Origin: Rhodococcus aetherivorans
GTDB taxonomy: Bacteria > Actinomycetota > Actinomycetes > Mycobacteriales > Mycobacteriaceae
Length of the DNA: 43,349 bases
NCBI RefSeq assembly: GCF_011058165.1
Contig: NZ_JAALEG010000051.1
Coordinates: 1-43,349, forward strand
Direction of reading: 5' to 3'
This document shows positions 1 to 43,349 of this stretch, piece after piece. The notes beneath the pieces were generated by a model. The model did not search any database. It was not told the origin of the DNA and worked only from the letters and a program-made list of their open reading frames with translations. The position numbers were made by a program, and so were the translations under genes. The number at the start of each line of letters is the position of its first letter. The stretch's first letter is position 1.

Positions 1-96
1 CATTTCCTCGTATCGCTACCAGCGTCAAGGAATGTGACCGCCTCTTCATCAGGCGGCGGAAAGAGCAGGTCGCAGGGCTGCAATCCGTCGTCCGAA

Positions 97-126
97 CGGT
101 TGCTGGTTCGAGTCCAGCCGGGGGAG
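97..126 (+). pseudogene. 3' fragment of a tRNA (tRNA-Asn-like), 5' part absent
   Basis: A T-arm (GCTGG, loop TTCGAGT, CCAGC at 102-118) is followed by CGGGGGA and a G, as at the 3' end of an actinobacterial tRNA-Asn. The matching 5' acceptor strand TCCCCCG and a normal D-arm and anticodon arm are not found upstream, so this is not a complete tRNA. Such 3' remnants are left at the far end of elements that integrate into tRNA genes. The tRNA-Asn assignment is from memory of actinobacterial sequences and is tentative; the incompleteness is seen directly. Confidence 0.5.
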
Positions 127-132
127 CTCCAA

Positions 133-172
133 GAAAACCCCTCCCACCCGATCTCGGGTGGGAGGGGTTTTC
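133..172. terminator. Strong hairpin terminator after the tRNA remnant
   Basis: A near-perfect 19-bp inverted repeat (133-151 with 154-172) has a very short loop. It has A4 at its left foot and T4 at its right foot, so it can terminate on either strand. It follows the tRNA fragment directly. Confidence 0.85.
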
Positions 173-351
173 TCGTCTGCGCCGCCACGAAAGACGCTGG
201 GTGTGACGGAAATTACAGGAGCCGTGTGGTGCCGCCGCGACGGGTCGGCGACAGCCCGCGCCGGGCGACACGGGGGTGACCCGCGACGCGGGCCGGCCGC
301 CGCAGCCGGTAGCATTCGCCACACGTCGCGTACCTCCGGATGCGCGCGGAC

Positions 352-425
352 GGGGCGGTAGCTCAGTCGGTTAGAGCCGTGGACTCATAATCCATTGGTC
401 GCGGGTTCGAGCCCCGCCCGCCCCA
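352..425 (+). tRNA. tRNA-Met (CAU), elongator type
   Basis: The 74-nt cloverleaf has acceptor GGGGCGG (352-358) pairing with CCGCCCC (418-424), discriminator A425, and T-arm GCGGG/CCCGC around TTCGAGC. The anticodon loop is CTCATAA between GTGGA and TCCAT, giving anticodon CAU. The GGACTCATAATCC anticodon arm is typical of elongator tRNA-Met. A tRNA-Ile with lysidine-modified CAU is the alternative but looks less likely. CCA is not encoded. Confidence 0.95.
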
Positions 426-678
426 CAATCGTCCCTGTTCAGGACGGTTTACGTCCGGCCTCGGTAGCCGAAACCTATGGATGTGGACGCCTTCGTCGCC
501 GACGGCAGCTGCAAAGACGGCGCCCGGACTTGCGGAAGCTGTTGGAGTCGCTCAGCATCCCGGTCGACGAGGGAAAGGCCCAGATCGGCGACCGCTCGGC
601 GATCGGGGACACACGGCGCTCGCGCAGAGCGTCGAGGGCAGCAGGTGGTCGACCCGGACCGGACGGCTGCTCGGGTGG

Positions 679-2469
679 TCACCGCGAGGTGGGGCGGTGG
701 GTATGGACGGCATGGCCGGCGAGGTGGCGTGCGGTGTTGACCAACGCCACGTGGCTGAAGGCCTGGGGCACGTTGCCGAGCTGCCGACGGGCGTGGGGGT
801 CGTACTCCTCGGCGAGCAGCCCGACGTCGTTGCGCACCGACAGCAACCGCTCGAACAGGGCGTGGGCGTCGCGAGTGCGGCCGGCGCCGTGCAGGGCGTC
901 CGCGAGCCAGAAGCTGCAGGCCAGGAACGCTCCTTCCGGCTCGGCGATGCCGTCGACGTGTTCGAGCTCCGGCCGGTAACGCAGCAGGAAGCCGTCCCGG
1001 CTGAGCTCACGTTCGACAGTGGCCACGGTGCCCAGCACGCGGGGATCATCCCACGGCAGGAACCCGGTGCGGGGAATGAGCAGCGACGCCGCATCCACGC
1101 CGCGGCTGCCGTAGAACTGGGTGAAGGTGCCGCGGTGGGGATCGAATCCCTTCGTCAGGATCTCGGTTCGGATCTGTTCGCGCAGAACGCGCCAACGGTC
1201 GACCGGGCCGGGCAGACCGAACCGTTCGACCGCCCGGATACCGCGGTCGACCCCGGCCCACGCCATCACCTTGGAATGGACGAACGGGCGAGCCGGCCCG
1301 CGTACCTCCCACAGCCCGTTGTCGGGTTCCTGCCAGTGCCCTTCGAGAAAGTCCAGCAATGCCACCTCGATGTCCCAGGCCGGGTCACCGCGAAGGCCGC
1401 TCTGCCGGGCCAGGTGCAGACCGTCGAGCACCTCACCCCACACGTCGAGCTGGAACTGCCCGGCGGCGGCGTTGCCGATGCGCACGGGCACGGAGGCCTC
1501 GTAGCCGGACAGCCACGGCACCTCGTATTCCGGCACCCGCCGGGCCCCGTCGAGCTGGTACATCATCTGCAGGTCCGCCGGATTCCCGGCCACCGCCCGC
1601 ACCAGCCAGTTCCGCCAGGCCCGGGCTTCGGCGACGAATCCGCAGCCGAGAAGGGCCTGCAGGGTGAAGGTGGCGTCCCGCAGCCAGCAGTACCGGTAGT
1701 CCCAGTTGCGGCTGCCGCCGATCTGCTCGGGCAGCGAGGTGGTGGCCGCGGCCAGAATCCCCCCGGTCGGCCGGTAGGTCAAGGCCTCGAGCGTGATCAG
1801 GGAACGGTGCACGGCCTCGGGGTACTCACCGGTGTAGTCGCACCGCTCGATCCACTCCGTCCAGTACGCCTGGGTGTCGGCGATCGCCTGCAGGGCGTCG
1901 AGCGGGCGGGGGGTGTGCCCGTAGGACAAGGCATAGGTCAGCACGAACGGGACGCTCTCGCCGGCGCGGACCTCGAACTGCGCGGTGGTTCTCATGTCGT
2001 GGCCGTGCAACGGCACCGGGGTGCGCAGCCAGGCCGCATCCGGCCCGGCGACCGCGGTCAGGGATCCGGGCACGCGGCGCACCCACGGGACGACGTGACC
2101 GTAGTCGAACCGCAGCCGCAGCTCGGTGTTCATCCGCACCGACCCGGCCAGGCCTTCGACGACTCGGACGACGTCGGCGGCCTCGGCCCGCACCGGCATG
2201 CAGTCGGTGACCCGCACCGTCCCGGTGGCGGTGACCCACTCGGTGTCCAGGACGAGAGTGTCGCGGCGGTACGCCCGCCGGGTGCACAGACCGCCGTCGG
2301 TGGGGGCGAGCAGCCATCGTCCGGCCTCGTCGTCACCGAGCAGCGCCGCGAAACACGCCGGGGAATCGAACCGGGGCAGGCACAACCAGTCGATCGAGCC
2401 GTCCCGGCCCACCAGCGCGGCGGTGTGCAGATCACCGATCAACGCGTAGTCCTCGATGCGCTGCTGCAT
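679..2469 (-). CDS. Glycoside hydrolase family 15 protein (glucoamylase/trehalase-like)
   Basis: This 596-aa protein begins MQQRIEDYALIGDLHTAALV, the usual opening of bacterial GH15 enzymes, with the substrate-site block IDWLCLPRFDSPACF near residue 30. The (a/a)6-barrel signature GGSRNWDYRYCWLRDATF lies mid-protein. The family hydrolyses terminal alpha-glucosidic bonds; mycobacterial relatives have been described as trehalases, so trehalose is a possible substrate, but the sequence does not decide it. No signal peptide is seen, so it is probably cytoplasmic. The start at 2469 was chosen because the fold begins there and GGGAAGG lies upstream; an in-frame GTG sits at 2472. It is monocistronic, and about 330 nt separate it from the upstream gene. 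Confidence 0.85.
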   Translation of the reverse strand: MQQRIEDYALIGDLHTAALVGRDGSIDWLCLPRFDSPACFAALLGDDEAGRWLLAPTDGGLCTRRAYRRDTLVLDTEWVTATGTVRVTDCMPVRAEAADVVRVVEGLAGSVRMNTELRLRFDYGHVVPWVRRVPGSLTAVAGPDAAWLRTPVPLHGHDMRTTAQFEVRAGESVPFVLTYALSYGHTPRPLDALQAIADTQAYWTEWIERCDYTGEYPEAVHRSLITLEALTYRPTGGILAAATTSLPEQIGGSRNWDYRYCWLRDATFTLQALLGCGFVAEARAWRNWLVRAVAGNPADLQMMYQLDGARRVPEYEVPWLSGYEASVPVRIGNAAAGQFQLDVWGEVLDGLHLARQSGLRGDPAWDIEVALLDFLEGHWQEPDNGLWEVRGPARPFVHSKVMAWAGVDRGIRAVERFGLPGPVDRWRVLREQIRTEILTKGFDPHRGTFTQFYGSRGVDAASLLIPRTGFLPWDDPRVLGTVATVERELSRDGFLLRYRPELEHVDGIAEPEGAFLACSFWLADALHGAGRTRDAHALFERLLSVRNDVGLLAEEYDPHARRQLGNVPQAFSHVALVNTARHLAGHAVHTHRPTSR

Positions 2470-2778
2470 CACCCGTCGACCTTCCCGATGTTCCGGCCCA
2501 CGGCCCCTGCCGGTGCGCACGATGCCCGACCGTGGCCGCGGCGCCGCCGACCGGGGCGCGCTGTGCCCGTCCAGTATGCCGAGCCCGACAGAACCGGCGG
2601 GCGGGATCGGTCGACCTGGTGGCGGTACACGCCGGCGAGCCGATCATCGAAAGATGCTGCCTGCGATGATCGCCGGGGTGGGTGGCGCTCGGTACTCTCC
2701 GTGCAACCCCCCGCGCCGGTGAGGCCGATCGTTGCCACCGGATCCGGGATGGAATGGCGACGGCTGACCTTGGCAACC

Positions 2779-2802
2779 GTGACGCCCGGCCGGGCGCGTC
2801 AC
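2779..2802 (-). terminator. GC-rich inverted repeat at the end of the reductase operon
   Basis: GTGACG and CGTCAC flank a self-complementary CCCGGCCGGG core, overlapping the stop codon of the reductase gene. There is no clear T-run. The 2470-2798 interval otherwise shows only the presumed promoter region of the GH15 gene and no credible ORF. Confidence 0.45.
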
Positions 2803-4298
2803 AAATCCAGGACCAGAGTGGGGCTGTGGGCGCGGGAGATGCACGGATACATGACCCCGAGCCGATCCTTGCCCGGGGTGTGCGGCACCGCGTCGAGATG
2901 CTCGACCTCGCCGGCCAATACCCGAGTCTCGCACGCCCCGCACACGCCCTCCCGGCACGAGGCCATTACCGGTACACGAGCGTGCTCGAGCGCTTCGAGC
3001 ACGGACTGGCTCTCCGACACGTGCACGTGACGATTGCTGCGGCTGCAGGTGACATCGATCGGCCGACGCGGACCAGGGGACTGTCCCGGTGTCGCGGTGA
3101 ACCGTTCGATGTGCAGGCGTGCGGGCGATACCCGGGCGACGACCTCGTCGGTCATCGCCGCGGGGCCGCAGCAGTACACCGCGCCGGCGGTGGCAGCGGC
3201 GAGGATGGGGGCAAGGTCGAGGCGGCTGCCGGTTTCGTCGTGGGCATGGATACTCACGTTCTGCGGCCATCGCTGCTCGAGTTCCTCGCAGAACGCCATG
3301 GTGGCTCGGCTGCGACCGAGGTAGATCAGCCGCCATCGGCGGTGCGCCGGCAGCGATTCGATCATTGCCTTGATCGGGGTGATCCCGATGCCCCCGGCCA
3401 GGAAGAGATAGTCGTGTGCGGGTTCGAGCGGAAAGTGGTTCTCCGGCGGGCCGACGTACAGGACCGTGCCGGGGCGGGCGCTGGCGTGCAACCAGGAACT
3501 GCCACCCCGGGAGTGCGGCGCCCGGTGCACCGCGATCCGGTATCGGGTGCGGTCGGCGGGGTCGCCGCACAGCGAGTAACGGCGCTGGAGGCCGTGGGGC
3601 AGGTGCACGGTCACATGCGATCCGGGTGTCCACACGGGCAGCTCGCCCCCGTCGCGGGCGGTCAGGTCGATGCCGACGATGCCGGAGGCCAGCAGATGCG
3701 TAGCGCCTACGGTCATCGGCTGTGGTGCCGACCGCGGCCGCCGCGGTGTCCGACGGGACGCGGGGGGCCGACCGCCACCGGTCAGAACACGCGTCAGCAC
3801 GGCCACCATCGTCGAGACCACCAGGATCAACGCGACAAGTCGATATCCCCAGGCGCCGGCGTCGGTGCCGGACCATCCGGCGTGGAACGTCACGAGCACC
3901 ACTGCGGCATAGCTGCCGTAGTGCAGGCGCTTCCACCACCGCGGCGACATGCGTGCCCGGAGCAGCGAGGACCCGTAGACGGCGAGCAGGAGATAGAACG
4001 CCACGACGCCCAGGGCTACCGGCCAGGGCCGGTAGCCGGCGGAGAGCGGGACGAGCACGTCGGTGAGGGAGAACCGGGACCACGAGTCGAGCACGAGTGA
4101 GAACATGTGCAGGCCGGTCATGATCAGGGCGGTGCCACCGAGCCAGCGATGCAGATCCTGCAACCACGCCGGGTTGGCGACCGTCTGCGGGATTCGCGTC
4201 GACAGCAGCACTCCCCACAGCACCGCGACGGTCAGGGTGACCCAGGCGACGAGGGCGCTGGCGCGGGTGACGTACCACCACAGGTGCAGATCGCTCAT
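2799..4298 (-). CDS. Membrane ferric-reductase-like flavoprotein with C-terminal [2Fe-2S] domain
   Basis: This 499-aa protein has an N-terminal ferric-reductase-like membrane domain of about six helices (residues 5-175) with histidines in LHRWLGG, TGLHMF and LHYGSYAAVVLVTFHAGW that could hold haem. An FAD-binding barrel follows (RRYSLCGDP), then an NAD(P) domain (GGIGITPIKAM, YCCGPAAM). The C-terminus is a plant-type ferredoxin with CREGVCGACETRV and a fourth Cys in YPC. It should pass electrons from NAD(P)H through FAD and Fe-S to the membrane domain, or the reverse; the final acceptor is unknown. The ATG overlaps the apbE stop as ATGA (4295-4298), so the two are translationally coupled. Longer in-frame starts would run into apbE and were rejected. 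Confidence 0.85.
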   Translation of the reverse strand: MSDLHLWWYVTRASALVAWVTLTVAVLWGVLLSTRIPQTVANPAWLQDLHRWLGGTALIMTGLHMFSLVLDSWSRFSLTDVLVPLSAGYRPWPVALGVVAFYLLLAVYGSSLLRARMSPRWWKRLHYGSYAAVVLVTFHAGWSGTDAGAWGYRLVALILVVSTMVAVLTRVLTGGGRPPASRRTPRRPRSAPQPMTVGATHLLASGIVGIDLTARDGGELPVWTPGSHVTVHLPHGLQRRYSLCGDPADRTRYRIAVHRAPHSRGGSSWLHASARPGTVLYVGPPENHFPLEPAHDYLFLAGGIGITPIKAMIESLPAHRRWRLIYLGRSRATMAFCEELEQRWPQNVSIHAHDETGSRLDLAPILAAATAGAVYCCGPAAMTDEVVARVSPARLHIERFTATPGQSPGPRRPIDVTCSRSNRHVHVSESQSVLEALEHARVPVMASCREGVCGACETRVLAGEVEHLDAVPHTPGKDRLGVMYPCISRAHSPTLVLDL

Positions 4299-5257
4299 TC
4301 GAAATCGCTCCAGTTCACGGAACGCCGTTGTCGCCGGTCGGCGGACAGCACCAGGGCGGCACCGCCGAGACGCGGGACCTGCCCCAGCAGGGCCTCGGGT
4401 TCTCGGACGAAGGCGAGCTTGGTCAAGGCCTCGGCCCGTGCGCCGCTGCCGGCGACGACGGTGGCGGTCACCGTCGAGGTGACAGCGCTGACGCCGGTGG
4501 CCGGGTCGATCAGGTGGTGGGCAGGACCGGTGGCGCCGGTCCACATGCGCACCAGGCGGCTCGAGGTGGCCACGGCCCCACGCGTCAACCGCACGACGGT
4601 CAGCAGCTCACCGGTGAAAGGGTCCTCGATGCCGATGGTCCAGGCGCCGCCGTCGGGCGCGGCTCCGGCGACGACGAGGTCTCCGCCGACTTCGACGAGG
4701 ACGCCGTCGGCGCCGCGGTCGAGGACGAACTCGGTGAGCATGTCGGAGGCCAGTCCTTTGCCGAGCCCCCCGGGGTCGAGGGTGGTGCCGACAGAAAGCC
4801 GCACGAGAGGACCGTCGATGTCGATGTCGGTCATGGATCCCGGCCAGGTGGCGGTGTCGGGCAGCATGGTAGTCCGGGTCGGGTCGGTGCTGCTGGTGGC
4901 GTAGCCGGCGGCGACCAGCTGCGGCAGCGTGGTCGGGTCGAAGGCGCCGTCGGTCAGCGCCCAAGCGCGGATCAGTTCGCGCACCAGGCGGACGGTGCAG
5001 GAGCGGACCTGCACCGGTCGCCCCTGCGCCCAGTTCAGCCGCCAGACGTCGCTGGTGTCGAGGAACCGGCTCCACGCCTGTTCGAGTTCGTCCAGCAATG
5101 CGAAGCAGTCGTCGACGAGACCCGGTGGCCCGCCGACCACCGTGATCGCCGCGGTGCCGCCCATAGCGGGGCGACGGTCCTGCCGGACGGCCCGCATCGT
5201 CGTCGCCTCGCTGCCGGCTCGGGCGCCGGCCGCGCCGGCATGCGGAGGAGAAGCCAT
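4295..5257 (-). CDS. apbE: FAD:protein FMN transferase (ApbE family)
   Basis: This 320-aa protein carries the ApbE hallmarks: LDPGGLGKGLASD (nucleotide and Mg binding), VEVGGDLVVAG, and a C-terminal HHLIDPATG. Enzymes of this family move FMN from FAD onto a Thr or Ser of a partner flavoprotein outside the membrane. No lipobox or strong signal peptide is seen, so where it acts is unclear. The gene starts one base after the stop of the upstream small gene and overlaps the reductase downstream by 4 nt. It is therefore the middle of one operon that should assemble a covalent-flavin electron-transfer system. Confidence 0.9.
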   Translation of the reverse strand: MASPPHAGAAGARAGSEATTMRAVRQDRRPAMGGTAAITVVGGPPGLVDDCFALLDELEQAWSRFLDTSDVWRLNWAQGRPVQVRSCTVRLVRELIRAWALTDGAFDPTTLPQLVAAGYATSSTDPTRTTMLPDTATWPGSMTDIDIDGPLVRLSVGTTLDPGGLGKGLASDMLTEFVLDRGADGVLVEVGGDLVVAGAAPDGGAWTIGIEDPFTGELLTVVRLTRGAVATSSRLVRMWTGATGPAHHLIDPATGVSAVTSTVTATVVAGSGARAEALTKLAFVREPEALLGQVPRLGGAALVLSADRRQRRSVNWSDFE

Positions 5258-5258
5258 C

Positions 5259-5558
5259 TCAGCCGCCTGATCCGCGGGAGACGCCGTGTGGAGCAGTCAC
5301 GGCGCTGCGGCCGGTAGCCGGCGCGGGCACTGCGGCCGTGTCCGCTCGATCGGACACGCCGCCGGTAGCAGCGGTCGAGGAAGCGGCCCCGCTGACCTGG
5401 CCGGGGTCGGCGCCGGAGTCGGCGAAGCGATCGGGGGCATTGGCGGCCATGGCGGACACGATGGCGAGCACGGCACCGCCGGACAGGATCGAGGCGGTGA
5501 TCTTGGACCGATGCGCCGGCGACCGCCCCGACAGGCGCGGGTCAGTCGTCGGGTTCAT
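5259..5558 (-). CDS. Small single-pass membrane protein of the apbE operon
   Basis: This 99-aa protein has a basic N-terminus (about 20 residues), one hydrophobic segment (ITASILSGGAVLAIVSAMAA), then an Ala/Ser/Thr/Gly-rich tail likely to be outside the membrane. This position in related operons is often taken by an FMN-binding-domain protein that ApbE modifies, but no such domain is visible here. Start ATG 5558 was chosen because translation upstream of it is Arg-rich and shadow-like. The gene overlaps the preceding one by 17 nt and stops one base before apbE. No family recognised. Confidence 0.6.
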   Translation of the reverse strand: MNPTTDPRLSGRSPAHRSKITASILSGGAVLAIVSAMAANAPDRFADSGADPGQVSGAASSTAATGGVSDRADTAAVPAPATGRSAVTAPHGVSRGSGG

Positions 5559-5835
5559 GCTCGGTCCTGTCCGGCTCCTCGTGATCCTCGCTCGACGGCG
5601 GTTCGTGTTCGCGCGTCGGTACCGCCGTGCGGGTCGACGTGGGGGTCGTTGCCGGAGTCGGGGCGGAGATGCTCGGTGCCCCGGAAGTGGGACTGCTGGG
5701 GACGAGTACCTCGTTCGCGCGTCCGATGTCACTGTTCGAGGAGGTGCTCAGGATCCGGGTGTTGACGGCCAGGGCGGCTGCTCCGATCGCCAGGACAAAT
5801 AGCACGGCAACAGCCACCGCCACTTTCGATCTCAT
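5542..5835 (-). CDS. Small secreted or membrane-anchored Ser/Thr/Pro-rich protein
   Basis: This 97-aa protein has an N-terminal hydrophobic segment (MRSKVAVAVAVLFVLAIGAA) acting as signal or anchor. Then comes a low-complexity Pro/Ser/Thr stretch and an acidic tail (EHEPPSSEDHEEPDRTEHEP). The tail could bind metal ions or serve as a disordered spacer; that is inference. It is the first gene of the operon transcribed toward the reductase, and its start faces the response regulator gene across 134 nt (5836-5969), where the shared promoters must lie. Confidence 0.6.
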   Translation of the reverse strand: MRSKVAVAVAVLFVLAIGAAALAVNTRILSTSSNSDIGRANEVLVPSSPTSGAPSISAPTPATTPTSTRTAVPTREHEPPSSEDHEEPDRTEHEPDD

Positions 5836-5969
5836 GTCTTCACCGTAGGGACGGATCGGCGAAGGATGGTCCCGCAAAGATCCAAGATTCGTCCAAGATC
5901 ACTCGAGGGTTCGTCCCCCGGCGGTGGTCGGATCGACGCCCGGCTCGGTGCGAGCCGATAATTCGGGGC

Positions 5970-6650
5970 ATGCAGGTGCTCGTGGTCGAAGACGACGAAT
6001 CCGTCGCCGCCGGGGTGTGCGACGGGTTGACCCGTGCGGGGTTCGACGCCCGGTGGGTGGCTACCGGCGCCGATGCCGTCGCGGCGGTGTCCGAGTCGGG
6101 CCCGGAGTTCGTCCTGCTCGATCTGGGGCTACCGGACATGGACGGCACCGACGTCTGTCGCACCATTCGCGCCCGGTCGCCGATTCCGATCATCGTGCTC
6201 AGCGCCCGCGGGGAGGAAATCGACCGGGTTCTGGCATTGGAATTGGGCGCCGACGACTACGTGGTCAAACCGTTCGGAATGCGCGAACTCATCGCCCGTA
6301 TCCGCGCCGTCGGACGGCGGGTCGGCGCACCCGGGGAGACAGCCCACGAGCACACCGGCATCCGCACGATCGGGGGCCTGACCCTCGACCGCCGTACTCG
6401 ACGGGTGCACCTGAAGGAACGAGAGATCCACCTGACGCCGAAGGAATTCGATCTGCTCAGCTACCTGTCCGAGGATCCCGGTGCGGTGTACCGGCGCTCG
6501 GACATCCTGCACCAGGTGTGGGGTGCCAACTGGTACGGCACCACCAAGACCGTCGATGCCCATGTGGCCGCCCTCCGTAAGAAGCTCGGCGACCCCTGCT
6601 GGATCGAAGCAGTCCGCGGGGTCGGCTTCCGGCTCGGGGATCGTCCGTGA
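5970..6650 (+). CDS. OmpR-family two-component response regulator
   Basis: This 226-aa protein has an N-terminal receiver domain with acidic pair E7/D8-D9, phospho-acceptor D51 (FVLLDLGLPDMDG) and the switch Lys in VVKPF. A C-terminal winged-helix DNA-binding domain follows (LTPKEFDLLSYL ... VDAHVAALRKKLG ... IEAVRGVGFRLG). It is divergent from the reductase/apbE operon, making that operon its most likely target. The stop overlaps the kinase start as GTGA (6647-6650). Confidence 0.93.
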   Translation: MQVLVVEDDESVAAGVCDGLTRAGFDARWVATGADAVAAVSESGPEFVLLDLGLPDMDGTDVCRTIRARSPIPIIVLSARGEEIDRVLALELGADDYVVKPFGMRELIARIRAVGRRVGAPGETAHEHTGIRTIGGLTLDRRTRRVHLKEREIHLTPKEFDLLSYLSEDPGAVYRRSDILHQVWGANWYGTTKTVDAHVAALRKKLGDPCWIEAVRGVGFRLGDRP

Positions 6651-8047
6651 GATGGCGGTTGATGGCCGCGTTCATGGCCGTCACCTTCGTCGTGGTGGTA
6701 GTACAGGACGTCCCGCTCGGCAACTACCTGATGCAGGTCGAACGCGAACGCATCACCACCTCCCTCGAGCGGGACGCGTTCTTGCTCGCCGGCCGCAGCG
6801 AGGACACTCTCGAAGCCAGGACCGGAATCGATCCGGCACTGGCCGCCGACACCCGGCGCTATCACCGTGCCAGCGGCGCCCGGGTGGTGATCGTCGACGC
6901 CGACGGCACCGCCGTGCTGACCTCCGACGACGACCAATCCAGCGCCGGCGCCTCCTATCTGTCCCGCCCAGAGATCAGTGCGGCACTGTCGGGACAGATC
7001 ACCTCGGGCCAACGCCGTTCGGACAGTCTCGGCACGGACCTGCTGTACGTGACGGTCCCGGTTCTCAGCGGCGAGAGCGTCGTCGGCGCTGTGCGGCTGA
7101 CCTACCCAGCCCAGGTGGTGACCGACCAGGTCCACCGGCAACTACGCATGCTCTGGCTCGTCGCCGGCATCACCGTGCTCCTGGCCGGAATCGTGGCCGT
7201 CCTCATCGCCGGCCCCGTCACCCGCCGTTTGCAGCAGCTGCGCCGCACCACCGAACAACTCGCCGAAGGCGACCTGGCGGCACGCACCCCCGAGCACGCC
7301 GGGGCGCCGGAGATCCGCAGCCTGGCTCGCTCGTTCAACCGGATGGCCGACCGGCTCGAGTACCTGCTGCGCCAGCAACGCGCGTTCGCCGGCGATGCCT
7401 CCCACCAGTTGCGCACCCCGTTGACCGCCCTGCGCCTGCGCCTCGACAGCGCAGCCGACCTCGTCGAGTCCGAGCCCGATGCTGCCCGCAGCACCCTCGC
7501 CTCGGCCCAGGACGAGGCCCTGCGGCTACAGCACATCATCGATGCACTCCTGGTGCTCAGCCGCGCCGACGACGCCGGCACCGCACCCCAGCAGATCGAC
7601 CTGGCCGAGATCGCGCGCACGCGCGTCGAACAATGGGCACCGCTCGCCGACGAATCCGACGTCCGGCTCACCGTGACAGCACCCACGGCCGCGCCCACGT
7701 TCGCCGTGCCCGGCGCCGCCGAGCAGATCATCGACAACCTCCTCGACAACGCCCTGGCAGTGTCCGACCCCGGCTCCACCATCGAGGTCACCGTCGCCCC
7801 GGTCGCCGCCGCCGATGTCGTCGACTTGCACGTCCTGGACCAGGGCCCCGGCCTGTCCCCGCAGGACTGCCTCCGGGCCTTCGATCGGTTCTGGCGTGCC
7901 CGCACCGACACCGAAGGCAGCGGACTGGGCCTGGCCATCGTCGCGCAACTTGCCCGTGCCAGCGGAGCCACCGCCGAGCTGCTACCTCGCACCCCGAACG
8001 GGGGCCTCGATGCCCATGTCCGGTTTCGTGCGCCCGCGTACCGTTAG
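6647..8047 (+). CDS. Two-component sensor histidine kinase
   Basis: This 466-aa protein, GTG start, has a transmembrane helix at about 6-20, an extracytoplasmic sensor region (about 28-165), a second helix (MLWLVAGITVLLAGIVAVLI, 168-187) and a HAMP linker. A HisKA box follows with H253 in ASHQLRTPLT, and an ATPase domain with N-box NLLDNALAVS, DQGPGLS and GSGLGLAIV. It pairs with the regulator it overlaps. The signal is unknown; the neighbouring redox operon suggests a redox or metal cue. Confidence 0.93.
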   Translation: MRWRLMAAFMAVTFVVVVVQDVPLGNYLMQVERERITTSLERDAFLLAGRSEDTLEARTGIDPALAADTRRYHRASGARVVIVDADGTAVLTSDDDQSSAGASYLSRPEISAALSGQITSGQRRSDSLGTDLLYVTVPVLSGESVVGAVRLTYPAQVVTDQVHRQLRMLWLVAGITVLLAGIVAVLIAGPVTRRLQQLRRTTEQLAEGDLAARTPEHAGAPEIRSLARSFNRMADRLEYLLRQQRAFAGDASHQLRTPLTALRLRLDSAADLVESEPDAARSTLASAQDEALRLQHIIDALLVLSRADDAGTAPQQIDLAEIARTRVEQWAPLADESDVRLTVTAPTAAPTFAVPGAAEQIIDNLLDNALAVSDPGSTIEVTVAPVAAADVVDLHVLDQGPGLSPQDCLRAFDRFWRARTDTEGSGLGLAIVAQLARASGATAELLPRTPNGGLDAHVRFRAPAYR

Positions 8048-8466
8048 CAGAACTGCACCACCGACCCCGCAGGGACCACGTGCATCGACGAAAAACGCGT
8101 GTGCACACCCTCGCACCACCGTGCCGGTAGCGTCGGTGACAGCGGAGCAGTGCGCCGTGGCGGCGATGGGCGAGAGCGTTCGAAATTCCACCGGTTTCCC
8201 ACCATCCACATCGAAACCGGACATCGGAATCGGTGCCGCCCATTTCTCGCCACTGCCGTCCATCCAGTCCTACCGGCCTGCCTGGATGGTTCGGTGCCCG
8301 CCGGGAAAAGTCTGAATTCGCTTGCCTCATAATCGATTCGGTCGCGAATTTGGGCCCGCCCGGCCCGCCGTTTTCCCGGCCCGGAAGTCGGCACCGGGCG
8401 CTCGGGCCGGACGAAACGTGGACGGTGGCGGCGCAGGTGCCGGCGGACCCTCCGGGATTTCGACCG
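8048..8466. other. 419-nt intergenic region, no gene seen
   Basis: It separates two convergent genes, the kinase (+) and the PIG-L gene (-). ORFs on both strands are short, lack ribosome binding sites and have no recognisable composition. No clear terminator or repeat was found. Confidence 0.6.
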
Positions 8467-9207
8467 TCACACTCCCTGGAGCCGGATCTGCTGGAAGGCG
8501 ACGGCGTGCTGCACGCCGATGCGCGCTCCGGCCGCCGCGGTGAACTCCTGCAGGAATGCCGCGGGATCGAAGTCCCGGCCCAGTCCGTCCAGATAGGACC
8601 GGTGGGCGCGCAGTGACTCGATACCGGCGTCGAGGCTCGCGGTGACGTCGACGGTGTGCGAAGGCTGGTTCGCGCCCATGAGGTACACGAGGCCGACCTC
8701 GTCCCACGGTGGCAGGTTCTCGTCGAGCAGCTCGGGGAAGATCCAGCGGTTGCCGGCGTCGCGCGCGGCGTCGAGCACCGCGACGCCCACGGCGCGGTGG
8801 TCGGCCTGGTTGATGATCCGACCACCGTTCAGGCCGTAGGTCGGCTCGTATGTGGCGGTGATCAACACCTCCGGACGGAACCGCCGGATCTCGCGGGCTA
8901 TGGCGCGGCGCAGGTCGAGTCCGTATTCGACGACACCGTCGCGGTATCCGAGGAACGTCACGTCCTCGACGCCGACCACGGCGGCGGCGTCGAGTTGCTC
9001 GCGGCGTCGCAGCGGTGCCGCCTCGGCGGGAGTACGGCCGTCGATGCCGGCCTCGCCGTCGGTGGCGATGACGTAGGCCACCGACTTGCCCGACCGGGTC
9101 CAGCGGGCGATGGCGCCGGCGGCGCCGTACTCGAGGTCGTCGGGATGGGCGACGACGGCCATTGCGCGGTTCCAGTTCTCGGGCAGCGGGGCCAAAGTGG
9201 TGTTCAT
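8467..9207 (-). CDS. PIG-L / LmbE-type deacetylase
   Basis: This 246-aa protein has the family zinc motif AHPDDLEYG (H21, D23, D24) and the second ligand region NQADHRAVG. Family members remove acetyl groups from N-acetylglucosaminyl lipids or thiols, including the mycothiol enzymes MshB and Mca, but shorter paralogues with other substrates are common in actinobacteria. The start ATG 9207 follows GAAAGG; longer readings upstream are GC-rich noise. It is divergent from the ArsI/CadI-like gene across 190 nt. Confidence 0.85.
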   Translation of the reverse strand: MNTTLAPLPENWNRAMAVVAHPDDLEYGAAGAIARWTRSGKSVAYVIATDGEAGIDGRTPAEAAPLRRREQLDAAAVVGVEDVTFLGYRDGVVEYGLDLRRAIAREIRRFRPEVLITATYEPTYGLNGGRIINQADHRAVGVAVLDAARDAGNRWIFPELLDENLPPWDEVGLVYLMGANQPSHTVDVTASLDAGIESLRAHRSYLDGLGRDFDPAAFLQEFTAAAGARIGVQHAVAFQQIRLQGV

Positions 9208-9397
9208 GACGGCACCTTTCGTGACAGTGGCTGGGTCTCCTTTCCGACGTTGCAGCGGCGCGAGGGACGCATCCTCGGGGCGCGGGTGCCGATGGGTGCG
9301 TCCGTCGGGGGCGGCAGTCGTCAGTAGGGAGGACACACGGTGACGAGAATCCGCGGTGGATTCCCGGCCGGTGTCCCGATTTCGAGGAGTGACCACC

Positions 9398-9862
9398 ATG
9401 TCTGCTACCCGAGTCCAGCTCGCTCTCAACGTCGAGGACATCACCGCGGCGACCGAGTTCTACACCGCGCTGTTCGGGGTGTCCCCGCACAAACAGCGCC
9501 CCGGGTACGCCAACTTCGCGATCGAGGATCCCCCGCTGAAGCTGGTGCTGATCGAGAATCCCGGTGCGCGCGAACGCCTGAACCACCTGGGGATCGAGGC
9601 GGCCGGCTCCGAGGAGGTGTCCGGAGCGCTGGCCCGGTTCCGCGCCGCCGGTCTGACCGCCACGGTGGCCGAGCAGGATCTGTGCTGCCATGCCGTGCAG
9701 GACAAGGTGTTCGTCGACGCGCCGGACGTGCCCAACGGGTGGTGGGAGTACTACGCCGTCACCGACGACAACCCCGCCAACCCGGACGGGCTGACGGGCT
9801 CGGCGTGTGCGGTTGCGTGCGCGAGTGAGGACAGCCCGGTCGCGGGTGCCTGCTGCGGCTGA
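9398..9862 (+). CDS. ArsI/CadI-type VOC metalloenzyme (C-As lyase-like)
   Basis: This 154-aa glyoxalase-fold protein has candidate metal ligands Q7, H63 (LNHLGIE) and E117 (WWEYYAV). It also has a vicinal Cys pair C96-C97 in DLCCHA, the arrangement used by ArsI dioxygenases to hold trivalent organoarsenicals. The C-terminus carries extra cysteines (ACAVACA, AGACCG). ArsI cleaves the C-As bond of trivalent aryl and methyl arsenicals, while the related CadI is cadmium-induced, so the exact substrate is inferred. Start ATG 9398 has GAGGAG upstream. The next gene on the right is convergent. Confidence 0.85.
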   Translation: MSATRVQLALNVEDITAATEFYTALFGVSPHKQRPGYANFAIEDPPLKLVLIENPGARERLNHLGIEAAGSEEVSGALARFRAAGLTATVAEQDLCCHAVQDKVFVDAPDVPNGWWEYYAVTDDNPANPDGLTGSACAVACASEDSPVAGACCG

Positions 9863-9869
9863 CAGCACT

Positions 9870-9907
9870 CGCCCCGGTGGGCCGTCCTGCGACGGCACAC
9901 CGGGGCG
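9870..9907. terminator. Bidirectional terminator between convergent genes
   Basis: CGCCCCGGTG (9870-9879) pairs with CACCGGGGCG (9898-9907), with an inner CCGTC/GACGG. It lies 7 nt from each flanking stop codon. Confidence 0.75.
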
Positions 9908-9914
9908 CGCCGGA

Positions 9915-10580
9915 TCAGCGGGGGCTGCCGGCGCAGCGGCAGTCGGTCGGGGCGGTGTAGTCCATCGGCATCCCGTGGGCATCGAGGGTCAGCGCGCAGC
10001 ACCGTCCGAGCAGCTCGGCCAGCTTCCGCCGGCCGCGTTGGACGCGGGACTTCATTCCGGACAGGGATACGCCTTCGAGGGCGGCGGCGTCGGCCTGGGT
10101 CAGTCCTTCGAGGTCGGTCAGCTCGACGGCTCGGCGCTGCTCGGGGGAGAGCCCCTCGAGCAGCGGGCGCAGGCAGGTGGCCAGCTCCCGCAGCGTGGTC
10201 GCCGCGTCGTCGTCCCATTCCTGCCCGGCCTGGTCGGGTGCATCGCCGGTGAGCGGCGCGAGCCGGTCCCGATCCCGGGCGGCCCGGCGGTAGTCGTCGA
10301 TGATCGCGCTGCGGGCGATCCGATACACCCACCGGATCAGGTGCTCGCGGTCCTCGACACGGCCGAGGTTCTTGTGGACGCGCAGCAGGATCTCGCCGAG
10401 CACGTCGTCGGCGCGGTCCGGATCCGCGATCCGCCGGTGCACGAAGGCGCGGAGCTGCGCACCGAACTCGCGCCAGACGGCTTCGGTGGTCATGGCTTCG
10501 GTGGTCATGGCTTCGGTGGTCATGGCTTCGGTGGTCACGGCGTCCGCGCCGGCCGCGGAACTGGTCGATGCCCTGGTCAT
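9915..10580 (-). CDS. SigZ-like ECF RNA polymerase sigma factor
   Basis: This 221-aa protein has sigma region 2 at about 32-95 (VWREFGAQLRAFVHRRI ... HLIRWVYRIARSAIIDDYRR) and region 4 at about 140-190 (LSPEQRRAVELTDLEGLTQ ... VSLSGMKSRVQRGRRKL). The C-terminal tail holds CC and CRC cysteines, as in SigZ-type factors, and may bind metal or an anti-sigma partner. The N-terminus contains TTEAM repeated in tandem. Start ATG 10580 has GGAGG 8 nt upstream; the later in-repeat ATGs lack this. It is divergent from a methyltransferase gene. No anti-sigma gene is adjacent. Confidence 0.85.
   Translation of the reverse strand: MTRASTSSAAGADAVTTEAMTTEAMTTEAMTTEAVWREFGAQLRAFVHRRIADPDRADDVLGEILLRVHKNLGRVEDREHLIRWVYRIARSAIIDDYRRAARDRDRLAPLTGDAPDQAGQEWDDDAATTLRELATCLRPLLEGLSPEQRRAVELTDLEGLTQADAAALEGVSLSGMKSRVQRGRRKLAELLGRCCALTLDAHGMPMDYTAPTDCRCAGSPR
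10479..10538. repeat. Four tandem copies of a 15-bp unit inside the sigma gene
   Basis: GGCTTCGGTGGTCAT is repeated at 10479, 10494, 10509 and 10524, the last copy ending in C. Because 15 is a multiple of three, copy-number change keeps the frame, adding or removing TTEAM pentapeptides just before region 2. Each unit also contains a potential ATG start on the minus strand. Confidence 0.95.
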
Positions 10581-10784
10581 GGTCTGGTCCTCCGGGGAAG
10601 GGGCGCTGTACGGGCGGTGTCCCTCACAGACGACGGTACCGGCGAAAGGACGCAGGTCCCCTGCCGAAGTCGCCGGTGCCGGCACGCCCCGTCCGGGTCG
10701 GGTGTGCGTCCCCGCGGTGGCGGTGACGTCTGTGTGGATGCCAGTGCGGGGCACGGTCCCGCAACACCGGACGAAGGAGTAACC

Positions 10785-11624
10785 ATGACCGGCACCGTGG
10801 AACGTGACGCCGACCGGGCGCTGAAGGCCAAGCACCGGGCGCTGTGGGCGGCCGGGAACTATCCGGCGGTCGCGGCCGACCTGATCCCGACGTTCGGCCC
10901 GACGCTCGTCGCCGCGACCGGGGTGACGGCGGGCCGGCGGGTGCTCGATGTGGGCGCCGGATCCGGCAACGCTGCCATCCCGGCCGCCGAACGGGGCGCG
11001 ATCGTCACCGCCGCCGACCTGACGCCGGAGTTGTTCGTCGCGGGCCGCACAGCCGCGGCCGAGCGGGGCGTGGACCTCGAGTGGGTGGAAGCGGACGCCG
11101 AGGCCCTGCCGTTCCCCGACGGCAGCTTCGACGTCGTGCTCTCGAGCGTGGGGGCGATGTTCGCACCCCACCACCAGGCCGTCGCCGACGAGCTGCTCCG
11201 CGTGTGCCGGCCGGGCGGGACGATCGCGATGATCAACTGGACGCCGGAGGGCTTCATCGGTCAGCTGTTCCGGCTCATGGCCCCGTATGCGCCGCCACCG
11301 CCGCCCGGCGCTTCGCCGCCCCCGCTGTGGGGCGACGAGCAGCACGTCCGGGAGTTGTTCGGCGATCGGATCACCGACCTGAGCATGGATCGCCGAATCG
11401 TGGTGATGGACCACAGCGCGGATCCGACCGAGTTCCGCGAGTACTGGAAGCACAACTACGGTCCGACGATCGCGGTGTACCGGTTCAACGCCGTGGACCC
11501 CGACCGGACCGCAGATCTCGACCGGAAGTTCCTGCAGTTCCTCACCGACTGGAACCGGGCCGGGCAGCCCGGCCGGACCGCGTACGACGCCGAGTACCTG
11601 CTGCTCACCGCCCGCAAGAGGTAG
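10785..11624 (+). CDS. Class I SAM-dependent methyltransferase
   Basis: This 279-aa protein has the SAM-binding signature VLDVGAGSGNAAIPAA near residue 50, the post-II acidic region (VTAADLTPEL) and the motif ADAEALPFPDGSFDVVLSSVGAMF. The fold resembles UbiE/COQ5-type small-molecule methyltransferases. The cysteine set of ArsM arsenite methyltransferases is not visible, so an arsenic role cannot be read from it. Start ATG 10785 follows AAGGAG. It is divergent from the sigma factor gene across 204 nt, a common pairing of an ECF factor with a target gene. Confidence 0.85.
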   Translation: MTGTVERDADRALKAKHRALWAAGNYPAVAADLIPTFGPTLVAATGVTAGRRVLDVGAGSGNAAIPAAERGAIVTAADLTPELFVAGRTAAAERGVDLEWVEADAEALPFPDGSFDVVLSSVGAMFAPHHQAVADELLRVCRPGGTIAMINWTPEGFIGQLFRLMAPYAPPPPPGASPPPLWGDEQHVRELFGDRITDLSMDRRIVVMDHSADPTEFREYWKHNYGPTIAVYRFNAVDPDRTADLDRKFLQFLTDWNRAGQPGRTAYDAEYLLLTARKR

Positions 11625-11687
11625 CCGGCCCGGTCGGTGCGGGCGTTCACCGCAGCGCCACGCCGACCTCGTGCGGCCGCGGCAGTA

Positions 11688-11760
11688 GTGCCGAAGGGGA
11701 GAAGCAGCAGGGGTGCCGAAGGGGAGAAAACAGCAGGGGTGCCGAAGGGAGAAAGCGAAG
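11688..11760. repeat. Three imperfect 25-26-bp tandem repeats
   Basis: GTGCCGAAGGGGAGAA recurs at 11688, 11713 and 11739, followed each time by a short A/G/C-rich spacer (the third copy has lost one G). It sits in the gap between two convergent genes, just before a hairpin. No ORF with a ribosome binding site spans it. Confidence 0.85.
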
Positions 11761-11793
11761 CCCCGCCGGCTTCGCGCGTCGTCGCCGGCGGGG
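11761..11793. terminator. Hairpin between convergent genes
   Basis: CCCCGCCGGC (11761-11770) pairs perfectly with GCCGGCGGGG (11784-11793) across a 13-nt loop. It can serve the methyltransferase gene (+) or the RNase gene (-). There is no T-run. The rest of 11625-11949 shows no gene. Confidence 0.6.
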
Positions 11794-11949
11794 CAGGGCC
11801 ACTGTGCAGGGGGGATAGCGGCCGGATCCGAGCCGTATTCGGCCTGCGGGGCGATGTGAAGTAGAACGGCCCATTCGGGTAGGGCATAAGGTCCCGATCG
11901 GTGCAATTCGGGCGACCGTCGGCGATGTGGCTCTCGCTTCGGGCTCGGT

Positions 11950-13554
11950 TCAACCCCGTTTCGTCCGCCGCCCCGCGTCGTGGACGTCCGTGTAGCTGTC
12001 CAGGATCTCGTGGATCTCGGCGATGGCCTTCCGGCGCGAGCCGGCATCCGCGATGCGCGCGAGCTGCTGTTTGAGGCTCACCGCAAGTTCGGCGTAGTCG
12101 TTCTGCCAATCGCGGCCGGTCAGGCGTGGCATATCCGCGCGGGCGGGGTGTATTCGCGTGGCCGGGGTGCCGGGCGCCAACAGGTAGCCTTCCCCCATCG
12201 CCGGGGTGATGATCGACAGCGAAGGGTCGACCTCCCGCACCAGTTCGGCCAGCGCAGCGACTGCCTCCGGTTCGCCGTGCGCGAGGAACAGGCTGCCCGA
12301 CACGGGGCTGCGCGCCTTGATCCAGTCCAGCAGTTCGGTCTGATCGGCATGGGCGGAGTAGCTGTCGATCCGGCGGATCTGCGCTCGCACGTCGATGTCC
12401 TGACCCGAGATGCGGACGCGCTTCGCGCCGTCGAGGATCACGCGGCCCAGCGAGCCCTGCGCCTGGAAACCGACGAACAGGATCGTCGAATCCCGGCGGT
12501 GGAGATTGTGCTTCAGGTGATGACGGATGCGTCCCGCCTCGCACATGCCCGAGGCGGCGATGATGATCGCGCCCGACATGTCGTTGATCCGCTTGGAGAC
12601 GGCAGCGTCGTCGACGTAGTGGATCGCGGGATGGCGGAAGATGTCCTTCCCCTCGAGGTCCTCGAGCTCGCCCGCATGCTCGGCGAACACCGAGGTGGCG
12701 CGGTTGGCGAGCGGTGAGTCGACGAACACCGGCACCGCGGGGATGCGGTTCTCGTCGGCGAGGTGTGCGATGTCGAGCAGCAGCTCCTGCGTCCGTTCCA
12801 GCGCAAAGGCGGGGATGACGAGATTACCGCCGTGCCCGACGGCCCGGTGGATCTCCTCTTCGAGCAGGTCGCGTCGCTGGTCGATCGTCATCCGCACCCG
12901 AGTCCGATTGCCGTAGGTGGATTCGCAGACGACATGGTCCGATCCGGATGGGCCCTCGGGATCGGGGTGGAACGCCTTCTGCGCGGGGCCGAGGTCGCCG
13001 GAAAAGAGCAGGCGCACGCCCCCCGCCTCGATCTCCGCCGATGCGGCACCCAGGATGTGCCCCGCGTTCCACAGTCGCGCACGAAAGCCCGCGGCGGGCT
13101 CGAACCACTCCTCGAGTGCGACCGCACGGGTCTGCCCCCACGCGGCGAGCGCATCCTCCTCGGTGTAGAGCGGGACGAACCGCTTCTCGCGCGTGCGATC
13201 GCGCCGCCGGTTTCGCCGCTCGGCCTCGAATTCCTGGATGCGCCCGGCATCGGCGAGCATGAATTCCAGCAGGTCGGCGCTCTGGCCGGTGCAGAAGATC
13301 GGTCCGTCGAAACCCTGCGCCACCAGCTTGGGCAACAGGCCGCAATGATCGATGTGGGCATGGGTGAGGACCACGGCGTCGATCTCGTGCGGCGCGAACG
13401 CGAAGTCGCCGTGGTTCAGCTCCTCGAGGCTGCGTGAGCCCTGGAACAGGCCACAGTCCACCAGGATCCGTGTGTCGCCGAGGGCGACCTCCATGCACGA
13501 GCCGGTCACCGTCTTCGCGGCACCGTGGAAGACGAGAGTCGGATGTTGCCTCAC
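11950..13554 (-). CDS. Metallo-beta-lactamase / beta-CASP family RNase
   Basis: This 534-aa protein has the MBL zinc motif LTHAHIDHCG near residue 65, further ligands in NAGHILGA and FSGDLG, and the beta-CASP block with IIAASGMCEAGRIRHHL. A C-terminal SYSAHADQTELLDW (RMMBL-like motif) follows. Proteins of this YSH1/CPSF-like architecture act on RNA as endonucleases or exonucleases; the bacterial cellular targets are mostly unknown. It starts at GTG 13554, with AGGAG 7 nt upstream. It stands alone. Confidence 0.88.
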   Translation of the reverse strand: MRQHPTLVFHGAAKTVTGSCMEVALGDTRILVDCGLFQGSRSLEELNHGDFAFAPHEIDAVVLTHAHIDHCGLLPKLVAQGFDGPIFCTGQSADLLEFMLADAGRIQEFEAERRNRRRDRTREKRFVPLYTEEDALAAWGQTRAVALEEWFEPAAGFRARLWNAGHILGAASAEIEAGGVRLLFSGDLGPAQKAFHPDPEGPSGSDHVVCESTYGNRTRVRMTIDQRRDLLEEEIHRAVGHGGNLVIPAFALERTQELLLDIAHLADENRIPAVPVFVDSPLANRATSVFAEHAGELEDLEGKDIFRHPAIHYVDDAAVSKRINDMSGAIIIAASGMCEAGRIRHHLKHNLHRRDSTILFVGFQAQGSLGRVILDGAKRVRISGQDIDVRAQIRRIDSYSAHADQTELLDWIKARSPVSGSLFLAHGEPEAVAALAELVREVDPSLSIITPAMGEGYLLAPGTPATRIHPARADMPRLTGRDWQNDYAELAVSLKQQLARIADAGSRRKAIAEIHEILDSYTDVHDAGRRTKRG

Positions 13555-13817
13555 GCGCAGCTCCTACGGAATCGCCCGCCGAAATTGCAGGTACGACAGC
13601 CAAGCTATCCGAACATCCGGGTCGGGCAGCCCTGCTTGGAAATCTCGCGGACTCGGCGGCGCCGGTCGGGCCCGGAGGTCTTCACCCACGGCGTCACCCC
13701 GGGCCGTGAATATCACCCCGGCTATCACCCTCGTCGGCCGTTACGTCCGCCGGCGGCCGGTCGATGGACATCGTGGTGGCGCCGGGCACCCCGACGCTCG
13801 GCGTCACCGCATACCGG

Positions 13818-13851
13818 ACGCCCCCGCCTCGAGCAGACGGGGCGGGGGTGT
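13818..13851 (-). terminator. Hairpin terminator after the small membrane-protein gene
   Basis: An 11-bp stem (13818-13828 with 13841-13851) includes CCCCCGCC / GGCGGGGG and starts 8 nt beyond the stop codon at 13860. It supports the small upstream ORF as an expressed gene. The interval 13555-13817 shows no gene and must hold the RNase promoter. Confidence 0.65.
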
Positions 13852-13859
13852 TCGTCGCG

Positions 13860-14066
13860 TCAGTCCCGCGAGTTCGCGCACACGCCGGTGCGGAGTCGCT
13901 CGCCGCGTGCCGCACGGTGCGGTGACCGCCGTGGCCCGTTCGTCCGCCGCGGGGCGGACCGCGGCGACCGGTGCTCGGCTCTGAGGGCGATCGCTGCCCC
14001 GACAATCGTGGCAACCACCGCAGCAACGGCCACCCACGCGACGAGCAGCGACGCGATCACGTTCAT
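13860..14066 (-). CDS. Small single-pass membrane protein, unknown function
   Basis: This 68-aa protein has one strong N-terminal membrane helix (MNVIASLLVAWVAVAAVVA, continuing to about residue 28). An Arg-rich cytoplasmic tail follows (RAEHRSPRSAPRRTNGPRR). No family recognised and no clear ribosome binding site. The hydrophobic-then-basic layout and a terminator just after the stop argue for a real gene. It faces away from the alcohol dehydrogenase gene, so 14067-14366 is a divergent promoter region. Confidence 0.45.
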   Translation of the reverse strand: MNVIASLLVAWVAVAAVVATIVGAAIALRAEHRSPRSAPRRTNGPRRSPHRAARGERLRTGVCANSRD

Positions 14067-14295
14067 GCCGTCTACACCGCTGCCGGACGGCCGAGGGTTA
14101 CGCGGTTCCCGAGCTTCACCCTGCGATTCACCCTGGTCCGAGTCCTGTTCGCGCGGTCGGTCCGGTTTGCCCCGGCCGGCGGGGAGGGTTCGGTGACGGT
14201 GGGCGGAGCCCTGGGGGGCGGTCCGGCTTTCGGCTGCCGTGTCCATGCGGAGTCCCCACCCGGGACCGGGCGGGGACCCGGCAGCGCGCCACACA

Positions 14296-14309
14296 TAGAA
14301 CCTGTTCCA
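14296..14309. promoter_or_regulatory. KstR-type operator (TnnAACnnGTTnnA match)
   Basis: TAGAACCTGTTCCA matches the published KstR consensus TnnAACnnGTTnnA at every fixed position. It overlaps a candidate -35 (TTCCAA, 14305-14310) that lies 18 nt before a candidate -10 (TATGGT, 14329-14334). KstR is the TetR-family repressor of sterol catabolism in mycobacteria and rhodococci, relieved by a CoA-thioester. Binding here is predicted, not shown. Confidence 0.55.
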
Positions 14310-14331
14310 ATTTCGCCGTCTTGTGGCTATG

Positions 14332-14358
14332 GTCACATGCGTACACACGCACTGTGAC
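14332..14358. promoter_or_regulatory. 27-nt imperfect palindrome just before the ADH ribosome binding site
   Basis: GTCACA and TGTGAC form the outer arms and TGCGT/ACGCA the inner arms, with one unpaired base. It lies between the candidate -10 and the GGAGG of the dehydrogenase gene, where it could be a second operator or a leader hairpin. Confidence 0.5.
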
Positions 14359-14366
14359 GGAGGGCG

Positions 14367-15500
14367 ATGCAGATGAAGACCAAGGGCGCGATCCTGTGGG
14401 GTCTCAACGAGCCGTGGTCGGTGGAGGAAATCGAGATCGGCGACCCGGTCGCGGGTGAGGTGCAGATCCGCATGGAGGCGGCGGGCATGTGCCACTCGGA
14501 CCACCACATCGTCACGGGAGCGACGCCCATGCCGTCCTTCCCGGCGATGGGTGGCCACGAGGGGTCCGGTGTCATCACCAAGGTCGGCGAGGGAGTCGTG
14601 GGCCTCGAAGTGGGCGATCACGTCGTCCTGTCCTTCATTCCGGCCTGTGGCCGCTGCCCGTCGTGCGCCACCGGCCACTCGAACCTGTGCGACCTCGGCG
14701 CCGGCCTGCTCAGCGGCATGGCCATCTCCGACGGCACCTACCGGATCCAGGCACGCGGCCAGAACGTGATCCCGATGTGCCTGCTGGGTACCTTCGCGCC
14801 CTACATGACGGTCAACCAGACCCAGGTCGTCAAGATCGACAAGGACATCCCGTTCGAGCTGGCCGCCCTCGTCGGCTGCGGCGTGCCCACCGGCTGGGGG
14901 TCGGCCACCCACGTCGCAGACGTCAAGCCCGGTGAGGCTGTCGCCGTCATCGGCATCGGGGGTGTGGGGATGAGCGCGCTGCAGGGCGCCGTCGCATCCG
15001 GGGCGCGGCAGATCTTCGCGATCGACCCCGTGCCGTGGAAGCGGGAGCAGGCCCTGAAGTTCGGCGCGACGCACGCCTACGCGTCGATGGCCGAGGCGCT
15101 CATGCCGATCATGGAGACCACCTGGGGCCGCATGGCGGACAAGACGATCATCACCGTGGGCGAGATGCGCGGCGAATACGTCGAGGAGGCCCTGCAGCTG
15201 ACGGCGAAGAACGGCCGCTGCGTGGTCACCGCGATGGGGCACATGACGGACATGGACGTGAAGCTGAACGCGTTCCTGTTCGCGATGCTGCAGAAGGATC
15301 TGCAGGGCAACATCTTCGGCGGCTGCAACGCGCGGGTCGACATCCCCAACCTGCTGGCGATGTACAAGTCCGGACAGCTCAACCTCGCGGACATGGTCAC
15401 CCGCACCTACACCCTCGAACAGATCAACGACGGCTACCAGGACATGCTCGACGGGAAGAACATCCGCGGCGTCATCAAGTACACCGACGCCGATCGGTGA
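14367..15500 (+). CDS. NDMA-dependent alcohol dehydrogenase (zinc MDR family)
   Basis: This 377-aa protein has the catalytic zinc site CHSDHH and GGHEGSG, and the structural zinc loop CGRCPSCATGHSNLC. The Rossmann motif is GIGGVGMSALQGAV. The overall sequence matches the actinobacterial group that keeps its nicotinamide cofactor bound and recycles it with an external electron carrier (NDMA in vitro, mycofactocin proposed in vivo). No mycofactocin genes are in this window. The start is ATG 14367 after GGAGGGCG; an in-frame ATG at 14373 is the alternative. The upstream KstR-type box suggests control by lipid or sterol catabolism. Confidence 0.9.
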   Translation: MQMKTKGAILWGLNEPWSVEEIEIGDPVAGEVQIRMEAAGMCHSDHHIVTGATPMPSFPAMGGHEGSGVITKVGEGVVGLEVGDHVVLSFIPACGRCPSCATGHSNLCDLGAGLLSGMAISDGTYRIQARGQNVIPMCLLGTFAPYMTVNQTQVVKIDKDIPFELAALVGCGVPTGWGSATHVADVKPGEAVAVIGIGGVGMSALQGAVASGARQIFAIDPVPWKREQALKFGATHAYASMAEALMPIMETTWGRMADKTIITVGEMRGEYVEEALQLTAKNGRCVVTAMGHMTDMDVKLNAFLFAMLQKDLQGNIFGGCNARVDIPNLLAMYKSGQLNLADMVTRTYTLEQINDGYQDMLDGKNIRGVIKYTDADR

Positions 15501-15525
15501 TCGCGCGGTAGCCTGCGCCGTCTTC

Positions 15526-15531
15526 TAGGCT
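15526..15531 (+). promoter_or_regulatory. -10 element for a leaderless transcript
   Basis: TAGGCT lies 6 nt before the GTG start at 15538, the spacing seen in actinobacterial leaderless genes. No ribosome binding site is present between them. Confidence 0.6.
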
Positions 15532-15537
15532 GGGTAC

Positions 15538-16368
15538 GTGAACAGCCTCGACGCGATCTCCGACTGGCCCGTCGACCACGCCGCCGCCGCGGTTCTCACC
15601 CGCGGCGGCGGTGTCGTCGCCGGGCACGGCGACCAGTTGCGGCTCTACCGTCTCGCGTCGGTCACCAAGCCGCTCGTCGCCTACGCGGTCCTCGTCGCCG
15701 TGGAGGAGGGTGCGGTCGAGCTCGATCAGCCCGCCGGTCCGGAGGGATCCACCGTCCGCCATCTGCTGGCACACGCGTCGGGACTCGCCTTCGACGAACG
15801 CCGGGCGCAGGCCGAGCCCGGGCGCAAACGGATCTACTCGAGCGCGGGCTTCGAGATCCTCGCGGAGCTCGTCGCGGGTGAGACCGGCATCCCGTTCCCC
15901 GAATACCTCACCCAGGCCGTCTTCGAGCCGCTCGGCATGCGGGAATCGTCGCTGCCGGGACCCGCCGGGCACGGGGGACAGTCGTCGCTCGCCGACCTGA
16001 CGCACTTCGCCGCGGAGCTGCTCGCGCCCCGCCTGGTGTCCGCGCAGACTCTCGCGGAGGCCACCCGGGTGCAGTTCCCGGGGCTCGACGGGATCGTGCC
16101 CGGATACGGCATGCACAAGCCCAACGACTGGGGGCTCGGGTTCGAGATCCGCGGCCGGAAGAACCCGCACTGGACCGGTTCGGCCAATTCGCCCGAAACG
16201 TACGGGCACTTCGGCCAATCCGGTACATTCCTGTGGGTCGATCCCCGCGCGGGGGTCGCGTGTGTCGCGCTGACCGACAGGGCTTTCGGCGACTGGGCCA
16301 AGCCGCGGTGGCCGGCCCTCGCGGACGACGTACTCACCGAATTCTCAAATTCCTCATCCGTTCCCTAG
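15538..16368 (+). CDS. Beta-lactamase-fold serine hydrolase
   Basis: This 276-aa protein has the SxxK nucleophile S41-V-T-K44, a YSSAGF block in the place of the YxN motif, and HFGQSGTF as the third active-site element. It is shorter than class C beta-lactamases or DD-peptidases (about 350 aa or more) and has no signal peptide, so it is probably a cytoplasmic esterase or peptidase of this fold. The start GTG 15538 agrees with a leaderless -10 element. The substrate cannot be told. Confidence 0.8.
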   Translation: MNSLDAISDWPVDHAAAAVLTRGGGVVAGHGDQLRLYRLASVTKPLVAYAVLVAVEEGAVELDQPAGPEGSTVRHLLAHASGLAFDERRAQAEPGRKRIYSSAGFEILAELVAGETGIPFPEYLTQAVFEPLGMRESSLPGPAGHGGQSSLADLTHFAAELLAPRLVSAQTLAEATRVQFPGLDGIVPGYGMHKPNDWGLGFEIRGRKNPHWTGSANSPETYGHFGQSGTFLWVDPRAGVACVALTDRAFGDWAKPRWPALADDVLTEFSNSSSVP

Positions 16369-16471
16369 CGAAACAGGAGTAACACAGGCAGACTGTCCCC
16401 TGTCGCCATGCGCGACCGCTTCGATGTCAGGCCGTTGGGGAAGACGTCCCTCGTCGAAGTGGAGGTGTGTA

Positions 16472-16978
16472 GTGCGCGCGTCGAACCAGTTCGCGGATGC
16501 GACGACCGGGGTGGTCTACATCCACTCGTCGCCTGCTGCGGTCTGCCCGCATATCGAATGGGCACTGGCCGCCACCCTCGATTGCCGTCCGGATCTCACC
16601 TGGATCGGTCAACCGGTCGACGTCGGACAACTGCGCACGACTGTGAACTGGGCGGGTCCCGTGGGGACCGCCGCACGCCTCGTCGACGCCCTCCGGGTGT
16701 GGCCGATGATCCGCTTCGAGATCACCGAGGACCCCAGCGACGGCGTCGACGGCGAGCGCTACAGCCACGTGCCGGGACTGGGGCTGTGGCGCGGCAACAC
16801 GAGCGCGAACGGGGACGTCGTGGTCGGAGAGATGCGGCTGCGGGCGCTGCTCGCCGGCGGCAACATCGAGGAGGAACTGACCCGGGTGCTGGGAACGGCC
16901 TGGGACGAGGCGCTCGAGCCCTACCGCAGCGGCGGCGAGGGCGCCGAGGTGACCTGGTTGCGCCGGAACGTGGGGTAG
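16472..16978 (+). CDS. DUF3145 protein
   Basis: This 168-aa protein starts VRASNQFADATTGVVYIHSS and contains FEITEDPSDGVDGERYSH and GTAWDEALEPYR, which I recognise as the actinobacterial DUF3145 family. Function unknown. Start GTG 16472 has GGAGG 6 nt upstream; an in-frame upstream ATG (16424) lacks this and gives an unrelated extension. In relatives it sits close to the FAS-II genes, as here. Confidence 0.85.
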   Translation: MRASNQFADATTGVVYIHSSPAAVCPHIEWALAATLDCRPDLTWIGQPVDVGQLRTTVNWAGPVGTAARLVDALRVWPMIRFEITEDPSDGVDGERYSHVPGLGLWRGNTSANGDVVVGEMRLRALLAGGNIEEELTRVLGTAWDEALEPYRSGGEGAEVTWLRRNVG

Positions 16979-17049
16979 GCCGCTGCGCGGCCGGTGCGTC
17001 CTTTGGGCTGCTGGGGCAACCCGAAAGACGCACCGGCGGCGCAGCCGCC
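16979..17049. terminator. Long bidirectional hairpin between convergent genes
   Basis: An arm at 16979-17007 pairs with 17020-17049 over nearly 30 bp with a few mismatches. It touches the stop codons of both the DUF3145 gene and accD6. Confidence 0.8.
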
Positions 17050-18482
17050 TACAGCGGGATGTTCTTGTGGCGGCCGCGGCGCGCGGGAGCCGCGGCCAGC
17101 GCCTGGGCGAGGGTGCTGCGGGTCGTCGCCGGATCGATCAGTTCGTCGACGACGCCGATCGACATCGCCCGGCCCACGCCGCCGGCGATGGCCTCGTGCT
17201 CGGCGGCGAGACGGTCGTGCAGTGCCTCCCGCTCCTCCTCCGGCGCCGCGGCCAGGGCCCGCTTGTGCAGGATGCCCACCGCCGCCTTGGCGCCCATCAC
17301 GGCGACCTCGGCGTCCGGCCAGGCGAACACGGCGGTCGCGCCCAGTGCGCGCGAGTTCATCGCGATGTAGGCGCCGCCGTAGATCTTCCGGGTCACCAGC
17401 GTCACGCGGGGCACCTCGCACTCGGCGAATGCGTGCAGCAGCTTGGCTCCGCGACGGACCACGCCTTCCCACTCCTGGCTCACGCCGGGCAGGTAGCCGG
17501 GCACGTCGACGATGACGACGAGGGGAACGCCGAAGGCGTTGCACAGGCGCACGAAACGCGCGGACTTCTCCGCGCTGACGGAGTCCAGGCAGCCGCCGAG
17601 ACGCAGCGGATTGTTCGCGATGACGCCGACCGTGCGTCCGCCGAGCCGGCCGAAGCCGGTGACGACGCTCCGGGCCCATCCGGCCTGCAGTTCCTCGAAG
17701 GTGGACTCGCCCTCGACGTTGTCGAGCAGCTCGTGCACGATCGGGCGGACATCGTAGGCGCGGCGGGGGGATTCGGGCAGCAGCGCCCGCAGGTCGGTGT
17801 CGCCGCGACGGGCGGCGTCGAGGTCGAACTCGCCCTGCTCGGCGAGCATCGACACGAGGCGACGGGCCCGGTGCAGGGCGTCGTCCTCGTCGTGGGCGGC
17901 GATGTGGGCGACGCCGGACTTCTTGGTGTGGGTGTCCGGCCCACCGAGGGATTCCATGTCGACCTGCTCGCCGGTGACGCTGCGCACCACGTCGGGGCCG
18001 GTGACGAAGATGCGGGCCTCGGGCGCCATGATGACGATGTCGGTGAGTGCGGGGCCGTAGGCGGCGCCGCCCGCCGCGAAGCCGAGAACCACGGAGATCT
18101 GGGGGATCCGGCCGGAAGCGCGGACCATGGCCTCGAAGATCAGGCCGACGGCATGGAGGGAGTCGACGCCCTCCGCGAGCCGAGCGCCGCCCGAGTGCCA
18201 CAGCCCGACGATCGGGACGTCCTGTTCGAGGGCCGTGTCGATGGCGTCGACGATGTGCTTGCAGCCGTCCACGCCCATGGCGCCACCCATCACGGTGGCG
18301 TCCGAGCAGTACGCGACGGTCCGGACGCCGTCGATGGAACCGATCGCGGCGAGCATGCCGGACTTGTCCCGGGGGTGCAGCAGGCTCAGGGTGCCCGCGT
18401 CGAACAGTCGCTCGAGCCTCCGGAGCGGATCGCGGGGGTCGACGGCGGCGTCGCGCGTCTGAGCAGGTTCCAGGACGGTCAT
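17049..18482 (-). CDS. accD6: Acyl-CoA carboxylase carboxyltransferase (beta) subunit, AccD6 type
   Basis: This 477-aa protein is close to the 473 aa of M. tuberculosis AccD6. The N-terminal half has WHSGGARLAEGVDSL and the acyl-CoA oxyanion region VLGFAAGGAAYGPALTD. The C-terminal half has DVPGYLPGVSQEWEG and the second oxyanion region RKIYGGAYIAMNSRALGA. It transfers carboxylate from biotin on an alpha subunit (encoded elsewhere) to acetyl-CoA or propionyl-CoA, making malonyl-CoA for the FAS-II genes upstream. Start ATG 18482 has GAGGAG upstream. It is the last gene of the block and is separated from kas by a hairpin. Confidence 0.92.
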   Translation of the reverse strand: MTVLEPAQTRDAAVDPRDPLRRLERLFDAGTLSLLHPRDKSGMLAAIGSIDGVRTVAYCSDATVMGGAMGVDGCKHIVDAIDTALEQDVPIVGLWHSGGARLAEGVDSLHAVGLIFEAMVRASGRIPQISVVLGFAAGGAAYGPALTDIVIMAPEARIFVTGPDVVRSVTGEQVDMESLGGPDTHTKKSGVAHIAAHDEDDALHRARRLVSMLAEQGEFDLDAARRGDTDLRALLPESPRRAYDVRPIVHELLDNVEGESTFEELQAGWARSVVTGFGRLGGRTVGVIANNPLRLGGCLDSVSAEKSARFVRLCNAFGVPLVVIVDVPGYLPGVSQEWEGVVRRGAKLLHAFAECEVPRVTLVTRKIYGGAYIAMNSRALGATAVFAWPDAEVAVMGAKAAVGILHKRALAAAPEEEREALHDRLAAEHEAIAGGVGRAMSIGVVDELIDPATTRSTLAQALAAAPARRGRHKNIPL

Positions 18483-18524
18483 CGCGTTCTCCTCGGGCAA
18501 GGCAAGAGCGGGGGATGGGCGCCG

Positions 18525-18557
18525 GGGGTGGGGGTCCCGTGACGAGACCCCCACCCC
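18525..18557 (-). terminator. Intercistronic hairpin between kas and accD6
   Basis: GGGGTGGGGGTC (18525-18536) pairs perfectly with GACCCCCACCCC (18546-18557), a 12-bp G+C-rich stem with a 9-nt loop and no T-run. It may attenuate or process the transcript rather than end it. Confidence 0.55.
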
Positions 18558-18581
18558 GACGGCGAGCGAAGTCCGGTCGGG

Positions 18582-19841
18582 TCAGGCCCGGCCGAACGCG
18601 AGCGCAACGTTGTGCCCACCGAAACCGAACGAGTTGTTCAGCGCGAAATCGATCCGGCCGTAACGGGCTTCGCCCTTCACGACGTCGAGATCGATCTCTG
18701 GATCCTGGTTGTCCACGTTGAGCGTGGGCGGGATGACCCCGTCCCGCAGGCTCAGGACCGTCAGGACCGCTTCGAGCGCGCCGACCGCACCGATCGAATG
18801 CCCCAGGGCTCCCTTCGGTGCATACACCGCGGCATGGTTGCCGACCGCGGAATTGATCGCCTTCGCCTCGGCGATGTCGCCGATGGGTGTGGCCGTGGCA
18901 TGCGCGTTGACGAAGCCGATGTCGGACGGCGACAGGCCGGCGCCATTGATGGCCTTCGTCATGGCACGCGCCGCGCCCGTCCCCTCGGGATCGGGTGCCA
19001 CGATGTGGAATCCGTCCGAGGTGATGCCCGCACCGAGCAGGCGGGCGTGGATGGTGGCGCCGCGCGCCTTGGCGTGCTCCTCGGTCTCGAGCACCATCAG
19101 CGCGCCGGCCTCGCCGAAGACGAAGCCGTCGCGGTCCTTGTCGAACGGACGCGACGCCCTGCTCGGGTCGTCGTTGCGGGTGCTCAGCGCCCGCATCATG
19201 GCGAAGCTGGCGGTGGCGACCGCGTCGAGCTGACCCTCGACGCCACCGGCGACGACGATGTCGGCATCGCCCATCGCGATCATCCGGTAGGCGTGGGCGA
19301 TGGCCTCGTTGCCGGACGAGCAGGCGGACACCGGCGTCAGCACGCCGGCCTTCGCACCGAGCTCGAGGCCCACCGTCGCCGACGGGCCGTTCGGCATGAC
19401 CATCTGCACGGCGAACGGGGACACCTTGCGGTAGCCGTCGTTGCGCAGCTTGTCGACGGCGTCGATGAGCGCTTCGCCGCCACCGAGACCGGTGCCGATG
19501 ACGACACCGAGGCGCTCGCGGTCGACCTCCGGGCTGCCCGCGTTCTCCCACACGGTGCGGCCGAGGCCCAGCGCGAGCCGCTCGACGAAGCTCATCCGGC
19601 GGATCTCGACGCGCGAGAGGGTTTCGTCGGGGCTGGTCTTGAGCTTGCCGCCGATGCGAACCGGCAGGTCGAACTCGTCGACGAAGCCGGTCAGCGTATC
19701 GATGCCGCTCTCACCGGCGAGCAGGCCCTTCCACGTGGCATCCACGTCACCAGCGATCGATGTCGTGGCCGCGAGGCTGGTGACGACGACGTTGGGGAAT
19801 GTCCCGGTGCGGGGAGAGGCGGAAGTCACGGTTGAGCTCAC
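18582..19841 (-). CDS. kasA: 3-oxoacyl-ACP synthase II (KasA/KasB type)
   Basis: This 419-aa protein has catalytic Cys174 in [10 protein letters not shown] and the two active-site histidines in [11 protein letters not shown] and [12 protein letters not shown]. It condenses malonyl-ACP with acyl-ACP in the FAS-II chain, which in this group lengthens meromycolate precursors. Mycobacteria carry kasA and kasB in tandem; only one synthase is found here. The GTG start overlaps the acpM stop (GTGA, 19838-19841), so translation is coupled. Confidence 0.93.
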
Positions 19842-20116
19842 TCGTTGTCGTTCGTGGCCTGGACGCCCTCGGCCTCGAGCTTCTGGATGTAGGCGACGGC
19901 GTCACCGACGGTGCGGAGGCCGGCGAGGTCCTCGTCGGGGATCTTCACGCCGTACTTGTCCTCGGTCTGCACGGCGATCTCGACCATGGACAGGGAGTCG
20001 ATGTCGAGGTCGTCGACGAAGGACTTCTCGACGGTCACCTCGGAGGGCTCGATGCCGGTGACCTCTTCGATGATCTCCGCGAGACCGGCGATGATTTCTT
20101 CCTGGGTGGCGGCCAC
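19838..20116 (-). CDS. acpM: Meromycolate extension acyl carrier protein
   Basis: This 92-aa protein carries Ser41 in [11 protein letters not shown], the 4'-phosphopantetheine site. The sequence is nearly that of mycobacterial AcpM over residues 4-85, but the long C-terminal extension of M. tuberculosis AcpM (115 aa) is cut to a few residues. Start GTG 20116 follows GAAGGGAG. It carries the growing chain between FabD, the Kas enzyme and the reductases. The 115 nt to fabD upstream show no second gene. Confidence 0.93.
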
Positions 20117-20231
20117 GTTGTGGCTCCCTTCTTCGTTTCGTCTTGCTGATCGGACCGGGTGGCGGATTCCGCCCGGATTCCGGGTGCCCGTCGAGGGCAG
20201 GTCCCGTACTGCGCGACGCGCGCGCAGCAAA

Positions 20232-21149
20232 CTAGCCGACGCGGAGCGATTCGGCCAGCGCTGAGATCTCCTCAGGGGTCTTGAGTGCCGTGGTCGGCGT
20301 GCCGCGCATCTCCCGCTTGGCGATGCCGACCAGGGTGCCGGCCGGGGGAAGCTCCACGACCGCCGAGACCTCGGCCGCGCGCAGGGTCGCGGTGCACAGG
20401 TCCCAGCGCACCGGTCGGGTGACCTGCGCGGCAAGCTTGGTCAGTGCGTCCGCTCCGGATGTGACAGGTGCCCCGTCGGAGTTGGACAGCAGCGTGCGGG
20501 TCGGATCGCTGGGCACGATCTTCGCCGCGGCCTCGGCGACGGCTTCCTGGGCCGGGGCCATGAATACGGTGTGGAAGGCGCCGGCGACCGGCAGGGGCCG
20601 GATCCGGGCCTTCTCCGGAGCGTTCGCCGCGAGCTCCTCGAGTGCCGTGAGGCGACCGGCGGCGACGATCTGGCCGGCCGCGTTGATGTTGGCCGGCGTC
20701 AGGTCGAGTTCGGCCAGCCGGGCGAGCACGTCCTCTTCGTTGCCGCCGAGCACGGCCGACATCCCGGTCGGCTCGATCGCGCACGCCCGGGCCATCTCGG
20801 CACCGCGGACGGCGGCGAGCATGACCGCCTCGTCCGCGCTGATGACCCCGGCGATTGCCGCGGCCGCGAGCTCGCCGACCGAATGGCCGGCGACGATCGT
20901 GTCGTCCGGGACGAGGTTGCGGGCCCCGAGTTCCTCGTAGGCCAGCAGCGCCGTCGCGACGACCAGCGGCTGGGTCACTGCCGTGTCGGTGATCTCCTCG
21001 GCCGTCGCGGTGGTGCCGAGGCGTTCGAGGTCGAGGCCCGAGGCCTTCGACCACAGCTGGATGCGATCGCGGGCGCCGGGCTGCTCCAACCAGGAGGCGA
21101 GCATGCCGGGTGTCTGGGAGCCCTGACCGGGGGCGAGCAGCGAAATCAC
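20232..21149 (-). CDS. fabD: Malonyl-CoA:ACP transacylase
   Basis: This 305-aa protein begins ISLLAPGQGSQTPGM and has catalytic Ser90 in AGHSVGELA and His in VAGAFHTVFM. It loads malonyl from CoA onto AcpM for FAS-II. Start GTG 21149 was chosen because the family starts only two residues before LLAPGQGSQ; a longer in-frame ATG at 21257 would add 36 residues that cross the palindrome at 21211-21241. It is the first gene of fabD-acpM-kas-accD6. Confidence 0.92.
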   Translation of the reverse strand: MISLLAPGQGSQTPGMLASWLEQPGARDRIQLWSKASGLDLERLGTTATAEEITDTAVTQPLVVATALLAYEELGARNLVPDDTIVAGHSVGELAAAAIAGVISADEAVMLAAVRGAEMARACAIEPTGMSAVLGGNEEDVLARLAELDLTPANINAAGQIVAAGRLTALEELAANAPEKARIRPLPVAGAFHTVFMAPAQEAVAEAAAKIVPSDPTRTLLSNSDGAPVTSGADALTKLAAQVTRPVRWDLCTATLRAAEVSAVVELPPAGTLVGIAKREMRGTPTTALKTPEEISALAESLRVG

Positions 21150-21210
21150 GATGATCAGAGAACACCCTGGACAGGGCCTTGCGAGATGTCGGTAGGGATG
21201 AACTCTCGCT

Positions 21211-21241
21211 TGCTGTTTTGTAGGGTTCCCACAAAACAGCA
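21211..21241. promoter_or_regulatory. 31-nt palindrome upstream of fabD, candidate operator of the adjacent regulator
   Basis: TGCTGTTTTGT (21211-21221) and ACAAAACAGCA (21231-21241) are perfect inverted copies, with GGG/CCC inside and one unpaired A. It lies in the 128-nt gap between the PucR-type regulator and fabD. In Streptomyces coelicolor the homologous regulator FasR activates the fabD operon from just upstream, so this is the obvious candidate site. A leader hairpin is the alternative. Confidence 0.65.
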
Positions 21242-21277
21242 CGTCGGCGTCCACCATCGACGGAACGCCGCCTCCCG

Positions 21278-22591
21278 TTACGTGCCCGGTTCGCGCAGTG
21301 TGAAACGGGAGACTGGTGGGACTGGAGTTCGTAATTCGTTATGACTTCGAGCCAGCCTTCCCACGGTGGCGGCTATCCGCAACACGTAAGCATCACGGGG
21401 ATTCGTGGGGTCGCGGCCGGTGACTTCTGTGATCCGCTTGAGCCGGTACCGGACGGTATTTGGATGAACAAACAGCTGTCGGGCACAGGTCTCGACAGCA
21501 CCCCCACAGTCGAGGTATGCGTCGAGGGTGTCGGCCAGCGCGGGACCCGCCTCGGTGAGCGGAGCCACCACGTCGTCCTCGAGCGCGGCGATCGCCCCCG
21601 CGTCGCCGAGCAGCGCCCGCTCCGGCAGCAGTTCCGCGGCGTGCACCGGCCGCGGCGCTCCTCGCCACCCGGCCACCGCCTCCATGCCGGCCATCGCCTC
21701 GACCGCGGACGCGTGCGCCGACGCGAGGGTGGGCGTGGTGGGACCGATCACCACCGGGTCGTCGGAAAAGCTGCGCATCAGCTCGGAGCGGAACGTCATC
21801 GCCTCGATGCTGCCGTGCAGCTCCCCGCTGACCACCATCACGAGCCGCTCGCCCTGCACCACTGCCAGCGCGGCGCGGCCGTGCTGCTGCGCGATCGAGT
21901 GCACGGTCGTCACGACCGACACACCCTCGTTCGGCGGGGGAGTGCCGATGATCACGGTGGCCGGCGCCGTCGCATCCCAGTTCAGCGTCGCGGCGCGCGA
22001 GAGCATGTCCGAACCGGTGTCGCCGCGGACCACCGCGTCGACGACCAGCGCCTCGAGGCGGGTGTCCCAGGCGCCGCGGGACTCGGCCGCGCTGGCGTAG
22101 ACCGAGGCTGCGGCGAAGCCCAGTTCCCGGCCGTAGCGCAGCGTCGCCTCGGTCAGTGCGACGAGCTGTTGCTCGTTGCGCGCCAGCGCGGGCAGCCACT
22201 GCTCGAAGAACTCCATGGCGGCGCGGACCATGTCCACGGTCTGGCGCAGCGTCAGCCGGCGTGCCAGATCCTGCGGGATCACCTGGAACGCGTCCAGGCT
22301 GAACCGCAGATCACTGTCGGGGTTGCGCACCCATTCGAGGAAGTCGACGACCGCCGTCTGGATGATCAGCTGCACGTTGGACCGCTGCGACGCGTCGAGA
22401 TCCGCGAAGAACGGCAACTGCTCCTGCATGGCGTGGACGGCCTCGGTGGACAGCCGCCCGGAGAACTGCTTGACCCGGCGCAGGAGCGCGTCGGGCAGGG
22501 GATCACGCTCCGGCCGCGCCGGCGGCACCGGACGCCCGGTAGGGACGCCCGGTGCCCGCCTCGGACGCGGCTCTGCGGGTTCTGCGACCAT
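21278..22591 (-). CDS. PucR/CdaR-type transcriptional regulator (FasR-like, Rv2242 homologue)
   Basis: This 437-aa protein has a Pro-rich N-terminus, a central helical sensor domain (about 60-330) and a C-terminal helix-turn-helix of the HTH_30 type (ARQLFVHPNTVRYRLKRITEVTGRDP, about 385-410). The position between aceE and fabD matches Rv2242 and Streptomyces FasR, an activator of fatty acid synthesis genes. That makes control of the downstream fabD operon the best inference. Confidence 0.85.
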   Translation of the reverse strand: MVAEPAEPRPRRAPGVPTGRPVPPARPERDPLPDALLRRVKQFSGRLSTEAVHAMQEQLPFFADLDASQRSNVQLIIQTAVVDFLEWVRNPDSDLRFSLDAFQVIPQDLARRLTLRQTVDMVRAAMEFFEQWLPALARNEQQLVALTEATLRYGRELGFAAASVYASAAESRGAWDTRLEALVVDAVVRGDTGSDMLSRAATLNWDATAPATVIIGTPPPNEGVSVVTTVHSIAQQHGRAALAVVQGERLVMVVSGELHGSIEAMTFRSELMRSFSDDPVVIGPTTPTLASAHASAVEAMAGMEAVAGWRGAPRPVHAAELLPERALLGDAGAIAALEDDVVAPLTEAGPALADTLDAYLDCGGAVETCARQLFVHPNTVRYRLKRITEVTGRDPTNPRDAYVLRIAATVGRLARSHNELRTPVPPVSRFTLREPGT

Positions 22592-22633
22592 GGGACGAAA
22601 CTACGCCCGTCGCCCGCGGCGGAGCGGGTCGGA

Positions 22634-25486
22634 TCAGGCCACGCCGGGATCCGAGGTCTGCTCCGGAGCCGCCGCCACGTCGTCGATGCGGTACCGCCGG
22701 GCCGCCTCGACCGCCTGCGAGCGATCGATCGCGCCGTCCCGGCCGAGGGCGGCGAGCACCGCGACCACCGTCGACTCCGCGTCGATGTTGAAGAACCGGC
22801 GCGCGGCCGGGCGGGTGTCGGAGAACCCGAACCCGTCGGCGCCGAGCGTCGTGTAGTCGCCCGGCACCCACTGCCGGATCTGGTCCGGTACCGCGCGCAT
22901 CCAGTCCGAGACCGCCACGAACGGACCGGCGGCGTCGGCGAGGACCTTGGCCACGTACGGCGTCGGAGCGTCGGCACCCGGGTCGAGCAGCGCCTGCCGC
23001 TCGCACTCGACGCCGTCACGGCGCAGCTCGCCCCACGAGGTCACCGACCACACATCCGCGGCCACGCCCCATTCGTCGGCGAGCATCTCCTGCGCCCGCA
23101 GCGCCTCGGGCATGAGCACACCGGAGGCGAGGATCTGCGCCTTCGGCCCGGAGCCCTCGCCGCGGCGGTACAGGTAGATGCCCTTGAGCAGGCCCTCGAC
23201 GTCGAGGTTCTCCGGCTCGGCCGGCTGCACGTACGGCTCGTTGTAGAGGGTGATGTAGTAGAAGATGTTCTCGCCGCCGAACCCGTCGACACCCTCCGTG
23301 CCGCCGTACATGCGGCGCAGACCGTCCTTGACGATGTGCGCGAGCTCGTAGGAGAACGCAGGATCGTACGACACCACCGCCGGGTTGGTGGACGCCAGCA
23401 GCAACGAGTGCCCGTCGGCGTGCTGCAGGCCCTCACCGGTGAGGGTGGTGCGGCCGGCCGTCGCGCCGAGCACGAAACCGCGGGCCATCTGGTCGGCCGC
23501 CGCCCACAGCCCGTCGCCGGTGCGCTGGAAGCCGAACATCGAGTAGAAGATGTACAGCGGGATCATCGGCAACCCGTGCGTGGCGTACGAGGTGCCGACG
23601 GCGGTGAACGATGCGGTGGAACCGGCCTCGTTGATGCCCTCGTGCAGGATCTGCCCGACGACGCTCTCCTTGTAGGCGAGCATCAGTTCCGCGTCGACCG
23701 ACGTGTACAGCTGGCCGTTGCGGTTGTAGATCTTCAGCGACGGGAACCACGAGTCCATACCGAAGGTGCGGGCCTCGTCCGGGATGATCGGCACGATGCG
23801 CGGACCGATCTCCTTGTCGCGCAGCAGCTCCTTCATGATGCGCACCAGCGCCATGGTGGTGGCCACCTGCTGCTTGCCGGAGCCCTTGCGGATCACCTCG
23901 TAGGCCTTGTCGTCGGGCAGCGTCAGCGGGGCCTTGGCGGTGCGGCGCTCGGGCAGGAACCCGCCGAGCGCGCGCCGCCGCTCGAGCATGTACTGGATCT
24001 CCGGGGAGTCGTTGCCCGGGTGGTAGTACGGCGGCATCTTCGGGTTCGCCTCGAGCTCGGCGTCCGAGATCGGGATGCGCTGCAGGTCGCGGAAGTACTT
24101 GAGGTCCTCGAGCGTGAGCTTCTTCATCTGGTGCGTGGCGTTGCGGCCCTCGAAGTGCTTGCCGAGGGTGTACCCCTTGATCGTGTGCGCGAGGATCACC
24201 GTCGGCTGGCCCTTGTGCGCCATCGCCGCCGCGTACGCCGCGTAGATCTTGCGGTAGTCGTGGCCGCCGCGCTTGAGGTTCCAGATCTCCTGGTCGCTGA
24301 GGTTCTTGACCAGTTCCTTGGTGCGCGGGTCGCGGCCGAAGAAGTGCTCGCGGACGAAGGCGCCGTCGTTGGCCTTGTAGGTCTGGTAGTCGCCGTCCGG
24401 CGTCGCGTTCATCAGGTTGACCAGCGCACCGTCCTTGTCGGCGTGCAGCAGGGCGTCCCACTCACGACCCCACACCACCTTGATGACGTTCCAGCCGGCG
24501 CCGCGGAAGAACGATTCCAGTTCCTGGATGATCTTGCCGTTGCCGCGGACCGGACCGTCGAGGCGCTGCAGGTTGCAGTTGACCACGAACGTGAGGTTGT
24601 CCAGACCCTCGGTCGCCGCGACGTGCGCGAGACCCCGCGACTCCGGCTCGTCCATCTCGCCGTCGCCGAGGAACGCCCACACGTGCTGGTCGGAGGTGTC
24701 CTTCAGGCCGCGGTCGTTCAGGTAGTGGTTGAACCGCGCCTGGTAGATCGCGTTCATCGGGCCGAGGCCCATCGATACCGTCGGGAACTCCCAGAAGTCG
24801 GGCAGCAACCGCGGATGCGGGTAGGACGGCAGGCCGCCGCCCTGGTCGGCGTGGCTGGCCTCCTGGCGGAACCCGTCGAGCTGCTCGGCCGGGATGCGCC
24901 CCTCGAGGTAGGCGCGGGCATAGACGCCGGGGGAGGCGTGACCCTGGATGAAGATCTGGTCGCCGCCGCCGGGGTGGTCCTTGCCGCGGAAGAAGTGGTT
25001 GAAGCCCACCTCGTACAGCGCCGCGGAGGAGGCGTAGGTGGAGATGTGGCCGCCGACGCCGATGCCGGGGCGCTGCGCGCGGTGCACCATGATCGCGGCG
25101 TTCCACCGGATGAAGGCACGGTAGCGACGCTCGACCTCCTCGTCGCCGGGGAACCAGGGCTCGTTCTCGGTCGGGATGGTGTTCACGTAGTCGGTCGAGG
25201 TCAGTGCCGGGATCGAGACGTGGCGCTCGCCGGCACGCTCGAGCAGGCGCAGCATCAGGTACCGGGCACGCGCAGGACCGGCGGACTCGAGCAGCCCGTC
25301 GAAGGACTCGAGCCACTCCGTGGTCTCGGCCGGGTCTATGTCCGGCAGGTAGGAGGCCACGCCCTCGCGGATGACCCGCACGCGGCCGTCGGAGGCCCCG
25401 CTGGTGTTCGGCGAGGATCCCGCTTCCGAGGCGCCTTGTGTGGCGGCGCTCGTCGAGGAATCGGGCTCGTGGATCAGGTCTGTCAA
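22634..25486 (-). CDS. aceE: Pyruvate dehydrogenase E1 component (homodimeric type)
   Basis: This 950-aa protein has the thiamine diphosphate motif [10 protein letters not shown] ... [11 protein letters not shown] and the active-site blocks [17 protein letters not shown] and [20 protein letters not shown]. It decarboxylates pyruvate and passes acetyl to the E2 component, supplying acetyl-CoA for fatty acid synthesis. The start is placed at TTG 25486 (reads TDLIHEPDS) because GAGGAG lies 6 nt upstream. An in-frame ATG at 25618 gives a longer, less family-like N-terminus. Confidence 0.92.
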
Positions 25487-25842
25487 CGTCTGCTCCTCAT
25501 CGTGGTGGGGCGCGCAGGTGTGGCGCCCGCTCCGTAGGCCGGCTCTTGTGGGAGCCGACTCATCGACATCTGAACGAGATGCACTGCTCATCTTCCCCCA
25601 TCGCGCGGTGGGAGGCATCCCCCCGGGTGTGAAGCGGCCGCGAGGCGGGTATCCGGACCATTCGACTCCGCGCGGCAGAATCGGCGGTGCGGAGCTCCTC
25701 GCGGTAACGTCCCCGGAAGAATGTTGTGACTTTCCTTGCGATTCGGCTTGCGTTGAGCCCCCCGAGGATGTTCGCTTTGAAAAATCGCTCGTGACATCCG
25801 GTACGCGGCAGGCCCGCGGCCCAACCGAAGGAGGACACCACC
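25487..25842. other. Divergent promoter region aceE / DUF3052
   Basis: This 356-nt gap must hold the promoters of aceE (-) and of the DUF3052-ahpE pair (+). I see no strong palindrome and no small gene with a ribosome binding site. Confidence 0.5.
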
Positions 25843-26265
25843 GTGGTCGCCGCGGCGGACGCCCAGAACTACGTTCAGAAGCTCGGTATCACCCACGACC
25901 AGGTGGTTCAGGAACTCGGTTGGGATGAGGACACGGACGACGACCTGCGGGCCGCCGTCGAGGACACCATCGGATCGGACCTGCTCGACGAGGACTCCGA
26001 CGAGGTCGTCGACGTGGTGCTCCTCTGGTGGCGCGACAGCGACGGGGACCTCGTCGATGCGCTCATGGATGCGATCGGTCCGCTCGCAGACGAGGGCGTC
26101 GTCTGGGTGCTGACCCCGAAGACCGGCCGCGCGGATCACGTCGAGCCCAGCGAGATCGCCGAATCGGCCACGACCGCCGGCCTGACCCAGACCTCGACCG
26201 CCAACCTCGGCGACTGGGTGGGCAGCCGGCTGGTGCAGCCGAAGGCCGCCCGCACCAAGCGCTGA
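25843..26265 (+). CDS. DUF3052 protein (Rv2239c-like)
   Basis: This 140-aa acidic protein ([20 protein letters not shown] ... [20 protein letters not shown]) is recognised as the actinobacterial DUF3052 family; its role is not established. Start GTG 25843 has GAAGGAGG upstream. It is followed 46 nt later by ahpE on the same strand, the order found in mycobacteria. Confidence 0.88.
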
Positions 26266-26311
26266 GCGCACCGCTCAGTTCACCTCCACCGAAGTAAGGA
26301 CGACCGACGCG

Positions 26312-26776
26312 ATGGCGATCGAGGTGGGTGCCGAGGCGCCCGATTTCACACTCAAGGATCAGAACAACCAGGAAGTGACCCTGTCGAGCTTCCGCGGGCA
26401 CAAGAACGTGCTGCTCGTGTTCTACCCGCTGGCGTTCACCGGGGTCTGCCAGGGCGAGCTGTGCGCCGTGCGGGACGACCTGCCGACGTACGAGAACGAC
26501 GACACCGCGATCATCGCCGTCTCGGTGGGGGCCTCGCCCACGCACAAGATCTGGGCCGCCGAGCAGGGCTACACGTTCCCGCTGCTGTCCGATTTCTGGC
26601 CCCACGGCGCCGTCGCCCAGGCCTACGGCGTGTTCAACGACAAGTTCGGTTTCGCCAACCGCGGCACGTTCGTCGTGGACAAGGACGGCATCATCCGGTT
26701 CGCCGAGGAGAATCAGCCCGGCGAACCCCGTGACCAGGGCGCTTGGGTGCGAGCGCTGGCCGCGCTAAAGTCCTGA
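26312..26776 (+). CDS. ahpE: Peroxiredoxin, AhpE type
   Basis: This 154-aa protein has the peroxidatic cysteine C46 in FYPLAFTGVCQGEL. M. tuberculosis AhpE is a 1-Cys enzyme; here there is also C51 (CQGELC), five residues on, as in some atypical 2-Cys peroxiredoxins of the BCP type. An intramolecular disulfide is therefore possible. It reduces hydroperoxides, with reductants such as mycothiol/mycoredoxin known for the mycobacterial enzyme. Confidence 0.9.
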   Translation: MAIEVGAEAPDFTLKDQNNQEVTLSSFRGHKNVLLVFYPLAFTGVCQGELCAVRDDLPTYENDDTAIIAVSVGASPTHKIWAAEQGYTFPLLSDFWPHGAVAQAYGVFNDKFGFANRGTFVVDKDGIIRFAEENQPGEPRDQGAWVRALAALKS

Positions 26777-26810
26777 GGCACAGTCCGGCGGCGCGAGCCG
26801 TCGGATTTGC

Positions 26811-26882
26811 GGGCGTGTAGCTCAGTGGTAGAGCTCTGGTTTTACACACCAGCGGTCGGGGGTTCGAAACCCTCCGCGCCCA
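26811..26882 (+). tRNA. tRNA-Val (UAC), integration target of the element to the right
   Basis: The 72-nt cloverleaf has acceptor GGGCGTG pairing with CGCGCCC (26875-26881) including one G.U pair. The anticodon loop TTTACAC between CTGGT and ACCAG gives anticodon UAC. The T-arm is GGGGG/CCCTC-like around TTCGAAA. An integrase gene begins its end 113 nt downstream, which marks the tRNA 3' end as the likely attachment site. Confidence 0.95.
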
Positions 26883-26886
26883 CAAG

Positions 26887-26933
26887 AAAACGCGCAGGTG
26901 AGAAGGGTTATTTGCCCCTCACCTGCGCGTTTT
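26887..26933. terminator. Strong terminator after tRNA-Val
   Basis: AAAACGCGCAGGTGAG (26887-26902) pairs with CTCACCTGCGCGTTTT (26918-26933): 16 perfect base pairs with flanking A4/T4, working on either strand. It separates the tRNA from the integrase gene. Confidence 0.88.
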
Positions 26934-26995
26934 GCGTTGTCACGGCCTGGTCGAATGATCACAACTTGTCACAGCTCGCGGGGAACTCGCGTGAC

Positions 26996-28174
26996 TCATC
27001 TGCTCTTGACCAGGTCTCCGAGCGTCTGCGCAGCCGCCACGAGGGCGTGCGGCTGGTTGTGGACATACCGCGCCATCGTGAACGACGGCGTGGCATGACC
27101 CAGCCAGGCCGACACCGTCGGGACCGGCACGCCGTTGAGGATCATCAGCGTGGCGCAGGTGTGCCGCTCATCGTGGAGATTGATTATCGGCACTCCAGCG
27201 CGCTCACAGGCAGCCTTCCAGCGGTCTGTGAGGTAGTCGGGGTACATCGCCCTGCCTAACGAGTCCACGAAGACGTAGCCGCTGTCTTGGTACTTGTCGC
27301 CAGCTTCCAACTTCTCCCGTTGCTGGACGGCTCGCGCGTGCAGGAGCGACGTGTACACAGGATCGGGGATTGGAAGCACCCGGCCGGAGCGTTCAGTCTT
27401 AGGCTTGCCGATGACGACCTTGCCGTCCGCGATGGTCCGCGTCCGCACGATCCGCATCGTGTGCGCTTCCATGTCGATGTGCTCCCACCCAAGGCCGGCA
27501 AGTTCCTGTTTGCGGAGTCCGAGCGATCCAAGCTGATGCTGATGTCCGTCTCGGTCGTTCGCGGTGATGTCGAGAACCCGCTGCAGCTCCTCGACGGTGA
27601 GGGTCTGGCGCTCTGTGCTGTCGAGCTTCGGCGTATCGACGAAGTGGGCCACGTTCCGGGGGAGATGCCCCTGCTTTACCTCGCTGTCGAGCATCTGCCT
27701 GATCGAGCTGAGGATGTTCCGTCGTGACTGCCCGTTCGAGGGGCGACGCTTCTTGCCATCGGGCCGGGGAATGTCACCGGACTCTAAGCGGGCCATGAGG
27801 GTGTCGATATGCGCCTTCTTCAAGTCCTGGATCGGTAGGTCGCCATAGAGCGCCACCAACGGCTTGAGGCGGTTGCGGTGCCCTGTGAGGGTCGTTTCCT
27901 GCCATCCGGTGCGACCAGCGAGCCACTGTTCGACCGTTTGGGCGACAGTGTCCTTGCGACGGCCGACGTAGGTCCCTGACGCCCGCTGGTCGATGATCTT
28001 GGCAAGTTCGGCCCGTGCTTCGGCCTCGGTCTCGAAGCGCTTGCGGTACTGCTTCCGCTTCCCGTCGACATGCCCTACATCGACTGTTAATTGATAACGA
28101 ATCTCTTGCCGGCCGTTCTTGCGCGTTGAAAGCTCGACTTTCTTGATTTGCGGGGGTAGCTGGATTCTAGGCAT
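26996..28174 (-). CDS. int: Tyrosine recombinase (phage integrase)
   Basis: This 392-aa protein has an N-terminal arm-binding region, a core-binding SAM-like domain (about 70-160, WLAGRTGWQETTLTGHRNRL) and a catalytic domain. The catalytic residues are Arg in LGLRKQELAGLGW, H-x-x-R in LHDERHTCATLM, His in WLGH and the nucleophile in MARYVHN. It would catalyse recombination at the tRNA-Val site next to it, toward which it is transcribed. The ATG at 28174 overlaps the end of the HNH gene by 8 nt. Confidence 0.93.
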   Translation of the reverse strand: MPRIQLPPQIKKVELSTRKNGRQEIRYQLTVDVGHVDGKRKQYRKRFETEAEARAELAKIIDQRASGTYVGRRKDTVAQTVEQWLAGRTGWQETTLTGHRNRLKPLVALYGDLPIQDLKKAHIDTLMARLESGDIPRPDGKKRRPSNGQSRRNILSSIRQMLDSEVKQGHLPRNVAHFVDTPKLDSTERQTLTVEELQRVLDITANDRDGHQHQLGSLGLRKQELAGLGWEHIDMEAHTMRIVRTRTIADGKVVIGKPKTERSGRVLPIPDPVYTSLLHARAVQQREKLEAGDKYQDSGYVFVDSLGRAMYPDYLTDRWKAACERAGVPIINLHDERHTCATLMILNGVPVPTVSAWLGHATPSFTMARYVHNQPHALVAAAQTLGDLVKSR

Positions 28175-28919
28175 GGGCCACCTCGGAGAATGGAAGGGGA
28201 GTGTCCCATTTTACCGGATTGGGTAGAACGGCGCTTTTATCCTGGCGAGGTACTTCGCAATAGTCGAAGTTTAAGACCGCGTACTCGTCATGGAGTGCCG
28301 AGGCATAGCAGTCATACATGTAGGCTGCCTCTAACTCATCTACGAAAGAGCCGATGTTTATGCGAGTTCCGCCAGATTTGATGGCAGCTAAGAACTTTGC
28401 TCTATCCTTGCGTCGATATACACCTTTGTGGATCGAACTTGACCCAATGGCAGAAGCCTTGTTTGTATTGTTCTGAGCTTTAGTGACGATGCGTAGATTG
28501 CTGCGTCTGTTGTTCCATGGAACCCTGTCGTGATGGTCAACCAACTCGCGCGGCGATAGAGCGCGGCCTAGTATCCGTTCCATCAGTGCTACGTGGAGCC
28601 TTAATTGACGTTGGGGCGATCCGTCTCGTGCATGAATAGTGCGGGTCGCATAACCCTTGGCGCTTCGGCACCACAAGAAACTATTGGCCCATTCATAGTC
28701 CTCTGGGCTCACTACGGTATATGAGCTACTGGATAGTGCTATATAGCGCGATACGCTGGTATCTTGTGGCAAGATGCACTGCTGTCGTCTATGGACGGCT
28801 GGTCCCAACTTTCTACATGCGATGGAGCAGTAGTTGCCTTTTCCTATTCTGACATACCGTGTCTGCGCCTTAAAGTCACTTCCGCACCAGATGCAGACTG
28901 CATCTACTGTTTTTTGCAT
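28167..28919 (-). CDS. HNH homing-type endonuclease with AP2 DNA-binding domain
   Basis: This 250-aa protein has a four-Cys zinc motif at the N-terminus (CIWC ... YCSIAC), an HNH_3 core (LSPRELVDHHDRVPWNNRRSNLRIV) and a C-terminal AP2/ERF-like domain (HKGVYRRKDRAKFLAAIKSG ... ALHDEYAVLNFDY). This layout is typical of free-standing homing endonucleases of phages. Start ATG 28919 has AGGAGG upstream. Its A+T content and codon use differ from the integrase, suggesting separate acquisition. It lies directly upstream of int on the same strand. Confidence 0.85.
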   Translation of the reverse strand: MQKTVDAVCIWCGSDFKAQTRYVRIGKGNYCSIACRKLGPAVHRRQQCILPQDTSVSRYIALSSSSYTVVSPEDYEWANSFLWCRSAKGYATRTIHARDGSPQRQLRLHVALMERILGRALSPRELVDHHDRVPWNNRRSNLRIVTKAQNNTNKASAIGSSSIHKGVYRRKDRAKFLAAIKSGGTRINIGSFVDELEAAYMYDCYASALHDEYAVLNFDYCEVPRQDKSAVLPNPVKWDTPLPFSEVAHA

Positions 28920-28957
28920 TGGTTGTTCCTCCTATTCCCGAATGGAGGCCAACGCGA

Positions 28958-29000
28958 TATAATCGAGACATGGCCCCGAACTACGACTTCGGGGTTTTTT
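28958..29000 (+). promoter_or_regulatory. TATAAT box followed at once by an intrinsic terminator (possible attenuator)
   Basis: TATAAT (28958-28963) lies 6 nt before an ATG (28970). CCCCGAA (28974-28980) and TTCGGGG (28988-28994) form a 7-bp stem followed by T6 (28995-29000). A transcript from this -10 would end after about 30 nt unless read through to the gene at 29121. No good -35 is seen. Confidence 0.5.
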
Positions 29001-29120
29001 GTTGTACTACCATTTTACTAAATTCTGTCCTTTACTTGAATACTGGACTATGTAATTAATTAGATACCGCGATAGCCATTCCCGGCAGACGCGACGTTCT
29101 TTTGAAGGGAGGTGGATCAC

Positions 29121-29414
29121 ATGGCTTTCAAGCAGGTTCGTGTATCGGATCTGACCGGCAACGAGATCAAGGACCACGAGGTCGTGACGGTTGTCATCCG
29201 CTCCGAGAACAAAGTGTTCGACGCAACTGCCGAGGAACTGTCCTCGCTGAAGCGTCTGTCCAACGTCATCGAGTTGGAGTACAAGCACGCAGACGGCTCT
29301 GTCGAACAGGTCATCTGCACCCAGGCCGAGTTTGCCAAGCTCGTGCCGGCCGAGAAGCTCGCTGAGTTCGATTCGGCGAGGGGGCGTCGGAGTGGATTCT
29401 CCCCGCGCTCTTGA
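29121..29414 (+). CDS. Small phage protein, unknown function
   Basis: This 97-aa protein (AFKQVRVSDLTGNEIKDHEVV ...) has alternating hydrophobic and charged residues suggesting a compact alpha/beta fold, ending in a basic tail (ARGRRSGFSPRS). No family recognised. ATG 29121 was chosen because GGGAGGTGG precedes it; an upstream in-frame GTG (29112) overlaps that site. It stands alone on the plus strand between int/HNH and the early minus-strand operon, a position where some phages keep lysogeny genes. That is only positional. Confidence 0.7.
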   Translation: MAFKQVRVSDLTGNEIKDHEVVTVVIRSENKVFDATAEELSSLKRLSNVIELEYKHADGSVEQVICTQAEFAKLVPAEKLAEFDSARGRRSGFSPRS

Positions 29415-29457
29415 CCAGGGAGAGTGATCCGATCTACACAACTTCATCAACTGAACA

Positions 29458-29506
29458 ACCCGCGACTACACCTGATCTCAGCATCGGTGTAGGCGCGGGT
29501 CTTTTA
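29458..29506 (+). terminator. Intrinsic terminator
   Basis: ACCCGCG and TACACC on the left (29458-29472) pair with GGTGTA and GCGCGGGT on the right (29486-29500), followed by CTTTTAA. It ends the plus-strand gene at 29121-29414 and faces the end of the minus-strand operon. Confidence 0.75.
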
Positions 29507-29552
29507 ATTGGCAAGGAAAAACCCGCCACTGGCTGTGACGGGCTATCAACGA

Positions 29553-30044
29553 TCAGGCCGCAACCACGCGGCAGTGCGTAACGAGCCTCCACCGTGTGGC
29601 GAGGTCCAGCACGGCATGAGCTGCTTCGAAGTACTCCTCGAACTCAAGCCGATTCCCGGCCCAGGAGTCGCCACCGGTTTGAACTTCGGTGCGATACTTC
29701 GCCGTACGGAAGAGCAACTGGAACAGCTCCATCGGCATCGACTGGGTGTCGCCTTCCTCGTCCGGAAGGCCGGTGATGAAGACATCGCCTCGGATGTGGT
29801 CGCGGAAGCGCCAGCGCGGGTCAGATAGCCACAAGAACATCGAGGCCCTTGCGTTGATCGGGAGGCCGAGGTTCTTGCTCTCCTCGTTGGCCCACATGGT
29901 CGCCTGGTAGTCGTTGAGGTCGATGGCTTCCACCAGACCGCTTACCAGGCCCTGCATCGCCGACAGGTCGCCGGCGTAGAACTCCATGTGGCCGACTTCG
30001 GCATCCATGTCTGCGGGGATAACCGCACAGAGAACCTTCTTCAT
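29553..30044 (-). CDS. DUF3846 family phage protein
   Basis: This 163-aa protein (MKKVLCAVIPADMDAEVGHMEF ... NLGLPINARASMFLWL ... GDVFITG) resembles the DUF3846 proteins common in phages, mobile elements and some ArdA-bearing plasmids; function unknown. ATG 30044 is preferred over GTG 30053 because AAGGA lies 11 nt before it. It is the last gene of the early minus-strand operon. Confidence 0.7.
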   Translation of the reverse strand: MKKVLCAVIPADMDAEVGHMEFYAGDLSAMQGLVSGLVEAIDLNDYQATMWANEESKNLGLPINARASMFLWLSDPRWRFRDHIRGDVFITGLPDEEGDTQSMPMELFQLLFRTAKYRTEVQTGGDSWAGNRLEFEEYFEAAHAVLDLATRWRLVTHCRVVAA

Positions 30045-30111
30045 GAGACTCACGTCCTTCTGATCGTGGGTACGACCTGCGTCCGGTTGGGCGCAGGATG
30101 ATGCCCGCGAT

Positions 30112-30465
30112 CTAGGACTTCTTCGTCCACTGGGGAACGCCTGTGCGCTCGATATGGTGCTTGCGACATAGGTATCGCAGGTTCTTCACGTCGTAGCGGA
30201 GGTGGGGGTGAGAGCCGCGTCCTTTGATGTGGTCGACGTCCACCTTCGTCTCGTTGCAGCCAGCGACGCTGCACACATGCCCGTACTTCTTATCCAGGTA
30301 GGGGATTGCCACCTTGTCCCGGAAGGTCTCCCACATGCGAGCTTGTTTGCCGCGTTGGGGGATCGGCTTAGCGTTCTTGACGCTGCAGTCCCGACACTTG
30401 TTCTGGATGGTGTTGTAGACCGTGATCTGCTTGCCGCAGACCTTGCAGTTACGAACTAAGGGCAT
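30112..30465 (-). CDS. Small HNH endonuclease
   Basis: This 117-aa protein has an N-terminal zinc ribbon (CKVCGKQ ... CRDC) and a C-terminal HNH core (CSVAGCNETKVDVDHIKGRG ... YLCRKHH). Small HNH proteins in phages serve in packaging, recombination or homing. GGAGG lies 6 nt before ATG 30465; a GTG at 30468 is adjacent. It overlaps the upstream gene by 17 nt. Confidence 0.8.
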   Translation of the reverse strand: MPLVRNCKVCGKQITVYNTIQNKCRDCSVKNAKPIPQRGKQARMWETFRDKVAIPYLDKKYGHVCSVAGCNETKVDVDHIKGRGSHPHLRYDVKNLRYLCRKHHIERTGVPQWTKKS

Positions 30466-30754
30466 CACCAGCCTCCGGCTCTCGCCTTATCCCCAGCTTT
30501 CTCCCCAGACGTGCAACTTGGTGATAGGGGTCTATGGCGTCTGGCAGGCGGTTCGCCAGGTGGAGTGCCGTGATCGCCAGCGCACCCTCGATGAGTCGGC
30601 GCTTCAGTGGGTCGGAGAGGTGGATATCTAATGCCTCCGACAACGTATGTCCTGGAGGACAAGCCACCTCATACGCTGCGACCGCGCTCAGCCCGATCAG
30701 CCATGCTGCTTCGCCTACTTTGCGGCGCTCCGGGAGGGGTAGGTGCTCACCCAT
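30449..30754 (-). CDS. Small actinophage membrane-type protein (DUF7427-like)
   Basis: This 101-aa protein has two moderately hydrophobic segments (AAWLIGLSAVAAYEVACP; LIEGALAITALHLANRL). It resembles a small protein common in actinophage early regions, which I associate from memory with DUF7427. ATG 30754 overlaps the upstream gene by 8 nt. Function unknown. Confidence 0.6.
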   Translation of the reverse strand: MGEHLPLPERRKVGEAAWLIGLSAVAAYEVACPPGHTLSEALDIHLSDPLKRRLIEGALAITALHLANRLPDAIDPYHQVARLGRKLGIRREPEAGDALSS

Positions 30755-31040
30755 TGTCCTGTTCAAACACCCGCAACCGACTGCTCACGTCGATCTTCCT
30801 CGCTCGTGACTTCTCTGCCTCACCCCAATCCACTAGGACAGATTCGCACTGGCTGGCCAACTCGATCAGCTCTTGCGCCCTACGCAGGGCATACGCGCCG
30901 ATCTCCCGGACGTGCTCTGGCGTCTGTAGTTCCAGGAAGTCACGCTCACGGCCGATGACCAGTTGGTCCTCGGTATCTACGTACTCCGGAATGGGTGCGG
31001 GGATGTCGTGGGTACGGTTGGTTGCTAGTTTTTCTGTCAT
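30747..31040 (-). CDS. Small phage protein, unknown function
   Basis: This 97-aa, mostly helical, charged protein (HVREIGAYALRRAQELIELASQ) has no recognised family. The ATG at 31040 follows a perfect AGGAGGTGAT and overlaps the upstream stop as ATGA (31037-31040). Confidence 0.75.
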   Translation of the reverse strand: MTEKLATNRTHDIPAPIPEYVDTEDQLVIGRERDFLELQTPEHVREIGAYALRRAQELIELASQCESVLVDWGEAEKSRARKIDVSSRLRVFEQDNG

Positions 31041-31279
31041 ATCACCTCCTGATCTGATTTGTCGGTGGCAGCCTGCTCGCGACGATGCTGCTCCTCCTGC
31101 AAGTCGCTTACCAGCTTCTGTATGCCTTCGTCGGATAGGCCGCTGAATCGAACCTCTAGTTGAGCGTCGCGGATAGCGCGGGTGCGGTCTGCCTTGAGAA
31201 GTGCATCCATATTTGCCCTCCAGCCGTACGGGCCTTCGAGAACATCCAACAGATCGGTTAGTTCCTTATATTCATTCAT
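31037..31279 (-). CDS. Small phage protein, unknown function
   Basis: This 80-aa protein (MNEYKELTDLLDVLEGPYGW) has a helical, charged C-terminal half (IQKLVSDLQEEQHRREQA). ATG 31279 follows AAGGGGTGA; the longer reading begins inside the upstream 48-aa gene. It overlaps both neighbours by a few bases. Confidence 0.7.
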   Translation of the reverse strand: MNEYKELTDLLDVLEGPYGWRANMDALLKADRTRAIRDAQLEVRFSGLSDEGIQKLVSDLQEEQHRREQAATDKSDQEVI

Positions 31280-31418
31280 AATCACCCCTTCTTCTTTGCT
31301 TTCGTTGGTCCTGGCGGTAGCGCTCCCACATTCCTGCAAGTGCGTCTTGAATGAGCCGCCAAATGATGTAACAGGCCAACGTATTGTGCTTAACGGGACT
31401 AGGGGTTCGGTCGCTCAT
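31272..31418 (-). CDS. 48-aa phage protein, coupled on both sides
   Basis: It reads MSDRTPSPVKHNTLACYIIW and ends in a very basic tail (RYRQDQRKQRRRGDYE). Its ATG overlaps the upstream stop as ATGA (31415-31418) and its TGA overlaps the first codons of the next gene by 8 nt. This fills the only gap in the operon. The layout is strong evidence for a real gene. A short amphipathic or membrane segment (ACYIIWRLIQDALAGMW) is possible. Confidence 0.7.
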   Translation of the reverse strand: MSDRTPSPVKHNTLACYIIWRLIQDALAGMWERYRQDQRKQRRRGDYE

Positions 31419-31636
31419 GTCAAACCATCTCCACGCAAGATCCCAGGAGCCGCCGCCTGCATGTACTCGATCGCCTCTTCCCGGGTGATAAGCCGTTCGT
31501 CGGCCGCGCCGAACGCGTCTTCGAAAACTAAGTACAAGGCAAGCTTGGCTACCTCCTGCGAGGTAAACTCACGCGTACTGTCCAGCTCGTTCGTGCAAGG
31601 TTGATTCCGTAGGCTCTCTGGTCCGTTGTAGGACAT
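31415..31636 (-). CDS. Small acidic phage protein, first gene of the early operon
   Basis: This 73-aa protein (SYNGPESLRNQPCTNELDS ... ERLITREEAIEYMQAAAPG) has no recognised family. It has the leader CAACAACTAAACAGGAA before ATG 31636, a sequence shared with other genes of the element. Downstream genes overlap by 4-20 nt down to 30112, so the set is one operon. Confidence 0.7.
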   Translation of the reverse strand: MSYNGPESLRNQPCTNELDSTREFTSQEVAKLALYLVFEDAFGAADERLITREEAIEYMQAAAPGILRGDGLT

Positions 31637-31843
31637 GTGATGAATTCCTGTTTAGTTGTTGATCCGGATTTGCATCCTGAACCTGTCACAATCACTCGTA
31701 CTAGCCCGACTGTCGATTGCGGTACGTGGGATTACGATTCACAAAAAAGGAGACATCAGCTGCGAGCCTGCAGGGCAGGCATGGAAGTCGCAGCACAGTA
31801 CAGAAAAGGAGCGATAGGTGCATGACTGTGAAAGGTTCAGGAT

Positions 31844-32487
31844 GGGCGACCGGCGCGGTCGCCCTGACAGCGCAGACGATCCAAAAAAACGGAACCGCGC
31901 AGGTCCCATCGTCTGCCCAGTACCGCTCAGGTAAGGGTGGGCATCACCTGAGCGGTACTAGTCCGCCGGATTTCGATGCGCCGGCGGAGAACTGTAGAAC
32001 AGGCAGTGCCAGCTGTCAGCGACTGGAACTGCCGGGAATGAGGTGCGAAGCGCACGAACGGCTGTTAACTGCTATCGATGTTCATGCGCCCAATTCCAGT
32101 CAGGTAAGGGTGGCATCACCTGACCAGAATTGGTCTTCGACGCCGCTCGCAGGTCGGCGTCGAAGACTCATGCTTTCAACTATGTAGCACACCAGTAAGC
32201 ACGTTAAGCTTGCTAGCTGCGCTCTCGGTGCTTTGATTCATGACTCAGGCGGTATTCTTCGTGTTGCAGGGTCAGTGGTTCCGCTCCGCCATCTGGGAGT
32301 GACTGTTTTCCGATTTCCGTACCTAGGGATGCCTCCCGTCTCGGTTCGACCTGCTCACCAGCGTGCTACATAATATCTTGCTTGTAAAGGTTCTAGTGGG
32401 ACTGCCCGCTTGCCACCGAGGTTCGCTCAGTACGGACAGCGCCGCTGCTAGTCACTAGGGCTATTCTGCGACGAAGGGCAACCGGTA
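31844..32487 (-). ncRNA. Large structured non-coding RNA of the element (novel candidate)
   Basis: No credible gene lies here, but stems follow one another. A 23-bp helix pairs 32179-32201 with 32352-32374, closing an inner domain of about 150 nt. Further hairpins are 32133-32167 (13 bp), 32090-32133 (16 bp), 32043-32055, 32002-32033, 31962-31988, 31917-31961 (16 bp), 31872-31916 and 31844-31864. In the 23-bp helix six plus-strand A.C mismatches are all G.U wobbles on the minus strand; the same holds for two positions in the 32090 hairpin and one in 31891-31907. So the minus strand is the RNA. It starts just after a 39-codon gene and may end at a T7 run (31883-31889) or further on. Size and placement recall the large ornate phage RNAs (GOLLD, ROOL); homology is not claimed. 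Confidence 0.7.
31883..31907 (-). terminator. Terminator-like hairpin with T7 run inside the RNA region
   Basis: On the minus strand GGGACC and GGTTCC pair around TGCGC (one G.U), followed by one G and T7. An outer 9-bp stem (31872-31880 with 31908-31916) spans the T-run, so it could be an internal loop instead of a stop. Confidence 0.5.
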
Positions 32488-32607
32488 TTACTCCCTGTAC
32501 TCGCGGTCCATCTCGTCTGGGATGACCTTCGTCATCAGCAGGAGAGAAATGAGAGGGGTTGCGACGAGAATGGACGCAATGGTCAGGTAGAAGGTGATGT
32601 TATCCAT
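32488..32607 (-). CDS. 39-aa membrane peptide
   Basis: It reads MDNITFYLTIASILVATPLI followed by SLLLMTKVIPDEMDREYRE: one membrane helix and a short charged tail. AAGGAGG is about 15 nt upstream, and its start overlaps the end of the 54-aa gene by 8 nt. It lies directly before the structured RNA. Confidence 0.6.
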   Translation of the reverse strand: MDNITFYLTIASILVATPLISLLLMTKVIPDEMDREYRE

Positions 32608-32764
32608 GAGACCGTAAGTCCCCCTCCTTGGCTTTGCGAGCGGCCCGCGCCCGGCGCTTGGTCTTGTACTGACCGATCAGCTTCAGGAAGCCAATGTCGT
32701 CGCCGCGCTCGTACTCTAGTTTAAATTGGGAAAGTTCGCTCTGCTCTTGTTGATTTGTTCTCAT
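32600..32764 (-). CDS. 54-aa basic phage peptide
   Basis: It reads MRTNQQEQSELSQFKLEYER, then GDDIGFLKLIGQYKTKRRAR and a Lys/Arg-rich tail: a helical peptide that may bind nucleic acid. AAGGAG is present but about 16 nt before the ATG, so the start is uncertain. It is the first gene after the promoter at 32806-32833 and overlaps the next by 8 nt. Confidence 0.5.
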   Translation of the reverse strand: MRTNQQEQSELSQFKLEYERGDDIGFLKLIGQYKTKRRARAARKAKEGDLRSHG

Positions 32765-32805
32765 TGCTTTCTGTTGGCCACTCCTTTTCGCTTTGTTCTG
32801 TTATT

Positions 32806-32833
32806 AGTATGACAAAAACGGAATGATTTGCAA
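32806..32833 (-). promoter_or_regulatory. Early promoter of the peptide/RNA unit
   Basis: On the minus strand, TTGCAA (32833-32828), a 16-bp spacer and CATACT (32811-32806) fit a vegetative promoter. The block GGTATTGCAA ... GTCATACTAAT recurs at 38595-38627 in front of the erf operon. Confidence 0.65.
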
Positions 32834-32847
32834 TACCTTTTTCTGCT

Positions 32848-32871
32848 GGTTTTATCCACATGTGGAAAACC
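32848..32871. promoter_or_regulatory. 24-nt inverted repeat with a TTATCCACA box, upstream of the early promoter
   Basis: TTATCCACA (32852-32860) and TGTGGAAAA (32861-32869) lie back to back inside GGTTTTATCCACA/TGTGGAAAACC. The first is the DnaA-box consensus of E. coli; the second recurs at the same distance from the 38.6-kb promoter. A second short repeat, CGACATGTGTCG, lies at 32878-32889. Confidence 0.55.
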
Positions 32872-32902
32872 AAGTCCGACATGTGTCGAACATGGTTTGC
32901 CA

Positions 32903-33631
32903 TCAAGCGCGCTTGCTGAACACGTAGATCCGGCCGTCATCTGTCTCGGCTGTGACGATCTCGCCGGCCACCTCCCACGCCTTGCCCAGTGCTGCGTAGT
33001 CGAAGTGGATGTACTCACGTAGGTCGTCCGGGATAGGTGCCTCGTCAAGTGCTCGCAGCATGTCGCCGCCGCTGATAATGGCCTGTGCGTAGGCCGCCAG
33101 GCTGGCAAACGTCCCCAGGTAGCGCTCATTGAACTGCGCCAGAAGTGCCGGGTCATCACCGAACAGTTCGATGTAGGCGGATGTGGGGGTGGTCTCCGGT
33201 TCGTCAGTGTTCAGCGGACACTCGGGGGAGTGCGGGCTACTCCAGTGGTTGCCGCAAGCCGCACAGTTGTCGCCGGGTTCGCGTTCGGTATCGGGTGCTT
33301 GAAGCCACAGGTCACTCCATCCCTCGACTGCGCCAGTGTCTTCACGGTTCATCAGGTAGCGCGAGAGGGCGGCGAGGTGGTCACGGTCTGGTTCCTCGGC
33401 GTCGGCAATCTCCCTGGCCAGCTCGATCTGAATGCCGTCACTGATTTCGCCGGTAGACACGAAGCTATAGAGGTCGCTCGCCTGGCCGCCATGCCATTGA
33501 CTGGCGATGACACGGGCCGCCGCGTCGGAGATGTCCCGCTCTTCTTCGGACGCCGCTTCCAGTTCGTGGTCGATGAGGTCGGCGTCGGTCCAGTGGTGTT
33601 CGTGCTTGTCGGGGAATGGGTTGTATTCCAT
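32903..33631 (-). CDS. ArdA-like antirestriction protein with N-terminal extension
   Basis: This 242-aa acidic protein has a C-terminal part (about 150-242: TSAYIELFGDDPALLAQFNE ... DLREYIHFDYAALGKAWEVAGEI ... YVFSK) that resembles the ArdA domain, a DNA mimic that blocks type I restriction enzymes. The N-terminal 110 residues (ARVIASQWHGGQASDLYSFV) recur in actinophage proteins. A Cys/His cluster (CAACGNHWSSPHSPEC) joins the two. Start ATG 33631 has the shared leader GGACAACTAAAC directly before it. Confidence 0.65.
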   Translation of the reverse strand: MEYNPFPDKHEHHWTDADLIDHELEAASEEERDISDAAARVIASQWHGGQASDLYSFVSTGEISDGIQIELAREIADAEEPDRDHLAALSRYLMNREDTGAVEGWSDLWLQAPDTEREPGDNCAACGNHWSSPHSPECPLNTDEPETTPTSAYIELFGDDPALLAQFNERYLGTFASLAAYAQAIISGGDMLRALDEAPIPDDLREYIHFDYAALGKAWEVAGEIVTAETDDGRIYVFSKRA

Positions 33632-33716
33632 GTTTAGTTGTCCTGCTTAGGATTTGGTACTAGTTACGCAGATTGTCGCTGACGAATCAAGCGCATCATA
33701 ATTTCATTGAGCCTGC

Positions 33717-33780
33717 GTGGCGTTCACTAGGGCAGGAGGCCCTTGATGCTATTGGCAGGTGCTTATTCACATCACGCCAC
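33717..33780 (-). promoter_or_regulatory. Nested hairpin upstream of the ArdA-like gene
   Basis: GTGGCGT (33717-33723) pairs with ACGCCAC (33774-33780); inside, AGGGC/GCCCT forms a second stem. It lies in the 156-nt gap between the 47-aa gene and the ardA-like gene and could be a processing or attenuation structure. Confidence 0.35.
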
Positions 33781-33787
33781 AGTGCGC

Positions 33788-33931
33788 CTACATGTGCCAG
33801 ATCAAGACGGGCAGTATCAGGATCGACACGTACATCACCATAGCTGCCAGAAGGATGAGGCCGGCACCGAAGGCGATGGTGGTCAGTGCTGACTTTGCAC
33901 GGTCGCGCCAGGTACGTCGGGGGATCTTCAT
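33788..33931 (-). CDS. 47-aa membrane peptide
   Basis: It reads MKIPRRTWRDRAKSALTTIA, then a membrane helix (FGAGLILLAAMVMYVSILIL) and PVLIWHM. The ATG overlaps the upstream stop as ATGA (33928-33931), so it is translationally coupled. No family recognised. Confidence 0.65.
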   Translation of the reverse strand: MKIPRRTWRDRAKSALTTIAFGAGLILLAAMVMYVSILILPVLIWHM

Positions 33932-34143
33932 GATGAGCGCTCCCGGTAGATCCAATAGCCGTATTTGTAGACGTGTCCTAGATATGGGTTGCCCTCACCC
34001 TCACGCTTACGTTCAATGGTGGTAAGCCAATACCAGTGATCACCGACTACAATCGGGTACCAGGCGAACCAACGGTGCCACCCACGCTCATGTAGTCGCT
34101 TGTAACGCGCTTCATCAAGTCCTTCCAGCGTCGGCCACTTCAT
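33928..34143 (-). CDS. Small aromatic-rich phage protein
   Basis: This 71-aa protein carries GWHRWFAWYPIVVGDHWYWL and YKYGYWIYRER, a Trp/Tyr-rich pattern seen in many actinophage early proteins of unknown role. The ATG overlaps the whiB stop by 4 nt (34140-34143) and its own stop overlaps the next gene by 4 nt. Confidence 0.75.
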   Translation of the reverse strand: MKWPTLEGLDEARYKRLHERGWHRWFAWYPIVVGDHWYWLTTIERKREGEGNPYLGHVYKYGYWIYRERSS

Positions 34144-34415
34144 GCGCCCTGTCCTCTATAGCCGGCTCGACGTTCGATCTCATGGGGATCAAGGCCGCCC
34201 CAGATGCCATGTTCGGGCAGCGTCTTGAGTGCGTAGTCCCGGCAGTCTTCGAGGATCACGCAGCCTTGGCAGATGCGGCGAGCCATCTTGGCGGCGGCTG
34301 AGTTGTACCGACTAGGATGCCAGTACGCGTCAGCAGTCTCGGCGTCCACCTGGCGGCAACTGGCTTCCCGGAAGTTCGGGTGGTCAGCGATTGAGGGGAT
34401 GTTCTCGGGGTTCAT
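34140..34415 (-). CDS. WhiB-family iron-sulfur transcription factor
   Basis: This 91-aa protein has C20, C49, C52 and C58 (CxxCxxxxxC), which bind a [4Fe-4S] cluster, and the turn GIWGGLDPHEIE. It lacks a long basic C-terminal tail, ending RRAGYRGQGA. Phage WhiB proteins can act on host WhiB/sigma-A promoters or on phage lysogeny. Start ATG 34415 has AAGGA upstream; a TTG six bases earlier is possible. Confidence 0.9.
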   Translation of the reverse strand: MNPENIPSIADHPNFREASCRQVDAETADAYWHPSRYNSAAAKMARRICQGCVILEDCRDYALKTLPEHGIWGGLDPHEIERRAGYRGQGA

Positions 34416-34439
34416 ATTCAAATGTTCCTTGTTTAACGG

Positions 34440-34982
34440 TTATCGTTTCAGTCCGAAGTCCTTTTTCTTTATCTTCACCATGTCACCGTTAGGTCGGTGC
34501 CAGACGACACCTTCGATGTCCTTGTCAGCAAACCACGCCTTCAGCTCGTCAAATGCTCGGGGCGCATCGAGTACTTGGGTGCCGTGGCGGACGAGTTCGT
34601 GCTCCTCAAACTGCTCCGGATTGCCCTGTACTTTCGGACCCACCAGTTCATACGTCCCGTCTGGCAAATCTCCACAGTTGTCGATGGCTTCGCGAAACCA
34701 CTTGTCTTCCGGGCCATCTCCGACTGTCAACCAACCCGGCCAGTGTCCCGTAACGGGGTCTGGGTCTTGTGCGGCGATGAAACCGGCTGGAGGAGTCTTG
34801 CCCTGCTTAGAATCGAAACGCTTGTAGAGCGTGCCGCTCTCGATCTTGGCGCAGGTTCCGTCCCACTTTCGAGTGGCAATGCCCTCGCCTTGGAGCACCC
34901 ATTCTGCTCCAGGTACAACCTCGTCGTACACAAGGTGGGTACCTTCATAGTCGCGTTTGAATAGACTGATTATCTTCTTCAT
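34440..34982 (-). CDS. Minimal RNA ligase / nucleotidyltransferase (DUF5565-like)
   Basis: This 180-aa protein has motif I KWDGT with K39 as the expected site of nucleotidylation. Motif IV is EGVVWHRP and motif V is MVKIKKKDF. This is the bare nucleotidyltransferase domain, without the extra domains of larger RNA or DNA ligases, and resembles the family called DUF5565. It should seal RNA ends or nicks using a nucleotide cofactor. ATG 34982 follows AAGGAGAACAACTGGAC, part of the shared leader. It is followed on the same strand by whiB. Confidence 0.8.
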   Translation of the reverse strand: MKKIISLFKRDYEGTHLVYDEVVPGAEWVLQGEGIATRKWDGTCAKIESGTLYKRFDSKQGKTPPAGFIAAQDPDPVTGHWPGWLTVGDGPEDKWFREAIDNCGDLPDGTYELVGPKVQGNPEQFEEHELVRHGTQVLDAPRAFDELKAWFADKDIEGVVWHRPNGDMVKIKKKDFGLKR

Positions 34983-35015
34983 GTCCAGTTGTTCTCCTTA
35001 TTAAGTTGTTCAGCT

Positions 35016-35207
35016 TCACCAGCTCGGCCGGACGACAAGCGCTCGTACACTACTAATCGTTGTGATTGTTAGTACGCTGGTCATCCAGGCGAGCCGGCGA
35101 TAGTCAAGGGCGACGCTGCCTGTTTGACGTTCGTTGATGTCGATGTGCTGGCTACCTGTGGAAAAGTCGGGTGTTTCGTCGCGTCGCGGCGTTCGCTTGA
35201 CAGTCAC
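35016..35207 (-). CDS. Possible 63-aa protein upstream of the RNA ligase
   Basis: It starts with GTG and reads MTVKRTPRRDETPDFSTGSQ, with a weakly hydrophobic stretch (LAWMTSVLTITTISSVRALVV). No good ribosome binding site. It lies in the 420-nt gap between the ligase and a divergent gene, and could equally be leader sequence. The rest of the gap (35208-35403) shows only promoter-like AT-rich stretches. Confidence 0.35.
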   Translation of the reverse strand: MTVKRTPRRDETPDFSTGSQHIDINERQTGSVALDYRRLAWMTSVLTITTISSVRALVVRPSW

Positions 35208-35389
35208 TTGGTTCTGATGGTCTAGCCATGAAAACGCGACTACTACGCAATGTTAGCTGGTTTTACGTCAAGTGGCGGAGTGCCGAAAAACATTGTCTTG
35301 CTGTACTTCTTTCAGCTGACCTCTGTTAGATCGCCCAAACACGGGTCGTACAATCTGTCATCGGCGAAGTGCCTCGTCGCGAACTTTCG

Positions 35390-35395
35390 TATAAT
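35390..35395 (+). promoter_or_regulatory. TATAAT box of a leaderless phage gene
   Basis: A perfect -10 box ends 8 nt before ATG 35404 and there is no ribosome binding site between, so the mRNA probably starts at or next to the ATG. No clear -35 is seen. Confidence 0.65.
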
Positions 35396-35403
35396 AGGCC
35401 CAT

Positions 35404-35766
35404 ATGGCATTACCACGCGTCTTCGATCTCGATGAACTGCTCGCAATCGCGCAGGCTGGTGACTGGCGCACCGTTCCCGAACTCATGGAGCAGGCCGGTA
35501 TACCACGCGAGCATCTGCGTACTGTCCAGAAGGCGGTTAACAAGTACCTCGGCCCACGTCCCCCGCGCCCTAAGGCTGTGGCGGGCGATAGGCTCCGACG
35601 CCGCGTGGTCGCCTGGATGGTCGCTAATGGCCTGGACGAGCACTACTGCTTCCAGTGCCAGAAGTGGTCGGCCTTCCCGTGCTCAATTAGAGAGCTACGG
35701 CAGGACGACGATCTAGGCAGCTTGGCTTTCGTCTGCCGGCACTGTGTCCGTGCCGGCGATGTGTAG
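35404..35766 (+). CDS. Phage protein with C-terminal zinc ribbon, unknown function
   Basis: This 120-aa protein has an N-terminal helical half (FDLDELLAIAQAGDWRTVPE ... LRTVQKAVNKYLG) suggesting a DNA-binding fold. The C-terminal half has CFQC and CRHC pairs for one zinc ion. Leaderless expression from a perfect -10 and isolation between two minus-strand operons fit a regulator made in the lysogen, but this is inference. Confidence 0.75.
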   Translation: MALPRVFDLDELLAIAQAGDWRTVPELMEQAGIPREHLRTVQKAVNKYLGPRPPRPKAVAGDRLRRRVVAWMVANGLDEHYCFQCQKWSAFPCSIRELRQDDDLGSLAFVCRHCVRAGDV

Positions 35767-35851
35767 GTGCTGGTGTCCAAAACGGCCTCGGCACCGAAAT
35801 AGCAGCTGACTGGTACTGTCCCTCCGACATCATCCGTAGGAAGGACTGCTC

Positions 35852-36004
35852 ATGAGCCGCGCCCAGCTCGACCTGTTGATCCGGAAGTACCAGGAATCGC
35901 CGGACGACGCCCTCAGCAACAAGATCAACGAAATCGCTCGCGACCTGGTCGACAAGGGCGAGCTCAGTCCCAGCGAGGCTTCTGAGATCACGAGCGCCAT
36001 CTAA
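35852..36004 (+). CDS. 50-aa helical phage peptide
   Basis: It reads MSRAQLDLLIRKYQESPDDA, then LSNKINEIARDLVDKGELSP and SEASEITSAI. ATG 35852 has GGAAGGA 6 nt upstream. It is downstream of the leaderless gene on the same strand, after an 85-nt gap. No family recognised. Confidence 0.65.
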   Translation: MSRAQLDLLIRKYQESPDDALSNKINEIARDLVDKGELSPSEASEITSAI

Positions 36005-36021
36005 CCGATCGATTATTTCCG

Positions 36022-36240
36022 CTAGGTCCGGTTCGGTTCGGCGTCTGCTTGGCGCTTGCGACGCCGGCTGATCCGGCCACCCTTAGCGCCAGCTATCCGG
36101 GCGAGTTCAGGGTCGGCGGCAAAGCCTCCGGTACGTCCTAGGCGACCACCAATGGCGCCGATGCGCTTATAGAAGTCAGCGCCATGCTTGGCAATGTTCG
36201 TCGCGGCAGCCTTCTTACCGCCAGCTTTGGTCCCGGCCAT
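36022..36240 (-). CDS. Small basic Gly-rich (KGG-like) phage protein
   Basis: This 72-aa protein has two GG repeats, IGAIGGRLGRTGGF and AGAKGGRISRRRKRQ, like the KGG motif of YciG/Con-10 stress proteins and related phage proteins. It is very basic, so nucleic acid binding is plausible. The start is ATG 36240, with GGAGGGACTG upstream. It starts 2 nt after the upstream gene stops. Confidence 0.75.
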   Translation of the reverse strand: MAGTKAGGKKAAATNIAKHGADFYKRIGAIGGRLGRTGGFAADPELARIAGAKGGRISRRRKRQADAEPNRT

Positions 36241-36242
36241 CG

Positions 36243-36779
36243 CTACAGTCCCTCCTTTCCGCGCCCGAACATGCGCCGCCACCACGATTGATTCTCGTGA
36301 ACCGTTCGCCGGACATCCGCCCGCTGGAGGCTTGCCGTCGCGTGCAGCAGTGTCCGCATAGAGAGCTTGATATCAGCCAGGTCCTCTCGGACATCGACCA
36401 ACGCCGTGGCGACCTTCTCGTACTGCTCCTTGGACTCCAAGTAAGCGTCGTTGAGTACGTGCAGGCTCACAGGAGGGATGGCGTAACGCGGGTCCTCTTC
36501 AAACACGGGCTTCTGGGGCTGTGGAGTAGCAGTCACTACGGTTGGAACGGTCGCGGTCGAGGAACGCCGAGACTTGGCCTCGCGGACCTTTGCAGCCTTC
36601 ACGGCTTTACGACGTAGGTGTTCTTCCCAGGTCTTCTCTTGGCGGATCAGCTTGACAGACGACTTGGTCATGCCGGCCTGGATCGCGATGTGCTCGAGGT
36701 CATCGCTCTTCGAGAGCAAATGGATGACGGTGTTGAATCGTTCCTGGGTGATCATTTGTTTCTTTGGTCGGTACCTCAC
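36243..36779 (-). CDS. Phage protein with N-terminal helix-turn-helix
   Basis: This 178-aa protein has an N-terminal HTH-like part (ITQERFNTVIHLLSKSDDLE ... HIAIQAGMTKSSVKLIRQ). A basic linker (KAVKAAKVREAKSRRSS) and a C-terminal helical, perhaps coiled-coil region follow (EQYEKVATALVDVREDLADI). It could be a DNA-binding regulator. It starts at GTG 36779 after AGGAGA; ATG 36755 is the alternative. Confidence 0.7.
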   Translation of the reverse strand: MRYRPKKQMITQERFNTVIHLLSKSDDLEHIAIQAGMTKSSVKLIRQEKTWEEHLRRKAVKAAKVREAKSRRSSTATVPTVVTATPQPQKPVFEEDPRYAIPPVSLHVLNDAYLESKEQYEKVATALVDVREDLADIKLSMRTLLHATASLQRADVRRTVHENQSWWRRMFGRGKEGL

Positions 36780-36930
36780 GGGTATGTTCTCCTGCGGCCT
36801 CCGCCGCTCTAACTGTTATTAGCAGACGCTCGAGACCTTCGATGATCTGCTCTTTGGTGTCCCATAGGTGCGCTTCCTCAAGCGCCGCCTGTGCCACTTC
36901 CGACGGCGCCCGGCATGGCTTACTCACCAC
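36700..36930 (-). CDS. Possible small protein overlapping the HTH gene
   Basis: This 76-aa protein (CRAPSEVAQAALEEAHLWDT ... KEQIIEGLERLLITVRAAEA) has a helical, sensible first half. The last 27 residues overlap the start of the HTH gene in another frame by 80 nt, which is unusual. Its GTG start overlaps the end of the 48-aa gene. Without it 36780-36919 would be empty. Confidence 0.5.
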   Translation of the reverse strand: MVSKPCRAPSEVAQAALEEAHLWDTKEQIIEGLERLLITVRAAEAAGEHTREVPTKETNDHPGTIQHRHPFALEER

Positions 36931-37066
36931 ACGCCTCCGCCGCGAGCAACTTGCCTAATACGGCGATCGTGGCGCGTTCGCTTTCAGTGAGGGGGAGGGG
37001 ATTCTCGATACGTGCCTCTTCCTCCATCTCTTGCTCCCGATGCACGCGAATGTCCGAGAAATCCAT
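36920..37066 (-). CDS. 48-aa acidic phage peptide
   Basis: It reads MDFSDIRVHREQEMEEEARI, then ENPLPLTESERATIAVLGKL and LAAEACGE. Its ATG lies 2 nt after the erf stop (TAAGGATG) and its TAA overlaps the next start, so it is tightly inside the operon. No family recognised. Confidence 0.65.
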   Translation of the reverse strand: MDFSDIRVHREQEMEEEARIENPLPLTESERATIAVLGKLLAAEACGE

Positions 37067-37068
37067 CC

Positions 37069-38046
37069 TTAGGCGGCCTCCACTGGAGGGACGATCTCTG
37101 GATCGAACCAGTCGCGGGGTAGCTTCTTCTTGCCACTGAGGATGTCGTCGAGCTCTTCAGCGAGCTTGAACAGATCTTCGTCGTTGCAGTTCTTGAGGAA
37201 CGGCTTTCCGGTCACGTTGCGGATCAGCTCTCGTACGCGCTTCTCAGGGATCGGTAGCTGGGTTAGGCGTTTAGCAATATCTTGACGTGTCGAGTCTTGT
37301 TCCGAACTCGACGTATCTACGGGGATGACCTGGTCGCGATCGCCGGTGAACACCGGAGTCGCCGCTGCCTCTTGGTTGACCCGTGCTGCCTTCTCGGATA
37401 TCAGCTTGTGCAGATTGTTGATGGCAACGGTGGCTTGGTCTTCGGTCCTTAGGGAGGCGATGCGCGCTTCCATCTGATCCTTCGGGTACTTCAGGTCGAT
37501 GCACAGCTGCTTAATCTCTGACAACTGCTCAGGCGTTGGCTTCGTCTGACGATTAGCGGCCTTGTTGCCATCGTCGTCGTCCTCACCGACCAGTCCGAGG
37601 ATCGCCATCACCCCGTAGCGGCGGGCATAAGTCATTGATGACCCTTGGCCCTGCGAGTCCTTCCGTGCCATTAGAAGCTCTTGCTCGCCCTGGATAGATG
37701 AGCCTGACTCGTGCATGAGGATCGTGATGAGGAACGTCTTGTCGTCGCGTGTCAGCGGCCACTGGGTGATACCTAGTTGGTGCTCACTCAGGAGCCTTAA
37801 TGCTTCACGCATGACCTCCGAGAGAGGGACGTAGGAGTTCTTAAAGTGCGCGTTCTCGGCCGTCTTCTCCAGTGGGGCGACCTTCGCCTGGATAGCGACG
37901 ATTGCCTTCGCGATCTCGGGCGGGATCACCGCTGTTTGGCCTGGCTGCAGCAGGACGCTTCGTGGAGCGGTTGGAACTGCAGTAGTTGCATCGATTTGGA
38001 TGTTGGCCGGTGCCTGCGCCTCACCCTGCGTATCTACAGCGCCCAT
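37069..38046 (-). CDS. erf: ERF-family single-strand annealing recombinase
   Basis: This 325-aa protein has the ERF core at about 45-165 (PLEKTAENAHFKNSYVPLSEV ... SSMTYARRYGVMAILGLVGE), ending in the acidic EDDDDGN stretch. The C-terminal half is helical. It anneals complementary single strands during phage recombination or circularisation. The start overlaps the upstream gene by 13 nt. No exonuclease partner gene is seen next to it. Confidence 0.88.
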   Translation of the reverse strand: MGAVDTQGEAQAPANIQIDATTAVPTAPRSVLLQPGQTAVIPPEIAKAIVAIQAKVAPLEKTAENAHFKNSYVPLSEVMREALRLLSEHQLGITQWPLTRDDKTFLITILMHESGSSIQGEQELLMARKDSQGQGSSMTYARRYGVMAILGLVGEDDDDGNKAANRQTKPTPEQLSEIKQLCIDLKYPKDQMEARIASLRTEDQATVAINNLHKLISEKAARVNQEAAATPVFTGDRDQVIPVDTSSSEQDSTRQDIAKRLTQLPIPEKRVRELIRNVTGKPFLKNCNDEDLFKLAEELDDILSGKKKLPRDWFDPEIVPPVEAA

Positions 38047-38228
38047 GCAAGCCCTCGTACACCACCTTTAATGATCTGGCGGATCGTTTGACCGACCCGG
38101 ACTGTCGGCGCTGTAAAGTCGCGCCGGGACGGTGCAGTAGTGCGCTGGGCGAGTTCGTAGCGGTGCCGGCGGATCGCTCGCACCTGCGCGCTATACCTTG
38201 TCGATGCCGTTCCTTTTCTTCGTGCCAT
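38034..38228 (-). CDS. Small very basic phage protein
   Basis: This 64-aa protein (ARRKGTASTRYSAQVRAIRR ... VRVGQTIRQIIKGGVRGLAW) is Arg-rich with a C-terminal amphipathic helix. ATG 38228 follows the shared leader GAACAACTGAATAAGGAGAC. It overlaps both neighbours (13 and 38 nt). No family recognised. Confidence 0.65.
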   Translation of the reverse strand: MARRKGTASTRYSAQVRAIRRHRYELAQRTTAPSRRDFTAPTVRVGQTIRQIIKGGVRGLAWAL

Positions 38229-38466
38229 GTTTTGTCTCCTTATTCAGTTGTTCTTCGGCTGCGGCTTCCTTGATCTCGCGAATGACGTCTGGGTCCTTGG
38301 CTAGGATCTCATCAGCCACCACGCTTACCGAGGTGTACTTACCGCGCAGCCTGGTAAGTTTAGCTGCCAGCCGCCTAACTCCGACGTCGGTATTGTTCTC
38401 GATCCGTAGCGACAGTCGAGCCTTGGTGATTCCACGTTTCATTGGGCGGGTTGCGTATCGTTTCAT
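38191..38466 (-). CDS. Small phage protein, possible ribbon-helix-helix regulator
   Basis: This 91-aa protein begins with a strand-like stretch (KARLSLRIENNTDVGVRRLA), then helices (YTSVSVVADEILAKDPDVIR ... EIKEAAAEEQLNK), which could be a ribbon-helix-helix fold. This is a weak assignment. ATG 38466 gives the first gene after the promoter at 38595-38623; the longer ORF upstream of it is not supported. Confidence 0.65.
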   Translation of the reverse strand: MKRYATRPMKRGITKARLSLRIENNTDVGVRRLAAKLTRLRGKYTSVSVVADEILAKDPDVIREIKEAAAEEQLNKETKHGTKKRNGIDKV

Positions 38467-38594
38467 TGGGTAGTGTTCTTTCTTTGATAATTGTGTTGTT
38501 GCCCCCGTTTCGTTTGTCGTAGTCCGTATGTGTTGTAAGGCGCTTGGTCTGTCCGGCCCTATTCTTGCCGCGTCCACCCCGCTTACTGTGAATT

Positions 38595-38660
38595 AGTATG
38601 ACAAATGACTATTGTTTTTGCAATACCAATTTGACGCAATTGGAACGCGCTTGTGGAAAA
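38595..38660 (-). promoter_or_regulatory. Early promoter of the erf operon with upstream TGTGGAAAA element
   Basis: On the minus strand TTGCAA (38623-38618), 17 bp and CATACT (38600-38595). The element TTTTCCACA (38660-38652) lies 24 bp upstream of GGTATTGCAA, against 23 bp in the copy at 32.8 kb. CCAATT/AATTGG arms (38625-38642) lie between. The divergent gene to the right starts within or just after this region. Confidence 0.65.
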
Positions 38661-38700
38661 CTATGACCGCTTACCACGTGTGATTAAATATTGGAAAGAC

Positions 38701-39531
38701 ATGCGTACCACTACCTATCCAGAACCGCCGCTCAACGTGCCGCATCGCGGTACGCCTGCAACTGCTCTGACCAGGGAAGATGAGCCGCGAGCGCCCGCCG
38801 CTAAGTACCTGTACTTTGGTTCCATGAGACTTCTCCCGCGGGATGTGCAGATCCTCAAGCTGGTGGGCAGGTTCGGGCAGCTTATTGGTACTCACGTGGA
38901 TGCGTTGGTCTTCCCCAACCACACTGCCGACCGACCTAGCCGGCGCTCGCTCAAGCGCCTTACGGAAGAGGGATTACTAGCGCGTGTACCGGGGCGGGTT
39001 CCAGGCGGTGAACTTGGCGGCAGTCCGGCCCACGTCTACCAGGTAGGACCGGAGGGGTGGCGGCTGTACTGGTCGGGGAAGTATCGGCCGATGCGTGCGG
39101 TTAATCTGCATACCCTCGCTATTGCGGATGCGTACGTCGCGGCAAAGCGGGCGGAGCAAGCGGGATTGCTGAAGGTACTTCACTATGCGACGGAGCCGGA
39201 CAGCTGGATAGATGTCGATGGTATGGATATCCGTCCGGACTTATTTCTGGATGTCGGCATTATATCGACTGGACGTCGGCGTCTGACGTGGCTTGAAGTT
39301 GACCTAGGCACTGAGCGGCAGAAGCAGATACTGGAGAAGGTGGAGCGCTATATCTACGCGTACCACCACCAAGACAAGTTGCCGCTGGATGCGGCCCCCG
39401 CAGTGACATTCCTGACGTTAGATGACGAACGCACGCGCGAACTGACGCGGATGCTGCGCGGTGTCCGTGACGCCCCACAAGGATTGTTTTCAGTCCATCA
39501 TGCGCGGGAGTTTCCACAGGTTTTGATGTAG
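38701..39531 (+). CDS. Replication-relaxation family protein
   Basis: This 276-aa protein has a winged-helix-like start (LLPRDVQILKLVGRFGQLIG ... SRRSLKRLTEEGLLARV) and a nuclease-like core (WIDVDGMDIRPDLFLDVG ... LEVDLGTERQKQILEKVERY), as in the replication-relaxation family of phages, plasmids and conjugative elements. ATG 38701 is preferred because an extended -10 (TGATTAAAT, 38681-38689) ends 11 nt before it. A GTG at 38653 is the alternative, but it sits inside the TGTGGAAAA operator. Confidence 0.75.
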   Translation: MRTTTYPEPPLNVPHRGTPATALTREDEPRAPAAKYLYFGSMRLLPRDVQILKLVGRFGQLIGTHVDALVFPNHTADRPSRRSLKRLTEEGLLARVPGRVPGGELGGSPAHVYQVGPEGWRLYWSGKYRPMRAVNLHTLAIADAYVAAKRAEQAGLLKVLHYATEPDSWIDVDGMDIRPDLFLDVGIISTGRRRLTWLEVDLGTERQKQILEKVERYIYAYHHQDKLPLDAAPAVTFLTLDDERTRELTRMLRGVRDAPQGLFSVHHAREFPQVLM

Positions 39532-39560
39532 GTTGCACAACCTATTGCGCTGTATTTGTC

Positions 39561-39589
39561 TTGCAAATTAACAGGGGTAAAGTTAATAT
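39561..39589 (+). promoter_or_regulatory. Promoter of the plus-strand four-gene operon
   Basis: TTGCAA (39561-39566), exactly 17 bp, then TAATAT (39584-39589). GGTTGCACAACC, a short inverted repeat, lies just upstream (39531-39542). The -35 sequence is the same as in the two minus-strand early promoters. Confidence 0.7.
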
Positions 39590-39643
39590 AGTTATAGGGG
39601 TATGGAAGCCCCGACAATACAACTAAATACAGGAGCAACTATA

Positions 39644-40057
39644 GTGAGCGAATTAGAAACAAAAGCAACGCCTATCAAACTAGCGGGATTGCCGCTGGTG
39701 CGTCAAAAGTCCGAACGCGACTCTATCACGTGGTACTTCCAGATGGACGGCCAAGTGGACGGCTACGACAAGCTACGTATAAGCCTGCACTACACCAAGG
39801 GCGGCACTAACTGGGCGACTGGCGATATCAATCCGCGTGGCTACTACGTGAGTCTGCAGCCCGTAAGTCTGGCGGAGACTCCGTGGGGCGTATCAGAGTC
39901 CTGCACGCTGTTTGACACGCGCTCTGGCAAGGTAAAGCTTGAAGAAGCTAACCGCTTTAGCGCGGCCAAGATTCTGACGCTACAGGCGAAGGCACTCGAA
40001 GAGATTGAGCCGTATGCGCGGGCCGTAGCGCTTGAAGCGGCTGGAGTAGCGGCGTAA
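39644..40057 (+). CDS. Phage protein, unknown function
   Basis: This 137-aa protein (SELETKATPIKLAGLPLVRQ ... SRDSITWYFQ-like core) has many strands in the first two thirds and a C-terminal helix (ILTLQAKALEEIEPYARAVA). No family recognised. Start GTG 39644 follows AGGAG and the shared leader TACAACTAAATACAGGAG; an earlier in-frame ATG (39602) lies too close to the transcription start. It overlaps the next gene by 1 nt (TAATG). Confidence 0.7.
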   Translation: MSELETKATPIKLAGLPLVRQKSERDSITWYFQMDGQVDGYDKLRISLHYTKGGTNWATGDINPRGYYVSLQPVSLAETPWGVSESCTLFDTRSGKVKLEEANRFSAAKILTLQAKALEEIEPYARAVALEAAGVAA

Positions 40058-40425
40058 TGGGTCGCTACTACTCCGGTGACATTGAGGGAAAGTTCTGGTT
40101 CGCAATTCAGAACAGTGATGATGGCGAACAGTTCGGCGCGTACGAAGACAATAGTCATATGCAGTACGTTGCCCACGACGCGGACGCGGCGCTGGAACGC
40201 TTGCAGCAGATTGCCAGCGAACTGGCGGCAGACATCGACTTTGACACCTTCGACCCGGAGAAACTATACACGCTTATGCCCAAGGAGATTGCCGGGTCAA
40301 TGGGATACGACGAGATGCAGAAACACGCCAATGCGTTGAAACTTTGGGCCTCGTTAGAACTGGGCTTAAAGATTTATCAGTGCATCAAGCGTCAAGGGTG
40401 GTGCAGCTTCGAAGCGGAGTTCTAG
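40057..40425 (+). CDS. Phage protein, unknown function
   Basis: This 122-aa acidic protein (GRYYSGDIEGKFWFAIQNSD) is of a type I associate with phage and plasmid accessory genes, without known function. The C-terminal half is helical. It is coupled to the upstream gene through TAATG. Confidence 0.7.
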   Translation: MGRYYSGDIEGKFWFAIQNSDDGEQFGAYEDNSHMQYVAHDADAALERLQQIASELAADIDFDTFDPEKLYTLMPKEIAGSMGYDEMQKHANALKLWASLELGLKIYQCIKRQGWCSFEAEF

Positions 40426-40487
40426 CCCCTAGTGCCTCGCGGGCGGCGTTGTAGCCCGCACTAATCGCTAAACGGATACAACTGAAG

Positions 40488-40694
40488 ATGAATTATATTA
40501 CTGATACCAAACGCCGCTGCTCCGTCTGCGGTAAGCCTATGCGCGAAGGCTTCTACTGCTGCGATGAGTACTACTGTTCGCAACCGTGCCTAGATGGGAG
40601 CTTTGAAGGAACCGGCACGACGTGGGACGAACACTATAGCGACGACGGCGACTGCTACTGGACAGAGTGGCCGGACGATGGAGCAGACGCATGA
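40488..40694 (+). CDS. Cys-rich small phage protein
   Basis: This 68-aa protein has CSVCGKPMREGFYCCDEYYC and a further Cys (PCLDG), a likely treble-clef or ribbon zinc site, then an acidic Trp/Tyr tail. The ribosome binding site is weak (CAACTGAAG). A small hairpin (GCGGGC/GCCCGC) lies in the 62-nt gap before it. The stop overlaps the next start as ATGA. Confidence 0.7.
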   Translation: MNYITDTKRRCSVCGKPMREGFYCCDEYYCSQPCLDGSFEGTGTTWDEHYSDDGDCYWTEWPDDGADA

Positions 40695-40885
40695 CGCGGC
40701 CCTCCAGCATGGTCGATACCCGCACTGGCGAGATAATCGAACTCGCCCCGCTACGAAAAGCGCCGCCTAGCATCACCAGACGCCGCGTCGTGCGCTCCAG
40801 GCGCAAGTCAGACCCGATAGCCGACTCCGTGTGGTTCGTCGGACTGATGGGCCTGCTGATAGGCGCGATTGGCATCACCAAGTAA
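40691..40885 (+). CDS. Small tail-anchored membrane protein
   Basis: This 64-aa protein has a basic middle (TRRRVVRSRRKSDP) and a C-terminal membrane helix (VWFVGLMGLLIGAIGITK). ATG 40691 overlaps the upstream stop by 4 nt. Last gene of the operon; a strong terminator follows. Confidence 0.7.
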   Translation: MTRPSSMVDTRTGEIIELAPLRKAPPSITRRRVVRSRRKSDPIADSVWFVGLMGLLIGAIGITK

Positions 40886-40892
40886 CCAGAAC

Positions 40893-40931
40893 AAGAGCGC
40901 ACCGCCTCGTGATAGGCGGTGCGCTCTTTTT
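40893..40931 (+). terminator. Intrinsic terminator
   Basis: AAGAGCGCACCGCC (40893-40906) pairs perfectly with GGCGGTGCGCTCTT (40915-40928), followed by TTT. It ends the operon 39644-40885. Confidence 0.92.
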
Positions 40932-41004
40932 GAATGTTTGTTTTGCTGGAAGGTACGCAAGGAGGCTGTGGATTCCTTGTGCTTTCAATATAGCGTTAAT
41001 CGGC

Positions 41005-41035
41005 AGCGCCGGCCATAGTAGACCGGCGCTTTTTG
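41005..41035 (+). terminator. Second intrinsic terminator
   Basis: AGCGCCGG (41005-41012) pairs with CCGGCGCT (41023-41030), followed by T4. Only 73 nt separate it from the previous terminator, and they hold no ORF, so it may end a short RNA. Confidence 0.8.
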
Positions 41036-41300
41036 TTGTGGCTTGCCTGCGGGGGCGCATGCGTACCACTGAGTGTATGTATCGACACGCTACGGACGGG
41101 CGTGCCGTGCATTGTCTATATTACAGTATGAGTTACATGGCGTCCGCTCATTTGATACTCCGACCCCTGTCATTAACGGCTATAGCTCTATAGAAGAAAT
41201 TGCCGTAGCAAGCTACTTCATCAATAGAGGGATTGCAGTGAACTATCCGACAGCACGGTTGTAAAATAGTTCGCATTGTAGTTAACTGGGAGTATGCAAT

Positions 41301-41404
41301 TCCGCTTCAAATTCCAAGCTGCGGCGTTGCGGGCATAAGTTAGTTAGATGCTATTGTCACGTGGGGCTGTTTTTGATACTATTAGGTTAGGAATTTGAAG
41401 CGGA
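41301..41404. repeat. Split 15-bp inverted repeat flanking a promoter
   Basis: TCCGCTTCAAATTCC (41301-41315) is repeated in perfect inverted form as GGAATTTGAAGCGGA (41390-41404). The promoter at 41354-41382 lies between the arms, and the right arm sits at the expected transcript 5' end. Confidence 0.9.
41354..41382 (+). promoter_or_regulatory. Strong consensus-like promoter
   Basis: TTGTCA (41354-41359), exactly 17 bp, then TACTAT (41377-41382) with an extended TGA just before it. It should start transcription near 41389, ahead of the gene at 41438. Confidence 0.8.
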
Positions 41405-41406
41405 GT

Positions 41407-41437
41407 CCTCCTGGCAATAGCTGGGAGGTTTTCTTTT
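41407..41437 (+). promoter_or_regulatory. Leader hairpin covering the Shine-Dalgarno, with following U-run
   Basis: CCTCCTGGC (41407-41415) pairs with GCTGGGAGG (41420-41428) through 9 bp, two of them G.U on the plus strand, with loop AATA. GGGAGG is the ribosome binding site of the gene at 41438, and TTTTCTTTT follows the stem. The stem can therefore block translation or act as a terminator. Confidence 0.65.
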
Positions 41438-41923
41438 ATGGGTGAACGCGTAGGCGACCTATTACCAACTATCATCCGTCCGCAGATGGACACCACGCCG
41501 TTCGTCGTGCGCGAAACGCACTTAGAGACGTCTGGCGAGCTTCCAGGGGACGTCATCGACCTTGTAGACAATAAGGCGTATCTGCCACGTCATAGGAAGC
41601 TGCAGCGCGAGCATGGTGACAAGGTCTTGCTGAAGCTGGCGGAACTGGCGAAGACGAAGGGTAAGCCCTCGCGGTGGTATGCCACCGTCACGAGCGTCGC
41701 GAACTGGGGCCGAACTCTTGCAATGGTCAAGGAACTTCTAGCGACTACCAGGCGTGCTGTCGAGGTAATGGCGAAACTCGACGCCGATCCCACGTGGCTG
41801 CGCTGGTACGTAAAGACAGTCGCAACCCACAGCGAGGCGCGCATCGCGCAGTGGGTTGAGCGGGCGCAGCGTGGGAGACGTCCGGCGAGGCTATTCGCGC
41901 ATCTGGCGGGAGGTGTGTCATGA
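41438..41923 (+). CDS. Phage protein, unknown function
   Basis: This 161-aa protein has an extended start (MGERVGDLLPTIIRPQMDTT), a basic helical middle (YLPRHRKLQREHGDKVLLKL ... TVTSVANWGRTLAMVKELLA) and an Arg-rich C-terminus (WVERAQRGRRPARLFAHL). It may bind nucleic acid. No family recognised. It has its own promoter and hairpin leader. Its TGA overlaps the next ATG. Confidence 0.75.
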   Translation: MGERVGDLLPTIIRPQMDTTPFVVRETHLETSGELPGDVIDLVDNKAYLPRHRKLQREHGDKVLLKLAELAKTKGKPSRWYATVTSVANWGRTLAMVKELLATTRRAVEVMAKLDADPTWLRWYVKTVATHSEARIAQWVERAQRGRRPARLFAHLAGGVS

Positions 41924-42189
41924 AAGAGTGCTCGAACAAGATATACCTAGACGAGTGCCACTTTTGCAAAGAGTCGAAGGCCGCGATCAAGCACAGTCAG
42001 TCGATAGGTGATCCCATCTTTTGCGGCGCAGTCGACTACTTTGGTGAATGTATATGGGAACGTGAACGCCATTGCTTCGTTGTCACACAGAAGATGCTGG
42101 ACGACGAGAAAGCCCACGACGAACTGATTTGTCAACAGATGGGCGACATGGCTGCCTGGATTGATGCAAATGAGAAGGAGGTCGCATGA
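41920..42189 (+). CDS. Small Cys-rich phage protein
   Basis: This 89-aa protein has CSNK, CHFCKES, FCGAVDYFGECIW, CF and CQ cysteines, mostly in the first 50 residues, suggesting a zinc site, and an acidic helical C-terminus. Starts with ATGA overlap (41920-41923) and ends with ATGA overlap (42186-42189). Confidence 0.7.
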   Translation: MKECSNKIYLDECHFCKESKAAIKHSQSIGDPIFCGAVDYFGECIWERERHCFVVTQKMLDDEKAHDELICQQMGDMAAWIDANEKEVA

Positions 42190-42560
42190 TCGTCGGCTTC
42201 GACTACTGGCAAGTCATCAGCCACTACCCGGACTACTTCCGCCAGCTCGCGGACATGCACCGAGAGGCCGGCTGGAAGGTCGTCATCATCTCGGCTGTGG
42301 GGGATAGGACTGCCGGCACCGTGGAAGCGGACGTACGGCGCCTTGGGTTCAGCAGTGCCATCCAGGTGCATGAGGTGAAGTTCAACCACCCGCGCGAGTC
42401 ACCGGAACTGAAGCTCGCCAAGTGCAAGGAGCTGGGCATCTCCGTGTTCTACGACGACCGGGACGACGTGTGCGCGTTGCTGCAGGCTCACGGGATCATG
42501 ACCCTTCGGGTGACGCGGCGGGATGGGTCGACGTATGACCTGCGGTCGGAGCGGGAGTAG
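42186..42560 (+). CDS. HAD-like phosphatase-fold protein
   Basis: This 124-aa protein starts IVGFDYWQVISHYPDYF, in the place of HAD motif I but with D-Y-W instead of D-x-D. VVIISAV follows (motif II Ser), then KCKELGISVFYDDRDDV, which looks like motifs III and IV. It may be a phosphatase acting on nucleotides or nucleic acid ends, or an inactive relative lacking the second Asp. Last gene of the operon; coupled to the gene before it. Confidence 0.65.
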   Translation: MIVGFDYWQVISHYPDYFRQLADMHREAGWKVVIISAVGDRTAGTVEADVRRLGFSSAIQVHEVKFNHPRESPELKLAKCKELGISVFYDDRDDVCALLQAHGIMTLRVTRRDGSTYDLRSERE

Positions 42561-42604
42561 CAATGCGACAGTTGCTGGTCGTGGCTTCGCAGCCTAGGTG
42601 TTGA

Positions 42605-43183
42605 TCAGACGTGCTGGCCGTCTGTGGATGTCAGTAAGCGATGAATCTCGGACATCATCGGATCGCGCAGCTTGATAAAACCGTTGATGGTAGCGGGGAA
42701 GGTCGAGACGCCTGCACCGCCGCCATTGTTGATCGCAGCTTCCTTGTACAGCATGGCGTACCGCATATGGTCTTCCACTCGGTCGCGAAGCGTGTTGAGT
42801 TGACCCCGGATGACCTGGTCCTCAATCAGCATCTCGGCGACCGCTATAGCGCCTTGGACGTCAAGGTAGTGAGTCCACCATGTCGTGTAGGCATTCGACA
42901 CCTTGGAGACCAAGGGTTCTCGGGCTAGGGTATCTGACGAGATCTTCTGGTAGAAGGCGTTGTGCTCATCAATTCTCTGGGCGAGCATGAGCGTCGGCAC
43001 GGTGGCCTTATTGACCGTTCCCCATAGGTCCCTTACGACCTGAGCTTGTTCGCGGTACCACTCGGCTTTAATCTGTCTGTCCGCTCGTGCATTTGCTGCC
43101 TCGAGCTCGCGTGCGTGCCGGTCCTCGGCTACTTGCGTATCGTGCGCGCTCTGGGCTGCGGCAGCGTCAAGCTGTGCCTGCAA
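42605..43183 (-). CDS. Coiled-coil phage protein, start unclear
   Basis: This protein of at least 192 aa starts with a long charged helix (DAAAAQSAHDTQVAEDRHAR ... ELEAANARADRQIKAEWYRE) likely to form a coiled coil, then a helical domain (TTWWTHYLDVQGAIAVAEML). No family recognised. The only start found is TTG 43183 without a good ribosome binding site; the frame stays open upstream to a TAA at 43301-43303 and reads protein-like (LAFYDTLTPSHPRWIPAQRH). The true 5' end, or a frameshift, probably lies in 43184-43349. Confidence 0.6.
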   Translation of the reverse strand: MQAQLDAAAAQSAHDTQVAEDRHARELEAANARADRQIKAEWYREQAQVVRDLWGTVNKATVPTLMLAQRIDEHNAFYQKISSDTLAREPLVSKVSNAYTTWWTHYLDVQGAIAVAEMLIEDQVIRGQLNTLRDRVEDHMRYAMLYKEAAINNGGGAGVSTFPATINGFIKLRDPMMSEIHRLLTSTDGQHV

Positions 43184-43349
43184 GCGATTCTCGGCGGCTT
43201 CGATTTCTTCCCTATGCCGCTGAGCCGGGATCCACCGCGGGTGTGACGGTGTGAGCGTGTCGTAGAACGCGAGAGCCCCTGCCGGGCAGGAGAATCTGAG
43301 TTACCACACAAAGATTCCGGCACCAGAACAGAGGCATCTCGCAGGTGAA

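Follow-up and report, generated by a model that had tools for sequence, protein, structure and literature searches.

A probable structured prophage RNA in Rhodococcus aetherivorans carries two copies of a hairpin that recurs in viral contigs and in a Saccharibacteria RNA-like region

Introduction

The 43,349-nt stretch of Rhodococcus aetherivorans DNA analyzed here (contig NZ_JAALEG010000051.1; hereafter the window) contains a dense run of stems with no recognizable gene. Is this region an RNA, from which strand would it be read, and does it belong to a known class? The original prediction, made from the sequence alone, took it for a large minus-strand RNA of the GOLLD or ROOL kind, possibly a new class in actinophages. 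We address these questions through the setting and folding of the region, the distribution of one hairpin that it carries twice, and a comparison with known RNAs.

The prophage and its structured region

The left 26.8 kb of the window is host chromosome (~70% GC), and a foreign element of ~55-60% GC begins at the tRNA-Val and integrase genes and extends to the contig end (Table 1). The genes of the element include those for HNH endonucleases, a WhiB-like regulator, an Erf-like annealing protein, and an RNA ligase; the ligase gene (phrog_14301, 34440-34982) shares ~60% identity with the ligase of the Mycobacterium phage Collard. The genes surrounding the stem-rich region lie on the minus strand, and the predicted RNA runs in the same direction. 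None of three open frames tested over the region, including a 156-aa plus-strand ORF at 31717-32187, had a PHROG match.

Table 1. Features of the prophage and of the predicted RNA, in window coordinates.
Feature	Position	Strand	Remarks
tRNA-Val	26811-26883		beside integrase, left end of element
Integrase gene	26996..28174	minus	adjoins tRNA-Val; left end of element
phrog_3777 gene	29553..30053	minus	kin in L038, L057 contig, L161, L252, L253, L256
Structured noncoding region, probable RNA gene	31740..32487	minus	fold z, G·U asymmetry, no PHROG match, L038 synteny
9-bp hairpin GGGCGACCG/CGGUCGCCC	31844..31864	minus	
Intrinsic-terminator-like hairpin with U7	31883..31910	minus	directly after canonical B hairpin
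B hairpin, canonical loop GAUGCCCACCCUU	31917..31961	minus	model R1, 52 bits
B hairpin, second copy, loop GAUGCCACCCUU, one C shorter	32091..32132	minus	model R1, 39.2 bits
13-bp hairpin, all Watson-Crick	32133..32167	minus	
Domain closed by 23-bp helix	32179..32374	minus	32374-32352 with 32201-32179; 23 continuous pairs, five G·U
Hairpin GCUGUCCGU/GCGGGCAGU	32401..32440	minus	in the folds, including the centroid
Small membrane-peptide-like ORF, 39 aa, ..PDEMD..	32488..32607	minus	stops where RNA region starts
Small basic ORF, 54 aa	32600..32764	minus	upstream of RNA region

Folding bore out the proposed minus-strand structure, with a minimum free energy of -311.4 kcal/mol over 751 nt and a z-score of -7.95 against 20 dinucleotide shuffles; the plus strand gave a z-score of -3.53 (20 shuffles), and the shorter stretch 31881-32487 gave -6.1 on the minus and -2.2 on the plus strand. 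For comparison, ten control stretches (600 nt, 10 shuffles each) taken from the element had z-scores from -2.1 to 3.0 in nine cases and of -5.2 in the tenth, at 29100. Given that both strands fold better than their shuffles, the stems could in principle be inverted repeats that act at the DNA level, for example as replication or packaging signals, and have no function as RNA. We consider this highly improbable, as the asymmetry of wobble pairs described next and the promoter and terminator framing of related viral hairpins (see below) favor RNA.

The strand had originally been argued from mismatches that become G·U pairs only when the minus strand is read, and this argument held with some corrections to its counts. 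The long closing helix is unbroken on the minus strand as claimed, where all of its mismatches resolve as G·U pairs, and shows five A·C mismatches on the plus strand rather than six. The same asymmetry is present in the 32091-32132 hairpin, with three G·U pairs (two in the stem and one at the loop end) in place of the two reported, and in the 31917-31961 hairpin, with two in place of one; the single G·U pair of the 31891-31907 hairpin, an A·C mismatch on the plus strand, was as described. In a strand-neutral helix search, which permitted both G·U and A·C and selected non-overlapping helices greedily, nine helices held 13 G·U versus 2 A·C on the minus strand (two-sided p 0.0074), whereas 19 control windows of 750 nt within this element totaled 83 and 120, respectively. 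We regard the asymmetry as real, while some of the helices chosen may be chance ones; minimum free energy folds hold similar numbers of G·U pairs on the two strands (24 on the minus and 25 on the plus).

The predicted transcript might run from 32487 to ~31883, or on to 31740; terminator-like sites number four in 1.4 kb of the window, versus 1.6 expected. A weak promoter-like site (CTGACA-17-TACAGT, 32019-31991, minus strand) lies upstream of the canonical B hairpin and, with the terminator at 31883, would bracket an RNA of ~100 nt, these sites being near chance (two versus 0.8 expected).

A recurrent hairpin with a constant loop

Two of the hairpins, which we term B, have a nearly identical loop, GAUGCC(C)ACCCUU, with the core UGCCCACCC; the second copy is one C shorter. 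The corresponding minus-strand pattern, GGTGATGCC(C)ACCCTTACC, occurs twice in the window and in none of 100 shuffles. Exact matches were found in 29 viral contigs and in at least 115 stretches of genome contigs, and among the genome-contig matches listed, 93 were from Saccharibacteria, Saccharimonadia, or TM7 and 13 from other groups, with only three of these 13 (L063, L080, and L161) having a stem of at least five pairs. Relaxing one flanking pair gave 51 matching viral stretches. Such a stem was present in 139 of the 169 pattern matches examined; many of the remaining 30 lie within long open frames, as expected of chance matches.

The stem was analyzed in an alignment (A2) of 48 of 86 distinct hairpins, excluding those with fewer than four stem pairs, some redundant loci, and L061, which sits in a long open frame. 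The ten-pair stem was 96.3% paired, with 154 double-change cells versus 40.4 in shuffles and a covariation of 0.85 versus 0.18, and shifting the partner by one base lowered the pairing to 31-46%. Since these hairpins were fetched by an exact match to the loop, its invariance in the alignment is by construction, and its conservation was therefore tested separately. Among 90 genomes from the class to which a Saccharibacteria genome belongs, a covariance model matched 42 at E <= 0.01, once in each; 39 of these, again one per genome, were at E <= 1.5e-4, and the weakest three (E 0.006-0.009) may be due to chance. The exact loop was present in 34 of the 42 genomes. We read five of the eight loci that lacked the exact loop match: three keep the loop itself and have a C-G pair in place of the closing U-A, a fourth carries an additional U, and a fifth has altered loop flanks, the core UGCCCACCC being retained in all five. 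The C-G closing version also occurs in nine viral stretches, seven of them on an unbroken stem of at least five pairs.

The B hairpin family exists, and we state this with high confidence; the window's hairpins combine its covarying stem with the same loop core as the Saccharibacteria B RNA described below, less one C in the second copy. Among relatives of the host the hairpin is rare: it was found in 2 of 401 family genomes, 1 of 396 phylum genomes, and 1 of 298 order genomes, and each count includes the window's own genome.

A constant loop might form an intramolecular pseudoknot by pairing with a G-rich sequence in the same RNA. Candidate partners do occur, such as GGUGGCA (32411-32417, minus strand) for the UGCCACC of the shortened window loop (p 0.08) and GUGGGCA for UGCCCAC in the locus L048 (p 0.07), but the best upstream complement reached p <= 0.05 against shuffled flanks in only 4 of 38 hairpins, and the loop is unchanged across unrelated contexts. 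We therefore hold a pseudoknot to be very unlikely.

Relatives in actinobacterial genomes and phages

B hairpins of the actinobacterial type occur, besides the window, in Antrihabitans sp. YC2-6 (L080; same family as the host), in Arthrobacter terricola (L161), and in the viral contigs L038 and L057, which are linked to the window's phage through gene kinship. A phrog_3777-type gene is common to the window, L038, the L057 contig, and L161. L038 also carries, just upstream of its RNA region and in the same place, a homologue of the 39-aa peptide (alignment score 67 versus a best of 37 in 500 shuffles), a small ORF without alignable sequence at the place of the 54-aa ORF, and a protein of 114-120 aa homologous to one in the window (38%). 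Its 721-nt region folds with a z-score of -7.56 (other strand, -5.77) and bears a B hairpin on an 18-bp stem, again in the same place. Fold statistics, G·U asymmetry, the covariation of B, and this second, similar phage contig together support the predicted large, structured minus-strand RNA of an actinobacterial prophage. The minus strand of ~31740-32487 is thus very probably a structured prophage RNA, and our confidence in a large RNA here, as judged from its sequence, is fairly high.

Beyond hairpin B, the window RNA has almost nothing in common with these sequences, and only their position suggests that the RNA bodies are homologous. No common 8-mer or longer word was above chance between the window RNA and L038, L057, L080, or L161, and a 7-mer, ACAGTTC, in four of the five actinobacterial-type sequences was slightly above it (1 versus 0.06 expected). 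The whole window RNA had no blastn match among phages and plasmids, and in the 401 family genomes it gave one match each in 38 others, of 21-46 bases only. No G·U asymmetry was seen in L038 (7 versus 7) or L057 (10 versus 8). As the window RNA shares only the hairpin and, with L038, the gene position, its body is the sole example of its kind and has no covariation to support it. The suggested new actinophage class accordingly stands as far as the hairpin recurs in L080, L161, L038, and L057, while the body has one representative, and our confidence in a common class of large RNAs is moderate to low.

Several smaller observations concern these relatives. L038 (~11977-12042) and L057 (10588-10651) have in common a 66-base segment, 86% identical, with a hairpin around CUUUUCGAAAGG; their RNA regions are otherwise unlike, the segment lies at differing distances from the B hairpin, and it was in no other viral contig as searched. 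L252 and L253 are viral contigs related to the window's phage and 86-98% identical to each other over five long stretches; both (2740-3068 and ~2200-2520, respectively) have a structured noncoding stretch with a 14-bp hairpin and no B hairpin, upstream of a clamp-like gene (named by eye). No B hairpin was found in the fetched parts of L252, L253, and L256, which have phrog_3777 relatives, and a scan with the L161 protein gave no matches. A GGYAAGCGG motif and a CU-GCG-AG triloop noted by eye were dropped, as 8- and 9-mers shared across the five sequences were at chance level.

A Saccharibacteria chromosomal RNA ending in the same hairpin

Saccharibacteria are tiny bacteria that live on actinobacteria. 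Their B hairpins mark the 3' end of a conserved RNA-like stretch of ~300 nt between genes, and a TTGACA/TATAAT-type promoter sequence lies upstream of this stretch; an example is L073 (~7100-7440), and relatives occur in most of L062-L175, L210-L239, and L293-L297. A T-run follows the hairpin in 83 of 100 members of the Saccharibacteria set. In an alignment of 19 sequences, 42 pairs were predicted, of which 22 show changes at both positions (the alignment that was scored is also the one from which the structure was derived). In the contig L142, two B hairpins stand in tandem. A -10-like hexamer was close upstream of 21 of 97 Saccharibacteria hairpins, seemingly from A/T-rich flanks (e.g., TAAAAT).

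Upstream of the hairpin lie conserved C-rich elements; in one group, the 5' core consists of ACCUUAUACCCCCUAUU, a CUAAC/GUUAG hairpin, and then UACCCUCCAC. This core occurs by itself, with a T-run after it, in the viral contigs L240, L241, L242, and L251 (the last with a variant first element) and likewise in Antrihabitans (L080, minus strand), where it lies ~590 nt upstream of the B hairpin, apparently separate from it; such stretches have the look of small viral RNAs. Searches with two 5'-core patterns returned 12 loci, of which only those in the four viral contigs are core-like, the other eight looking like chance matches.

No Rfam 15 family matched this RNA, a permissive search giving only matches far below the gathering scores, and neither an RNA of this kind in Saccharibacteria nor the B hairpin appeared among the literature matches listed, so the RNA is apparently undescribed. 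RNase P was rejected as its identity, as all six genomes tested have RNase P elsewhere, as were tRNA and tmRNA, for which ARAGORN found none in five loci. The Saccharibacteria and window RNAs have the same B hairpin loop; unlike the window RNA, that of Saccharibacteria is ~300 nt long and has a promoter sequence just upstream, usually a T-run, and the extra C-rich elements. At up to three mismatches, neither ACCUUAUACCCCCUAUU nor AGUANYUACCCUCCACU (5' elements from one of two groups) was found in the whole window, and the longest T-run after either window B hairpin is 1, a separate terminator-like hairpin being present at 31910-31883.

Tiny viral units

Many viral B hairpins appear in what look like minimal transcription units. 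For 36 distinct viral hairpins (L038 and L057 excluded), a -10-like hexamer lies within 24 nt upstream in 20, a T-run follows directly in 10, a terminator follows within 140 nt in 13, and the promoter element is combined with a T-run or terminator in 14. Random ORF-free positions in the same 58 contig pieces, a background that counts the hairpin's own T-run, had the promoter element in 14.8% and the combination in 2.8% of cases (p 2e-8 and 4e-13, respectively, both overstating the significance because some contigs are related to one another). A separate count found T-runs after 8 of 29 viral hairpins. For the six B hairpins in the window, L038, L057, L080, and L161, no -10-like hexamer immediately precedes the hairpin and no T-run follows, and in this the actinobacterial type differs from the tiny viral units. 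L034 and L049 have in common a 79-base stretch, 84% identical and tRNA-gene-like by eye, that ends in CCA and follows the B hairpin in one of them but precedes it in the other.

This framing bears on whether the hairpins act in cis, either by antitermination (modifying RNA polymerase) or by protecting, processing, or ending a messenger, with the window region being part of an operon transcript. The frequent position of viral B hairpins soon after a -10-like hexamer recalls HK022 put-type elements, the T-runs after many viral and Saccharibacteria hairpins would suit a role at transcript ends, and 24-62 nt past the hairpin an open frame with a ribosome-site-like motif begins in L043, L048, L057, and L080. 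However, where the promoter element is soon followed by a T-run or terminator, there would be no gene to regulate unless termination were bypassed, and the window hairpins sit hundreds of bases within a structured region. We judge a cis role unlikely on balance, though it is the strongest competitor of the explanation given next.

A possible decoy for a trans-acting partner

The explanation that we consider best, and favor only tentatively, is that the phage noncoding RNA docks a putative trans-acting partner through its B loops and serves as a decoy or sponge. The RNA would be made from the minus strand, probably co-transcribed with the small upstream genes, and would display two B hairpins whose conserved loop core forms the docking site. 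The partner would most likely be a sequence-specific RNA-binding protein, for which phage versions of the hairpin would most likely compete. A partner in trans is the simplest reading because no common cis partner was found and no complementarity to rRNA was clearly above shuffles: the canonical B loop gave p 0.20-0.60 against rRNA in the host's own genome and in Antrihabitans, and for the shortened window loop one locus was at p 0.03 and three were at 0.10-0.70; the two Saccharibacteria genomes tested yielded no rRNA. A protein recognition site is suggested by a constant loop on a free stem, found at 5' ends, at 3' ends, and inside large RNAs. Sequestration is suggested by the two copies in one large RNA and the single copies in tiny phage units, and competition by the same loop ending the Saccharibacteria RNA and recurring in those units. 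We thus put forward the partner, its nature, and the decoy role as a working hypothesis.

A broader form of this explanation, which seems to us possible but somewhat unlikely, is that actinobacterial and Saccharibacteria phages share a hairpin copying part of the Saccharibacteria RNA, as a decoy in a contest for one conserved RNA-binding factor that spans host and epibiont. Some viral contigs would then carry the 3' B hairpin as a minimal RNA and others, likewise, the 5' C-rich core, with B hairpins embedded in larger RNAs in actinobacterial prophages. CRISPR spacers predict that Actinobacteria, too, target some Saccharibacteria phages (PMC10746230), which makes a shared partner or phage gene pool plausible; our finding would add an RNA element to that predicted contact.

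Large phage RNAs are known, while their roles are not, and a short hairpin, strongly conserved and easily made, could be used directly as bait for a partner. A partner found via the B hairpin would offer a handle on the function of such large RNAs. The search also brought to light a chromosomal Saccharibacteria RNA absent from Rfam 15.

Comparison with known RNA classes

The original assignment to GOLLD or ROOL was not supported. At gathering scores, Rfam 15 found only tRNAs in the whole window, and a permissive search of 31500-32900 gave only matches far below those scores; neither the GOLLD nor the ROOL covariance model matched, at gathering score over the whole window or at E up to 5 in 31500-32900. 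Nor does a tRNA island lie near the RNA in the part of the element that precedes the contig end: of two tRNAs in the window (positions 352 and 26811), the nearer, tRNA-Val beside the integrase, is 4.9 kb away.

According to PMC12286853, GOLLD is a large RNA with extensive structure that occurs in phages and prophages, and ROOL is a large structured phage or prophage RNA without assigned function; a title in the reference list of the same paper places GOLLD in Mycobacterium tRNA arrays. On this description, the window RNA resembles GOLLD in size, structure, and phage or prophage origin, and ROOL as a large structured RNA of such origin. It differs from both in having no match to their models, and from GOLLD also in lying outside a tRNA island and in having B hairpins. 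It might nevertheless be an ornate RNA of this general kind, with an RNA-only assembly or cage in which the hairpins make intermolecular contacts. Its 600-750 nt, its many long helices, and its prophage location would fit, GOLLD and ROOL being phage and prophage RNAs of similar size (PMC12286853), but the lack of an Rfam match and of a tRNA island speaks against it, and no part of the B loop is obviously self-complementary, which would make kissing between its own copies unlikely. On this evidence such an assembly appears quite unlikely.

HK022 put-type antitermination elements are phage hairpins just after a promoter. Many viral B loci are like them in position, whereas the window B hairpins have no promoter close upstream; a position directly downstream of a promoter was found for none of the six actinobacterial-type hairpins, both window copies included.

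CsrB and RsmZ are sponge RNAs whose repeated hairpin loops titrate an RNA-binding protein, and the role proposed here would be analogous, with repeated loops titrating such a protein. Unlike theirs, the B loop has no GGA, and only two copies are present, within a large structured RNA. On the evidence of its sequence, the window probably encodes an unusual phage RNA, distinct from GOLLD and ROOL by model and tied through one conserved hairpin to a family outside Rfam 15.
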